DNA of 64,000 nucleotides, taken from contig JACPFT010000020.1 of the NCBI GenBank assembly GCA_016182845.1, forward strand, positions 62,001 to 126,000, given 5' to 3'. Positions 1 through 64,000 of the stretch are shown here, in pieces. Made by a program: the position numbers and the translations under genes. The first letter of the stretch is position 1. Each line of letters begins with the position of its first letter. The notes beneath the pieces were generated by a model. It was not told the origin of the DNA, did no database searches, and was given only the letters and a program-made list of their open reading frames with translations. Source of the stretch: Gammaproteobacteria bacterium. Its GTDB lineage: Bacteria; Pseudomonadota; Gammaproteobacteria; Enterobacterales; Permianibacteraceae.

Positions 1-1660
1 AAACCTAGGCGTGCACCTACTAGCGACCCTGGCTCTCATGTTGTTCGCGAACCGCTTGCTTCACCTTTACTCCTACCATCCAACCAACCAGGAATCATCC
101 TATAAACCGGATATTCCTCTGATATGCCTACTACTTGGAGCACTCTGGGGCCTACACCCGTTGAATTTAAGCAGCGTGCTATACATTGTTCAGCGCATGG
201 CCAGCTTGGCCGCCATGTTCAGTTTCCTTGCTCTAGCAAGTTATTGCCATGGTAGACTTTGTCAGTTGCGAGCCCAGCGCGGCTGGCCCTTTCTGATACT
301 CAGCCTCATCGTTTTATATCCACTGGCAATCTTTTCGAAAGAAAATGTGGTTGTCTTGCCACTTATAATGCCGACCATAGAATGCCTCCTACTTCCTCAG
401 CGATGGCAACAAACACTAAAGTGGATACGACAACACCGAATAATGTTATGGCTCGCGCTCGCCCTTCCCGTGGCATTCTGCCTGTGGCATATGGACTATG
501 TATTGAACGGCTACGTCTCACGCCCTTTTACGCTCGAAGAGCGCATACTGACAGAGAGCCGGGCGCTTTGGTTTTATCTTCAGCAAATCGCTCTGCCGAA
601 TATTTCCCAGCTCTACTTATTCCATGATGACTTCTCCACTTCAAAAGGAATACTTTCGCCACTGACGACGCTAACTTCGCTTATAGCATGGTGCATTACT
701 TTCCTTGGCATTTGGATGCTTCGCCGCAAACATCCTCTAGCAGCATTTTCCATCCTCTTTTTCCTTATCGGTCACTTAATCGAATCCACCATATTCGCAT
801 TGGAGTTGGTTCATGAGCATCGGAATTACTTCCCCTCTTTTGGCCCATTGTTACTACTTAGCGTGGCGCTAACAACACTTTGCAAAGACAAAATCGGAGG
901 CAAAGCGCGAATCACCGTTATAGCCCTATTTATTGCCTTTCTGGCTCACAGCACATGGACAAGGGCGAATGCCTGGTCGAGCTGGCCGCGCCTGGCGGCA
1001 ACAGAACTGACTCTGGCCCCCAGCTCGGCTGGCAGCAACTACGAAATTGGCCGCGTTTATTTCGCAAAAACCGTCCTCGAAGGAAAGCATAATTACTATA
1101 ATCTGGCGCGAGAACACTTACTAAAATCATCCATGCTGGACCCCAACATGGTGCTTGGCATGCTTGCTGTATTGCGCTTAGATGCGGCAATGCAAAAAAC
1201 TGAAGATAAGAATCTTCTGAAACAGTTGCTCACTCGCTTGCAGACTCAAACAGCTACTGCCGCAACCGTCCAGCACGTCAACCAACTGTTGGCTTGCCAT
1301 ATAAAGCAAAATTGCGAAGTATCTTCATCAAGCATTCTGAGCATCCATCAAGCTCTACTAAAAAACCCGAGTCTACGCGGGCGCGCATTAGCGGTCACCC
1401 TTTCAAATTTGGCACTATTAGCCCTGGAAGAATCTAATCAAAACCTAGCGTTAGCCTACACAGAGCTGGCATTGGACAACTACCGCGACGACGCGGGAAT
1501 TTGGCTTTCTTCCATATATGTGTCAACGGTCGCAAACAAGCCGGATAGAGCAAGAATCCTTGCCAAGAACTTTCTTGAACTTCCTGCGTCATTGGGCCAA
1601 GAGGCGTACACCCGTCAAATTCTAAATCAGGGGCCCGGAACAAGGAAAAATAATGAATAA
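1..1660 (+). CDS. TMTC-like multi-spanning membrane protein with C-terminal TPR-like region (5' end outside window)
   Basis: The frame is open to the left edge, so the true start lies upstream; an internal GTG at 11 is not the natural start. The visible 550 or so residues begin with hydrophobic segments and the motif HPLNLSSVLYIVQRMASLAA. That motif resembles the conserved His-Pro/Tyr-Ile-Val-Gln-Arg loop of bacterial TMTC-like GT-C proteins. Several transmembrane segments run to about residue 310, followed by a helical region with TPR-like spacing. Family members are thought to transfer sugars from lipid-linked donors to proteins or glycans on the outer face of the inner membrane. The next gene (GT2) overlaps its stop by 8 nt and could make such a donor. 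The N-terminal catalytic acidic residues are not in the window, so activity cannot be judged. An O-antigen ligase or polymerase role is an alternative. Confidence 0.65.
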   Translation, partial: NLGVHLLATLALMLFANRLLHLYSYHPTNQESSYKPDIPLICLLLGALWGLHPLNLSSVLYIVQRMASLAAMFSFLALASYCHGRLCQLRAQRGWPFLILSLIVLYPLAIFSKENVVVLPLIMPTIECLLLPQRWQQTLKWIRQHRIMLWLALALPVAFCLWHMDYVLNGYVSRPFTLEERILTESRALWFYLQQIALPNISQLYLFHDDFSTSKGILSPLTTLTSLIAWCITFLGIWMLRRKHPLAAFSILFFLIGHLIESTIFALELVHEHRNYFPSFGPLLLLSVALTTLCKDKIGGKARITVIALFIAFLAHSTWTRANAWSSWPRLAATELTLAPSSAGSNYEIGRVYFAKTVLEGKHNYYNLAREHLLKSSMLDPNMVLGMLAVLRLDAAMQKTEDKNLLKQLLTRLQTQTATAATVQHVNQLLACHIKQNCEVSSSSILSIHQALLKNPSLRGRALAVTLSNLALLALEESNQNLALAYTELALDNYRDDAGIWLSSIYVSTVANKPDRARILAKNFLELPASLGQEAYTRQILNQGPGTRKNNE

Positions 1661-2570
1661 ACTAAGCATTGTTATCCCTGCGAGAAATGAATCCAGCGGA
1701 TTAAGCATGTTGCTACCGAATTTGCGAGAAGCGTTCCCTCAAGAGGAAATCATTATCGTCAATGATGGATCAACGGACAATACCGCGGACACCGCAGAAC
1801 AGTATGGAGCAAAAGTGATCAATCATCCATACAGCATGGGTAACGGCGCAGCGATTAAAACAGGAGCACGAGCCGCTACCGGCGACACGATTGCCTTCTT
1901 GGATGCAGATGGCCAACACGCTGCAGCAGATCTTGAACAATTGCTGCGCAAACATCAAGACGGCTACGATATGGTTGTCGGCGCTCGTAAGTGGAGCGGT
2001 CAAGCAAGTATGCACAGGGGGCTGGCCAACGAATTCTACAATCGCTTCGCCAGTTGGATGGTCGGCGCACCAATCCCAGACTTAACCTCAGGAATGCGGA
2101 TTGTCGACGCTAGGAAATTTCGTGAATTCCTATCACTGCTACCAAATGGATTCTCTTACCCAACAACAATTACCATGGCTTTTTTTCGGGCCGGATACAC
2201 GATTCGCTACTTCCCCATTCACGTAAGCAAGCGAGAGGGAAAAAGCCACATACGACTATTTCGCGATGGGTTACGCTTTTTATTAATCATCATGAAAGTT
2301 GGAACATTATACTCACCATTGAAGCTATTCACTCCAATCAGCTTTTTTTTCTTCAGCCTCGCATCCCTGCATTATCTAAATACTTACGTGGATGGCAATC
2401 GTTTCACCAACATGAGCGCCCTGCTCTATGTAACGTCGGTTTTGGTATTCCTAATCGGCCTCGTTTCTGAACAAATCACGAATCTACTATTCCTTCACAG
2501 CGCACAAACCCAACAGATACGGCGAGAGCAACAAGACACTCGCAACCAGAATCTAGGCAGTAACGAGTGA
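1653..2570 (+). CDS. GT2 glycosyltransferase, polyprenyl-phosphate sugar synthase-like
   Basis: A 305-residue protein with a GT-A fold start (SIVIPARNE, then NDGSTDNT) and a metal-binding DAD at about residues 84-86. This is the pattern of dolichyl/undecaprenyl-phosphate mannose or glucose synthases. Two C-terminal hydrophobic segments (about residues 225-245 and 255-280) anchor it in the membrane. Enzymes of this type move a sugar from a nucleotide donor to a polyprenyl phosphate. Its ATG at 1653 overlaps the end of the TMTC-like gene, suggesting translational coupling and a donor-acceptor pair. The sugar is unknown. A GT2 acting directly on a growing glycan is possible. Base composition is AT-richer than in the pil and dcw genes. 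Confidence 0.8.
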   Translation: MNKLSIVIPARNESSGLSMLLPNLREAFPQEEIIIVNDGSTDNTADTAEQYGAKVINHPYSMGNGAAIKTGARAATGDTIAFLDADGQHAAADLEQLLRKHQDGYDMVVGARKWSGQASMHRGLANEFYNRFASWMVGAPIPDLTSGMRIVDARKFREFLSLLPNGFSYPTTITMAFFRAGYTIRYFPIHVSKREGKSHIRLFRDGLRFLLIIMKVGTLYSPLKLFTPISFFFFSLASLHYLNTYVDGNRFTNMSALLYVTSVLVFLIGLVSEQITNLLFLHSAQTQQIRREQQDTRNQNLGSNE

Positions 2571-2593
2571 AAAGCATCGCAACCTGGCATAAG

Positions 2594-2606
2594 CCCCCCC
2601 CCCCCC
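2594..2606. repeat. Homopolymer tract of 13 C
   Basis: An uninterrupted run of thirteen C residues lies in the 115-bp gap between the GT2 gene and the tagD-like gene, about 80 bp upstream of the tagD start. Such runs slip readily in replication. When placed near a promoter they can vary expression, as in known phase-variable surface genes. No clear -35/-10 pair was recognised around it, so a role is inferred only. A sequencing or assembly length error is also possible. Confidence 0.95.
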
Positions 2607-2685
2607 GCAAGCCTCAAGGGGACGTAGCGCTATCGAGTTCACGGCAAAATGCCACAGCACCAAACTTTTCGCATACGGAGGTCTC

Positions 2686-3075
2686 ATGAGGCGCGTCATA
2701 ACTTTTGGCACCTTTGATGTCTTTCACATAGGTCATCTGAGCATTTTGGAGCGCGCCGCTAAACTCGGCGAATACCTCATAGTTGGAGTTTCAACCGACG
2801 AGCTAAATGTTGCAAAAAAGCAACGCCCCCCAATTTACCCACAAGACGAGCGCATGGCCATCATTCGCGCCCTACATTGCGTAGATGAGGTGTTTTACGA
2901 GGAATCCTTGGACAGGAAACGAGAATACATCAAAGCCTATCAAGCAGACATATTGGTGATGGGTGATGATTGGCTAGGGCGCTTTGATGAGCACAAAGAT
3001 ATCTGCCATGTAGTCTATCTACCTCGCACTCCGGCCATTTCTACAACTGTAGTAATTGAAAAGATTCGCCGATAA
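2686..3075 (+). CDS. tagD: Glycerol-3-phosphate cytidylyltransferase-like protein (TagD family)
   Basis: A 129-residue single-domain nucleotidyltransferase, the usual length of TagD. It has the HxGH active-site motif (HIGH, residues 14-17) after GTFDVF and the C-terminal RTPAISTT (from residue 114), matching the family RTxGISTT signature except Ala for Gly. TagD makes CDP-glycerol from CTP and sn-glycerol 3-phosphate in the cytosol. ATG at 2686 follows GGAGG at 2677-2681. The TagB/TagF-like gene at 4309 would use CDP-glycerol, so together they imply a glycerophosphate-containing surface glycan. Related cytidylyltransferases act on other substrates such as phosphoethanolamine or heptose phosphate, so substrate choice is inferred from context. 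Confidence 0.82.
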   Translation: MRRVITFGTFDVFHIGHLSILERAAKLGEYLIVGVSTDELNVAKKQRPPIYPQDERMAIIRALHCVDEVFYEESLDRKREYIKAYQADILVMGDDWLGRFDEHKDICHVVYLPRTPAISTTVVIEKIRR

Positions 3076-3077
3076 AC

Positions 3078-4322
3078 ATGTCTATGCGAAAAACTGTCCT
3101 TCTGGCGAGTATAGGAATGGCATTCCGCGTAGGGATACAGGCGGCGTCATTGGTTGTATTGGCCCGCATGTTTGGGCCGGCTGATTATGGGCTACTTTCC
3201 GCATTGGTTGCGCTCGCCGGAATTTTGACACCATTCTCAGGGCTTGGTCTTGAAGCGATTTTGATTCGCGATGTGGCGCGCGCACCCGAAAACTTCCGAG
3301 TCAGTTGGGGGCAAACCTTGGGCGTCATTGCCATTACAGGAACCCTACTGTCTCTGTTCCTGTTGGGGATAGCCAGCCTAGTATTACCCCCAACGCTTTC
3401 GCCCGCACTTATAATAATTATAGCTTTTGCTGACCTCGTGCTCGGCAAGCTTGTCGATAGCAGCGCAAAGGCATTCCAAGCTCAAAATTGCGCTGCAATC
3501 GCCGCCTGGATACCTTCGCTTACCGCTTTAGTGCGCTTAACTGGATTATTGCTGCTCTGGATTTCGCCAAAAACGCCAACCCTGATGGATTGGGCAGTAA
3601 TCTACTGGATAGGAAGCTTATTGCCTTCTGCCGCGCTTATTTTATTTCTAAGCCGTCGATTCGGTGGGCCAAAATGGTCTAGCATGGGTTTGAATGCTGC
3701 CATACGCTCTGGCGGCTATTTCTCACTAAATACTAGCGCGGATCGGACCAATAATGAGCTGGATAAGGTCCTGCTAGCGCACCTCTCACAAGCCGAAGTT
3801 GCTGGCTACTATGCGCTAGCCTATCGCTGCCTTACCATGGCCTGTGTACCGATCCACGCTTTGCTCCTATCGACTTACGCAAACTTCTTTGTACACGGAA
3901 CGCAAGGATTAAGCGCAACATGGAACTATGCTCGCAGACTGTTGCCACGGGCGTTTGTGATGACCCTTTGGCTCGCGCTGATTCTACTCGTTGCAGCCCC
4001 TCTACTTCCTATAGTGTTTGGAGGTGACTTCGCAGAGAGCGCGTTTGTACTACAATACCTACCGTTGGTAATGCCGCTATTGCTGCTCCGTTACCTTGCA
4101 GGCCATGTATTGGGAGGCTGTGGATATGAACGCCACCGCGCCATAGCCCTAATCATCGCCGCGACACTAAATTTCGCGCTGAACATATGGATGATTCCAT
4201 TGTATGGCTGGAAAGCCTCCCTGATCGCCACCTTGACCTCTGAGTTATGGTTATGCATCAGTCTCTACTCCATAATTTTTTACTTTATGCATAACGAGCC
4301 GACCTGCAATGTGGCGACTTGA
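3078..4322 (+). CDS. Wzx-type polysaccharide flippase (MATE/MVF-like fold)
   Basis: A 414-residue protein made of about 12 hydrophobic segments, starting two bases after the tagD stop. The N-terminal run with [16 protein letters not shown] is typical of oligosaccharide flippases (polysaccharide synthesis / RfbX group). These flip undecaprenyl-diphosphate-linked repeat units across the inner membrane. The next gene starts inside its last codons (14-nt overlap), so the two are coupled. A Wzx protein implies a lipid-linked oligosaccharide made by the surrounding transferases. No obvious Wzy polymerase lies in the window unless the truncated first gene has that role. Confidence 0.85.
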
Positions 4323-5559
4323 GCCTGAACAAAAAGAGGCGTTGCTTCACTTAGTGAAGTGCTCTATTTCTCGCTTGCTAGTGACGCCGCTTACATGGAT
4401 TATCCCACGCGACACCGCGCACTACGTTATTCTCGGTCGAGAAAATGGCTTGTTCGTAGATAATTGCAAGTACTTCTACATATGGCTGCACACTAATCGC
4501 ACCCAAAATGAGAATATCGTTTTTATCACCAAAAAGGAAAAGTTGACGGAGCAAATCAGGCAAGCCGGTGGCAAGGCGGCGCTCTACCCGAGCCTGCCAG
4601 CCTTTTGGCATTTGTTGCGCGCAGGAACCTGGGTCGTGGACACCATGGATTGGCAGAACAACGGGCGCTTGGGTTTTTCCCGTGGCGCGCGCTCGGTCCA
4701 ACTGTGGCATGGTGTGCCGCTAAAGGAAATCGAACTCCCCTTGTATGCGAAGCGACTCGCCCGGCTCAGCCCATGCAAACGCACCATGCTGCAAGCCTAC
4801 AAAGCCATAACCGCACGTTACCGCGAGTGTGACTATCTTGTTTCGACCTCCGCGTTTCTCAGCGAGCAAGCCTTCCGCCCTTGTTTTCATGCCAAAGCCA
4901 TTGTCGCAACCGGCTATCCACGCAATGACATCTTGTTCAATGCGGTGGATTACGACCAAAAACTCATCAACATAAATACCGACAAAGCCGCATTAGAGCA
5001 ATTGCATCAACATCGAGTACAAGGCGGCAAGACCGTGTTATATGCCCCCACATTCAGAAAGGATCGGCACAACCCATTCGAGCAAGGACATATAAATCTC
5101 GCCGCACTGTCACATTTTTCTAGAGAAAACAATCTGTTGTTTGCCATGAAGCTTCACCCTCTAATGCAACACCGATATCGGACAGGGGACACTCCCGGCA
5201 TAATCCATATCGAACCGGCCTCCGACGCCTATCCATTGCTAGCCGAAATCGATGCACTGATTACGGATTACTCTTCCATTTACTTCGATTACCTGCTGCT
5301 CGACCGGCCGGTATTGTTCTACCCCTATGATTTCGAAAGCTATACTACTGACGACCGAGCCTTACTTTTCGAATATGTCGCCATGGCTCCGGGTCCGATA
5401 TGCTTGACCCAACCCCAGCTACTCGGCGCACTGAAAAATTGGCTAGAAAACATGGGCGATGAACATTTTACAGAGCGGCAGCGGGTTCGCCGATTCGTTT
5501 TCGACCACGCCAATGGTAATGCGTCGCGCCGCCTGAAGGACATCATAAGTGCTCCCTGA
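4309..5559 (+). CDS. CDP-glycerol glycerophosphotransferase-like protein (TagB/TagF family)
   Basis: A 416-residue protein with the Glyphos_transf fold: [11 protein letters not shown] near residue 130, KLHPLM with His283, and [12 protein letters not shown] with Asp320 and Ser322-323. The His-Pro and DYSS motifs line the CDP-glycerol site in this family. It adds glycerol phosphate, or another alditol phosphate, to a lipid-linked glycan at the inner face of the membrane. It has no membrane-spanning segment. It overlaps the flippase gene and is overlapped by the next GT4 gene. The TagD-like gene three positions upstream would supply CDP-glycerol. The exact donor (glycerol versus ribitol) is not proven. 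Confidence 0.85.
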
Positions 5560-6556
5560 GTGTGCAGCGGATACTCGAATCTACTCCCCGATAGTGAGCG
5601 GAAGTGGCGTAAGCATCGTACATCGGGAGTTAGCCAATGCCCTAGCGGGTTATCAATTGCGGGAGTTCCCGCCGAACCTGGGCCTATTCCCCCCTCTACT
5701 GAAAGCCTGGCGCGGTCCTGCAACACCGGTAACCCACAGCTTGCCAGATTTGGGCCCTTGGGCGGCCCACCCTGACAGTACATTGATATTGACGTTCCAT
5801 AACTTCTACCTTGATCCGGCCTTCATGGTCACGGCCAGCTTTGCGCAACAGGTGTTCTATCGCAGCATCCTCCAGTTTTCAATCCAACGCGGACTTCAAC
5901 GAGTCAAGGCGGTAACAGCAGTCAGCAATTTCACAGCCGACTGTATACGGACCCGATACGGCCCCCAGCTCCCTCTAACGGTGATTCGCAATGGCATCAA
6001 CGTGGATGTCTTTGCCCCAAAAACACGTCGTGCCGCTGACGTACGCATACTCTTCGCCGGTAACCCCATACGCCGTAAAGGCGTCGAGCATCTTGCCGCC
6101 TTGGCCGATGAATTACCCGAAAATGTTCGCATCTTCTATACCGAAGGACTACGCGACTCCGCCAGGCCACCTCTCAGTACAACTAGCAGATTAAGCGCCG
6201 TTGCTCGGCGCAGCTATGCGGAAATGCCAAGTCTCTATCAGGACATGGATATTCTTTTCTTTCCAACTCAGCGAGAAGGATTTGGGCTTGTCGTCGCAGA
6301 AGCCATGGCATGTGGACTCCCCATTGTAGCGACAGACTGCTCCTCTATACCCGAGCTTGTTGAACACGGGCGCGGCGGTTTCTTATTTGACGCAGGGAAT
6401 AGGCAGCAAATGCGCGAGTTTCTGTTGCGACTGGTGCGCGATCCGGGATTGCGCGCAGAGATGGGCGCCTATAACCGGATGCGCATACTCCAGGATTTTC
6501 GCTTGGAACGCATGCTCAGCGAGTATCGCGAGTTATTCAGTTATTATGGAGCTTGA
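5549..6556 (+). CDS. GT4 family glycosyltransferase
   Basis: A 335-residue GT-B enzyme. The C-terminal half has the retaining GT4 signature [18 protein letters not shown] with the E-x7-E pair, preceded by [10 protein letters not shown] in the donor domain. The N-terminal acceptor domain starts [12 protein letters not shown]. It starts at a GTG (5549) that overlaps the preceding stop by 11 nt. Presumably it adds one sugar to the lipid-linked repeat unit at the cytoplasmic membrane face. Donor and acceptor cannot be told from sequence. Confidence 0.85.
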
Positions 6557-6558
6557 GT

Positions 6559-7740
6559 ATGGTGATCAGAGTGCTCATCTCTACATCGACTTATCCGCGT
6601 TGGGAGTCGGACACAGAGCCTGATTTCATTGCTCAACTGGCGCAGCGCCTCGTGGAATGCGGCATGGAGGTCCATGTTCTAGCGCCACATGCGCCGGGCG
6701 CGCAACGGGAAGAGACGTTGCACGGTGTTCACATACACCGCTATCGATACGCCCCGGATTTTTTTGAACACTTGGCCTATGAGAGTGGCATCTTATCGAA
6801 TCTCCGGCATTCCCCCTGGAAGTACGCCTTGGTTCTGCCGTTCTTGTTCAACCAAGCGTGGCAGCTGAGAATACTGATCCGGCGGCTGCACATACAGGTC
6901 GTTCACGCACATTGGCTATTCCCGCAAGGCTTACTGGCCGCATGGATAGCACGACGTTTCCATGTGCCCGTCCTGGTCACTGGTCATGGCAGCGATCTTT
7001 CGGCCCTTAGGGGCACGTTTTTTGCTCGCTTGCACACTTGGACCTTGCAACAAGCGACCCACGCCACGGTAGTCAGCCAAGCGATGCGCAGGAGCTGCCT
7101 ACGTTTGGGAATACCGGCGGAGAAAATATCCGTTCTCCCAATGGGAGTCGATTTCGCCGCTCGTTTTGCAGCAAAAGAATTGACCGTGCGGGACGGCCTA
7201 CTCTTCGTTGGCCGCCTTATACCTGTCAAGGGTTGCGCGATATTGCTGAAAGCCTTTTCGCAGCTATCCAAACTCCACCATGAGCTACGACTAACCATCG
7301 TCGGCGACGGACCCGAACGGCCGGCGCTTGAGCAGTACGTAACCCAACACGCTCTCTCGGGCAAGGTCCGTTTCCTTGGCGCCGTCGCCAACGACAAGCT
7401 AGGGGATTACTACAGGCGAGCATCCATCGTGGTGATGCCGTCGCTGCAAGAGGGACTTGGTCTAGTCGCCGTGGAGGCACTCGGTAGTGGTTGCGCCCTC
7501 GTGGCGCATGACTTACCAGCGCTGAGGGACGTGGTTCGGGATAAGGAAACCGGGCTATTGGTCCCCATAGACGATGCGTCTGCGCTGTACACGGCCATTG
7601 AGTCATTGGTGAACCAGCCATCTCTACGCGAGAGGCTGGCACAAGCAGGCCGCCTAGAGGTACTAAGCCGCTTCGATTGGTCTATTATAAGCGATGGCTA
7701 CAGTGCGATATTATCCGAATTAGTAGACCGAGCCCGGTAG
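6559..7740 (+). CDS. GT4 family glycosyltransferase
   Basis: A protein of about 393 residues with an N-terminal acceptor domain (STYPRWESDTEPDF, then HAHWLFPQG and TGHGSDL) and a C-terminal GT4 donor domain (LLFVGRLIPVKG, EGLGLVAVEALGSG). The nearest stop-overlapping start would be TTG at 6553. GGAG at 6548-6551 sits seven bases before ATG 6559 but only one base before the TTG, so ATG 6559 is chosen. It is the last gene of the glycan cluster; pilB begins 30 bp downstream in the same direction. Sugar specificity is unknown. Confidence 0.85.
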   Translation: MVIRVLISTSTYPRWESDTEPDFIAQLAQRLVECGMEVHVLAPHAPGAQREETLHGVHIHRYRYAPDFFEHLAYESGILSNLRHSPWKYALVLPFLFNQAWQLRILIRRLHIQVVHAHWLFPQGLLAAWIARRFHVPVLVTGHGSDLSALRGTFFARLHTWTLQQATHATVVSQAMRRSCLRLGIPAEKISVLPMGVDFAARFAAKELTVRDGLLFVGRLIPVKGCAILLKAFSQLSKLHHELRLTIVGDGPERPALEQYVTQHALSGKVRFLGAVANDKLGDYYRRASIVVMPSLQEGLGLVAVEALGSGCALVAHDLPALRDVVRDKETGLLVPIDDASALYTAIESLVNQPSLRERLAQAGRLEVLSRFDWSIISDGYSAILSELVDRAR

Positions 7741-7770
7741 CCACCGAGGCACCGAAGTACAGGAACATCA

Positions 7771-9492
7771 ATGTCCACGATTACTCCGAAACTTGCCCTT
7801 AGTGGGCTGACGCGACGCTTAGTAAGCGATGGCTTGCTCTCTGAGGAGGTCGCCCAGGAAGCGCAGACTCAAGCCCAGAAAACAAAGGTTCCTTTGGTTA
7901 GTCATTTGGTTGAACGCCGCATTCTCAGTTCAAAAGACATTGCCAATGCGGCTTCCAGCGAGTTCGGTGTACCCGTATTCGACCTTGACGTGATAGATCC
8001 GGAGAACATCCCAGGGACTATTGTCCAAGAGAAGCTGATCCGCCAGCATCACGCGCTCCCCCTTTTCAGAAGGGGAAATCGCCTCTTCGTTGCGCTTTCC
8101 GATCCCACCAACCTGCAAGCCCTCGATGAGTTCCGTTTCCAAAGTGGTTTAGTTACCGATGGCGTTCTGGTCGAAGAAGACAAGCTCAGCAAGGCCATCG
8201 ACAAATTACTGGACGCCAAGGAAAGTCAGGCACTCAGCAGTTTTGACGACTCAGAACTGGACAACCTGGACATCACCGGTGGCGATGAGCCCGACATCGC
8301 AACAGGCGAGGGAGAAGGCGGCACCGGCGACGACGCCCCCATCGTCCGATTTATCAATAGCTTACTCCTCCAAGCCATCAACAAGGGCGCCTCGGACCTC
8401 CACTTCGAGCCCTACGAGAAGTTCTACCGCGTCCGTTATCGCATCGACGGCATCCTGCACGAGGTCTCCTCGCCGCCCATCAATCTCAAGGACCGCATCG
8501 CCGCGCGCCTCAAGGTCATGTCGCGCCTGGACATCTCCGAGCGGCGCATCCCCCAGGACGGCCGTATCAAGCTAAAGGTATCCAAGAACCGTGCCATCGA
8601 CTTCCGCGTCAGCACCTTGCCCACGCTGTTCGGCGAGAAGGTGGTCATGCGTATCCTCGATCCGTCCAGCGCCAAGCTGGGTATCGACGCCCTGGGCTAT
8701 GAGCCTTTCCAGAAGGAGCAGTTCCTCAAGGCCATCAGCAAGCCTCAGGGCATGGTCCTGGTCACTGGGCCGACCGGCTCCGGTAAGACCGTGTCGCTGT
8801 ACACGGCGGTGAACATCCTCAACCAGCCCGACACCAACATCTCCACGGCGGAGGACCCCGTCGAAATCAACTTGGCGGGCGTCAACCAGGTCAACGTCAA
8901 TCCCAAGGCCGGTCTCAACTTCTCAACGGCCCTGCGCGCCTTCCTGCGTCAGGATCCCGATATCATCCTCGTCGGCGAAGTCCGCGATCTGGAAACGGCC
9001 GAGATCGCCATCAAGGCCGCCCAGACCGGTCATTTGGTGCTCTCGACCCTGCACACCAACTCGGCGCCGGAGACCCTGACCCGTCTGGTGAACATGGGCG
9101 TGGCCCCCTTCAATATCGCCACGACCGTGCATCTGGTCATCGCCCAGCGCCTGGCGCGCCGCCTCTGCACCCACTGCAAACGCCCGGCGAAACTGCCCCC
9201 CGAAGCCTTGGTCAAGGAAGGATTCAAGCCGGAAGAGGTTGATAATCTTAAAATCTTTGAAGCAGTCGGTTGCGATCAGTGTACAAACGGCTATAAAGGG
9301 CGTGTCGGCATCTACGAAGTGATGCCGGTCACGGACGCCATCGGGCGTATCATTATGTCCGGTGGCAATGCCATCGATATCGCCGACCAGGCGCGGATCG
9401 AAGGTTTCCCCGACCTGCGGGCATCCGGCCTGGAAAAGATCCGCCAGGGTATGACCACCCTGGAGGAAATCAACCGAGTGACTCAGGACTGA
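7771..9492 (+). CDS. pilB: Type IV pilus extension ATPase PilB
   Basis: A 573-residue cytoplasmic hexameric ATPase that powers pilin polymerisation. The N-terminal MshEN-like domain (1-150) is followed by the GspE core with Walker A GPTGSGKT at 333-340, a Walker B region LVGEVRD near 400, and a zinc-binding tetracysteine (Cys466, Cys469, Cys501, Cys504). Length fits the family. AGGA precedes the ATG by about seven bases. pilC and pilD follow at once, forming the classic pilBCD operon. The first 450 or so bases are AT-richer than the rest of the gene, resembling the glycan cluster upstream, which hints at a recombination join inside the N-terminal domain. No pilA is visible in the window. Confidence 0.97.
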   Translation: MSTITPKLALSGLTRRLVSDGLLSEEVAQEAQTQAQKTKVPLVSHLVERRILSSKDIANAASSEFGVPVFDLDVIDPENIPGTIVQEKLIRQHHALPLFRRGNRLFVALSDPTNLQALDEFRFQSGLVTDGVLVEEDKLSKAIDKLLDAKESQALSSFDDSELDNLDITGGDEPDIATGEGEGGTGDDAPIVRFINSLLLQAINKGASDLHFEPYEKFYRVRYRIDGILHEVSSPPINLKDRIAARLKVMSRLDISERRIPQDGRIKLKVSKNRAIDFRVSTLPTLFGEKVVMRILDPSSAKLGIDALGYEPFQKEQFLKAISKPQGMVLVTGPTGSGKTVSLYTAVNILNQPDTNISTAEDPVEINLAGVNQVNVNPKAGLNFSTALRAFLRQDPDIILVGEVRDLETAEIAIKAAQTGHLVLSTLHTNSAPETLTRLVNMGVAPFNIATTVHLVIAQRLARRLCTHCKRPAKLPPEALVKEGFKPEEVDNLKIFEAVGCDQCTNGYKGRVGIYEVMPVTDAIGRIIMSGGNAIDIADQARIEGFPDLRASGLEKIRQGMTTLEEINRVTQD

Positions 9493-9494
9493 TT

Positions 9495-10760
9495 ATGGCT
9501 CTCGCAGCGGTCAAGAAAGACACCAAGATCAAACCCGCCGGCAAGGCGCAGATCGAGAAGACCTACTCCTTCAGCTGGGAAGGCACGGACAAGAAGGGTG
9601 AGCGGCTCAAGGGCGAATTGCAGGGCGCCAATGCGGCCACGATCAAGGCCCAGTTGCGCAAGCAGGGCATCGTCCCGCTCAAGGTCAATCGCAAGGCTTC
9701 GTCCTTGCTGGGTAAACGCAAGAAGGCCATCAAGCCAGCGGACATCGCCGTCATGTCCCGTCAGCTGGCCACGATGATGCAGGCCGGCGTGCCCCTGGTG
9801 CAGTCCTTCGAGATTATCGGCCGCGGCCATGAAAATCCCAGCATGCAGGAGCTGATCCTGACCATCAAGGGGGATGTCGAGGCTGGCAACAGCATGGCCG
9901 AGTCGCTGAAACGCCATCCCAGGTATTTCGATGACCTCTTTTGTGACTTGGTGGCGGCAGGCGAGCAATCTGGCGCTCTCGAGCAGATGTTGGATCGAAT
10001 AGCTACCTACAAGGAAAAAACGGAGTCCTTGAAGGCGAAGGTGAAGAAGGCGCTGTTCTACCCTGCTGCCGTGATCGTGGTCGCGGTTATCGTCACTGCA
10101 ATCTTGCTGGTGTTCGTCGTTCCCATGTTCCAAGAACTGTTCCAGGGCTTCGGCGCTGAGCTTCCAGCCTTTACCCTTTTGGTAATCGGGATTTCCGAGG
10201 CCTTGCAGACCTACTGGTATATCGTCCTGGGCGCCATCGTGGCCGGCGCGTTCGCCTTCAAGGAAGCCCATTTCCGTTCACCCGCCTTCCGTAACCTCCT
10301 GGATCGCGCCTTGCTCAAGATCCCCGTGCTCGGCGCGATCCTCAACAAGAGCGCCGTGGCCCGCTATGCTCGCACGCTTTCCACGACCTTCGCGGCGGGC
10401 GTGCCCCTGGTTGAAGCCTTGGACTCCGCCGCCGGCGCCTCGGGCAATGACGTGTATCGGCGCGCGATCCTGCGCATCAAGGACGATGTCGCGACCGGCA
10501 TGCAGATGAACATGGCCATGCAGTCCACCGGCGTCTTCCCGAACATGGTCAACCAGATGGTGGCCATCGGCGAGGAGGCCGGCGCCCTGGACTCCATGTT
10601 GGCCAAGGTTGCCTCCATCTACGAAGAAGAGGTCGATAACTTGGTCGACTCCTTGAGCAGCCTGCTCGAGCCCATGATCATGGTGATCATCGGCGGCCTG
10701 GTGGGCAGCCTCATCGTCGCCATGTACCTCCCCATCTTCCAAATGGGCCAAGTCGTTTAA
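9495..10760 (+). CDS. pilC: Type IV pilus inner-membrane platform protein PilC
   Basis: A 421-residue GspF-family protein with two T2SSF domains (about 90-215 and 290-412). Each starts with the family pattern of a short amphipathic helix, as in MSRQLATMMQAGVPLVQSFE and its second copy TLSTTFAAGVPLVEALD. Hydrophobic segments near 190-210, 240-260 and 390-410 anchor it in the inner membrane. PilC couples the PilB and PilT motors to pilin insertion. It begins two bases after the pilB stop and is followed 11 bases on by pilD. Confidence 0.97.
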   Translation: MALAAVKKDTKIKPAGKAQIEKTYSFSWEGTDKKGERLKGELQGANAATIKAQLRKQGIVPLKVNRKASSLLGKRKKAIKPADIAVMSRQLATMMQAGVPLVQSFEIIGRGHENPSMQELILTIKGDVEAGNSMAESLKRHPRYFDDLFCDLVAAGEQSGALEQMLDRIATYKEKTESLKAKVKKALFYPAAVIVVAVIVTAILLVFVVPMFQELFQGFGAELPAFTLLVIGISEALQTYWYIVLGAIVAGAFAFKEAHFRSPAFRNLLDRALLKIPVLGAILNKSAVARYARTLSTTFAAGVPLVEALDSAAGASGNDVYRRAILRIKDDVATGMQMNMAMQSTGVFPNMVNQMVAIGEEAGALDSMLAKVASIYEEEVDNLVDSLSSLLEPMIMVIIGGLVGSLIVAMYLPIFQMGQVV

Positions 10761-10771
10761 GGCAATCGCTT

Positions 10772-11665
10772 ATGTCGCTGTATCAATGGCTGTCGGAAAA
10801 CCCGGCGGCCTTTGTTTTTATAACCGGTCTGCTAGGGCTCATCTTCGGCAGCTTTCTCAATGTCGTCATCCACCGCCTGCCCATCATGATGCAGCGGGAA
10901 TGGCGCGTCGCCTGCGAGGAGATCCTCGTGGAACAGGGCTGCACGGTGAGCGGAGCTCCCGCGCCGGCCGGGCGCTACGACCTGGTCGTGCCCGGCTCGG
11001 CCTGCCCCCACTGCGGGCATGCCATCGGCGCCCTGGAAAACATTCCGCTAGTGAGTTGGCTAGTCCTACGCGGGCGTTGCCGCGCCTGCAAGGCACCCAT
11101 CTCGGCGCGCTATCCGCTGGTCGAATTGCTCACCGGCCTGGTGTTCGCGGGCACGGCCTGGCATTTCGGCTTCGGCACGCTCACGGCGGCTGCCCTGGTC
11201 CTGGCCTGCATGCTCATCGCCATGAGCTTCATCGATGTCGATCACCAGCTCCTCCCGGACCAACTGACGCTTCCGCTAATCTGGCTGGGTCTGCTGCTAA
11301 ATCTCAATGGCATGATCGTCAGCATCCAGGACGCCGTGATCGGCGCCGTCGCCGGCTATCTGGCACTGTGGTCGGTGTACTGGCTGTTCAAGCTGCTCAC
11401 CGGCAAGGAAGGCATGGGCGCCGGCGACTTCAAGCTCCTGGCCGCCCTGGGCGCCTGGCTGGGCTGGCAGATGCTGCCCCTCATCATCATGCTCTCCTCC
11501 CTGGTGGGCGCCGTCGTGGGCATCGCCCTCATCCTGGTGAATCGCGGCGATCGCAATCTGCGCATCCCCTTCGGCCCCTACCTGGCCGTCGCCGGCTATG
11601 TCGCCCTGCTCTGGGGCCGGGACTTGGTGGATGCTTACCTGAGCACCATGGGATTGGCGCATTGA
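10772..11665 (+). CDS. pilD: Prepilin leader peptidase / N-methyltransferase PilD
   Basis: A 297-residue polytopic aspartic protease that cuts type IV prepilins and type II pseudopilins and methylates the new N-terminus. The cytoplasmic zinc loop carries Cys78, Cys81, Cys103 and Cys106 (CPHC, CRAC). The catalytic aspartates are in FIDVDHQLLPD (Asp155 and Asp157 region) and the GxGD motif GAGD (Asp219). About eight membrane helices are present. Its stop codon overlaps the likely TTG start of coaE. Confidence 0.97.
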   Translation: MSLYQWLSENPAAFVFITGLLGLIFGSFLNVVIHRLPIMMQREWRVACEEILVEQGCTVSGAPAPAGRYDLVVPGSACPHCGHAIGALENIPLVSWLVLRGRCRACKAPISARYPLVELLTGLVFAGTAWHFGFGTLTAAALVLACMLIAMSFIDVDHQLLPDQLTLPLIWLGLLLNLNGMIVSIQDAVIGAVAGYLALWSVYWLFKLLTGKEGMGAGDFKLLAALGAWLGWQMLPLIIMLSSLVGAVVGIALILVNRGDRNLRIPFGPYLAVAGYVALLWGRDLVDAYLSTMGLAH

Positions 11666-12291
11666 ACACACGCTACCTGGTCGCCCTGACGGGCGGCATC
11701 GGCAGCGGCAAGACGGCCGTATCGGATCGCCTGGCGGCGCTCGGCGCCGACATCGTCGATACCGATCGCATCGCCCGGGAGCTGGTGCTGCCCGGTTCTC
11801 CCACCCTATCCGCCATCGCCGGGCATTTCGGCGCGCAGATGCTCGACGAATTCGGCCGGCTAGACCGCGCCAGGCTGCGCGAGCGCATCTTCGCCGATCC
11901 GGAGGCGAAACGCTGGCTGGATGCACTGATGCACCCGGAGATACGCCGACGCCTATGGGCCGAGCTGGCGGCGGGCCACGGCCCCTACGGGGTAGCGGTC
12001 ATCCCCCTGCTGGCCGAGGGCGGTCAGACCGAGGGCTTCGATCGCATCGTCGTGGTGGATACGCCCGAAGCCGAGCAAGTTCGCCGCGTCATGGCCCGGG
12101 ATGGCGTCAGTCCGACTCAGGCCGAGGCGGCGTTGGCCAGCCAGGCCACACGCGCCGCCCGCCTGGCCCTGGCCGACGAGCGTCTGGATAATTCCCGGGA
12201 TCTCCCTTATCTGCTCGCCCAGGTCGACGCCCTGCATCGGACGCTTCTTCGGCTCGCGGCCGCCAAAGCCGCCGACCAGACATTACAATAG
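11662..12291 (+). CDS. coaE: Dephospho-CoA kinase
   Basis: A 209-residue P-loop kinase catalysing the last step of CoA synthesis (dephospho-CoA + ATP to CoA). Walker A is GGIGSGKT near residue 10, followed by DTDRIAREL and LMHPEIRR, which are typical of CoaE. The start is taken as TTG 11662, sharing TTGA with the pilD stop. It places the protein start just before VALTGG, as in other CoaE proteins, and no ATG lies in frame at a sensible distance. The pilD-coaE-yacG order is the common gammaproteobacterial one. Confidence 0.93.
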
Positions 12292-12326
12292 GCGCCGTTT
12301 TTCGTCGCCGCGCCAAGAGCTATGCC

Positions 12327-12521
12327 ATGTCCTCGACCCAGACTCCCCTTATCGTCAGTTGTCCCAGCTGCAAGAAGTCCCTGCGCTGGACCAGCGACAA
12401 TCCCTTCCGACCCTTCTGCTGCGAACGCTGCAAGCTCATCGACCTGGGCGAATGGGCCGACGGAGGCCACGCCATTCCCGGCGAGACCCTGCCCGAGAGC
12501 GCGGACGACTCCGAGAACTAA
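12327..12521 (+). CDS. yacG: DNA gyrase inhibitor YacG (zinc-binding)
   Basis: A 64-residue protein with the YacG zinc knuckle CPSC...FCCERC (four cysteines) and LIDLGEWA after it, which is diagnostic of the family. YacG binds GyrB and inhibits gyrase in Escherichia coli. It starts at ATG 12327 with AGAG seven bases before. Gene order coaE-yacG-(nudix) with secA beyond matches the E. coli region, here with the nudix gene convergent. Its stop codon touches the left arm of a large inverted repeat. Confidence 0.93.
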
Positions 12522-12604
12522 GCGCCGGTTTAACGTCTCGAGCTAAGGTTGAAGCCCCTTTCAACGCCGCCACAGGCGTTTCCGCGAGACGTTAAACAGG
12601 CGCT
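12521..12604. repeat. 84-bp inverted-repeat element between convergent stop codons
   Basis: A 20-bp left arm (12521-12540) and right arm (12585-12604) are reverse complements at 19 of 20 positions. The 44-bp loop contains two 6-bp hairpins (12548-12553/12560-12565 and 12563-12568/12575-12580). The arms begin in the yacG stop and end in the nudix-gene stop, so the element is the whole intergenic space. It would fold in RNA from either strand, so a bidirectional terminator or mRNA-end stabiliser is likely. A small palindromic mobile unit is the alternative. There is no T-tract, so classic intrinsic termination is uncertain. Confidence 0.8.
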
Positions 12605-13550
12605 AATCGGGCCACAGGCCTCGTATGCCGGCTATCCCCTGGGCGCCTGCCGCCCAGGCATCGTCCCGGTCGGCCGGCGACAAGCCTCCCAGGCCATAGA
12701 CCGGCATGCCGACCCCGCGCACGCGTTCCGCAAAACCAGCCCAGCCCAGTGGCAAGATCCGGGGATGGCTGGCCGTGGCCTTGACCGGTGACAGAACGGC
12801 GAAATCGCAGCCTAACGCCTCGGCACGACTCAGCTGCGCCGCGTCATGGCAGGATGCCGCCAACCAGCGCAGGCCCTCCGGACGCTCGTCCAGGGTCGCC
12901 AAGGCCGCGCCGTCCAAGTGCAGGCCATCGGCTCCATGCCGATAGGCCAGCGCCGCCGGACCATTGAGCAGCCATTCCGCCCCCGCCGCGCGGCAACGTG
13001 CCGCCACGTCGCCGGCCAGTTCGTCCAAGGCGGACTCGGATAAACCCTTGGCGCGCAGTTGCACCAGGCGCTGGCCCATGCTCAGAGCCCGTTCCAGGCG
13101 CGCCAGAAATCCAGAGAGGTCGCCCGCATCGGGGTCCGGCGTGATCAGATAGCAATCCGGCAGGCGCGCAGCGCTCACGATGGGCCGGTTCGCCGCCGGA
13201 AAGGCGTAGCCGCCCAGTTCATCCGGTCGCACCCAGCGCACCGGCTGGCCTTCCCGGCCATGGGCCTCGCCCTCGAAGGCAGTCACTCGCCAGACATCCA
13301 GGAACACCTGCTTGTCGCCGTAGTCATGGGCGATCTGGATCTGCGGCCGGCAGGCGCGCACCTGGATTCCCAGCTCTTCATCCAACTCCCGCGCCAGCGC
13401 TTCCGCTGGGCTTTCCCCCAGTTCGCGCTTGCCGCCAGGGAACTCCCAGAGCCCGCCCTGGTGCGCCGTATCCGGGCGCTTGGCAATCAGGATCTCGCCG
13501 GAGGCGTTGACGATGACCCCGGCCATGACATGGATGAAACGCTTGCTCAT
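12603..13550 (-). CDS. mutT: Nudix hydrolase (MutT-like) fused to a ThiE/TenI-like domain
   Basis: A 315-residue fusion. The N-terminal part (1-130) has the full nudix box (GGKRELGE ... RELDEELGI), fitting 8-oxo-dGTP diphosphatase, which cleans oxidised nucleotides. The C-terminal part (about 140-315) is a thiamine-phosphate-synthase-like barrel with VQLRAKG, GADGLHLDG and GLGGLSPAD. Where ThiE normally has Asn-Asp-Arg the sequence is Asn-Gly-Pro, so a true ThiE activity is doubtful. This fusion is known in many gammaproteobacteria near secA. The start is taken at ATG 13550 (MSKRFIHV) rather than the upstream in-frame codon at 13580, because it fits MutT alignments. Confidence 0.92.
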   Translation of the reverse strand: MSKRFIHVMAGVIVNASGEILIAKRPDTAHQGGLWEFPGGKRELGESPAEALARELDEELGIQVRACRPQIQIAHDYGDKQVFLDVWRVTAFEGEAHGREGQPVRWVRPDELGGYAFPAANRPIVSAARLPDCYLITPDPDAGDLSGFLARLERALSMGQRLVQLRAKGLSESALDELAGDVAARCRAAGAEWLLNGPAALAYRHGADGLHLDGAALATLDERPEGLRWLAASCHDAAQLSRAEALGCDFAVLSPVKATASHPRILPLGWAGFAERVRGVGMPVYGLGGLSPADRDDAWAAGAQGIAGIRGLWPD

Positions 13551-13569
13551 AGAAGCCCGTGAAGGTGGA

Positions 13570-13694
13570 TTAACCGCCAAGGCGCAAAGGCGCCAAGTCG
13601 GAATAGAGTGGAAGAAGGAGATGCTGCCAAGCGCGGGGGCGAACCAGTCCTCTCTCCAGGGCTGTCCATCGCGCCTCCGCGCCTTGGCGGTTCA
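13570..13694. repeat. Imperfect inverted repeat of a dispersed-type motif
   Basis: The motif AACCGCCAAGGCGC at about 13572 recurs in inverted orientation at about 13678-13691, with similar flanking GGCGCC or GGCGC, roughly 90 bp apart. Short sequences of this kind (Ala-Gly-like GCCAAGG repeats) are scattered in intergenic regions of many bacteria. It lies between the nudix gene and the secA terminator. No coding sequence is recognised in it. Confidence 0.6.
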
Positions 13695-13709
13695 TCCTTC
13701 TCCGCTTCC

Positions 13710-13739
13710 AAAAACAAGGGCAGCCTGAGCTGCCCTTGT
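13710..13739 (-). terminator. Intrinsic terminator of secA
   Basis: A perfect 11-bp stem (13714-13724 with 13729-13739) and 4-nt loop, followed on the minus strand by a run of five T (13710-13714). It lies 18 bp after the secA stop and is the strongest simple terminator in the left half of the window. Confidence 0.88.
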
Positions 13740-13757
13740 CGATAAGCCACGCCCGGC

Positions 13758-16517
13758 TCAGGCGATTTGCCCGTGGCACTGCTTGTACTTCTTGCCGGAG
13801 CCGCAGGGGCAGGGATCGTTGCGGCCCACCTTGACCCCGGCCCGCACCGGCTCGGCGGTCGGCGCCGGACCGCCATCGAAGGCCGCAGCGGCGGCGGCTT
13901 CCGGATCCGCGGCCGTGGCCAGGCCGGCGCCGTCGGCGTGCTGGTAGGACATGGGTCTGGCCTCCGCCTCGCGGCGGCGGTTGGCTTCCATCTCGTCCAC
14001 CTCGTCGTCGGTGCGCACCTGCACCTTGGACAGCAGGCCGACGACTTCCTGCTTCAAGGAATCCAGCATGCCGGTGAACAGCTCGAAAGCCTCACGCTTG
14101 TATTCCTGCTTGGGGTTCTTCTGAGCATAGCCGCGCAGGTGTATGCCCTGGCGCAAATGATCCATGGCCGCCAGGTGTTCCTTCCAGTAGCGGTCCAGGA
14201 TCTGCAGCATCACCTGCTTCTCGAAATGGCGCATGACCTCGGCGCCCACCAGGGCTTCCTTGGCGGTGTAGGCGTCGGCCAGGGTCTGGACGATTTTCTC
14301 GCGCAAGGATTCCTCGTGCAGCTTCTCGTCCTCCTCCAGCCACTGGGCGACGGGCAGCAGCATCCCGAAGTCGCGGGCGAGCTGCGCTTCCAGAGCCGGC
14401 ACATTCCACTGTTCGGGCAGGCTCTGGGGCGGGATATGGCGCGCGAATACCGAACCCACCACGTCCTCGCGCAGGTTCTGCACCAGGCCGGAGATGTCCT
14501 CGGCGGCCAGGAGCTCGTTGCGCTCGGCGTAGATGACCTTGCGCTGGTCGTTGGCGACGTCGTCGTATTCCAGCAAGGCCTTGCGGATGTCGAAGTTGCG
14601 GCCTTCCACCTTCTTCTGGGCATTCTCGATGGCGCGCGACACCCAGGGGTGTTCGATGGCCTCGCCCTCTTCCCAGCCCAGCTTCTGCATCATGCCGGCC
14701 ATACGGTCCGAGGCGAAGATGCGCATCAGATTGTCTTCCAACGACAGGTAGAAGCGCGAGGAACCCGGATCGCCCTGGCGGCCGGCGCGGCCGCGCAGCT
14801 GGTTGTCGATGCGGCGGGACTCGTGACGCTCGGTGCCGAGGATATGCAGGCCACCGGCGGCCAGCACGGCCTCGTGGCGCTGCTGCCAGGCAGTGTTGAT
14901 GGCCTCGATCTGCTCTTGGCTGGGGCTTTCCAGGGCGGCGATTTCCGCCTTGGGATTGCCGCCCAGCACGATGTCCGTGCCGCGACCGGCCATATTGGTG
15001 GCAATAGTCACCGTGCCCGGCGTGCCGGCCTGGGCGATGATCTGGGCTTCCATCTCATGGAACTTGGCATTCAGGACCTGGTGGCCGATACCCGCCTCGT
15101 CGAGCAGCTTGGACACCAGCTCCGAGGTCTCGATGGAGGCCGTGCCCACCAGGATCGGACGGCCGGCGTCGCGCTTCTCCTTGATGTCCTCGATGATGGC
15201 CTTGTACTTCTCTTTCTGGGTCAGGAACACCAGATCGCCCGAATCGATGCGCTGCATCGTCCGGTTGGTGGGGATCACCACCACTTCCAGGCCGTAGATC
15301 TGCTGCAGTTCGAAGGCTTCGGTGTCGGCCGTGCCGGTCATGCCGGACAGCTTGTTGTAGATGCGGAAATAGTTCTGGAAGGTGGTGGAGGCCAAGGTCT
15401 GGGACTCGGGCTGGATGCGCACGCCCTCCTTCGCCTCCACGGCCTGGTGCAGGCCGTCGGACCAGCGGCGGCCCGGCATGGTGCGGCCGGTGTGCTCGTC
15501 GACGATGACAACCTGGCCGTCCTTGACGATGTATTCCACGTCGCGGTGGAACAGGGTGTGGGCACGCAGCCCGGCGTGGACGTGGTGCAGCAGGCTGATG
15601 GACGAGCTGGCGTAGAGGCTGTCGCCTTCGGCGAGCAGGCCGGCTTCCACCAGCATCTCCTCGATGCGCACCATGCCGCGCTCGGTCAGGTGCACCTGGC
15701 GAGCCTTCTCGTCCAGGGAATAATCGCCTTCCTTCAGGATCGTGAGCTCGGCGCCCTCGCCTTCCTCGTCCTGGCGTTCCAGGGCCGGGATCAGCTTGTT
15801 GACCGCGATATAGGCCTCGGAGGAGTCCTCGGCGGCACCGGAAATGATCAGCGGCGTGCGCGCCTCGTCGATGAGGATGGAGTCCACCTCGTCGACCACG
15901 GAGAAGAACAGCTCGCGCTGAACCTTCTCGGCCAGGCTGAAAGCCATGTTGTCGCGCAGGTAGTCGAAACCGTATTCGTTGTTTGTTCCGTAGGTGATGT
16001 CGCAGGCATAGGCGGCGCGTTTCTCCTCGGGGGCGAGGCGCGGAAGGTTGATGCCCACCGACAGGCCCAGGAACTGGTAAACCGGCATCATCCACTCGGC
16101 ATCGCGCTTGGCCAGGTAGTCGTTGACCGTGACCACGTGCACGCCCTTGCCGGGCAGGGCATTCAAGTACACCGGCAGGGTCGCCACCAGGGTTTTGCCT
16201 TCGCCGGTACGCATCTCGGCGACCTTGCCCTGGTGCAGCACCATGCCGCCGATCATCTGCACGTCGAAGTGGCGCAGGCCCAGGGTACGGACGGATGCCT
16301 CGCGCACGGCGGCGAAGGCTTCCGGCAGCAGTTCGTCCAGGGTCTCGCCCTTGGCCAGACGCTCGCGGAATTCCACGGTCTTGGCACGCAGCTCCGCGTC
16401 CGACAAGGCCTTGAAGCTCGGCTCCAGCGCATTGATCTGCTGGACGGTCTTGGAATACTTCTTCACGAGCCGCTCGTTGCGGCTGCCGAAAATCTTGGTC
16501 AAAAGGGATCCGAACAT
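13758..16517 (-). CDS. secA: Preprotein translocase motor ATPase SecA
   Basis: A 919-residue SecA that drives unfolded preproteins through SecYEG. Features in order: NBD1 with [14 protein letters not shown] (Walker A, near residue 105), [19 protein letters not shown], a preprotein-crosslinking domain, NBD2 with [10 protein letters not shown], helical wing and scaffold domains, and the C-terminal zinc/SecB-binding tail [16 protein letters not shown]. The start is ATG 16517 ([11 protein letters not shown]), as in other SecA proteins; the open frame extends 29 codons further but not plausibly. No secM-like gene lies upstream, where an M23 peptidase gene sits instead. Confidence 0.98.
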
Positions 16518-16664
16518 GGCGCTCACTTGAGTCAGACGCGGGCTTGCCTGCCCACGCGGAAAATCGAAAGTGCCCGATTCTACTCGCTTTGCCGCTGCCG
16601 GCAAACCGCGCCATCGGGGAGAATGCAGGAGGTTGGGGTCCGGAGCGGCGAATACAAGGGGACG

Positions 16665-16694
16665 GAAATGAAAGGCCCGCCGATGGCGGGCCTT
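16665..16694 (-). terminator. Terminator after the M23 peptidase gene
   Basis: A 10-bp stem AAGGCCCGCC/GGCGGGCCTT (16672-16681 with 16685-16694) with a 3-nt loop, followed on the minus strand by TTTCATTT. It lies 19 bp beyond the M23 gene stop and about 150 bp upstream of secA, so secA is probably transcribed from its own promoter as well. Confidence 0.75.
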
Positions 16695-16712
16695 GCTGGA
16701 CGGTTCGGCATC

Positions 16713-17636
16713 TCAACCGTGATCGAGAAAACTCTTTGGATTCATCGGGTTGCCATTCTTCAGCACTTCGTAGTGCACATGGGGCCCGGTGGAGCGTCCC
16801 GTCGAGCCCATCTTGGCTATGACCTGGCCCTTGCGCACGATGTCGCCCACCGCTACCAGGAGCTCCTGGTTGTGGCCATAGCGCGTGGTCATGCCGTTGC
16901 CGTGGCTTACCTCCACGAGGTTGCCGTAGCCGGCGCTCTTTCCCGCGAAGACCACGATCCCGCCAGCCGTCGTCGTCACGTCCGAGCCCGCGGCTCCGGC
17001 GAAATCCACACCCTCATGCCAGGCATGGCCGCCATCGAAGGGATCGCCACGCAGGCCGAAGTGCGAGGACAGATGGGCGCCCTCGACCGGCCGACCGGTG
17101 ATGCTTTGCTCGTCTTCCAGGGTGCGCTTGACCAGTACGGTTTCCAAAGCATTGAGATTCTCACCGCGCGTAGAGAGCTCGGCGGAAAGGCGTTCCAGCT
17201 CCTGCACGAAGTCGTAGACTTCCAGCTTCTTCTTGAGCTCGCTCGCCGGCCCGCCCATGCCCATGGCGGTCTCGAAGCGGAATTCATCGGCATCCAGGCC
17301 GGCCGCCTGGGTCAGGCGTTCGCTCAAGGCATCCAGGCGCACGGCCTGGGCCTGGACCATGCCCAGCTTGGCGGTCAGGGTATCGAGCTGGAGCTCGGCA
17401 CTGGCCTTGGCCTCCGCCAGGGCACGCTTCTGGGCTTCCATCTCCGCCATCCAGGCGCTATTGGCCAGGTCCTTGTCCGTGGCCGTGCCCTGGCTGCGCG
17501 CCAGCTTCCAGGCGATGGTCGCCGACAGGACCGGCAAGGCCAGGAACAGGGCAAAGGCAATGAGCAGGCAGTGGCTGCGCGAGGCATGCAGGTAGCGCAC
17601 GCCGCTGCGGCTCTTGTGGAGAATGGTGAGATGCAT
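16713..17636 (-). CDS. M23 family (LytM-like) murein peptidase, membrane anchored
   Basis: A 307-residue protein with one N-terminal membrane segment (about residues 21-43, LLIAFALFLALPVL), a coiled-coil stretch (about 60-140) and a C-terminal LytM domain. The zinc and catalytic motifs are visible as HFGLRGDPF, HEGVDF and GPHVHYEV. Such enzymes cut peptide cross-links of peptidoglycan in the periplasm. Those with coiled coils next to secA and lpxC in Pseudomonas-like genomes occupy the same slot. The key His and Asp residues are present, so it should be catalytically competent rather than an EnvC/NlpD-type activator. Confidence 0.9.
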   Translation of the reverse strand: MHLTILHKSRSGVRYLHASRSHCLLIAFALFLALPVLSATIAWKLARSQGTATDKDLANSAWMAEMEAQKRALAEAKASAELQLDTLTAKLGMVQAQAVRLDALSERLTQAAGLDADEFRFETAMGMGGPASELKKKLEVYDFVQELERLSAELSTRGENLNALETVLVKRTLEDEQSITGRPVEGAHLSSHFGLRGDPFDGGHAWHEGVDFAGAAGSDVTTTAGGIVVFAGKSAGYGNLVEVSHGNGMTTRYGHNQELLVAVGDIVRKGQVIAKMGSTGRSTGPHVHYEVLKNGNPMNPKSFLDHG

Positions 17637-18116
17637 AGATGAGTGTTTGTTCCTAGGGCGCCGTTACTGTCGGAGCCAGGTTACCGAACCGCTAGTGAAA
17701 ACCACCCTGTCATGAAACCTGTCCGGCAGGCGGGCCAATCCGGTCCGCCCTGCGCAAGCCAGGGGCTTGGCAATCCGGGCATCAAACGAGGGCGAACGAT
17801 ACACCGATCACAGTTTCGCGCTCAAGCCTGGAATCCCTATCTTTCCGTAGCTCAGGAGTACGCGGGGACGCCCTGTTGCCTATCCCGGCGAGTGCGCCAG
17901 CTCGGTTCTGCGCCTTAGGCCAGACTAGCCAGGGCAACGAACTGCCTCTGCATCAAGACCTTACATCGGAACCATCCCGGATATCCTCCGAGTTTCATCC
18001 GGATATTCGCCATGGCGTTCCCAACGCCGCAGCCATGGAAAACCTTGAAAGCTTTAAAATTGGTTAGTTTTTAGTCAAATTCGTTCTAACCAGCGGCAGC
18101 GACGTCTGGCTCGCCA
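17637..18116. other. 480-bp intergenic region without recognised gene
   Basis: Between the M23 gene start and the lpxC terminator I see no convincing coding sequence. The two short open frames here give low-complexity, unfamiliar translations. Related genomes often carry a DUF721 gene in this slot, transcribed opposite to lpxC; none is recognisable here. An AT-rich patch at about 18040-18090 contains TGGTTAG and CTAACCA in inverted orientation, and promoters for the M23 gene presumably lie at the left end. Confidence 0.6.
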
Positions 18117-18150
18117 CGAAAATAAGAAAGCCCGCCAGAGGCGGGCTTTC
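18117..18150 (-). terminator. Terminator of the lpxC end of the dcw cluster
   Basis: An 11-bp perfect stem (18126-18136 with 18140-18150) and 3-nt loop, followed on the minus strand by a T-rich stretch TTATTTT. It is 17 bp past the lpxC stop. Confidence 0.85.
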
Positions 18151-18167
18151 TCGCCGGCGCGACGGGC

Positions 18168-19082
18168 TTAGACCGCCAGCACCGGATTCATCAGGTAGGA
18201 GATGGGCGCGGCATTGGCGTCCTCGAAGGTCACCAACTCCCAGGCTTCGGCGTCGGCCTTGAGGGCGCGGATCAGCATATTATTGAGTGCATGCCCCGAC
18301 TTGTAGCCGGTAAAGGCCCCCACCAGGCTGTTGCCCAGCAGGAAGAGATCGCCGATGGCGTCGAGGATCTTGTGCTTCACGAACTCGTCCTCGTAGCGCA
18401 AGCCGTCCTCGTTGAGGATGCGGTACTCATCCAGGACGATGGCATTGTCCATGGAGCCGCCCAGGGCCAGGTTATGGCTGCGCAGGTACTCGATGTCGTT
18501 CATGAAACCGAAGGTACGGGCGCGGCTGACTTCCTTAACGAAGGACGTGGCCGAGAAGTCGATCACCGCCTGCTGGGCGCGGTTTTTGAAGACCGGGTGC
18601 TTGAAATCGATCTCGAAGGACACCTTGAAGCCGTCGAAGGGTTCGAACATGGCCCATTTCTCGCCATCCTCGACCTTGACCGGTTTCTTGATGCGGATGA
18701 ACTTCTTGGCCTTGGACTGTTCCTCGATACCCGCCGATTGCAGCAGGAAGACGAAGGGGCCGGCCGAGCCGTCCATGATCGGAACTTCCGGGGCGGACAC
18801 GTCGATATAGGCGTTGTCCAGCCCTAGGCCCGCCATGGCGGAAAGCAGATGCTCAACGGTGGAAATGCGAACGCCATCCTTGACGAGACAGGTAGAAAGC
18901 GTAGTGTCGCCTACGTTTTCCGGTCGCGCATGGATTTCGACCACGGGGTCGAGATCGACGCGGCGGAATACCAAACCGGTGTCCACCGGCGCGGGTCGCA
19001 GGGTCAGATACACCTTTTTGCCCGTGTGCAGACCCACCCCTGTCGCCCTGATGGCGGTCTTGAGAGTGCGTTGTCTGATCAT
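18168..19082 (-). CDS. lpxC: UDP-3-O-acyl-N-acetylglucosamine deacetylase
   Basis: A 304-residue zinc hydrolase for the committed step of lipid A synthesis. Zinc and catalytic motifs are [11 protein letters not shown] (zinc His), [11 protein letters not shown] (second His and Asp) and SGHALNN. The start is ATG 19082 (MIRQRTLK) with GGGAGA about ten bases upstream; an in-frame TTG at 19100 is rejected. It is the usual last gene of the gammaproteobacterial dcw cluster, downstream of ftsZ, and proves an LPS-bearing outer membrane. No recognisable degradation tag can be judged at the C-terminus. Confidence 0.97.
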
Positions 19083-19140
19083 GGCCAATGGCTCTCCCAA
19101 AGCATGAAATTTTGTAATTGTGGCGTCACAAGCTGCGCGG

Positions 19141-19171
19141 ATAATAGCACAAGCGCCAATCAGCCTGACAA
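19141..19171 (-). promoter_or_regulatory. Possible lpxC promoter
   Basis: On the minus strand an extended -10 TGCTATTAT (core 19146-19141) has TTGTCA (19171-19166) 19 bp upstream. It lies about 60 bp before the lpxC ATG. The spacing is long, so the call is tentative. The upstream half overlaps one arm of an inverted repeat (19158-19168 with 19186-19196). Confidence 0.4.
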
Positions 19172-19239
19172 GCCAAACACTTCTATCAGGCTGATTGTTT
19201 ACTGCGCATCCCCTGAAACCGGGCTGAATCCAGCCCGGT
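19158..19239. repeat. Two inverted repeats in the ftsZ-lpxC gap
   Basis: First repeat: 11-bp arms AATCAGCCTGA/TCAGGCTGATT at 19158-19168 and 19186-19196, 17 bp apart. Second: 9-bp arms at 19218-19226 and 19231-19239 with a 4-nt loop. Neither is followed by a T-tract on the minus strand. They may be protein-binding sites or leader hairpins of lpxC, or a factor-dependent ftsZ end. Confidence 0.6.
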
Positions 19240-19351
19240 CCGCTTCAAACCGTTATCCGAGCATCCCCTTCCAAGCGGCTGATCTACCTCTTCTTTTTCT
19301 TAAACAACTGCTTGAATCTTGTTGTTAGGCCGGTTTCCCGGCCTTTGAGCC

Positions 19352-20479
19352 TCAATCGGCCTGGCGGCGCAGGAAAGCCGGAATATCGAGGTAGTCCATG
19401 TCGCTGCCGACCGCCATCCGGGGGCCCTGTTGCTCCACGATGGCGGGGCGCTTCAGGGGTTCCAAGGTGGGCACGGCACGCGGGCGCGGATTGTCGATGG
19501 CCATCTTGACCGGACGTTCCTGCTTGCGGCCGAGACCGGTAGCGACCACTGTGACATGCACTTCGTCCTGAAGTTCCGTGTCGATGAGCACGCCGATCTT
19601 GGCCTGGGCCTCGTCGATGCCGAACTGGCTCAGGGTGGCGCCGATCAATTCCAGCTCTTCCATGGTGAAGTCTTCGCAGGCGGTGACATTGACCAGCAGG
19701 CCGCCGGCGCCGTTCAGCTCGATGTCTTCCAGCAGCGGGCTGGAGATCGCGGCTTCGGTGGCGCGGCGGGCGCGGTCTTCGCCGGAGCCGACGCCGGTCC
19801 CCATCATGGCCATGCCCTGCTGGCCCATGGCGGTGCGCACGTCGGCGAAGTCCAGGTTGATAAGGCCCGGCCGCGTGACCAACTCCGAAATCCCTTGGAC
19901 CGCGCCAGACAGCACGGCATTGGCGATCTTGAAGGCATCGGTAAGCTTGGCGCCCTTCTGCAGGCGCAGCAGCTTGTCGTTGGGCACCACGATCAGCGAG
20001 TCCACATGCTGACGCAGCTCCTCGATACCGGATTCGGCGACCTGGGTACGCTTGGCCAGTTCGAACTTGAAGGGCTTGGTGACCACGGCGACGGTGAGCA
20101 CGCCCATTTCGCGGGCGATCTCGGCGATGACCGGAGCAGCGCCGGTGCCGGTGCCGCCACCCATGCCGGCGGCGATGAACACCATGTCGGTGCCGGCCAG
20201 GACTTCCTTGATGCGTTCGCGGTCTTCCAGGGCGGACTGGCGGCCCACTTCCGGGTTGGAGCCGGCGCCCAGGCCCCGGGTAACCGTGCCGCCCAGCTGG
20301 ACGAGGGTCGGAGCGGCGGACACGCGCAGCGCCTGGGAATCGGTGTTGGCCGCAATGAACTCCACGCCCTGGATGTTGCTGCGGACCATCTGTTCCACGG
20401 CATTGCCGCCGCCGCCGCCGACGCCGATGACCTTGATAACCGCACCCTGGGGTGCCTGTTCAACCAGTTCGAATGCCAT
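19352..20479 (-). CDS. ftsZ: Cell division GTPase FtsZ
   Basis: A 375-residue tubulin homologue that polymerises at mid-cell. The G-box GGGTGTGAAP (near residue 107), the T7-loop region NLDFADVRTAM and the C-terminal conserved peptide DYLDIPAFLRRQAD (docking FtsA/ZipA/MinC) are all present. The linker between core and tail is short, about 50 residues. GGGAG precedes the ATG. It lies 94 bp downstream of ftsA with a terminator-like hairpin in the gap. Confidence 0.98.
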   Translation of the reverse strand: MAFELVEQAPQGAVIKVIGVGGGGGNAVEQMVRSNIQGVEFIAANTDSQALRVSAAPTLVQLGGTVTRGLGAGSNPEVGRQSALEDRERIKEVLAGTDMVFIAAGMGGGTGTGAAPVIAEIAREMGVLTVAVVTKPFKFELAKRTQVAESGIEELRQHVDSLIVVPNDKLLRLQKGAKLTDAFKIANAVLSGAVQGISELVTRPGLINLDFADVRTAMGQQGMAMMGTGVGSGEDRARRATEAAISSPLLEDIELNGAGGLLVNVTACEDFTMEELELIGATLSQFGIDEAQAKIGVLIDTELQDEVHVTVVATGLGRKQERPVKMAIDNPRPRAVPTLEPLKRPAIVEQQGPRMAVGSDMDYLDIPAFLRRQAD

Positions 20480-20538
20480 GATGGACTCCCTTGTTATTAT
20501 GCCCGCGAAGACTACAATTTTATCAAAATCAACTACTT

Positions 20539-20566
20539 AAAAAGCAGCGCACCGGTTTCGGCGCGC
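20539..20566 (-). terminator. Terminator-like hairpin between ftsA and ftsZ
   Basis: On the minus strand, 8-bp arms (20559-20566 with 20547-20554, one G-T pair) enclose a 4-nt AAAC loop and are followed within two bases by five T (20543-20539). It starts seven bases after the ftsA stop and ends 60 bp before the ftsZ ATG. It has the form of an intrinsic terminator or attenuator inside the dcw operon, which would uncouple ftsZ dosage from upstream genes. No clear promoter was identified between it and ftsZ. Confidence 0.6.
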
Positions 20567-20573
20567 GACTGCC

Positions 20574-21812
20574 TCAAAATGCGTCCCTGAACCAGTTCTT
20601 CATCCGTTCGAACATCGAGCCGACGCTGCTGCCATTGAGCAGGCCGTCGCCGCGCTTGCCTTCCTGCTGGCGCTCCAGACCCACCATGAGCAGGCCGACG
20701 CCGGCGGCGTAAATGGGATTGCGCACCACGTCGTGCAGCCCGGAGATGCGCTGGGGCGTACCGATCCGCACCGGGCAGTGGAAGACCTCCTCGGCCAGCT
20801 CCACCACACCTTCCATCTTGGCCGAACCGCCGGTGAGCACGACGCCGGCGGCGATACGCTCCTCATAGCCGCTGCGGCGTAGCTCCTGCTGGACCAGGGC
20901 GAACAGCTCTTCGAAGCGCGGCTCGACCACCTCGGCGAGGGTCTGGCGGGACAGGCGGCGCGGCTGGCGCTCGCCCATGCCCGGCACTTCGATCATGTCG
21001 TCCATGGAGGCCAGCTGGCGCAGGGCGCAGGCGTATTTCAGCTTGATCTCCTCGGCCGACTGGGTGGGTGTGCGCAGGGCCACGGCGATGTCGTTGGTCA
21101 CCTGATCGCCGGCGATGGGGATCACCGCGGTGTGGCGGATGGCGCCATCGGTGAACACGGCGATGTCGGTCGTGCCGCCGCCGATGTCCACCAGGCAGAC
21201 GCCCAGGTCCTTCTCGTCGTCATTGAGCACGGCGTAGCTGGAAGCCAAGGGCTGCAGGATGATGTCATCCACATGCAGGCCGCATTTCTGCACGCACTTC
21301 TCGATGTTCTGGGCGATGGACACGGCGCCGGTGACGATATGGGCCTTGGCTTCCAGGCGCACGCCGGACATGCCGATGGGATCCTTGATGCCGTCGGCGC
21401 CATCGATGATGTATTCCTGGGGCAGGACGTGCAGCACCTTCTGATCGGCGGGGATGGCCACGGCGCGCGCCGACTCGATGACCCGGTCCACATCGGCATC
21501 GACCACTTCGCCATTGGCGATGGGCACCACGCCGGAAGAGTTCAGGCTGCGGATATGGCTGCCGGAGATCCCGGTGTAGACCGAGTGGATCTGGCAGCCG
21601 GCCATCAGCTCGGCCTCTTCCAAGGCACGCTGGATCGAGGCGACGGTGGATTCGATATTGACCACCACGCCCTTCTTCAGGCCGCGAGCCGGCTGGGATC
21701 CCAGACCGATGATTTCGATGCCGTTGTCGGTGACTTCGCCGACGATGGCCACGACCTTGGACGTGCCTACATCCAGGCCGACGATCAAGTTTCTGTCCGT
21801 TGTGCGTGCCAT
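20574..21812 (-). CDS. ftsA: Cell division actin-like protein FtsA
   Basis: A 412-residue actin-fold ATPase that tethers FtsZ to the membrane and recruits late divisome proteins. The phosphate-1 motif LIVGLDVGTSKV is near the N-terminus, phosphate-2 CLVDIGGGTTDIAVF near 205 and the adenosine motif GVVLTGGSAKMEG near 330. The C-terminus ends in an amphipathic membrane-targeting helix (ERMKNWFRDAF). It starts nine bases after the ftsQ stop. Confidence 0.97.
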   Translation of the reverse strand: MARTTDRNLIVGLDVGTSKVVAIVGEVTDNGIEIIGLGSQPARGLKKGVVVNIESTVASIQRALEEAELMAGCQIHSVYTGISGSHIRSLNSSGVVPIANGEVVDADVDRVIESARAVAIPADQKVLHVLPQEYIIDGADGIKDPIGMSGVRLEAKAHIVTGAVSIAQNIEKCVQKCGLHVDDIILQPLASSYAVLNDDEKDLGVCLVDIGGGTTDIAVFTDGAIRHTAVIPIAGDQVTNDIAVALRTPTQSAEEIKLKYACALRQLASMDDMIEVPGMGERQPRRLSRQTLAEVVEPRFEELFALVQQELRRSGYEERIAAGVVLTGGSAKMEGVVELAEEVFHCPVRIGTPQRISGLHDVVRNPIYAAGVGLLMVGLERQQEGKRGDGLLNGSSVGSMFERMKNWFRDAF

Positions 21813-21821
21813 GTACTTCTC

Positions 21822-22667
21822 TCAATGTCCCGTATAGTTGGTAAGGGTCGCTATCCGTGCGTCCATGTCTTCGGAGATCTTCGGTTCCGCCTTCCAACCG
21901 ACGGCGACGCCGGTGTCATAGCGGAGATCGATGGTCTCTACGGCCCGCTTGGGGTCGTTCTTCAAGCGCGGATAAAGCACCAGGAAGCGCTCCACGCGAT
22001 TGTCGTAATCCTCGCGGCCGATATGCACCAGCACGCCGTCCTGCAGGCGGAACTGCCAGGCCTCCCGCTCGTTCATCCTCAGGGCGGCGACGCTCAGGCC
22101 ATGAGGCTTGAAGCGTTCGCTCAGGGCGCGGAATTCCTTCAGCACGCGCTCCGCCTGGCCCGCGGGCCCGGCCAGGCGCGGCAGGTCCGTGGGCGCGGTG
22201 TTCTTCAGGGTAAACAAGGCCCCGTTCTCATTGATCAGCTGGTGCTCGCCCCAGAGCGCCACCGGCTTGTGCTCGACGATGGCCACATGCACCTTGTCCG
22301 GCCAGGTCTTCTGCACCTGGCAGTCCGCCACCCAATCCTGGCCGCAGATCCGCTCGCGCAGGGCCGGCACGTCGACTCCGAAGAAGCCCTTGGCCGAGGC
22401 CTGGCGCACGGTCTGACGCAGCCAGTCGTCGGCCACGTAGTGCAGATTTCCGCTAACCGCAAGGCGCTTGATCGGAAAAACTTCCGGATTGTGCAGGAAG
22501 GCCCAGGCATGAGGCAATGCCGACACGAGCCCGGCCACCGCCAGCAGCGGCAGGAACACGCCCCAGAAGCTGGTCCGAAGCCAGGCCCGGCGTTTCTTGG
22601 CGGCCTGTTCCCGGCGCGCCGTTTCCGAACGCCGGGGACTGGCCTGTTGGGTCCGCGTCGCGCGCAT
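21822..22667 (-). CDS. ftsQ: Cell division protein FtsQ
   Basis: A 281-residue bitopic protein with a basic cytoplasmic tail, one membrane helix (about 33-55), a POTRA domain (VFPIKRLAVSGNLHYV region) and a beta domain. FtsQ bridges FtsA/FtsK with the FtsB-FtsL pair in the periplasm. Its ATG shares a base with the ddl stop (TGATG), indicating coupling. Confidence 0.95.
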   Translation of the reverse strand: MRATRTQQASPRRSETARREQAAKKRRAWLRTSFWGVFLPLLAVAGLVSALPHAWAFLHNPEVFPIKRLAVSGNLHYVADDWLRQTVRQASAKGFFGVDVPALRERICGQDWVADCQVQKTWPDKVHVAIVEHKPVALWGEHQLINENGALFTLKNTAPTDLPRLAGPAGQAERVLKEFRALSERFKPHGLSVAALRMNEREAWQFRLQDGVLVHIGREDYDNRVERFLVLYPRLKNDPKRAVETIDLRYDTGVAVGWKAEPKISEDMDARIATLTNYTGH

Positions 22668-23665
22668 CAGGCTTTCTCCAGGGAGGAATCCAGGATCTTG
22701 ACCACCAGTTGCTCGAAGCTGAGGCCCGTGGCACGGGCAGCCATGGGCACGAGCGAGGTCTCGGTCATGCCCGGCAGGGTGTTCACTTCCAGCAGGTAGA
22801 ATCGGCCGGCGGCATCGCGCATCAGGTCGACGCGCCCCCAGCCGGAGCAGCCCACGGCCTTGAAGGCGGCGAGAGCCAGGGTCCCCAACTCGGCCTCTTC
22901 CTCGGCGGACAGGCCCGAGGGGCAGTAGTACTGCGTCGTGCCGCCGGAATGGTACTTGGCCGTGTAGTCGTAGAACGTGCGCGGCGTCTCCATATGGATC
23001 GACGGCAGGGGCTTGTTGTCCAGAATCGGTACGGTGAACTCCCCCGTTACCTTACCCTCGACTTTTCCGCCATCGATGGACTGTCCACCGGAAATGAAAT
23101 GCTCGGCCATGACCGGCGAGTCGAAGCGTGTCGCCTCGCGCACCGCCGCCATCAGCTCCTCGGGGGTGGCGGCCTTGGCGATGCCCACGCTGGAACCTTC
23201 CAGCACCGGCTTGACCATGACCACGGGACCGACCTTGGCCAGCACGGCGCGGGCCTTGGCCAGATCCTCGGCGACCGCCGGCTCCACCATGACCCAGGAC
23301 GGCGTGGAAAGCCCCAAGGCTTGGAACACCAGCTTGCAGCGCTCCTTGTCCATGCCCAGGGAAGAGCCCAGGACGCCCGAACCGGTGTAGGGCAGCTTCA
23401 TCAGTTCCAGGGCGCCCTGCAGGGTACCGTCTTCGCCGCCCCGGCCATGGAGGGCCAGCCAGGCTCGGTCATAACCCGCCAGCACGGCAAGATCGCCCTG
23501 AAAATCGATGCCATGGGCATCGACGCCGGCGCGCAGCAGGGCCTCGAGCACGGCCTTGCCGGAGCGTAAGGACACTTCGCGCTCGGCGGAGGTACCGCCG
23601 TAGAGCACGGCCACCCTGCCGTACTTTTCCCGAAGATTGCTCTGGTGCAGCTCGTTCATGCTCAT
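22667..23665 (-). CDS. ddl: D-alanine--D-alanine ligase
   Basis: A 332-residue ATP-grasp ligase forming D-Ala-D-Ala for the peptidoglycan stem. It shows [17 protein letters not shown] at the N-terminus, [24 protein letters not shown] and the C-terminal [15 protein letters not shown] metal-binding motif. The start is ATG 23665, sharing ATGA with the murC stop; a much longer open frame upstream is out-of-frame murC sequence. It corresponds to ddlB in the dcw cluster. Confidence 0.96.
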
Positions 23666-25098
23666 GCCTTCCTCAGATCGATGCCGGTCTCGGCGAGAGA
23701 CTGGGCCAGGCCGCCGATATCGCCGGCGCCCTGCATCAGGAGCACGTCGCCCTCGCGCAGCACGCTGCCGAGAATCTCGCCCAGGGCGTACTTGGACTCC
23801 ACGAACACCGGATCCACCTGGCCGCGGGCGCGGATGGAGCGGCACAGGGAGCGGCCATCGGCGCCGGGAATCGGCTCCTCGCCGGCGGAATAAATGTCCA
23901 TGAGCAACAGGGCGTCGGTCTCGGACAGGACTTGGACGAAGTCCTCGTAGAGATCGCGGGTCCGGGAATAGCGGTGCGGCTGGTAGACCATGACCAGGCG
24001 GCGCTGGGGCCAGGCGGCGCGCAGGGCGGCCAGGGTCGCCGCCACTTCCCGGGGGTGGTGGCCGTAATCGTCCACGAGCAGGACCTCGCCGCCGCCCTTG
24101 GCGATATTGCCGTGCTGCTGACAGCGCCGGCCTATGCCCTGGAATTTCATCAGGGCGGCGACGATGGCGGCGTCGCCGATACCCTCCTCCATGGCCACGG
24201 CCACGGCGGCGGCGGCGTTCAGGGCATTGTGCCTGCCCGGGAGGTTGAGGAAGACGCCCAGGGGCTCACCCCGGCCTTCGCGGATCACCCGGAACTGGGT
24301 GGTCAGGCCATCCTGGTGGAAGTCGGCGATACGGAAATCGGCGTCCTCGCTGAAGCCGTAAGTGGCGATGGGACGGGTGATCTGGGGCAGCAGTTCGCGC
24401 GCCACCGGATCGTCGATGCACATCACGGCCGAGCCGTAGAACGGTAGGTTGTGCAGGAAGTCCACGAAGGTCTGCTTGAGCTTGCCGAAGTCGCCGCCGT
24501 ACGTGCTCATGTGGTCGGCGTCGATATTGGTGACCACCGAGATCATGGGCTGCAGGTGCAGGAAGGAAGCATCCGACTCGTCGGCCTCGGCGATCAGGAA
24601 ACGGCCCTGGCCCAGCTGGGCATTGGTGCCCGCCGAGACCAGCTTGCCGCCGATGACGAAGGTGGGATCCAGGCCCGCCTCGGCGAAGATGCTGGCCACC
24701 AGGCTGGTGGTGGTGGTCTTGCCGTGGGTGCCGGCGATGGCGATACCGTGACGGAAACGCATCAGCTCGGCGAGCATCTCGGCGCGCGGCACGATAGGGA
24801 TGCGCTTGTCGCGGGCCGCCTCGATCTCCGGGTTGCCGCGCGGGATGGCGGTGGACACCACGACCACATCCACGTTGGCGACATTCTCGGCGCGGTGGCC
24901 GATGGCCACCGTGACGCCCTGGGCCGCCAGGCGGCGGGTCATGGCATTCTCGCCCTGGTCGGAGCCGGACACCTGATAGCCTTGGTTGTGCAGGACCTCG
25001 GCGATCCCGCCCATGCCGGCACCGCCGATGCCGATGAAGTGGATGCGCTTGATGCGGCGCATGCCGTTGGCGGCGTTGTTGAAACTGGCATCAGTCAT
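23662..25098 (-). CDS. murC: UDP-N-acetylmuramate--L-alanine ligase
   Basis: A 478-residue Mur ligase adding L-Ala to UDP-MurNAc. The N-terminal Rossmann loop is [17 protein letters not shown], the P-loop is GTHGKTTTT (near residue 120), and the YQPHRYSRT and DIYSAGEEP motifs of the C-terminal domain are specific for MurC. It overlaps murG at its start and ddl at its end by 4-nt ATGA junctions. Confidence 0.97.
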
Positions 25099-26201
25099 CG
25101 GATCACACTCAGTAATTCATTGACCACCGTCTCGGTGGCATCGGTATGGGCGCGGGCTCGTGCCGCCTCGGCCATGCGCAGCAGCTCGCCGCGTTCCAGA
25201 CCGACCAGGGCCTGGGCCAGGTTCTCGGGGCTGAGCTCGGCCTGGGGAATCAGGCGCGCGGCGCCAGCCTCGGTCAGATAGCGGGCATTGGCGGTCTGGT
25301 GATCGTCCACGGCATGGGGATAGGGCACGAACAGTGCCGCCACGCCCACCGCCGCCACCTCGGCCACGGTCAGGGCGCCGGCCCGGCAGAGCACCAGATC
25401 CGCCCAGGTGTAGGCGCCGCACATATCGGTCACGAAGGGCGCCAACTCGTGCAGGCTGCCCGCCACGCCGGCGGCACCGTAGGCGGCCTGCACGGCCTCG
25501 GCCTTGTTCCGGCCGGTCTGATGCCAGACCCGGGGCCGCTGTTCTGCCGGCAATAGCGCCAGGGCCTTGGGCAGGACCTCGTTGAAGGCCTGGGCGCCCA
25601 GGCTGCCGCCCACCACCAGGAGGTGCAAAGGACCCTCGCGTCCCGCCAGGCGCTTGGCCGGGGCCGGCAGGGCGGCGATGTCGGCGCGCACCGGGTTGCC
25701 GGTCGTGACCCGTCGGGCGGAGGTGGCGAAGTTCACGGGGAAACCGCTCATCACCAGGCGCGCCAGCCGGGCCAGCAGCTTGTTGGTCAGGCCCGGCACG
25801 GCATTCTGCTCGTGGATGGCCAGCGGCTTGCCGGCCAGCCAGGCCGCCAGGCCGCCGGGGCCGGAGGCGTAGCCGCCCAGGCCCAGGACCAGGGCGGGCT
25901 GGTGCTCTCGCATCAGGCGTAGCGCCTGGGCCACGGCGGAGCAGAGCTTGAAGGGGGCGCTGAGCAGGGTTTTCAGGCCCTTGCCGCGCAGGCCCTTGAC
26001 CCGCAGGAAATCCATGTCTATGCCCTGCTCGGGCACCAGGCGCGCCTCCATGGAGTCGGGCGTGCCCAGCCAGCGCACCCGCCAGCCGCGCGCCTGCAAG
26101 GCCTTGGCCACGGCCAGGGCCGGAAAGATGTGGCCGCCGGTGCCGCCGGCCATGATCAGGGCCAGGGGAGCGGAATGGGCGGCGGTCGCAGCGGTGTTCA
26201 T
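25095..26201 (-). CDS. murG: UDP-GlcNAc:lipid I GlcNAc transferase MurG
   Basis: A 368-residue GT28 enzyme that turns lipid I into lipid II at the inner membrane face. G-loops [19 protein letters not shown] and [11 protein letters not shown] are present, with [11 protein letters not shown] and the donor-site [12 protein letters not shown] and [10 protein letters not shown]. The start is ATG 26201, overlapping the ftsW stop by 4 nt; the open frame continues upstream only as ftsW shadow. Confidence 0.97.
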
Positions 26202-27871
26202 GCCTTCCCCCTCCCCAGTCCGAAATGCACACGCATGCGCCGCTCGTAGTCGATGCGCAGAACGATGGCGATGGCCGCACAGGTGACGATCAGGGAGGAG
26301 CCGCCGTAGCTGACCAGGGGCAGGGTCAGGCCCTTGGTGGGCAGGATGCCGCTGGCCACGCCGATATTGACGACGCATTGCAGGGACAGCCAGACCGCGA
26401 TGCCGAAGGCGATGTAGCCGGCGAAGGGCTGGCCGGCATCGAGGGCGCGGCGGCCGACCCGGAAGATGCGCCAGGTCAGCCAGCCGAAGACCAGGAGCAC
26501 GCTGGCCACGCCCAGCAGGCCCAGCTCCTCGGCCAGGACGGCGAACACGAAATCGGTATGTGCCTCGGGGAGATAGGCCAGCTTCTGCACGCTGTTGCCC
26601 AAGCCCTGGCCGGTCAGGCCGCCTCGCCCGAAGGCGATCAGGGACTGGGTCAGCTGATAGCCGGAACCGTAGGGATCGGCCCAGGGATCCAGGAAAGTGG
26701 TCAGGCGCTTCATGCGGTAGGGCGAGGCGATGGCGATGAACCACAGCCCGGCCAGGCCGGCGGCGCCAATGGCCAGGTACTGCCAGAGCCGGGCGCCAGC
26801 CAGGAACATCATGGCGAAGGCCGTGGAGAACACGACAACCGTGGCACCGAAATCCGGCTCGGCCAGCAAGAGCAGCGCCAGCAGGCCCAGCAGGGCCAGG
26901 GGCTTGAGGAAGCCGGTGACCTGGGTGCGCACTTCCTCGGTCTTGCGCACCAGGTAGTTGGCCATGAACAGCACCAGGGCCAGCTTGACCAGTTCGGAGA
27001 CCTGGAGCGTGAAGCCGCCCAGGCGGATCCAGCGCACCGAACCGTTGACCTCGTGGCCCAGGCCGGGCACCAGGATCAGGGCGAGCAAGGCGATGCCCGC
27101 CAGCAATAAATAGCTACACCAGCGCGCCCAGAAATTCATCGGCACCTGCATGACCACCAGGGCGCCGGCCAGGGCCACCGCCAGGTAGAAGCCGTGGCGC
27201 AGGGCGTAATAGAAGCTGTTGCCGGTTTCCTTCTCGGCGATGGCGAGCGACGAGGAGGTCACCATGATGAGGCCGATGGCCAGGAGCGCGACGGCCGCCA
27301 CCAGGAGCTGGCGATCGTACCAGGCCAGGTGCCGCACCCGCTCGCCCAGGCGCGCCAGGCTCTTGCTCTGGCCGGGCCCGGAGACCTCTACGATAACCGG
27401 CACCGGTTCGGCGGGAAGCTCCCGCTCCAGCGAGGGCTCGGCCGGTGCGGGCTCCGGCGCCGGGGCCCAGGTGTCCGGTTCGGCCGCGTCCACGGCGGCG
27501 ACGGCAAGATCCTCTTGCGCATCCGCTTCGGGTTCCGGCTCCACCGCCGCCACGCGCCGGGCCAGCAGGCTGTCGGTGTCAACCGGCAGCGCCGCAATGG
27601 CATCGGCCGCCTCGGCAAGGACCGGAACGGGCTCTTCCCAGGGCATGCGGTCCTCGTCGGCGCCGGGCTCGTCGCATTCCTCTTGGGTTTCCCAGGGCGG
27701 GTTGGCATCCGCGTGGACTTCCAGCGGCTCTTCCCGGGTTTCGAAGGGCTCTTCCCGAACGTCTGCCCCCTGCGGTTCTTCCCAGGGCGCCGATGCCTGG
27801 CGGTCCTGTTCGTCCCAGTCGGGCAGGCAGAACTCGCCGATCACCGGCTCGATGTGTTTACGCTCCCGCAT
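26198..27871 (-). CDS. ftsW: Lipid II polymerase FtsW with a long acidic N-terminal extension
   Basis: A 557-residue SEDS glycosyltransferase. The membrane core (about 185-557) carries family motifs: GSVRWIRLGGFTLQVSEL, LLAEPDFGATVV, PEAHTDFVFAVLAEELG and the C-terminal PLVSYGGSSLI. It polymerises lipid II with FtsI at the septum. Typical FtsW has a cytoplasmic tail of a few tens of residues; here about 185 acidic, Pro/Glu/Ala-rich residues precede the first membrane helix. They include three Pro-Trp-Glu motifs (near 29, 59 and 77). The start is ATG 27871 (MRERKH), 14 nt inside murD. The extension is in frame with no stop, and alternative internal starts at Met76 or near the first helix cannot be excluded. 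Confidence 0.95.
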   Translation of the reverse strand: MRERKHIEPVIGEFCLPDWDEQDRQASAPWEEPQGADVREEPFETREEPLEVHADANPPWETQEECDEPGADEDRMPWEEPVPVLAEAADAIAALPVDTDSLLARRVAAVEPEPEADAQEDLAVAAVDAAEPDTWAPAPEPAPAEPSLERELPAEPVPVIVEVSGPGQSKSLARLGERVRHLAWYDRQLLVAAVALLAIGLIMVTSSSLAIAEKETGNSFYYALRHGFYLAVALAGALVVMQVPMNFWARWCSYLLLAGIALLALILVPGLGHEVNGSVRWIRLGGFTLQVSELVKLALVLFMANYLVRKTEEVRTQVTGFLKPLALLGLLALLLLAEPDFGATVVVFSTAFAMMFLAGARLWQYLAIGAAGLAGLWFIAIASPYRMKRLTTFLDPWADPYGSGYQLTQSLIAFGRGGLTGQGLGNSVQKLAYLPEAHTDFVFAVLAEELGLLGVASVLLVFGWLTWRIFRVGRRALDAGQPFAGYIAFGIAVWLSLQCVVNIGVASGILPTKGLTLPLVSYGGSSLIVTCAAIAIVLRIDYERRMRVHFGLGRGKA

Positions 27872-29237
27872 GGGCGCCTCCCACCGGCTCTTCCCCAGAC
27901 AGGGCAAGAGCCGACTCGGCGAAGACATGGCCGCGATGCTCGTAGTTCCGGAACATGTCCAGGGAAGCGCAGGCCGGCGAGAGCAGGACGGCATCGCCGC
28001 GCAAGGCCATGCGTGCGCTGGCGGCCACGGCCTCGGCCATGTCCGCCGCGCGCGCCACCGGCAGATCCTCGGGCAGGATCTCGGCGATGGCCTCGGCATC
28101 GCGGCCGATCAGGACAACGGCCCTCGCGCTCGCCGCCAGGGCCGACGTCAAGGGCGAAAAGTCCTGGCCCTTGCCGTCGCCACCCAGAATCAGGAGCAGC
28201 CGGCCGGGCACGGCTCCGCCCAAGCCGGCGATGGCCGCCAGGGAGGCGCCGACGTTGGTGCCCTTGGAATCGTCGTAATAGCCGACGCCGTTCTTCTCGC
28301 AGACGAACTGGCAGCGGTGCGGCAGGCCGGCGAATTGGCGCAGGCGCTCCAGCATGGGCTCCAGGCGACCGCTCACGCTCGCGGCCAGGGCCAAGGAGGC
28401 CAGGGCATTGGCGAGATTGTGCCGGCCCTTGATGCGCAGCTCGCCGGCGCTCAATAAATAGTGGCCCTCCTTGGCCAGCCAGGGCTCTCCCCCCCGGTCC
28501 ATGACGGCCCAGCACGCATCCGCGCCGGTGCCGAAAGTGATTCTATGCCCAGTGAAATCGCTCGGCACCAGCGCCGCCGGCTCGTCGGCATTGACCACGG
28601 CCAGCTCCGCGCCGGCGAAGACGCGCTGCTTGGCGGCCAGATACGCCTCCAGGGTCCCGTAGCGATCCAGGTGGTCCGGCGAGAGATTGAGCAGGGTCGC
28701 GGCCTTGGGCCTGAGACCATGGGTGGTTTCCAGCTGGTAGCTGGACAGCTCCAGGACATAGACATCGGGCACCGGCAGGGCCAGGAGTTCCAGGGCCGGC
28801 GTGCCCAGGTTGCCGCCCACGGCGACCTTGAGACCGGCGGCTTCCAGGAGCTCGGCGGTGAGCGTGGTCACCGTGGACTTGCCGTTGGAGCCGGTGATGG
28901 CGATGACCGGCGCCCGGGCCTCGCGGGCGAAGAGCTCGATATCGCCGATGATGGGCACGCCCAAGGCGCGCGGCGCGTCGAATTCCGGACGGCGGGTGTC
29001 CAGGCCCGGGCTGACGATGATCTCCCGGGCGTAGTTGAGCAGGGGGCCGTCCAGGGAGCCCAGACTGACCAGGGCATCGGGGGCGAAACCCTTCAGTTCA
29101 TCCAGGCCCGGCGGATCGAAACGGGTGTCGGTAACCGCGAAGTCTATGCCCCGGGCGTGCAGATGCCGCGCCACCGCCAGCCCGGTCTTGCCCAGGCCCA
29201 CGATGACACTCAAACCTTTCTGTCCCGACAGCGGCAT
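27858..29237 (-). CDS. murD: UDP-N-acetylmuramoylalanine--D-glutamate ligase
   Basis: A 459-residue Mur ligase adding D-Glu. It shows IVGLGKTGLAVARHL at the N-terminus, P-loop ITGSNGKSTVT near residue 117, NLSPDHLDRYGT and YYDDSKGTNVGA, all typical of MurD, plus the C-terminal LLSPACASLDMFRNYEHRG. It lies 45 bp after mraY and overlaps ftsW. Confidence 0.97.
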   Translation of the reverse strand: MPLSGQKGLSVIVGLGKTGLAVARHLHARGIDFAVTDTRFDPPGLDELKGFAPDALVSLGSLDGPLLNYAREIIVSPGLDTRRPEFDAPRALGVPIIGDIELFAREARAPVIAITGSNGKSTVTTLTAELLEAAGLKVAVGGNLGTPALELLALPVPDVYVLELSSYQLETTHGLRPKAATLLNLSPDHLDRYGTLEAYLAAKQRVFAGAELAVVNADEPAALVPSDFTGHRITFGTGADACWAVMDRGGEPWLAKEGHYLLSAGELRIKGRHNLANALASLALAASVSGRLEPMLERLRQFAGLPHRCQFVCEKNGVGYYDDSKGTNVGASLAAIAGLGGAVPGRLLLILGGDGKGQDFSPLTSALAASARAVVLIGRDAEAIAEILPEDLPVARAADMAEAVAASARMALRGDAVLLSPACASLDMFRNYEHRGHVFAESALALSGEEPVGGAHAGA

Positions 29238-29282
29238 GACCGCTAACCTCGTGCTGGCCGCGCCAGCGTGCTTACAAAATCG

Positions 29283-30365
29283 TCAACGAATCTTCAGGGT
29301 CGCGAGACCCACCAGGACCAGGATCACCGTGATGATCCAGAAACGCACGATGACGCGCGGCTCCGGCCAGCCCTTGAGCTCGAAATGGTGGTGGATGGGC
29401 GCCATGCGGAACACGCGCTTACCGGTGAGTTTGAAGGACGCCACCTGGACCATGACCGACACGGTCTCCATGACGAACACGCCGCCCATGATGAAGAGCA
29501 CCAGCTCCTGTCGCACCAGCACCGCGACGATGCCCAAGGCCGCGCCGAGAGCGAGTGCGCCCACATCGCCCATGAACACCTGGGCCGGGTAGGTGTTGAA
29601 CCACAGGAAGCCCAGGCCCGCGCCAACGATGGCGCCGCAGAACACCACCACCTCGCCCACGCCCGGGATATAGGGGATCTGCAAATACTGAGAGAACTGA
29701 CTATTGCCGGTCAGGTAGGCGAACAGGGCCAGGGCGCCGGCCACCATGACCGTGGGCATGATGGCCAGGCCGTCCAGACCGTCGGTCAGGTTGACCGCAT
29801 TGGAGGCGCCCACCACCACGAAATAAGTGACCACGATGTAGGCCAGGCCTAGGGGTATCGCCACGGCCTTGAAGAAGGGCACGATCAGCTCCAGTTCCAC
29901 CGGGACCTGGTGGGTCTGGTACAGGTAGACGGCGGCGACCAGGCCGATCACCGACTGCCAGAAATACTTCCAGCGGGAGGCCAGGCCCTTGGGATCCTTG
30001 AGCACCAGCTTCTTGTAATCGTCATACCAGCCCACGACGCCGAAGGCGACGGTGGTCAGCAAGGCCACCCACAGCTGGCGGTTGGCCAGATCGCCCCAGA
30101 GCAGGGTCGCGACGGCGATGCACACCAGGATCAGGGCGCCGCCCATGGTGGGCGTGCCTGCCTTGGCGAGATGGGTCTGGGGACCGTCCTTGCGCACGGT
30201 CTGGCCGATCTGGTAGTGAGACAGCCAGCGGATGAAACGCGGCCCAATCCACAGGGACATGCCCAGGGCGGTCAGGACGCCCAGGATGGCGCGCAGGGTC
30301 AGGTACTGGAAGACGTTGAAGCCCGAATGGTACTGCGCAAGATATTCGGCCAGCCAAAGCAGCAT
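29283..30365 (-). CDS. mraY: Phospho-N-acetylmuramoyl-pentapeptide transferase MraY
   Basis: A 360-residue polytopic enzyme (ten membrane helices) that moves phospho-MurNAc-pentapeptide to undecaprenyl phosphate, giving lipid I. Diagnostic motifs are [12 protein letters not shown], the Asp pair in [21 protein letters not shown] and the C-terminal [14 protein letters not shown]. It starts nine bases after the murF stop. Length matches E. coli MraY. Confidence 0.98.
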
Positions 30366-30374
30366 GGCAGCTCC

Positions 30375-31754
30375 TCAATGTTCCGTCGTGCCGGCCGAGG
30401 CCGGGGTTAATGCCTGCACCACGCGCTCCATGCGCGCGCTGCGCGAGCCTTTCACCAGGACCGTGAGTTCCGGCGAGGCTTCGGTTTTTATCTGTTCCAC
30501 CAGGGCATCCAGGGTCTCGAAGGACTGACCACCGCCGACCCGCCCGCCAAATCCGACCGCAGCCTCGGCGGCCAGGGGGCCGTAGGCGTACAAGGCGTCG
30601 ATGCCCAGGGCCTTGGCGGCCTCGCCCGCCTCCCGGTGATAGCGCGGGGCATGCTCGCCCAGCTCGGCCATGTCGCCCAGGACCAGGACCCGCCGGCCCT
30701 TGGCCAGGGTCAGCAGGTCCAGGGCGGCCTTCAGGGAGGTGGCGTTGGCGTTGTAGGTATCGTCGATGAGGCGCAGCCCGCCGACGCCGGTCAGGCGCGC
30801 CAGGCGCCCGCCCACGACGGGGCAGCGGCTCAGGCCCCGGGCGATGGTCGCCGCGTCCAGGCCCAAGGCCAGGCCGCAGGCGGCGGCGGCCAGGGCATTG
30901 CTCACATTGTGCCGGCCCGGCAGGGGCAGGCGCAGGGCCGCGCGGCCCTCGGGCGTCACCAGTTCGAACTCGGCCTCGCCTTCGGCATTCATGACCAGGC
31001 CCTCGGCGCGCACCTGGGCTGCGGCGTCCTCGCCGAAGCGCAGGCAATGCACCCCCGCCGGCAGGCGCGAGGCCCAGTAATCCGCCCAAGGGCAGTCCTG
31101 ATTGATCAGGGCATGACCGCCGGCGGGCAGCTTGCGGTAGATATCGCCCTTGGTCTCGGCGACACCGGCCTCCGAGCCCATGCCCTCCAGGTGGGCGGCG
31201 CCGACATTGGTGATCAGGGCCAGGTCGGCCTCGGCCAGCTCGGCGGTGTAGGCGATGTCGCCGGGGAAGCGCGCGCCCATTTCCACCACGGCATAGCGGT
31301 GTTCGGGGGTCAGGCGCAGCAGGGTGAGCGGCACGCCCACCTCGTTGTTGAAATTGCCCTCGGTGGCCAGGGTCGGGCCGGCCTCGCGCAGCACTGCCGC
31401 GATCATCTCCTTGACCGTGGTCTTGCCGGCGCTGCCGGTCAGGGCCACGACCTTGGGATTCAGGCGGCGGCGCAGGTAGCGGCCCAGTTGGCCCAGGGCC
31501 AGGCGCACATCGGGGACGAGCAGTTGAGGCACGGCCACGTCGACCGGGCGGCTGACCACCACGGCCGCGGCGCCGTTCATCACGGCCTGCTGGACGAAGT
31601 CATGGCCGTCGAAGCGCTCGCCGGTCAGGGCGAAGAACAGGGATTCGGGTGCGGAGGCGCGGGTGTCGGTGCCGACCCGGCTGACGCGCAGGGACGGGCC
31701 GCTGTAGTTCACACCCAGCGCCTCGGCCACGTCGGTCAGGCTCAGCTCGATCAT
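30375..31754 (-). CDS. murF: UDP-MurNAc-tripeptide--D-alanyl-D-alanine ligase
   Basis: A 459-residue Mur ligase adding the D-Ala-D-Ala dipeptide. P-loop ALTGSAGKTTVKEMI lies near residue 105, and the MurF-specific GDMAELGEH and IDDTYNANATSLKAAL motifs are present. The start is ATG 31754 (MIELSLTDVAEAL), five bases after the murE stop; the much longer open frame upstream is murE shadow. Confidence 0.97.
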   Translation of the reverse strand: MIELSLTDVAEALGVNYSGPSLRVSRVGTDTRASAPESLFFALTGERFDGHDFVQQAVMNGAAAVVVSRPVDVAVPQLLVPDVRLALGQLGRYLRRRLNPKVVALTGSAGKTTVKEMIAAVLREAGPTLATEGNFNNEVGVPLTLLRLTPEHRYAVVEMGARFPGDIAYTAELAEADLALITNVGAAHLEGMGSEAGVAETKGDIYRKLPAGGHALINQDCPWADYWASRLPAGVHCLRFGEDAAAQVRAEGLVMNAEGEAEFELVTPEGRAALRLPLPGRHNVSNALAAAACGLALGLDAATIARGLSRCPVVGGRLARLTGVGGLRLIDDTYNANATSLKAALDLLTLAKGRRVLVLGDMAELGEHAPRYHREAGEAAKALGIDALYAYGPLAAEAAVGFGGRVGGGQSFETLDALVEQIKTEASPELTVLVKGSRSARMERVVQALTPASAGTTEH

Positions 31755-31759
31755 CGCTC

Positions 31760-33246
<1,487 letters not shown>

Positions 33247-33247
<1 letters not shown>

Positions 33248-35076
33248 CAACGGGGACTCACGTTCACGCCGGCGCCGCCGGTAGCCGCCACTTGCGGCTC
33301 GGGCAGATCGTCCGGCGCCACATTGAGCAGGCGCAGGGCGTCGCCCATGACCTTGCCGAACACCGGGCCGGCCACTTCGCCGCCGTAATAGGCATCGCCC
33401 TGGGGCTCGTTGATGACCACGGCCATGGCGATGCGCGGCTTGGTCAGCGGGGCCACGCCGGCGATCAGGCTGGTGTAGTCGTCGGAATAGCGGCCGCCAC
33501 GCGCCACGCGGGCCGTGCCAGTCTTCACGCCTACGCGGTAGCCCTCGACGCGGGCGCGCTTGCCCGTGCCGCCTTCCTCGGTGACATGCTCCATCATGGC
33601 CAGGACCTGGTGGGCCACCAGGGGATCGATGACCTGATCGCCCAGGGGCTTGCCGCCGACCTTCAGCAGGGACAGGGGGCGCTTGACGCCGCCGGCGCCC
33701 AGGACGGCATAGGCCTGGGCCAGCTGCAGGGGCGTGACCGCGAAGGCGTAGCCGAAGCTCATGGTGGCGAGCTCGTGCTGGGAATAACGCTTCTTCTGGG
33801 GGAAGCGGCCGCCGGACTCGCCGGGGAAGCCGGTTCCCGTGTCCATGCCGAAGCCGACCTTGGTGAAGGTGCCGAGGAACTGATCCAGCGGCAGGGCCAG
33901 GGCCATCTTGGTCACGCCGACGTTGCTGGACTTCTTGATGATCATGGCCACGTCGCCGACACCGCCCCGGATCGGGTGATCGTCGTGCACCCGACGGCCG
34001 CCCACATAGATGGTGGCCGGCGTCTCCAAGACCGTGTCCGGCTTGAACATGCCCGACTCCAGGGCCGCCACGGCGGTGAACACCTTGGCGGTGGAACCCG
34101 GCTCGTACATATCGGTCATGGCCCGGTTGCGGGTCCGGTTGACCGTGGGATTTTCCCGTAAGGTCAAGCGATTATTGGGGTTGTAGGAGGGCGCGTTGGC
34201 CATGGCCAGGACTTCGCCGGTCTCGATGTCGATGGCCACCAGGGAACCGGCCCGGGCCTGGAAGCGCTTCAGGGCCGAAAGCAGCTCCTGGTAGGCCAGG
34301 TACTGGATGCGCGCGTCGATGGACAGGGCCAGATCCCGGCCTTCCTGCATGTTCTCGACCACGCCCATGCGCTCGACCACGCGGCCCTGGGCGTCCTTGA
34401 CGACCTTTTCCTTGCCCGGCGCGCCGCGCAGCCAGCCGTCGTAGGCCCGTTCCAGGCCTTCGATGCCCCGGGCGTCGATGTCGGTATAGCCCACCAGATG
34501 GGCCATGACCTCGGCCGCCGGGTAGTAGCGGCGCGACTCCTGTTGCAGGTTGACGCCCGGCAGGCGCAGCTTCTGCACGTACTCGGCGAGGCTGGGATCC
34601 AGCTGACGCTTGAGGTAGACGAAACGCTTGTCCTGGCGCTCCTTGACCCAGGCGCTCAGGGCCTCGGGCTTCATGCCCACCACGGCGGCCAGCTGCTGCC
34701 ATTCGGCGGTCTCGAACACGCCCGGGTGTTCCAGGACATGGGCCGGATTCAGCCACACCGACTCCATGCGCACCGAGACCGCCAGCTCGTTGCCATTGCG
34801 ATCGGTGATCATGCCCCGCGTGGGGCTCAGCTGGCTCTCACGCACGGCGCGGGCATCGCCCTCGCTGCGCAGGAACTCGCGATCGTAAAGCTGCAGATAG
34901 CCGGCCCGGCCCACCAGCACGGTCATCACGGTGAGGATGCCGCCCAGGAGGATGCCGAAGCGGCGCTCGAACAGGAAGCCGGGCTTGCGGGCGCGGCTTT
35001 TACCGGGCAGGGGCTTGGCCGCCACCGGCCGCGCGGTGCGCGGCTGCGGTCGGTTGCCGACGGGTTTAATGCGCAT
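33247..35076 (-). CDS. ftsI: Septal peptidoglycan transpeptidase FtsI (PBP3)
   Basis: A 609-residue class B penicillin-binding protein. One membrane anchor lies near residues 34-54, then a pedestal domain (RGMITDRNG) and the transpeptidase domain with the catalytic STAK (Ser328), SSN and KTGT (Lys518) motifs. It cross-links septal peptidoglycan with FtsW. The start is ATG 35076, 11 nt inside ftsL; the N-terminal tail is rich in Pro, Arg and Lys. Confidence 0.97.
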
Positions 35077-35449
35077 TGCTGGCCATCCTTTGCTCGGGCT
35101 GCACGACTTCCTGCATCTCGTCCACCACCGGGACCATGCGCAGCTTCTCGCGGGCGATTTCCTCGACACGGCTGTGCTCGGCCATGGCGCTCTGTTCCAG
35201 GCGCAGGTTGCGCCATTCCACTTCCAGCTTGTCGCGCACCACCTGGGTCTGTTCCCACTGGTTGGTGAGTCCGCGCGCCACGTGCTTGCTGTACACCACG
35301 CCGATGGCCGAGGCGATCACGCTCAGGACCATCAGGGGCAGGACGAGACGCCAGCCCGTGATGTCGTGCACCAGGGCTTCCACCAGGCTGGGCACGGGCA
35401 GTTGCTTGAGGCTCTGGGCCTCGGCCGGGGTCAGGGTCGTATCGCTCAT
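35066..35449 (-). CDS. ftsL: Cell division protein FtsL
   Basis: A 127-residue bitopic protein: a cytoplasmic tail of about 32 residues, a membrane helix (about 33-54, [20 protein letters not shown]) and a periplasmic coiled coil rich in Gln, Glu and Leu. It forms the FtsQLB complex that activates FtsWI. FtsL is weakly conserved, so the call rests on position between rsmH and ftsI plus topology. It shares ATGA with the rsmH stop. Confidence 0.93.
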
Positions 35450-36393
35450 GGCAATCTCTCGGCGATGCGCAGCACGGCGCTACGCGCCCTCGGATTTTCC
35501 TTGCTTTCGGCCTCGCCGGCGGTCAGGGCCTTGCCCACCAGCTTGAGGCGTTGATTGGTGGGCCCGCCCATGATGGGCAGGCCCTTGGGGATCTCATCGC
35601 CCTTGGCTTCGGCGCGCATGAAGCGCTTGACGATGCGGTCCTCCAGGGAATGGAAGCTGATCACCGACAGCCGGCCGCCCGGCGCCAGGACGTCCACCGC
35701 CGCGCGCAGGCCCAGTTCCAGGTCTTCCAGCTCGCGGTTGATGAAGATGCGTATGGCCTGGAAGGCGCGGGTAGCCGGGTGCTTGTGCTTCTCCCAGGAG
35801 GGATTGGCGGCCTTGACCAGCTCGGCGAGACGCGCCGTGGTGCGGATCGGCTCTTCGGCCCGGGCCTCCACCAGGGCACGGGCGATGCGCCGGCCGTGGC
35901 GTTCCTCGCCGTAGGTGTAGAGCACGTCGGCGATTTCCTCGGCGGAAGCCTGGGCCAGCCAGTCGGCGGCGCTCATGCCCGAATCCGGGTCCATGCGCAT
36001 GTCCAGGGGACCGTCGCGCAGAAAGCTGAAGCCGCGCGCGGCATCGTCCAGCTGGGGCGAGGACACGCCCAGATCCATGAGCACGCCGGCCACACGGCCG
36101 GTCAACCCGCGCTCCGCGCAGACGCGGCCCAGCTCGATGAAGGAACCGCGCACGATCTCGAAGCGGGGGTCGGCGCCGAAGTTGGCCCGAGCCGCGTTCA
36201 CCGCCTCCGGATCCTTGTCGAAGCCGATCAGCCGGCCTTCCGGTCCCAGCTGGGACAGCAAGAGCCGGCTGTGGCCGCCGCGCCCGAAGGTAGCGTCCAG
36301 GTAGATGCCGTCGACGCGCGGCGCCAGGCCTTCCACGGCTTCGTGCAGGAAAACCGTCTGGTGACTGTATGCGGTGTTTGGTTCATTGCTCAT
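35446..36393 (-). CDS. rsmH: 16S rRNA (cytosine-1402 N4)-methyltransferase RsmH (MraW)
   Basis: A 315-residue SAM-dependent enzyme methylating C1402 in the ribosomal P site. It shows [13 protein letters not shown], the SAM motif [27 protein letters not shown]-like [11 protein letters not shown] and [13 protein letters not shown]. It starts seven bases after mraZ. Confidence 0.97.
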
Positions 36394-36400
36394 GAGAGCC

Positions 36401-36868
36401 TCAGAAACTCAAGGTCTTCAGGCAATCGGCGAAATCGCCGGCGGTAAGGCCGGCGCCCTGGATGGTGGCCTGATCGGCGGCCAGCTGCTCTTTCCAGCGG
36501 GTCTCGTTCCACAGCTCGAACTTGTTGCTCTGACCCACCAGCATCACCCGGCTGTCCAGCCCGGCTAGCTCCCGGTGCAGGGCCGGCAGCAAGACGCGCC
36601 CCGCCGAGTCCAGCTCGCATTCATTGGCCGTGCCGATCACCCGGCGCTGGATGGCGCGGCTCACCGGATTGCCGGAGGGCAGTGCCTCCAGCTGGACGCG
36701 CACGCGCTCGAATTCGTTGAAGGGAAAGAGCACCAGGCAGGGATCGGCCCAGTGCAGAGTGATCACCAGTTGCCCGGCGGCGCTTTCCTGCAGGCGATCG
36801 CGATAGCGGGACGGCATGGCGATGCGCCCCTTGCTATCGAGACTGACAGCATTAGCCCCCAGGAACAT
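36401..36868 (-). CDS. mraZ: Transcriptional regulator MraZ
   Basis: A 155-residue protein with two AbrB-like (SpoVT) domains, each carrying the DxxGR signature: [15 protein letters not shown] near residue 10 and [14 protein letters not shown] near 88. MraZ forms a ring and represses its own dcw promoter in E. coli. Here it is the first gene of the cluster. Three boxes with the MraZ spacing lie 87-111 bp upstream of the ATG. AGAGGTGG before the start serves as ribosome binding site. Confidence 0.97.
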
Positions 36869-36954
36869 GGGTTCCCACCTCTTATCGTTGTGCGTCTACC
36901 GGAGCGGCTCGTCTGTGAGCGACTGTCTCTAGGGACGCATTCCAGCGAATACTT

Positions 36955-36979
36955 CCCACGGTTAGACACCTTTTCCCAC
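36955..36979 (-). promoter_or_regulatory. MraZ operator: three boxes with 10-bp period
   Basis: On the minus strand GTGGG (36979-36975), GTGTC (36969-36965) and GTGGG (36959-36955) are spaced exactly 10 bp apart, separated by 5-bp spacers. MraZ sites in E. coli are tandem TGGG boxes with the same period; the middle box here is degenerate. The set begins just after the predicted transcription start, so bound MraZ would block RNA polymerase. Confidence 0.8.
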
Positions 36980-36987
36980 CTATCGAC

Positions 36988-37017
36988 ACTATAGGAGGCG
37001 ATTCAAGCCAGTGTCAA
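36988..37017 (-). promoter_or_regulatory. Promoter of the dcw cluster (Pmra)
   Basis: A perfect -35 TTGACA (37017-37012) and -10 TATAGT (36993-36988) are separated by 18 bp, pointing toward mraZ. The predicted start near 36981 gives a leader of about 110 nt that begins with the MraZ boxes. Confidence 0.85.
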
Positions 37018-37454
37018 GGCGGAAAAATGAAAACTGCCAAGTGTGACAAGGACTTAGCTGCGGTTTTTCATCTGCGGAAAAGTGGGAAGCGAAGCACAGT
37101 CAATCAGCGCCTTGGCGGGGTAAGTTAAAGTAACTTGTGAAGAAATGGGCTAGGCGGGGCCGCCCGGTGGGAGCGGGTGGGAGAAAGGGTTGGGATTGGT
37201 GGGAAGGGCATGTATGCGCCACCATTCGGCGGCCTTCTGCGAGTATGCAAGCAGCGGCAATGCCCTATGGGGCGCACTTGGCATGGACTCAGGCTAACAC
37301 CGAGGACGAAAGGGGTAGCGGCACAGGGATGTGCCGCCGCCGGCCAATGGCCGGCGCGAGCCACGAATGGCAAGAAAAGTCACGCCTTTTAGCCAGCCGT
37401 TCGCGGCGACAAGGCCATTGGACAGGAAGTCCAATGGCCGCCGCTAATAAGATC
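37018..37454. other. Intergenic region with clustered palindromes, no gene recognised
   Basis: Between the dcw promoter and the 3' end of rnpB no convincing gene is seen. Three perfect stem-loops lie at its right end: 37318-37337 (7-bp arms, loop AGGGAT), 37339-37355 (7-bp arms, loop AAT) and 37413-37439 (11-bp arms, loop AGGAA). The last is about 16 bp beyond the rnpB 3' end and could help end that RNA, although no T-tract follows. The open frame at 37177-37392 reads like translations of repeat-derived DNA and is not called. Confidence 0.7.
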
Positions 37455-37803
<349 letters not shown>

Positions 37804-37810
37804 GGCGGGC

Positions 37811-37816
37811 ATTGTA
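37811..37816 (-). promoter_or_regulatory. Probable -10 of rnpB
   Basis: On the minus strand TACAAT (37816-37811) lies seven to eight bases before the RNase P RNA 5' end. No good -35 stands 16-18 bp upstream; the region there is GC-rich, consistent with a stable-RNA-type promoter. Confidence 0.5.
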
Positions 37817-37976
37817 CTCCATGCCCCCGACACAAGCCATGACGTTCCCGCCCTAGCCCGGACCGCTAGCGCCAAGTCAGTGATTCCGCTTGTGATTCTC
37901 GTCATGTGCATTAGGCTCAAGGAAAGCGAGGCCTCGGCAACGTCACGGCCCGTACCCGCCCAGGAGCCCCCTGCCG

Positions 37977-42245
<4,269 letters not shown>

Positions 42246-42296
42246 GCCGTCGGCAAGCTCCGTAAGAAAGCTTCTGTGCCGCCCCGCAGCGCCCGC

Positions 42297-42545
42297 TCAA
42301 CGCTCGAGATTGGCCTGGCTCAAGACCGAGGCGGCCAGGGTCTTGGTGGACTCGCTGTAGCGGGCACTGCGCAGGACGCGCCCCGCCAGCTCCTCGAGCT
42401 CGGCGCCGGTCTGCTTGGCGCCGCGCGCCTGGGCCAGGGCCGAAGCCGCGAGACTCTTGGCCGTGGCCGAGGCGCGGGGATTCTTGAGGGTCTCGGCGGC
42501 GAGGCTGGCCACGTCCGCCGAAGTCTGTTTGGAATTGAAAGTCAT
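42297..42545 (-). CDS. Small protein with two tandem 29-residue repeats, function unknown
   Basis: An 82-residue, Ala/Ser-rich predicted all-helical protein. Residues about 12-40 and 49-77 are copies of one unit: VASLAAETL...KSLAASALAQA and LEELAGRVL...KTLAASVLSQA. Similar units (KxLAxSALAQ) occur in small hypothetical proteins of many bacteria. There is no signal peptide or membrane helix. It follows ssb on the same strand, about 84 bp on, with a hairpin between. The function is not recognised. Confidence 0.75.
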   Translation of the reverse strand: MTFNSKQTSADVASLAAETLKNPRASATAKSLAASALAQARGAKQTGAELEELAGRVLRSARYSESTKTLAASVLSQANLER

Positions 42546-42604
42546 GCATCCTCCTTGATGTCTGGCTCCGGGGGACGCGGACTACGCCGCCCGGAGCTTA
42601 TGGT

Positions 42605-42621
42605 TTCCGGCGAAGCCGGAA
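42605..42621 (-). other. Stable hairpin after ssb
   Basis: TTCCGGC/GCCGGAA arms around a TTC loop form a compact stem on the minus strand, starting nine bases after the ssb stop. No T-run follows, so it more likely stabilises the ssb mRNA end or causes partial termination before the 82-residue gene. Confidence 0.5.
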
Positions 42622-42629
42622 GGTGCTTT

Positions 42630-43127
42630 TCAGAACGGAATATCGTCGTCGAAGCTATCCGCCGGCGGGGCCTGGTTGTAGGCCGGCTGCTGCTGCGGGG
42701 CCGGGCGGCTCTGGGCCGGGGCCGCAGCTGGGCGCTCGCGGCGCTGGTAGCCGCCACCGCCTTCGCCGCCGTTGTCGAAGCGGGCTTCGCCGCCGGAGGG
42801 ACGGCCGCCCAGCATCTTCATCTCGCTGGCCACGACTTCGGTGCTGTAGCGGTCCTTGCCTTCCTTGTCCTGCCATTTGCGGGTCTGCAGCTTGCCTTCC
42901 AGATAGACCTGGGAACCCTTGCGCAGGTATTCGCCCATGATCTCGGCCAGGCGGTCATAGGCCACGACGGTATGCCACTCGGTGCGCTCCTTGCGCTCGC
43001 CGGTCTGCTTGTCCTTCCAGGATTCGCTGGTGGCGATGCGCAGGTTGGCGATGGCCGAGCCGGACGGGGCGTAGCGGATTTCCGGGTCCTGTCCCAGGTT
43101 GCCCACCAGAATTACTTTATTAATCAT
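42630..43127 (-). CDS. ssb: Single-stranded DNA-binding protein
   Basis: A 165-residue SSB. The OB fold (1-115, [47 protein letters not shown]) is followed by a Gly/Gln/Pro-rich linker and the acidic tip DSFDDDIPF that binds repair partners. The start is ATG 43127 because GGAG at 43137-43134 sits six bases upstream; Met codons at 43130 and 43139 are less well placed. The gene is beside the YajR-like transporter and uvrA, an order also found in Pseudomonas. Confidence 0.97.
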
Positions 43128-43260
43128 CATGTTCTCCATCGACGTCGAATTCGCCCGCGCCTGTCGTCGGTTCATGGCGAGGGCGGCCATACCGGGAATG
43201 CTCCCGGAGATGAGGTCTAGCTTGCCGTCCGCTCGGCGTCAGGGCAAGCCTAAAATTCTG

Positions 43261-44619
43261 TCAGCCCAGGCTGGTCAATCCGGCCAGCGTTTCCTGATCG
43301 AAGGCATCGGCTTCCACCTGTAAATGAATGGCGTCATCGGCCAGGTTGGCACAGCGCACGCCCGGCAGCTCGCGGAGGCGGGCCAGCAAGAGCTCGGCCT
43401 CGGCCGGCGCCATCCGCGCCACGGAGAGGCGGTGGCTGACCAGTTCGCGGCGCACTTGCAGACCCCGGCTGGATAACAGCCACAGGACCACGAGCCCCGC
43501 GCAGACCAGGAACAGGGCGCCGGCGCCGGCCCGGTGCAGGAGCCAGCCGCCGCCGGCACCGCCCAGGGCCGCGCCCAGGAACTGGGCGGTGGCATAGACT
43601 CCCAGGGCGGCGCCCTTGGCCGAGGCCGGGGCCAGACGCGACATCAGCGACGGCAGGCTGGCCTCCAGGTAATTGAAGGCCATGTAGAACAGCAGGAGCA
43701 AGGCGGCCAGGCCATGCCAGTCCCAACCCGAGCTGGCGGCAAAGCCCAGCTCCGCCAAGGCCAAGAGGGCTATACAGGCCAGGAGCACGCTCCGTCCCTT
43801 GCCCTGCCGCGCCGCGCGCATCAAGGGACCCAGGGCCAGGATCGCTCCGGCCATGGCGGCCAGGTACAGCCAGGAATGGCGCGCCGCCGGCAGGCCGCCC
43901 TGGGCCAGCAGCAGGGGCACGGTCATCAGGGTGCCGGTCATGACGAAATGCAGGACGAAGATGCCGAAGTGCATGCGCCAGAGTTGGCCGTCGCGCCAGA
44001 CCGTGCGCAGGCCCTCGGCGCTGACCTCGCGCTCATGGGACTGCACCTGGGGCGCCGGCACGGCGAAGGCCACCAGGCCCATGCCCAGGACGGCCATGGC
44101 GGCGGTCAGCCAGAACACGCCGGCCAGGCCGGCGACCGGCGCCAGGATCGGGCCCAAGACCTGCGCCAGGCCGAAGGAGGCGCCGATGGCCATGCCGATC
44201 ACCGCCATGAGTTTGGTACGCTGCTCCTCGCGGGACAGGTCGGCGGCCAGGGCCAGGACCGGCCCGGCGATGGCGCCGGCCCCCTGGATGGCGCGACCGG
44301 CGATGACGCCGTAAATGGACGTGGACAGGGCCGCGACCACCGCGCCCAGGGCGAAGAGCGCCAGACCCGCAAGGATCACCGGCTTGCGCCCGAAGCGATC
44401 CGACCATAGGCCGAAGGGGATCTGCAGCAAGGCCTGGGATAGGCCATAGGCGCCGACGGCATAGCCGGCCAGTTCCAGGGAATAGTCCGCGTAGCGCCCG
44501 CCATAGAGGTGGAAGATCGGCAGGATCATGAACATGCCCAGCATGCGGAAGGCGAACAGGCTGGCCAGGGAGATGGCGGCGCGGCGTTCCACGGGGTTCA
44601 TGGCGGAGGAAGTCATCAC
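43261..44619 (-). CDS. MFS transporter, YajR-like
   Basis: A 452-residue protein with 12 membrane helices, the MFS motif [12 protein letters not shown] after helix 2, and a C-terminal soluble ferredoxin-like domain of about 65 residues ([16 protein letters not shown] ... IHLQVEAD) like the YAM domain of E. coli YajR, which is of similar length. The substrate of YajR is not firmly known; drug or metabolite efflux is assumed. It is divergent from uvrA with a 122-bp gap. Confidence 0.88.
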
Positions 44620-44741
44620 GGGGGCTGGCTGGGGCTAGGCGGTAAAAGCCGCTATAGTAGCAGCTTTGCCGCGCCACCTTGACTACGGAATCGGGGGCCG
44701 GCCTTGGCTTGCCCCGCTCCCCATCTTCCAGCACGAGCACC

Positions 44742-47579
<2,838 letters not shown>

Positions 47580-47686
47580 GCCTGTTCACACCCGGGCCGC
47601 CCCGGCGGCCCCGTCCCTCCCCCACCCGGCGCTAACCGGCCTCCCCTCTGACCATTAGTTTTTTTTTGCTAAACATAAGTCAGTTT

Positions 47687-47702
47687 TGTGACATTTTTCA
47701 CG
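47687..47702 (+). promoter_or_regulatory. CRP-like palindrome upstream of the Asp-box protein
   Basis: TGTGA-N6-TCACG, nine of ten core positions of the CRP consensus TGTGA-N6-TCACA, lies in an AT-rich stretch 134 bp before the ATG. It could bind a CRP or Vfr-type activator. No sure -10 was assigned downstream. Confidence 0.5.
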
Positions 47703-47742
47703 CATTCGCGTAGTTTTGGCGCCCTGCCCTGAGGCCCGTTTT

Positions 47743-47770
47743 ATTCCGGATCAAGGTCACTGTCCGGAAT
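47743..47770 (+). other. Leader hairpin before the Asp-box gene
   Basis: Perfect 8-bp arms ATTCCGGA (47743-47750) and TCCGGAAT (47763-47770) enclose a 12-nt loop, 66 bp before the start codon. It may be a 5' mRNA stabiliser or an operator. It matches no riboswitch class I know. Confidence 0.5.
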
Positions 47771-47835
47771 GCCCTTCGGCCTCCCAAAGCGGGCGGATTA
47801 GTGACCCCAAAACATCCGAATCACGGAGTGCCCTC

Positions 47836-50253
47836 ATGCCTGTCACCACGTCCTGGCGCCACAGCGCCATCCACGCCGCCCTCGCCCTGAGCCTCGCCGG
47901 CGCCGCCACCACCACCCTCGCCAAAGCCCAGGAGATGGACCGCCCCAGCGCCCGTCTCCAGGCCATGTCCGAGTGGTATAACGAAGCCGCCAATGCCAAG
48001 AAGGGCGGCAAGAGCCTCAAGGCCAGCCACAACGGCTCCGGCGGCGTCTGGACCACCGATTTCCGCCGCTTCATGATGGAAGCCGCCGCCAAGGAAAATG
48101 CCAAGTGGAACAAGCTGATGCCCACGGGTGAAGCCAGCCGCGCCGGCCTGAGCCTGGAAGAAGCCGCGGCCGCCGCCACCGGCACCAGCTGGCTCAACCT
48201 CGGCCCGACCAAGGCCGACGTGATCAAGAACGGCGGCACGACCCTGAACAAGACCGATGCCGGCCGTATCCGCAACATCGTCATCGACCCGAACAATGCC
48301 CAGGTCATCTACGCGGCCTTCGCCGGCGGCGGTGTCTGGAAGACCACCGACGGCGGCGCCACCTGGGCCCCCAAGACCGAAACCCTGGGCTCCCTGTCGG
48401 TCGGCGCCCTGGCCATGGACCCGTCCAATAGCAACACCCTGTACCTGGGCCTGGGCGATCCCTTCGACGGCACCGGCATCGGCCTGGTGAAGTCCACCGA
48501 CGGCGGCAATACCTGGTCCAGCCCGGTCTACCTGGGCGATTCCACCGCCATCACCTCGGTCATGGTCGCCCCGGGCGCCACCGCGACCGTGCTGGCCACC
48601 ACCGACAAGGGTCTGTACCGCTCCACCGATTCCGGCGCCACCTGGTCCGCCGTCAGCCTCGCCACCGGCCAGACCGCCGTGCCTTATGGCTGGTCCCTGG
48701 CCTGGACCGGCGGCAACGGTTTCGTCGTCTCCCTGGAAGCCAACAAGGCCGCCACCTCGGGCACCACCGATGGCCAGATCTGGTACAGCAACAACAACGG
48801 CGCCTCCTGGACCAAGGCCAGCGGCGTCACCAAGACCGGCGGCCTCGGCCGCATCACCGTGGCCTCGGCCCCGTCCAGCCGCACCACCCTGTACGCCATG
48901 GCCGCTGTGCCCAATGCGACGTCCGACGCCGACCTGGCCGAGATCTTCAAGTCCACCAACGGCGGCGCCTCCTGGACCGCCCTGGGCGCGGCCGGCAAGC
49001 GATACACGAACCGCAACAACGAATCCGCCAACCTCTCCAAGCTGCTGAACGGCCAAGGTTGGTACGACCACGCCGTGCTCGTCGACAAGAGCAACCCCAA
49101 CACCGCCTATTTCGGCGGCGCCCTGCTCCTGGCCAAGACCACCGACGGCGGCACCAAGTTCAGCCAGCTCACCAACTGGCTGGCCCAGTACAGCCTGCCC
49201 TATGTCCATGCCGACTTCCACACGGCGGCCCAGGACAGCCTAGGCAATCTCTACGTCGGCAGCGACGGCGGCATCTTCAAGTCCACCAACGGCGGCACCA
49301 GCTGGAGCGATAGCCTGAACATCGGCATCGCCTCCCACTTGGTCTATTCCGTGGGCTCCTCGCCGGCCAATACCAATGCCGTGATCGGCGGCTTCCAGGA
49401 CAACGGCACCCGCGTCCGTTCCGGCAGCACCTCGACCTTCAACCAGTCCATCGGCGGCGACGGCTTCGGCAGCGCCATCCACCAGACCAATGCCAATACC
49501 ATGCTCGGCACGCTGTACTACAGCCGCATCTACAAGAGCACGGACGGCGGCAACAGCTTCGTCTCGGCCTGCTCTGGCATCACCGAGTGCAACAACTCCG
49601 GCACAGCGCCCTTCATCACCGGCGTGACGAGCTGGGCGGGCAATGCCGACACGGTCTACACCTGGTCCAACGCCAAGGTCTACAAGTCCACCAACTTCGC
49701 GACCTCCTGGACCGCCCTGGGCGCGACCGGCCTGCCCACCACCAGCCTCTACCTGCGCGGCGTGGGCGTGGCTCCCAGCAACAGCAACATCGTCGGCGCC
49801 GTCGCCAACGGCGGCCGGGTGTTCCTGACCAGCAATGGCGGCAGTTCCTGGGCCCAGACCGCGGACCTGCCCAACAACGGCCTGAGCATGAGCTCGGTGT
49901 CCTTCGACGCCCTGGACCCCAACACGGTCTATGTGACCTCGGTCGCCGCCGACGCCACCAAGAACCATGTCTGGAAGTCCACCAACTTCGGCCAGACCTG
50001 GACCGCCATCGACGGCAACGGCCTGCCCCTGGGCGTGCCGGTCAACTCCCTGAAAGCCGACCCCAACGCCAACCAGACCCTGTATGCGGCCACCCACCTG
50101 GGCGTCTACCGCAGCACCGACGGCGGCGCGTCCTGGGTCCGCTTCGGCACGGGCATGCCCCTGGTCAACGTCACCGACATCTATCTGTCGGCCGACTCCA
50201 GCCTGGTGCGTGCCTCCACCTTCGGCCGTGGCTTCTGGCAGCTCATGCCCTAA
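47836..50253 (+). CDS. Secreted Asp-box (BNR) beta-propeller protein
   Basis: An 805-residue protein with a signal peptide (hydrophobic run 12-28, likely cut after TLAKA) and at least a dozen Asp-box-like repeats such as KTTDGGATW, KSTDGGNTW, KSTNGGASW and RSTDGGASW from residue 165 to the end. It closes with ASTFGRGFWQLMP. The pattern resembles VPS10/sortilin or GH74-type tandem propellers found in exported bacterial proteins. GH74-like catalysis or a binding role cannot be separated here, and no extra catalytic or sorting domain is seen. ATG 47836 has GGAG seven bases upstream. It has its own leader with a CRP-like site and ends in a strong terminator shared with the convergent diheme gene. 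Confidence 0.85.
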   Translation: MPVTTSWRHSAIHAALALSLAGAATTTLAKAQEMDRPSARLQAMSEWYNEAANAKKGGKSLKASHNGSGGVWTTDFRRFMMEAAAKENAKWNKLMPTGEASRAGLSLEEAAAAATGTSWLNLGPTKADVIKNGGTTLNKTDAGRIRNIVIDPNNAQVIYAAFAGGGVWKTTDGGATWAPKTETLGSLSVGALAMDPSNSNTLYLGLGDPFDGTGIGLVKSTDGGNTWSSPVYLGDSTAITSVMVAPGATATVLATTDKGLYRSTDSGATWSAVSLATGQTAVPYGWSLAWTGGNGFVVSLEANKAATSGTTDGQIWYSNNNGASWTKASGVTKTGGLGRITVASAPSSRTTLYAMAAVPNATSDADLAEIFKSTNGGASWTALGAAGKRYTNRNNESANLSKLLNGQGWYDHAVLVDKSNPNTAYFGGALLLAKTTDGGTKFSQLTNWLAQYSLPYVHADFHTAAQDSLGNLYVGSDGGIFKSTNGGTSWSDSLNIGIASHLVYSVGSSPANTNAVIGGFQDNGTRVRSGSTSTFNQSIGGDGFGSAIHQTNANTMLGTLYYSRIYKSTDGGNSFVSACSGITECNNSGTAPFITGVTSWAGNADTVYTWSNAKVYKSTNFATSWTALGATGLPTTSLYLRGVGVAPSNSNIVGAVANGGRVFLTSNGGSSWAQTADLPNNGLSMSSVSFDALDPNTVYVTSVAADATKNHVWKSTNFGQTWTAIDGNGLPLGVPVNSLKADPNANQTLYAATHLGVYRSTDGGASWVRFGTGMPLVNVTDIYLSADSSLVRASTFGRGFWQLMP

Positions 50254-50270
50254 GTCATTGTCTGAAGACG

Positions 50271-50296
50271 AAAAACCCGGCGAATGCCGGGTTTTT
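50271..50296. terminator. Bidirectional intrinsic terminator
   Basis: A perfect 11-bp stem (50271-50281 with 50286-50296) and GAAT loop, with A5 on the left and T5 on the right, so it works on both strands. It separates the Asp-box gene from the convergent diheme peroxidase gene. Confidence 0.93.
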
Positions 50297-50310
50297 CTTT
50301 CTGGGGGCAT

Positions 50311-52095
50311 TTACAAGGCACGCCCCTGGGCATCCACCGCATTCAACTGCTGCCCGTCCGGCCCAGTCGTGCCCGGCGCCGGGATCCAGGACGCCAGGCA
50401 TTGCCTATCCTTGACGCAAGGGTCGGTCAGCGCGCGCAGGAAGGCCACCAGCTGCGCCTGCTGCCCGGCATTGAGCGGCCCCGGCAGGGGTGGATCGACC
50501 CGCGCCTGCCGGTCCTGACCCAGCTTGCGCAAGGCCGCCTGGGAATTGGCCGCCGCATTGGGATACAGGCCCGCGCAACCCGCCACCCCCTGGAACTGCG
50601 GCAGCCGGCACCAGCCGCCGTTGGCGAAGAAGGCGTTGACGCTGGTCGGCGGATTCACATAATGCCGCACCACCTCGCCCAGGTTGCGGTAAGCCCCGGC
50701 ATGGCCGTAGGGCGCGCTGAGCTCGATGTTCAAGAGGCTGGGCGTACGGAAGCGGTAGCGGTCGCGCGGATCCCGCGTCTCCCGCTCGCGGCCGAAATCA
50801 TCGGCCTGGCCGTCGCCCTTGCCCGGCCCGATTTGCGGGAAGGCCACGGTATGATGCAGGCCATCGGAGAACAGATCGCCGCGATGACAGCCGGCACAGC
50901 CGGCTCCACCCTGATTGGGCGGCGTGAAGAACAGCTGGGCCCCCGCCTTCTGATCCGCTGTCAGCGCCGCCAGATCGCCCTGCACATAGCGCTTCCAGGC
51001 GTTATTGGTGAACACCAGGGAGCGCTCGTACTCGGCGATGGCCTTGGCGATATTGTCAAAGCTCACCAGGGACTCGGCGCCCTCGCCCGAGACAAAAGCG
51101 GTCTGGAAGGCCGCCAGCCACTCGTTGCGGGTCAGCTCGCCGGCGCCTACACCGTAGCCGCCGATGCGCGCGGCCAAATGCGCGCGGATCTGGCTGTTCG
51201 TTCCCTCCGCCTCGAAGCTCGCCGTCTTCATCTCGTCGGCATTGGTCACCGGAAAGCGTGCCTGGGCCGAGGGCAAGGTGCCGCCGGCAGCCGGGTCGGC
51301 GATGCCCAACAGCGAGTCCGGCGTGCGTATGCCCGACAACGCGCCATTGCCCCCCGGCTCCTTGCCCAGGCTCTCCACCCGCGAATCCCAGAACAGGCTG
51401 GTATCCCACAGCCCGGCATTGAACACCGTCGGCGCATTGCGCGGCACGGCCGGCGAACCATCGGCATCGCGCCGGCCCAGGCCCAGGAGCTCGGGCCTCA
51501 GAGCGCCCACACCCACCGACAGGGACAGGCCATCGGCGCCGCCCAGAACCGGGTGATGGCAGGACACGCAGGCCGCATCGAAACCGCCGCCTAGGCTCTT
51601 GCTGAAGAAGAGCTGCATGCCCAGTTGAGGCAGCGGTTCCTCGATGCGCGGCAACTGGCGTCCACTTGCGGCGTCGCCTGTCAGGCGCTGGTTGCGGATG
51701 ATCTGGCTCAGTCGGGTATCGGCCGGACTGGGCGCGGCAATGGTGATGTTCGCCGTCGCCGTGTTGGAGAGCAGCTGGCCGTCGCTGGCCCGGAAACTGA
51801 AGCTATCGCTGCCTTGAAAGCCCCGGCGTGCCTGGTAAGTGAATTGCCCATCGGGATTCAGGCTGAGCGTACCGTTGCGCGGCCGGCTGAGGCTCTCGAA
51901 GCGCAGGCTCGCGCCCTCGGCATCGCGTGCGCTCAAGCTGGCGCGCAAGGGCGCATTGCTAGCCGCGCCGAAGCTGAGATTGCCCGCCACCGGCGCGGTG
52001 TTGGCCTGGACCGCGCCGCTGACCGCCAGGGCCGCCAAGGCCCACGCAAATCGAGGGGCGGGGGCTCCACCCTTCGTCGTTGTTTTAAATCGCAT
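50311..52095 (-). CDS. Diheme cytochrome c peroxidase-like (CcpA/MauG superfamily) protein with N-terminal Ig-like domain
   Basis: A 594-residue exported protein. A signal peptide (cut near VQA-NTAP) is followed by a cadherin/Ig-like domain (about 32-125, NTAPVAGNLSFG, DGQFTYQARRGFQGSDSFSF) and two c-type heme sites, CVSCH (176-180) and CAGCH (400-404), separated as in diheme peroxidases. Members reduce hydrogen peroxide or, as in MauG and MbnH, oxidise a protein substrate in the periplasm. The Ig-like module suggests attachment to another surface component. GGGGAGG precedes the ATG. It is convergent with the Asp-box gene. The substrate is unknown. Confidence 0.88.
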   Translation of the reverse strand: MRFKTTTKGGAPAPRFAWALAALAVSGAVQANTAPVAGNLSFGAASNAPLRASLSARDAEGASLRFESLSRPRNGTLSLNPDGQFTYQARRGFQGSDSFSFRASDGQLLSNTATANITIAAPSPADTRLSQIIRNQRLTGDAASGRQLPRIEEPLPQLGMQLFFSKSLGGGFDAACVSCHHPVLGGADGLSLSVGVGALRPELLGLGRRDADGSPAVPRNAPTVFNAGLWDTSLFWDSRVESLGKEPGGNGALSGIRTPDSLLGIADPAAGGTLPSAQARFPVTNADEMKTASFEAEGTNSQIRAHLAARIGGYGVGAGELTRNEWLAAFQTAFVSGEGAESLVSFDNIAKAIAEYERSLVFTNNAWKRYVQGDLAALTADQKAGAQLFFTPPNQGGAGCAGCHRGDLFSDGLHHTVAFPQIGPGKGDGQADDFGRERETRDPRDRYRFRTPSLLNIELSAPYGHAGAYRNLGEVVRHYVNPPTSVNAFFANGGWCRLPQFQGVAGCAGLYPNAAANSQAALRKLGQDRQARVDPPLPGPLNAGQQAQLVAFLRALTDPCVKDRQCLASWIPAPGTTGPDGQQLNAVDAQGRAL

Positions 52096-52294
52096 CGCTT
52101 GCTACCTCCCCAGGAAGCTGGCAGCCCGCCCACCGGGCCTTGGAGAGAGCATGGCGGGGCAATGTGCAGCAAAGGAGGAGCAAATGTGCAGACAGCTCAG
52201 AACCTCGACCTGTTCGCGGAATGCGTCGGACTTCCAAGGCGGAGCGACTCAACAACCTTGGTACGACACAAACAGGTTCTTGGGCCCCAAAAAT

Positions 52295-52321
52295 GAAAAA
52301 AGGCCGGGTAACCCCAGCCTT
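52295..52321 (-). terminator. Terminator of the alpha ribosomal operon
   Basis: On the minus strand AAGGCTGGG/CCCGGCCTT arms with one mismatch and a GTTA loop (52321-52300) are followed by T6 (to about 52295). It begins 19 bp after the rplQ stop. Confidence 0.85.
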
Positions 52322-52339
52322 CTTTCGATCGCAACCGGC

Positions 52340-52735
52340 TTATTCGTCGGCTTCAACCACGTCCGCGACGTCCTTGGCAGGACGGTCGACCAGCTCGACA
52401 TACGCCATGGGCGCGTTGTCGCCGGCTCGGAAGCCGCACTTCAGGATGCGCAAATAACCGCCATTGCGGGTCTTGTAGCGCACACCGAGTTCGGTGAACA
52501 GCTTGCCGACGGCCTGCGGCGAACGGGTACGGGCAAACGCCAGACGGCGGTTGGCCACGGAATCGTTCTTAGCCAGGGTGATCAGCGGCTCGGCGATGCG
52601 ACGCAGTTCCTTGGCCTTCGGCAGGGTGGTCTTGATGATCTCGTGCTCGAACAGAGACACGGCCATATTGCGGAACATCACGTTGCGGTGAGAGCTGGTG
52701 ATGCTGAATTTACGACCGCTATTACGGTGACGCAT
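52340..52735 (-). CDS. rplQ: 50S ribosomal protein L17
   Basis: A 131-residue protein starting [11 protein letters not shown] with [18 protein letters not shown], the standard L17 N-terminus, and a C-terminus extended by a few acidic residues. L17 binds 23S rRNA near the tunnel exit. It is the last gene of the alpha operon, 61 bp after rpoA, and is followed by an intrinsic terminator. Confidence 0.98.
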
Positions 52736-52796
52736 GATTCTTTCCTCTTTGGGGACAGTAAGGCCTCACGCCTTTCTGTCCCCGCTTGAACACTAA

Positions 52797-53798
52797 TTAC
52801 TCGCGCTCTTTCTGCTTATCGAGCAGCTGAGCCGGCGGCCAGTTTTCCAGACGCATACCCAAGGACAGGCCGCGGGAAGCGAGCACGTCCTTGATTTCGG
52901 TCAGCGACTTCTTGCCGAGGTTCGGAGTCTTGAGCAACTCGACTTCGGTGCGCTGGATCAGGTCGCCGATGTAGTGAATATTTTCCGACTTCAGGCAGTT
53001 GGCCGAACGCACGGTCAGCTCCAGGTCGTCGACCGGGCGCAGCAGAATCGGATCGATTTCCGGTTCTTCGCGCTTCGGTTCGCTGCGACGCTCGTCCTTC
53101 AATTCAACGAAGGCGGAGAGCTGTTCCTGGAGGATGGTCGCGGCGCGACGGATCGCCTCTTCCGGATCGATGGTGCCGTTGGTTTCCAGCTCCAACACCA
53201 GCTTGTCCAAGTCGGTACGCTGCTCGACACGAGCGGCTTCCACGACATAGGCCACGCGGCGCACGGGGCTGAACGACGAATCCACCTGCAAACGACCGAT
53301 GGGACGGCTTTCGCCCTCTTCAAGGGTACGGTTGCTGGCCGGCTCGTAGCCACGGCCCATTGCCACCTTGATGGTCATGGACAGCTTGCCGTCCTTGGTC
53401 AAGTGGGCAAGCACATGATCCGGGTTGACGATCTCGACACCGGCCTGACCAGAAATATCCTTGGCCAGGACCGGGCCGGCGCCCGACTTCTGCAGGGTCA
53501 GGGTCGCTTCTTCCTTACCGGCCAGGCGCACGGCCAGGCCCTTCAGGTTGAGCAGAATTTCGATCACGTCTTCCTGCACACCCTCGATGGAGGTGTACTC
53601 GTGCAGCACGCCGTCGATCTCCACTTCGGTGACCGCGGCCCCCGGCATGGACGACAGCAAAATACGGCGCAACGCATTACCCAGCGTGTGGCCGAAACCG
53701 CGCTCGAAGGGTTCGAGAGTGACCTTGGCCAGATTGGCGTTGGCAGACTCGACCTTGATCTGGCGCGGACGAAGGAATTCGCTCACAGAGCCCTGCAT
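52797..53798 (-). CDS. rpoA: RNA polymerase alpha subunit
   Basis: A 333-residue subunit. The N-terminal assembly domain ([17 protein letters not shown]) dimerises and binds beta and beta-prime. The C-terminal domain (about 250-325, [34 protein letters not shown]) contacts UP elements and activators. Length and motifs are those of proteobacterial RpoA. It sits between rpsD and rplQ. Confidence 0.98.
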
Positions 53799-53822
53799 GG
53801 TTATCCTCTTTGCGGCTAAAGC

Positions 53823-54443
53823 TTAGCGGGAGTACAGCTCGACGATCAGGTTTTCGTTGATGTCGGCCGGCAGGTCGGAACGCTCGGGAACCGCCTTGAA
53901 CACGCCGGTCATGGCCTTCTCGTCAACGTCAACCCAGGTCGGCTTTTCACGCGAACCGGACAGTTCCAGGGCAGCCTTGATACGGCCCTGGTTCTTGGCA
54001 CGCTCTTTGACGGTCACCTGGTCGCCCGGCTTCACCTGGAAGGACGGGAAGTTGGTGACACGGCCATTGACCATGATCGCGCGGTGGCTGACCAGCTGGC
54101 GAGCCTCGGCGCGAGTCGAGCCGAAGCCCATGCGGTAAACGACGTTGTCCAGACGGCTTTCGAGGAGCTGCAGCAGGTTTTCACCGGTGGAGCCCTTCAG
54201 GCTGGACGCAGCCTTGAAGTAGTTGCTGAACTGACGTTCGAGCACGCCGTAGATGCGGCGGATTTTCTGCTTTTCGCGCAGCTGAGTCCCGTAGTCGGAC
54301 AGGCGCGGCTTTTTGTCGCCGTGCTGGCCGGGAGGGGTCTCCAGCTTGCACTTGGATTCGATCGCGCGAACGCCGCTCTTCAGGAAGAGATCGACGCCTT
54401 CACGACGGGAAAGCTTGAGTTTCGGACCTAAGTAACGAGCCAT
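53823..54443 (-). CDS. rpsD: 30S ribosomal protein S4
   Basis: A 206-residue primary 16S-binding protein, [16 protein letters not shown] at the start and an S4 RNA-binding domain near residues 96-155 ([21 protein letters not shown]). The N-terminal zinc cysteines of the other S4 type are absent apart from one Cys, so it is the zinc-free form. In E. coli S4 represses the alpha operon by binding its leader; the leader before rpsM here was not folded. Confidence 0.98.
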
Positions 54444-54467
54444 TGTTTTGTCTCCAGAACGGCCGGA

Positions 54468-54857
54468 TTACACGCGACGCTTTTTCGGCGGGCGGCAGCC
54501 GTTGTGCGGAATCGGGGTAACATCAGTGATGTTCGTGATCTTGTAACCGGCGGCATTCAGCGCGCGCACGGCGGACTCGCGGCCCGGGCCGGGGCCCTTC
54601 ACGAACACTTCCAGGTTCTTCAGACCGACGTCGGCGGCGGCGGTGGCGGCGCGCTCGGCGGCAACCTGGGCAGCGAACGGGGTCGACTTGCGGGAACCAC
54701 GGAAGCCCGAACCACCGGCGGTGGCCCAGGAGATGGCATTACCCTGACGGTCGGTCAGCGTAACAATGGTATTGTTGAACGAAGCGTGGATGAAAGCCAT
54801 GCCGTCAACGACATGCTTTTTGACGCGCTTGCGGGTACGAGTCGGAGCCTTAGCCAT
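54468..54857 (-). CDS. rpsK: 30S ribosomal protein S11
   Basis: A 129-residue protein with [37 protein letters not shown] and the C-terminal [18 protein letters not shown], all standard for S11 in the 30S platform. It lies 15 bp after rpsM and 24 bp before rpsD. Confidence 0.98.
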
Positions 54858-54872
54858 GATTTACCTCAAGCC

Positions 54873-55229
54873 TTATTTCTTGATAGCCTTGCGCGGGCCC
54901 TTGCGGGTACGAGCATTGGTCTTGGTACGCTGACCGCGGCACGGCAGGCCACGGCGGTGGCGCATGCCACGGTAGCAACCGAGATCCATCAAGCGCTTGA
55001 TGCTCATGGACACTTCACGGCGCAGATCACCCTCAACGGTGAACTTGGCGACTTCAGCGCGCAAAGCTTCCACTTCGGCTTCGCTCAAGTCCTTAATCTT
55101 CTTGGACGGTTCAACGGCAGCGGACGCGCAGATTTTCGCGGCGCGCGGGCGGCCAATACCGTAGATCGAGGTCAAGCCGATCACGGTGTGCTTATGAACC
55201 GGAATATTGATGCCAGCAATACGGGCCAT
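54873..55229 (-). CDS. rpsM: 30S ribosomal protein S13
   Basis: A 118-residue head protein starting [14 protein letters not shown] with a helix-two-turn-helix and a basic tail [15 protein letters not shown] that reaches the P site. It is the first gene behind a consensus-like promoter at 55280-55308, hence the start of the alpha operon here. Confidence 0.98.
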
Positions 55230-55279
55230 CAGTACATACTCCTGAGTATAAAACTCATTCAGCCTGCGAAAAGCTGCGG

Positions 55280-55308
55280 ATTCTAGCTCGCAGGCACCTA
55301 AAGGTCAA
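55280..55308 (-). promoter_or_regulatory. Promoter of the alpha operon, between rpmJ and rpsM
   Basis: On the minus strand -35 TTGACC (55308-55303) and -10 TAGAAT (55285-55280) are 17 bp apart, 50 bp before the rpsM start. It matches the sigma70 consensus well and explains separate expression of rpsM-rpsK-rpsD-rpoA-rplQ. Confidence 0.75.
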
Positions 55309-55356
55309 CCGGCAGGCCCTTTGACAGGCCTTAAACCGATCGCGTTTTGTCTTGCC

Positions 55357-55470
55357 TTAACCCTGCTTCTGCTTGTGACGGGCGTCTTCGCAGATCACGC
55401 GCACGGCGCCGTGACGACGAATCACCTTGCACTTGCGGCAGATAGGCTTGACGGAAGCGCGAACTTTCAT
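55357..55470 (-). CDS. rpmJ: 50S ribosomal protein L36
   Basis: A 37-residue protein reading [19 protein letters not shown] at its start and [13 protein letters not shown] at its end. Zinc ligands Cys11, Cys14, Cys27 and His32 are present, so this is the zinc-containing L36. It is short, but its place between secY and rpsM is the usual one. A terminator-like hairpin sits 26 bp upstream, so it may depend on read-through from secY. Confidence 0.97.
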
Positions 55471-55487
55471 GTCGTACTCCAAAAGTT

Positions 55488-55516
55488 AAAAAAACCAGCC
55501 GGAGTAGCTCCGGCTG
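55488..55516 (-). terminator. Terminator-like hairpin between secY and rpmJ
   Basis: On the minus strand 9-bp arms CAGCCGGAG/CTCCGGCTG (55516-55508 with 55504-55496) with a 3-nt loop are followed by T7 (55494-55488). It would end or attenuate the spc operon after secY. Confidence 0.8.
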
Positions 55517-55606
55517 ATGCAGCCCCTTGGGAGGCCGCTGGTCGGGGGCGCGTAGTGTACCACCGACCGGCTTGTTCGCCGACATGTTTCCATGCCGGCG
55601 TCGAAC

Positions 55607-56944
55607 TCAACGGATCTGGCCCGCCGGCCCGTAGTTCTTGAAGTTGGCCTTCTTGAACACCGAGTCGTACTGGTGCGAGAGCATATGCGCCTGCACCTGG
55701 GCCATGAAGTCCATGATGACCACCACGGTGATGAGCAGGGAAGTACCGCCGAAATAGAACGGAACATTCCAGAAGATGCGCATCACTTCCGGCAACAAGC
55801 ACACCAGGGTGATGTAGATCGCGCCGGCCAGAGTCAGGCGGGTCATCACCTTGTCGATGTACTTGCTGGTGCTTTCGCCCGGGCGGATACCCGGAATGAA
55901 GGCGCCGGACTTCTTCAGGTTATCGGCGGTCTCGCGCGGATTGAACACGAGGGCCGAATAGAAGAAGCAGAAGAAAATGATACCGGCCGTGTACATCAGG
56001 ATGTACAGCGGCTGGCCCGGGCTCAGCGCCAGGGACACGTCCTGCAGCCACTCGAAACCGGGGCGCTGACCGAACCACTGTGCCAGAGTGCCCGGGAACA
56101 GAATGATCGAGGAGGCGAAGATCGGAGGGATCACGCCGGCCATGTTGACCTTGAGGGGCAAATGGCTGGACTGGGCCTGCATCAGGCGGTTGCCCTGCTG
56201 ACGCTTGGCATAGTTCACCACGATACGACGCTGTCCGCGCTCCATGAACACCACGGCCGCCGTCACCGCCGCGATGATCACCAGGATGATCAGCAGGCTG
56301 ATGACGTTGATCTCGCCCAGGCGAGCCTGTTCGATGATCTGGCCGAGGGCTGGCGGCAGACCGGCGACGATGCCGCAGAAGATCAGCATGGAAATACCAT
56401 TGCCGATACCGCGCTCGTTGATCTGCTCGCCCAACCACATCAGGAACATGGTGCCGGTCACCAGGGACACGGCGGCCGTGAACACGAAGCCCATGCCCGG
56501 ATTAGGTACCAGGCCGGGCATCATGGTCGGCAGGCTGGAGGCGATACCGATGGACTGGAACGTGGCCAGGGCCAAAGTACCATACCGGGTGATCTGGTTG
56601 ATTTTGCGCCGTCCGGTCTCGCCCTCCTTCTTCATCTGCATCAGCTTGGGCTCAACATAGCCCAGGATCTGCACGATGATGGATGCCGAGATGTAAGGCA
56701 CAATGCCCAATGCGAACAAGGAAGCGCGCTCAAGCGCGCCGCCGGAGAACACATTGAACATCGCAAGCAGCGTGCCCTTCTGCTGTTCCATAAGCTGGGC
56801 CAACACGGTCGGATCGATCCCGGGAACCGGGATGAAGGAACCGACACGGAAGACCAGCAAGGCGCCCAGCAAGAAGAACAAGCGGCGCTTCAATTCCTGA
56901 AGGCCGCTTTTCGCGCTGCGCATATCCAGACCTGGATTCGCCAT
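55607..56944 (-). CDS. secY: Protein translocase channel subunit SecY
   Basis: A 445-residue protein with ten membrane helices forming the translocation pore powered by SecA (also in this window). It shows [23 protein letters not shown], the N-half plug region, [11 protein letters not shown] and the cytoplasmic loop REQRRIVV-like [15 protein letters not shown] that contacts SecA. It follows rplO by six bases. Confidence 0.98.
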
Positions 56945-56950
56945 CAGCGT

Positions 56951-57385
56951 TTATTCCTCGACTTTGCCGCCAGCAGCAACGATGGCTTCGCGGGCACCCT
57001 TGGTGACCTTGACGCCGCGCACGGTAACCGGCTTGGCAATCGCGCCGGACAGCACGATCTTGGCGGTTTCCACGTCGTTACGCAGAACATTGGCAGCCTT
57101 GAGGCTCAGCAGATCCACCACGTCGCCTTCGACCTTGGCCAGCTCGGACAGACGCACTTCCGCGTGCTTCAGAGCGGCCAGGTTGGTGAAACCGAACTTG
57201 GGCAGACGGCGGTACATGGGCATCTGGCCGCCTTCGTAGCCGATCTTGGACATCAGACCGACACGAGAGGTCTGGCCCTTGTGGCCGCGACCAGCGGTCT
57301 TGCCGAGACCGGAGCCGATACCACGGCCCAGGCGGCGACGCTCTTTCTTGGAGCCTTCAGCCGGATGCAAATCATTCAGACGCAT
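56951..57385 (-). CDS. rplO: 50S ribosomal protein L15
   Basis: A 144-residue protein beginning [18 protein letters not shown] with the Gly-rich [19 protein letters not shown] and the [15 protein letters not shown] signature. It stabilises 23S domain II. It starts three bases after rpmD. Confidence 0.98.
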
Positions 57386-57388
57386 GGC

Positions 57389-57571
57389 TTATTCCTCAAC
57401 CTTTACCATGTAGTACACCTGGTTGATCATGCCGCGGTTGGCCGGAGTATCCAGCACTTCCACGGTATGACCAATGCGGCGCAGGCCCAGACCCTTGAGG
57501 GACTGGATGTGACGCGGCAAGCGAGCGATGCTCGACTTGGTCTGCGTGACTTTCAGAGTCTTGTTCGCCAT
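57389..57571 (-). CDS. rpmD: 50S ribosomal protein L30
   Basis: A 60-residue protein [19 protein letters not shown] followed by [12 protein letters not shown]. The start is ATG 57571, just after rpsE; a longer frame upstream is rpsE shadow. L30 is common to gammaproteobacteria at this place. Confidence 0.97.
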
Positions 57572-57576
57572 GGCGC

Positions 57577-58095
57577 TCACTCCAGGATTTCGCGCACGGA
57601 CTTGCCGCGCTTGGCCGCGATCGCTTCCGGCGAGGCCATCTTGGCCAGGCCCTTGACGGTGGCGCGCACGACGTTGACCGGGTTGGTGGAACCAATGGTC
57701 TTGGCCAGAATGTTGGTGATGCCGATCACTTCGCACACGGAGCGAACCGCACCGCCGGCGATGATCCCGGTACCTTCGGAGGCCGGCATCAGCATGACCG
57801 TGGAAGCGCCATGGTTGGCCTTCACCGGATGCTGAACCGTACCGCCATCGCGCAGATCAACGCTGATCATGTTGCGGCGGGCTTGTTCCATCGCCTTCTG
57901 GATCGCCTGGGGCACTTCACGCGCCTTGCCGCGGCCGAAGCCGATGCGGCCCTTGCCGTCGCCGACCACGGTCAGCGCGGTGAAGGCGAAGATACGACCA
58001 CCCTTGACGACCTTGGCGACGCGATTGACGTGCACCAGCTTCTCGATCATGCCGTCAGAATTATCGGCGGCTTGTCTTTGATCTCTGCTCATCAT
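57577..58095 (-). CDS. rpsE: 30S ribosomal protein S5
   Basis: A 172-residue protein with the S5 RNA-binding domain ([35 protein letters not shown]) and C-terminal [16 protein letters not shown]. It acts in decoding fidelity and translocation. Two adjacent ATG codons (58095 and 58092) are possible starts. Confidence 0.98.
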
Positions 58096-58102
58096 CTACC
58101 CC

Positions 58103-58456
58103 TTAGAACTTGAGGCCGGCTTCACGCGCGGCATCGGCCAGGGCCTGGACGCGGCCGTGATACAGGAAGCCGGCGCGATCGAAGGCGACGGCTTCAACGC
58201 CGGCCTTCAGAGCACGCTCGGCGACGGCCTTGCCCACCGCCTTGGCGGCGTCGGTGTTGCCGGTGTACTTGAGACCGGCGGCGATGTCTTTTTCGACAGT
58301 CGACGCACAGGCCAGCACATGGGCGCCATCGGCCGCGATCACCTGGGCATAGATGTGACGGGGGGTACGATGGACGACCAGACGTGTCGCACCCAGTTCT
58401 TTCATCTTGCAGCGCGAGCGAACGGCACGGCGCAGACGGGTTTCTTTCTTGTCCAT
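58103..58456 (-). CDS. rplR: 50S ribosomal protein L18
   Basis: A 117-residue 5S-rRNA-binding protein, [18 protein letters not shown] at the start and [20 protein letters not shown] near the end, the standard L18 signature. Length equals E. coli L18. Confidence 0.98.
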
Positions 58457-58467
58457 TGCCTAACCCC

Positions 58468-59004
58468 TTACTTTTTCTTCGCTTCTTTCAGACGAACAAC
58501 TTCGTCCGAATAGCGAACGCCTTTGCCCTTGTAGGGCTCCGGCGGACGGTAACCACGGATGTTGGCCGCGACCTGACCCACCTGCTGACGATCCACGCCC
58601 TTGACCAGAATTTCGGTCGCGGTCGGGGTTTCAACGGTGATGCCTTCGGGGACGGCGAACTCCACCGGGTGCGAGAAACCGAGGCTCAAGTTCAGCTTCT
58701 TACCCTGGGCCTGGGCCTTGTAGCCCACGCCGACGAGGTTCAGCTTACGCTCGAATCCGACGGACACACCCTTGACCATGTTGTTCAACAGGGCGCGGGC
58801 GGTGCCGGCCTGAATCCATGCATGGGGATGCTTCTCATCGACGAGCTGAACACGAGCTTCCTGGCCTTCCACAGCGACCGTGATGGTCGCGTGCAGACGG
58901 TGTTCCAGCGTGCCCTTGCCACCCTTGACGGTGAGCACATCACCGTTGAGGGTCACTTCCACGCCGGTCGGCAATGCGACCGGGCTCTTAGCAACACGAG
59001 ACAT
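58468..59004 (-). CDS. rplF: 50S ribosomal protein L6
   Basis: A 178-residue protein of two similar domains, starting [17 protein letters not shown] and with [20 protein letters not shown] and the PYKGKGVRY motif at the C-terminus. It lies by the GTPase centre and helps 50S assembly. Confidence 0.98.
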
Positions 59005-59016
59005 GTGGCGTTCTCC

Positions 59017-59415
59017 TTAGGACACGTAGGCCAGGACTTCACCGCCGTGGCCCGCAGCGCGAGCGGCGCGATCAGTCATGACGCCCTTGGAGGTGGAAAG
59101 GATAGCAATGCCCAGGCCGCCCATAACTTTCGGCAGCTCGTCCTTGCCCTTGTAGATACGCAGGCCCGGCTTGGACACGCGCTTGATTTCTTCGATGACC
59201 GCACGGCCCTGATAGTACTTCAGGGTCACGGTCAACGCCGGCTTACCGGAATTATCGACGCCCACGGCGTAGTCGGCGATATAGCCTTCGTCCTTGAGGA
59301 CTTTGGCAATCGCGACCTTGAGCTTAGCGGACGGCATGGTCACGGCGGCCATTTTGGCGCCCTGACCATTGCGGATGCGGGTCAGCATATCCGCGATCGG
59401 ATCTTGCATACTCAT
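59017..59415 (-). CDS. rpsH: 30S ribosomal protein S8
   Basis: A 132-residue protein with [16 protein letters not shown] and C-terminal [23 protein letters not shown]8 binds 16S helix 21 and in E. coli represses the spc operon by binding near rplE; that site was not examined by folding here. The start may be ATG 59415 or 59409. Confidence 0.98.
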
Positions 59416-59435
59416 TGTTCAGTGTCTCCCAATGC

Positions 59436-59741
59436 TTACCAGCTGGCCTTGACCAGGCCCGGGATATCGCCGCGCATCATGGCTTCGCGCAGCTTGATTC
59501 GGCTCAGGCCGAACTTGCCGACGTAACCGTGCGGACGGCCGGTGATCGCGCAGCGATTGCGCTGACGGGACGGGCTAGCGTCGCGCGGCAGCTTCTGCAG
59601 CTTGATCACGGCTTCCCAGCGGGCTTCATCGCTGGTGTTGGGATTGTTGATGATCGCCTTCAGTTCGGCACGCTTGGTGGCGAACTTGGCGACCGTCTTG
59701 GCGCGCTTCAGTTCGCGCTCAATCATAGAAGTCTTAGCCAT
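59436..59741 (-). CDS. rpsN: 30S ribosomal protein S14 (zinc-free type)
   Basis: A 101-residue protein [15 protein letters not shown] with [20 protein letters not shown]. It is the long form without the CxxC zinc pairs, as in most gammaproteobacteria. It lies in the 30S head. Confidence 0.98.
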
Positions 59742-59752
59742 GACCTTATCCC

Positions 59753-60292
59753 TTAGTTACGGAACGGGAACTTGAAGGCATCGAGCAGGGCACGAGCTTC
59801 TTCGTCGGTTTTGGCAGTGGTGGTAATGGTGATATCCATACCGCGCACAGCATCGACCTTGTCGTAGTCGATTTCCGGGAAGATGATCTGCTCTTTAACG
59901 CCCATGCTGTAGTTGCCGCGACCGTCGAAGGAACGCGGGTTCAAGCCACGGAAGTCGCGCACGCGCGGCAGCGAGATGGCGATCAGGCGATCCAGGAATT
60001 CCCACATGCGCTCGCCGCGCAGGGTCACCTTGGCACCGATCGGATAGCCATCACGAATCTTGAAGCCAGCGATGGACTTACGAGCCTTGGTCACGACCGG
60101 CTTCTGGCCGGTGATGGCAGCGAGGTCCGCGCAGGCATGTTCAAGAATTTTCTTATCGCCCACTGCCTCACCCAGACCCATATTCAATGTGATCTTAGTG
60201 ATCCGCGGGACTTGCATGACAGAGGCAAAGCCGAACTTCTCTTTCAGAGAGCCGGTTACCTGATCACGGTAGTAGTCGTGCAGTTTCGCCAT
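59753..60292 (-). CDS. rplE: 50S ribosomal protein L5
   Basis: A 179-residue 5S-rRNA-binding protein, the same length as E. coli L5. It shows [30 protein letters not shown] and [19 protein letters not shown]. The start is ATG 60292 with GGTGA eight bases upstream; the GTG at 60307 is rejected. Confidence 0.98.
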
Positions 60293-60307
60293 GGTTTTTG
60301 TCACCAA

Positions 60308-60622
60308 TTAGTCAATCTGTTGGCCGTTGGACTTGAAAACGCGCACTTTCTTGCCGTCTTCGAGCACCTTGATACCGACCTTGTCAGCCTTGCCCGTCGC
60401 CGGGTTGAGCAGAGCCACATTGGAGATGTGGATGCCGGCTTCCTTCTCAACGATACCGCCGGTACGGCCCAGGGCCGGGTTCGGCTTGGTATGACGCTTC
60501 ACGAGGTTGACACCGCCCACGACGACACGGTCGTTGGACAGCACGCGGACAACTTTGCCGCGGCTACCCTTGTCCTTGCCGGCGATGACGATGACTTCGT
60601 CTTCACGCTTGATCTTGCGCAT
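60308..60622 (-). CDS. rplX: 50S ribosomal protein L24
   Basis: A 104-residue KOW-domain protein, [20 protein letters not shown] at the start, an assembly initiator binding the 5' end of 23S rRNA. It lies between rplN and rplE with short gaps. Confidence 0.98.
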
Positions 60623-60633
60623 GTCAGCCTCTC

Positions 60634-61002
60634 TTACAGCACTTCCGGAGCCAGGGACACGATCTTCATGAACTTCTCAGTACGCAGCTCGCGCGTCACG
60701 GGTCCAAAAATACGGGTACCAATCGGTTCCAGTTTGTTGTTGAGCAACACGGCAGCGTTGCTATCGAAGCGGATGAGGGAACCATCCGGACGACGCACGC
60801 CCTTACGGGTACGTACGACGACGGCATTCACCACATCGCCCTTCTTCACTTTGCCTCGCGGGATCGCGTCCTTCACGCTGCACTTGATGACATCACCAAT
60901 TGCGGCATAACGACGGTGCGAACCCCCCAAGACCTTGATACACATGACTTCGCGTGCGCCGGAATTATCGGCGACGTCCAGTCGGCTCTGCATTTGGATC
61001 AT
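60634..61002 (-). CDS. rplN: 50S ribosomal protein L14
   Basis: A 122-residue protein [19 protein letters not shown] with [20 protein letters not shown]. It forms bridge B8 with the 30S subunit. It is the first gene of the spc operon; a promoter-like sequence and a hairpin lie upstream in the 208-bp gap to rpsQ. Confidence 0.98.
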
Positions 61003-61029
61003 GGATCTTCTCCGCCTTCAAACGCCAAA

Positions 61030-61049
61030 GTCCTGGCGTGTGCCAGGAC
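61030..61049 (-). other. Leader hairpin before rplN
   Basis: Perfect 8-bp arms GTCCTGGC (61030-61037) and GCCAGGAC (61042-61049) with a 4-nt loop lie between the predicted spc promoter and rplN. No T-run follows, so it is more likely an mRNA leader structure than a terminator. Confidence 0.5.
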
Positions 61050-61060
61050 AAAGGCGCAAG

Positions 61061-61089
61061 AGTATAGCACCGATCAAAAATAAGAGTAA
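61061..61089 (-). promoter_or_regulatory. Promoter of the spc operon (before rplN)
   Basis: On the minus strand an extended -10 TGCTATACT (core 61066-61061) has a weak -35 TTACTC (61089-61084) 17 bp upstream. E. coli also starts the spc operon between rpsQ and rplN. Confidence 0.65.
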
Positions 61090-61095
61090 AAGGAA

Positions 61096-61200
61096 GTTTC
61101 CTTCCCCCTACCCCGTCAACTGCGCGAGTCGCGCAGCGACCCCCTCCTTGATACCCTCTCCCCGCAAGCGGGAGAGGGGGGACCGCACCAAAGGCGCGGT
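61096..61200. repeat. Composite palindromic (REP-like) element between S10 and spc operons
   Basis: Successive stem-loops lie in the rpsQ-rplN gap: one around 61120-61136 (CTGCGCGA/TCGCGCAG), one at 61154-61178 (CCCTCTCC...GGGAGAGGG around GCAA) and ACCGC/GCGGT near 61182-61200. The CCCTCTCCC-type palindrome is a frequent dispersed intergenic repeat in proteobacteria. It may also end the S10 operon transcript. Confidence 0.65.
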
Positions 61201-61210
61201 GGGAGAGGTC

Positions 61211-61471
61211 TTACTTGGCGCGTTCGACGATCTCGACCAGGCGCCAGGCCTTGGTCTTGGAAATCGGACGGCCTTCAGCGATACGGACAACATCGCCCTC
61301 ATGGCATTCATTGTTCTCATCGTGCGCATGGAACTTCGTGCTGCGCTTGATGATCTTGCCATACAGGGGATGTTGAACCTGGCGTTCGACCAGCACCGTG
61401 ATGGTCTTATCCATCTTGTTGCTGACGACCTTACCCTCGAGGGTACGCTGGACTTTGGTGTTTTCGCTCAT
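61211..61471 (-). CDS. rpsQ: 30S ribosomal protein S17
   Basis: An 86-residue OB-fold protein with [20 protein letters not shown] and [19 protein letters not shown]. The start is ATG 61471, sharing a base with the rpmC stop; a GTG one codon upstream is less likely. It is the last gene of the S10 operon. Confidence 0.98.
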
Positions 61472-61662
61472 CACGCACTCACCTTCTGATGCAGGACAGT
61501 CTTGACGCGCGCGATGTTACGGCGCACGTCCTTCAGCAGGTGGTTGCGAGCGAGCTGACCAGTCGCATGCTGCATGCGCAGCTTGAACTGTTCCTTCAGC
61601 AGGTCGAGCAGCTCGGTCTTGAGCTCATCGACGCTCTTATTGCGGAGTTCAGTCGCGTTCAT
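61471..61662 (-). CDS. rpmC: 50S ribosomal protein L29
   Basis: A 63-residue helical protein, [20 protein letters not shown] with [12 protein letters not shown], at the tunnel exit. It overlaps rplP by one base and rpsQ by one base. Confidence 0.97.
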
Positions 61663-62075
61663 TACATCACCGTGCGAATAACAAAGGTGGTCTTCAAGGG
61701 CAGCTTGTCGGCAGCCAGGGCGAAAGCTTCGCGCGCCAGCTCTTCGGAGATGCCTTCCACTTCATAGATCATGCGACCCGGCTGGATCTGGGCAACCCAG
61801 TATTCCACGGGACCTTTACCTTTACCCATACGCACTTCGAGAGGCTTCTTGGTAATGGGCTTGTCCGGGAACACACGGATATAGACCTTGCCGGCGCGCT
61901 TCATCTTACGGGAGATGCAGCGGCGGGCGGCTTCGATCTGGCGTGCCGTCAGACGACCGAAATCGGTCGACTTCAGACCGTACTCACCGAAACTGACCTT
62001 GTTGGCAGTCGTGGCGAGGCCGGAGTTACGGCCCTTATGGACCTTACGGAATTTGGTACGTTTCGGCTGTAGCAT
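61662..62075 (-). CDS. rplP: 50S ribosomal protein L16
   Basis: A 137-residue protein [17 protein letters not shown] with [19 protein letters not shown] and [13 protein letters not shown]. It binds near the A site and is needed for peptidyl transfer. Confidence 0.98.
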
Positions 62076-62080
62076 GGTAA

Positions 62081-62830
62081 TTACTCCTTGCTGCCACGAC
62101 GGTCGTCACGACGGCCGCCACGGTTTTCACGGCCTTCACGACCCGCCGGACGCTTCGGCTTCTGTTCGACCGGAGCGGCTTCGTTCACGGAAACCTGACC
62201 GGCGCCCAGCACTTCACCCTTGAAGATCCAGACCTTGACGCCAATGACGCCGTAGGTGGTGTGAGCTTCGGAGGTGTTGTAATCGATGTCGGCGCGCAGG
62301 GTGTGCAGGGGCACACGGCCTTCGCGGTACCACTCGGTACGGGCGATTTCAGCGCCGCCCAGACGGCCGGACACTTCGATCTTGATGCCCTTGGCACCGA
62401 TGCGTAGCGCGTTCTGCACGGCACGCTTCATGGCGCGACGGAACATGATGCGCTTTTCCAGCTGCTGGGCGACGGAGTCGGCCACCAGCTTGGCATCGAT
62501 CTCGGGCTTGCGCACTTCTTCGATGTTGATGTGCGTCGGCACGCCAGCGATGTCGGCCACCTTCTTGCGCAGCTTCTCGATGTCCTCACCCTTCTTACCG
62601 ATGATCACGCCCGGGCGGGCGGAATGCACGGTCACGCGCAGGCTCTTGGCCGGGCGTTCGATGGTGATCTTGGACACGGAGGCAGCAGCCAGTTCCTTGT
62701 TCAGAAACTTGCGGATGTCCCAGTCGTTCTTGACGTACTTGGCGAAATCGCCCTTCTCGGCGAACCAGGTGGAGTTCCAATCCTTGACGATGCCAAGGCG
62801 GATACCCACCGGATGAACTTTCTGACCCAT
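62081..62830 (-). CDS. rpsC: 30S ribosomal protein S3
   Basis: A 249-residue protein: [15 protein letters not shown], a KH domain ([20 protein letters not shown]), the C-terminal S3 domain and a basic/acidic tail [16 protein letters not shown] somewhat longer than in E. coli (233 residues). It lines the mRNA entry channel. Confidence 0.98.
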
Positions 62831-62843
62831 TATTCAGATCCTC

Positions 62844-63176
62844 TTACTTGTCCGCGACCAGGACCGTGATGTGGCAGGTACGCTTGGTGATGCGATCACC
62901 GCGACCCTTTGCACGAGCCATCATGCGCTTCAGGCTCGATCCCTCATCAACCATGATGGTCTTGACCTTCAGATCGTCGATGTCGGCACCTTCGTTGTGC
63001 TCGGCATTGGCGATCGCGGACAGCAGCACCTTACGCACCAGCTCGGCGGCCTTCTTCGGGCTATAGGCCAGAATGTCCAGGGCCTTGCCGACCGGCTTGC
63101 CGCGAACCAGGTCCGCAACCAGTCGAGCCTTCTGGGCCGAGGTGCGGGCGCCCTTATGAATCGCAATAGCTTCCAT
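62844..63176 (-). CDS. rplV: 50S ribosomal protein L22
   Basis: A 110-residue protein, as in E. coli, [20 protein letters not shown] with the C-terminal beta hairpin [20 protein letters not shown] that reaches into the exit tunnel. ATG 63176 follows AGAGG by about eight bases and is preferred over the GTG at 63185. Confidence 0.97.
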
Positions 63177-63188
63177 AGTCCTCACCTC

Positions 63189-63467
63189 TTACTTCTTCTT
63201 GGCCTTCTTATCGGCCGCGTGGCCTTTGAAGGTACGGGTCGGAGCAAATTCACCCAGCTTGTGACCGACCATTTCTTCGGACACAAACACCGGCACGTGA
63301 ACTTTGCCGTTGTGCACGGCGATGGTCATACCGACCATATCCGGCAGAATCATGGAACGGCGCGACCAGGTCTTGATCGGCTTCTTGCTCGCGGTGCTGG
63401 CCTGGGTTTCCACCTTCTTCAGGAGGTGCAGGTCAACGAACGGGCCTTTCTTTAAAGAACGTGGCAC
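63189..63467 (-). CDS. rpsS: 30S ribosomal protein S19
   Basis: A 92-residue protein [19 protein letters not shown] with [20 protein letters not shown] and [14 protein letters not shown]. It lies in the 30S head near bridge B1a. It follows rplB by 12 bases. Confidence 0.98.
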
Positions 63468-63479
63468 GATTCAATCCTC

Positions 63480-64000
63480 TTACGCTTTGTTCCGACGACG
63501 GACGATAAGCTTATCGGTCCGCTTGTTGTTACGGGTCTTGAGGCCCTTAGCCTGCTGGCCCCACGGCGAAACCGGGTGTTTGCCACAGGTACGACCCTCA
63601 CCACCACCATGCGGGTGGTCGACCGGGTTCATGGCGGTACCACGAACGGTCGGACGGATACCGATCCAGCGCTTGGCGCCAGCCTTACCGAACTTCTTCA
63701 GGCTGTGCTCGTTGTTGCCCACTTCACCGAGGGTGGCGCGGCAATCAACCGGAACCTTGCGCATTTCGCCGGAACGCAGACGCAGGGTCACATAGCCGCC
63801 TTCGCGGGCAACGATCTGCACGGCGGCGCCGGCGGAACGAGCCAACTGAGCACCCTTGCCCGGCTTCATTTCGATGCAATGCACGGTCATACCGACCGGG
63901 ATATTGCGCATCGGCAGGCAGTTGCCGGACTTGATGGGGGCATCGACACCGTTGAACACGGTGTCGCCGACCTTCATGTCGCGAGCGGCGATGATGTAAC
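63480..64000 (-). CDS. rplB: 50S ribosomal protein L2 (N-terminal part outside window)
   Basis: About 173 C-terminal residues of L2 (usually about 275); the frame runs off the right edge with [14 protein letters not shown]. Core motifs [14 protein letters not shown] and [16 protein letters not shown] are present, including the conserved His near the peptidyl transferase centre. The S10 operon continues beyond the window. Confidence 0.97.

Follow-up and report, generated by a model that had tools for sequence, protein, structure and literature searches.

FtsW is an essential and very widespread protein. The gammaproteobacterial form, as captured by the models TIGR02614 and PF01098, shares with the FtsW studied here the SEDS core, the aspartate of the PEAHTD motif, and a position between murD and murG. 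The difference lies in the cytoplasmic tail that precedes the first helix. The original prediction held that this tail is ordinarily short, and in 169 other FtsW loci lying behind murD it spans 4-52 residues (median 17) with a charge of -3 to +6 (median +1), whereas the protein encoded in our window (the whole 64,000-nucleotide stretch analyzed) has 183 residues before that helix, with a net charge of -33.

FtsW of Mycobacterium tuberculosis contacts the Z-ring from the cytoplasmic side, a feature it shares with the role proposed below for the tail; it reportedly does so through a basic C-terminal tail that touches the acidic tail of FtsZ, whereas the window FtsW has an acidic N-terminus. An FtsW-FtsZ interaction in that species is cited in the available portion of PMC10036325, where residues 1-99 of M. 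tuberculosis FtsQ, a disordered cytoplasmic region, are also reported to bind FtsZ and the membrane. By analogy, this FtsQ region may serve as a precedent for a disordered cytoplasmic divisome tail with partners, although it works via an Arg/Ala-rich helix and the window tail is acidic, sits on FtsW, and has only a putative docking role. FtsW likewise carries extra polypeptide in the natural FtsW-FtsI fusions mentioned in the accessible text of PMC7614612; there a known partner is joined at the C-terminus of FtsW (in the construct of that paper), whereas here the addition is a disordered N-terminal tail. The same text, which presents an FtsWIQBL structure, discusses the cytoplasmic tail of FtsL in FtsW recruitment. 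Within the titles and abstract openings covered by a partial literature search, we recognized no description of a long N-terminal extension of FtsW.

Another way of extending FtsW before its first helix was encountered in a different family of the same order (f19), where all four genomes examined encode an in-frame fusion of MurD to FtsW. The fusion adds a whole MurD enzyme, whereas the window FtsW adds a disordered tail. The other three fusions are 74%-80% identical to the query over nearly their whole length and have no internal stop. The two largest FtsW frames in our first order-level search proved to be such fusions and not long tails. No announcement of a MurD-FtsW fusion was recognized among the titles and listings that were searched.

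The ftsW Gene and Its Translation Start

On the minus strand of the window the genes run ftsI, murE, murF, mraY, murD, ftsW, murG, murC, ddl, ftsQ, ftsA, ftsZ (FtsI, MurD, FtsW, FtsQ, FtsA, and FtsZ were run against Pfam; the other names were read from translations). Hence ftsW occupies its place in the dcw cluster, between a murD identified by Pfam and a murG identified from its translation. The SEDS domain is complete (PF01098 positions 2-355 of 356 are matched), and the FtsW equivalog TIGR02614 is passed with 445.7 bits against a cut-off of 337.5; a second FtsW model, PRK10774, is narrowly missed (468.6 against 493). Both RodA equivalogs, TIGR02210 and PRK10794, stay below cut-off, and the subfamily model RodA_shape (NF037961) comes out just above its threshold (153.9 against 150), well short of what FtsW scores. 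A search of the source genome, which is listed at 100% completeness and 0.09% contamination, returned FtsW and one further SEDS protein (on contig C8), 36% identical, which we take as RodA. By these matches the 557-residue protein is FtsW and is distinct from RodA. Asp440, the aspartate of the PEAHTD motif with a catalytic role, is invariant across 26 aligned sequences.

Table 1. Features of the ftsW region and of two MurD-FtsW fusions (window coordinates unless a locus is named)
Feature	Position	Strand	Basis
ftsW gene, 557 aa	26198..27871	minus	ORF; Pfam/NCBIfam matches
FtsW SEDS core, aa 188-545	26237..27310	minus	Pfam PF01098 FTSW_RODA_SPOVE, E 7.5e-116
Juxtamembrane stretch, aa 167-183, likely ancestral short tail	27323..27373	minus	Predicted helix 169-180; length comparable to entire tails in relatives
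Acidic N-terminal addition (residues 1-166; net charge -36)	27374..27871	minus	Composition; far shorter tails in 169 other loci; unmatched in 58 other genomes
Possible folding-on-binding helices, aa 83-108	27548..27625	minus	AlphaFold2 helices 83-93, 99-108; charge-hydropathy
Motif MPWEEP, aa 76-81	27629..27646	minus	Translation; AGGA lies 4 nt before Met76, which might serve as an internal start
Motif PPWETQEE, aa 58-65	27677..27700	minus	Translation
Motif APWEEP, aa 28-33	27773..27790	minus	Translation
14-nt overlap, murD end/ftsW start	27858..27871	minus	Sequence; MurD ORF
Shine-Dalgarno-like GGAGG, 5 nt before ATG	27877..27881	minus	Sequence
murD	27858..29237	minus	Pfam; C-terminus 6-13 residues past 19 compared relatives (hand count)
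MurD-FtsW fusion, 922 aa	L138:623-3391	minus	Three Mur ligase domains, then SEDS domain
MurD-FtsW fusion, 927 aa	L139:1461-4244	plus	Three Mur ligase domains, then SEDS domain

A single frame is open on the minus strand from the ATG at 27871 to the stop at 26198, so that the tail runs into the SEDS core with no stop or frameshift, as originally predicted (the 183 residues found compare with 185 in that prediction). The range first given for the tail, 27270-27871, does contain the extension and also reaches into the first transmembrane helix. Scored against codon usage in 13 neighboring genes (5,892 codons), the extension gives +29.6 bits in the claimed frame and -31.5 to -267.4 in the other five, and its GC content by codon position is 0.85/0.48/0.80. 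Two opposite-strand ORFs over the extension (27194-28432 and 27219-28457) span both murD and ftsW and were set aside; all three plus frames score negative.

It had been foreseen that relatives whose FtsW starts near the first helix, together with a lack of peptides from the extension, would speak for an annotated start placed too far upstream. Relatives do start there, and the upstream start is nonetheless upheld, since it is fixed by its overlap with murD, by the Shine-Dalgarno site, and by the coding signal of the stretch; a mis-called ftsW start is unlikely. In the same vein, the working start might be internal, at Met76 or near the first helix, with most of the extension untranslated or a minor form. 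The short tails of relatives and the AGGA ahead of Met76 favor this, but the upstream ATG is preceded by a stronger Shine-Dalgarno-like site and overlaps murD, codon bias favors translation of the stretch, and an internal start would leave a murD-ftsW gap of ~210-540 nt, compared with -20 to +25 nt between the murD stop and the ftsW start in 165 of the 169 loci (all but L079, L082, L101, and L174). We accordingly give an internal working start little likelihood, while an additional, shorter FtsW form made from the weaker site at Met76 is possible. In these comparisons the start in relatives was the codon nearest the murD stop; the same rule applied to the window selects a GTG at residue 10 and yields a tail of 174 residues rather than the 183 counted from the ATG. 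One locus, L174, has ~1 kb between murD and ftsW, unlike the other 168 measured.

Composition, Predicted Disorder, and Distribution of the Extension

The tail had been described as rich in Glu, Pro, and Ala, and residues 1-166 indeed hold 31 Glu, 27 Ala, and 25 Pro, along with 15 Asp, nine Arg, and a single Lys. The three motifs named in the original prediction are all present in the translation (Table 1), and they place PWE at residues 29-31, 59-61, and 77-79. At least three PWE arose in 38 of 200,000 composition-preserving shuffles of residues 1-166; because the motif was chosen after looking, the fairer figure is that for any one xWy triplet occurring at least three times, which was seen in 108 of 50,000 shuffles of the extension. 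PWE is absent from all 13 other window genes scanned and from all 169 measured FtsW tails. A DNA pattern for PWEEP has three matches in the source genome, two of them in the FtsW tail and the third in a membrane protein that, by eye, looks like an ABC-transporter permease.

The expectation that the tail is disordered is borne out by prediction for most of the extension. By charge-hydropathy, residues 1-81 and 110-166 fall among disordered sequences and 82-109 among ordered ones, and the acidic bias is strong on both sides of this middle stretch. AlphaFold2, run with 26 sequences, gives block pLDDT values of 37-43 for residues 1-80, 63 and 66 for 81-100, 51 for 101-110, and 33-54 for 111-170, against >80 in much of the membrane core (core residues 400-437 are also low). 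Since the 25 other sequences lack the extension, low pLDDT is expected whatever the state of the tail and is weak evidence of disorder. Together these methods predict disorder over most of the extension and a weak helix at 83-108.

To ask how far the extension reaches beyond this genome, we compared the tail with FtsW proteins from several collections. The 169 loci are those left of 173 after removal of L104 (no upstream murD), the duplicate L152, and two MurD-FtsW fusions. They comprise 79 from named GTDB genomes, 53 from the top of two order-level searches, and 37 fetched mostly for a large open frame, so that the set leans toward long tails. The two genomes of the same family have FtsW tails of 21 and 26 residues. 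The order searched comprises 27 families, some with genomes of 0.2-0.3 Mb, a composition suggestive of Enterobacterales as GTDB defines it. Whole-protein surveys found an FtsW match in 384 of 394 genomes of the order and 338 of 369 of the class, and no second FtsW with the extension appears among the matches listed; three of these start before residue 160 (at 92, 132, and 152), and their tails have 19, four, and five residues. In the named GTDB genomes, searched with the whole protein and with two of six search patterns derived from the extension, none of the 79 measurable loci among the best 80 of 295 matches carries it. With the extension alone as query, 59 genomes returned only the source genome, in which, at E up to 10, it matched only itself. 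Searches of Pfam and of PDB sequences with the extension protein, taken to E values of 10, gave no match, and its DNA has none in plasmids. The whole FtsW has no match in IMG/VR; in plasmids the ten records listed out of 215 match in the core only, beginning at residue 180-185. The relatives searched include no genome of the same genus.

Large open frames elsewhere (up to 856 aa) were considered as possible long tails. All 20 loci fetched, chosen mostly for such frames, have tails of 4-36 residues when read from the start nearest the murD stop, and in most of them an out-of-phase frame stays open across the GC-rich murD. At L162, L168, L171, and L174 the frame closes 18-35 codons ahead of the core and again 6-16 residues beyond it. 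The survey frame lengths for the genomes G417, G574, G624, and G734 (500-840 aa) exceed the frames read at L168, L171, L174, and L162.

Given that the surveys list no other such tail and that residues 167-183 resemble the whole tails of relatives, the extension is most likely a lineage-specific addition placed before a short, ancestral-like stretch. Occurrence in one genome only could also point to a sequencing or assembly artefact that fused unrelated DNA to ftsW. The coding frame that continues into the core, the natural murD overlap, and the completeness and low contamination of the genome speak against this, and we regard it as scarcely credible.

The added sequence has local counterparts. 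The word GGCTCTTCCC (GGGAAGAGCC in the coding sense) occurs five times in the window against 0.40 expected, and four of the five copies lie within 27630-27895, one of them in the murD tail. The extra C-terminal residues of MurD (27861-27896, ending SGEEPVGGAHAGA) contain the GGGAAGAGCC word of the FtsW tail, and the motif DNA of that tail shares it. A marginal internal repeat (approximately residues 27-56 against 59-88) is equalled in five of 150 shuffles. A tandem-repeat origin was rejected: the extension holds short dispersed words and no array. Judging from these words, the extension may reasonably have arisen through duplication of local sequence around the murD/ftsW junction. Because the GGGAAGAGCC word is shared with the murD tail, the repetition of the motifs may reflect duplication rather than selection, which weakens any step from motif repetition to function; the internal repeat argues in the same direction.

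Docking Arm, Neutral Growth, or Compensation

We favor, at about even odds, a tail that is a flexible tether or docking arm of a functional FtsW. On this reading the lineage would have gained, at the FtsW N-terminus, ~165 disordered residues that are acidic and rich in Pro and Ala. They would lie after the murD stop and ahead of the ancestral short tail, and the overlap of murD with ftsW would have been preserved. The tail would act as a flexible cytoplasmic tether of the septal glycosyltransferase, and the three PWE motifs, the weak helix at 83-108, or both might engage a partner close to the inner membrane, such as another divisome protein or an enzyme of lipid II supply. Such binding could tune the recruitment or activity of FtsWI. 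We count in favor the pinned start, the coding frame, PWE above its frequency in shuffles, the predicted disorder, and the conserved core residues. A docking array of PWE motifs is plausible from the sequence: such an array should repeat one motif several times within disordered sequence, and here there are three PWE in predicted disorder. Counting against docking, the searches made turned up no orthologue of the extension, and no partner for the tail was found among the candidates considered. Electrostatic pairing with the tails of FtsQ and FtsI (approximately +9 and +11 by hand count) was set aside because many relatives also have basic tails there. The FtsL tail is of ordinary length by eye.

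A strong rival, ranking close behind and somewhat less probable in our estimate, is a translated tail with no specific partner, one that local duplication and drift enlarged in a GC-rich genome and that is tolerated as the FtsW N-terminus lies free in the cytoplasm. Confinement of the extension to one of the genomes searched, the locally repeated GGGAAGAGCC word that recurs in the murD tail, the marginal internal repeat, and the variation of relatives' tails between 4 and 52 residues all fit such growth. They have to be set against a PWE clustering that exceeds the expectation from composition, the cost of synthesizing 165 residues, and the strong acidic bias before and after residues 82-109.

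The tail might instead compensate for changes in Z-ring accessory proteins. ZapD, which 31 of 40 genomes encode, both same-family ones among them, has no match in the source genome. In the window yacG (named by eye), which begins at 12327, follows directly on coaE, whose end is at 12291; the interval 12289-12327 holds no zapD, although this is the position of zapD in relatives by gene order. ZipA is present; at 245 aa its open frame ranks second shortest among 37 and falls below the 291 and 301 aa of the same-family genomes. However, this is a single co-occurrence, the tail contains no Pfam family, and five other ZapD-negative genomes (G003, G006, G010, G028, and G034) have FtsW frames of 394-413 aa, which leave no room for such a tail and make the link between ZapD and the FtsW tail weak. 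The rest of the eight other ZapD-negative genomes have an FtsW cut by a contig end (G030, 349 aa), a MurD-FtsW fusion (G020), and no FtsW match (G025). Compensation is thus very improbable. A related and only slightly better reading, still a long shot, makes the FtsW N-terminus a multivalent acidic docking arm that replaced a Z-ring or precursor-supply contact, the takeover coinciding with the loss of zapD and the short ZipA, and that would couple lipid II use to the cytoplasmic ring. As a separate observation, the short acidic linker of ZipA (L208, G000:C19:152400-154800) contains SGEEP; the MurD tail has this word too, and it is similar to the EEP words in the tail of FtsW.

Binding to the cytoplasmic N-terminus of FtsW is hard to study where that tail is a dozen or two residues long, and a natural long, acidic, motif-bearing tail offers a handle on what binds there. 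If the tail is neutral, it shows how much extra N-terminal chain FtsW tolerates; if it docks a partner, it would represent a new wiring of septal synthesis to the cytoplasm.
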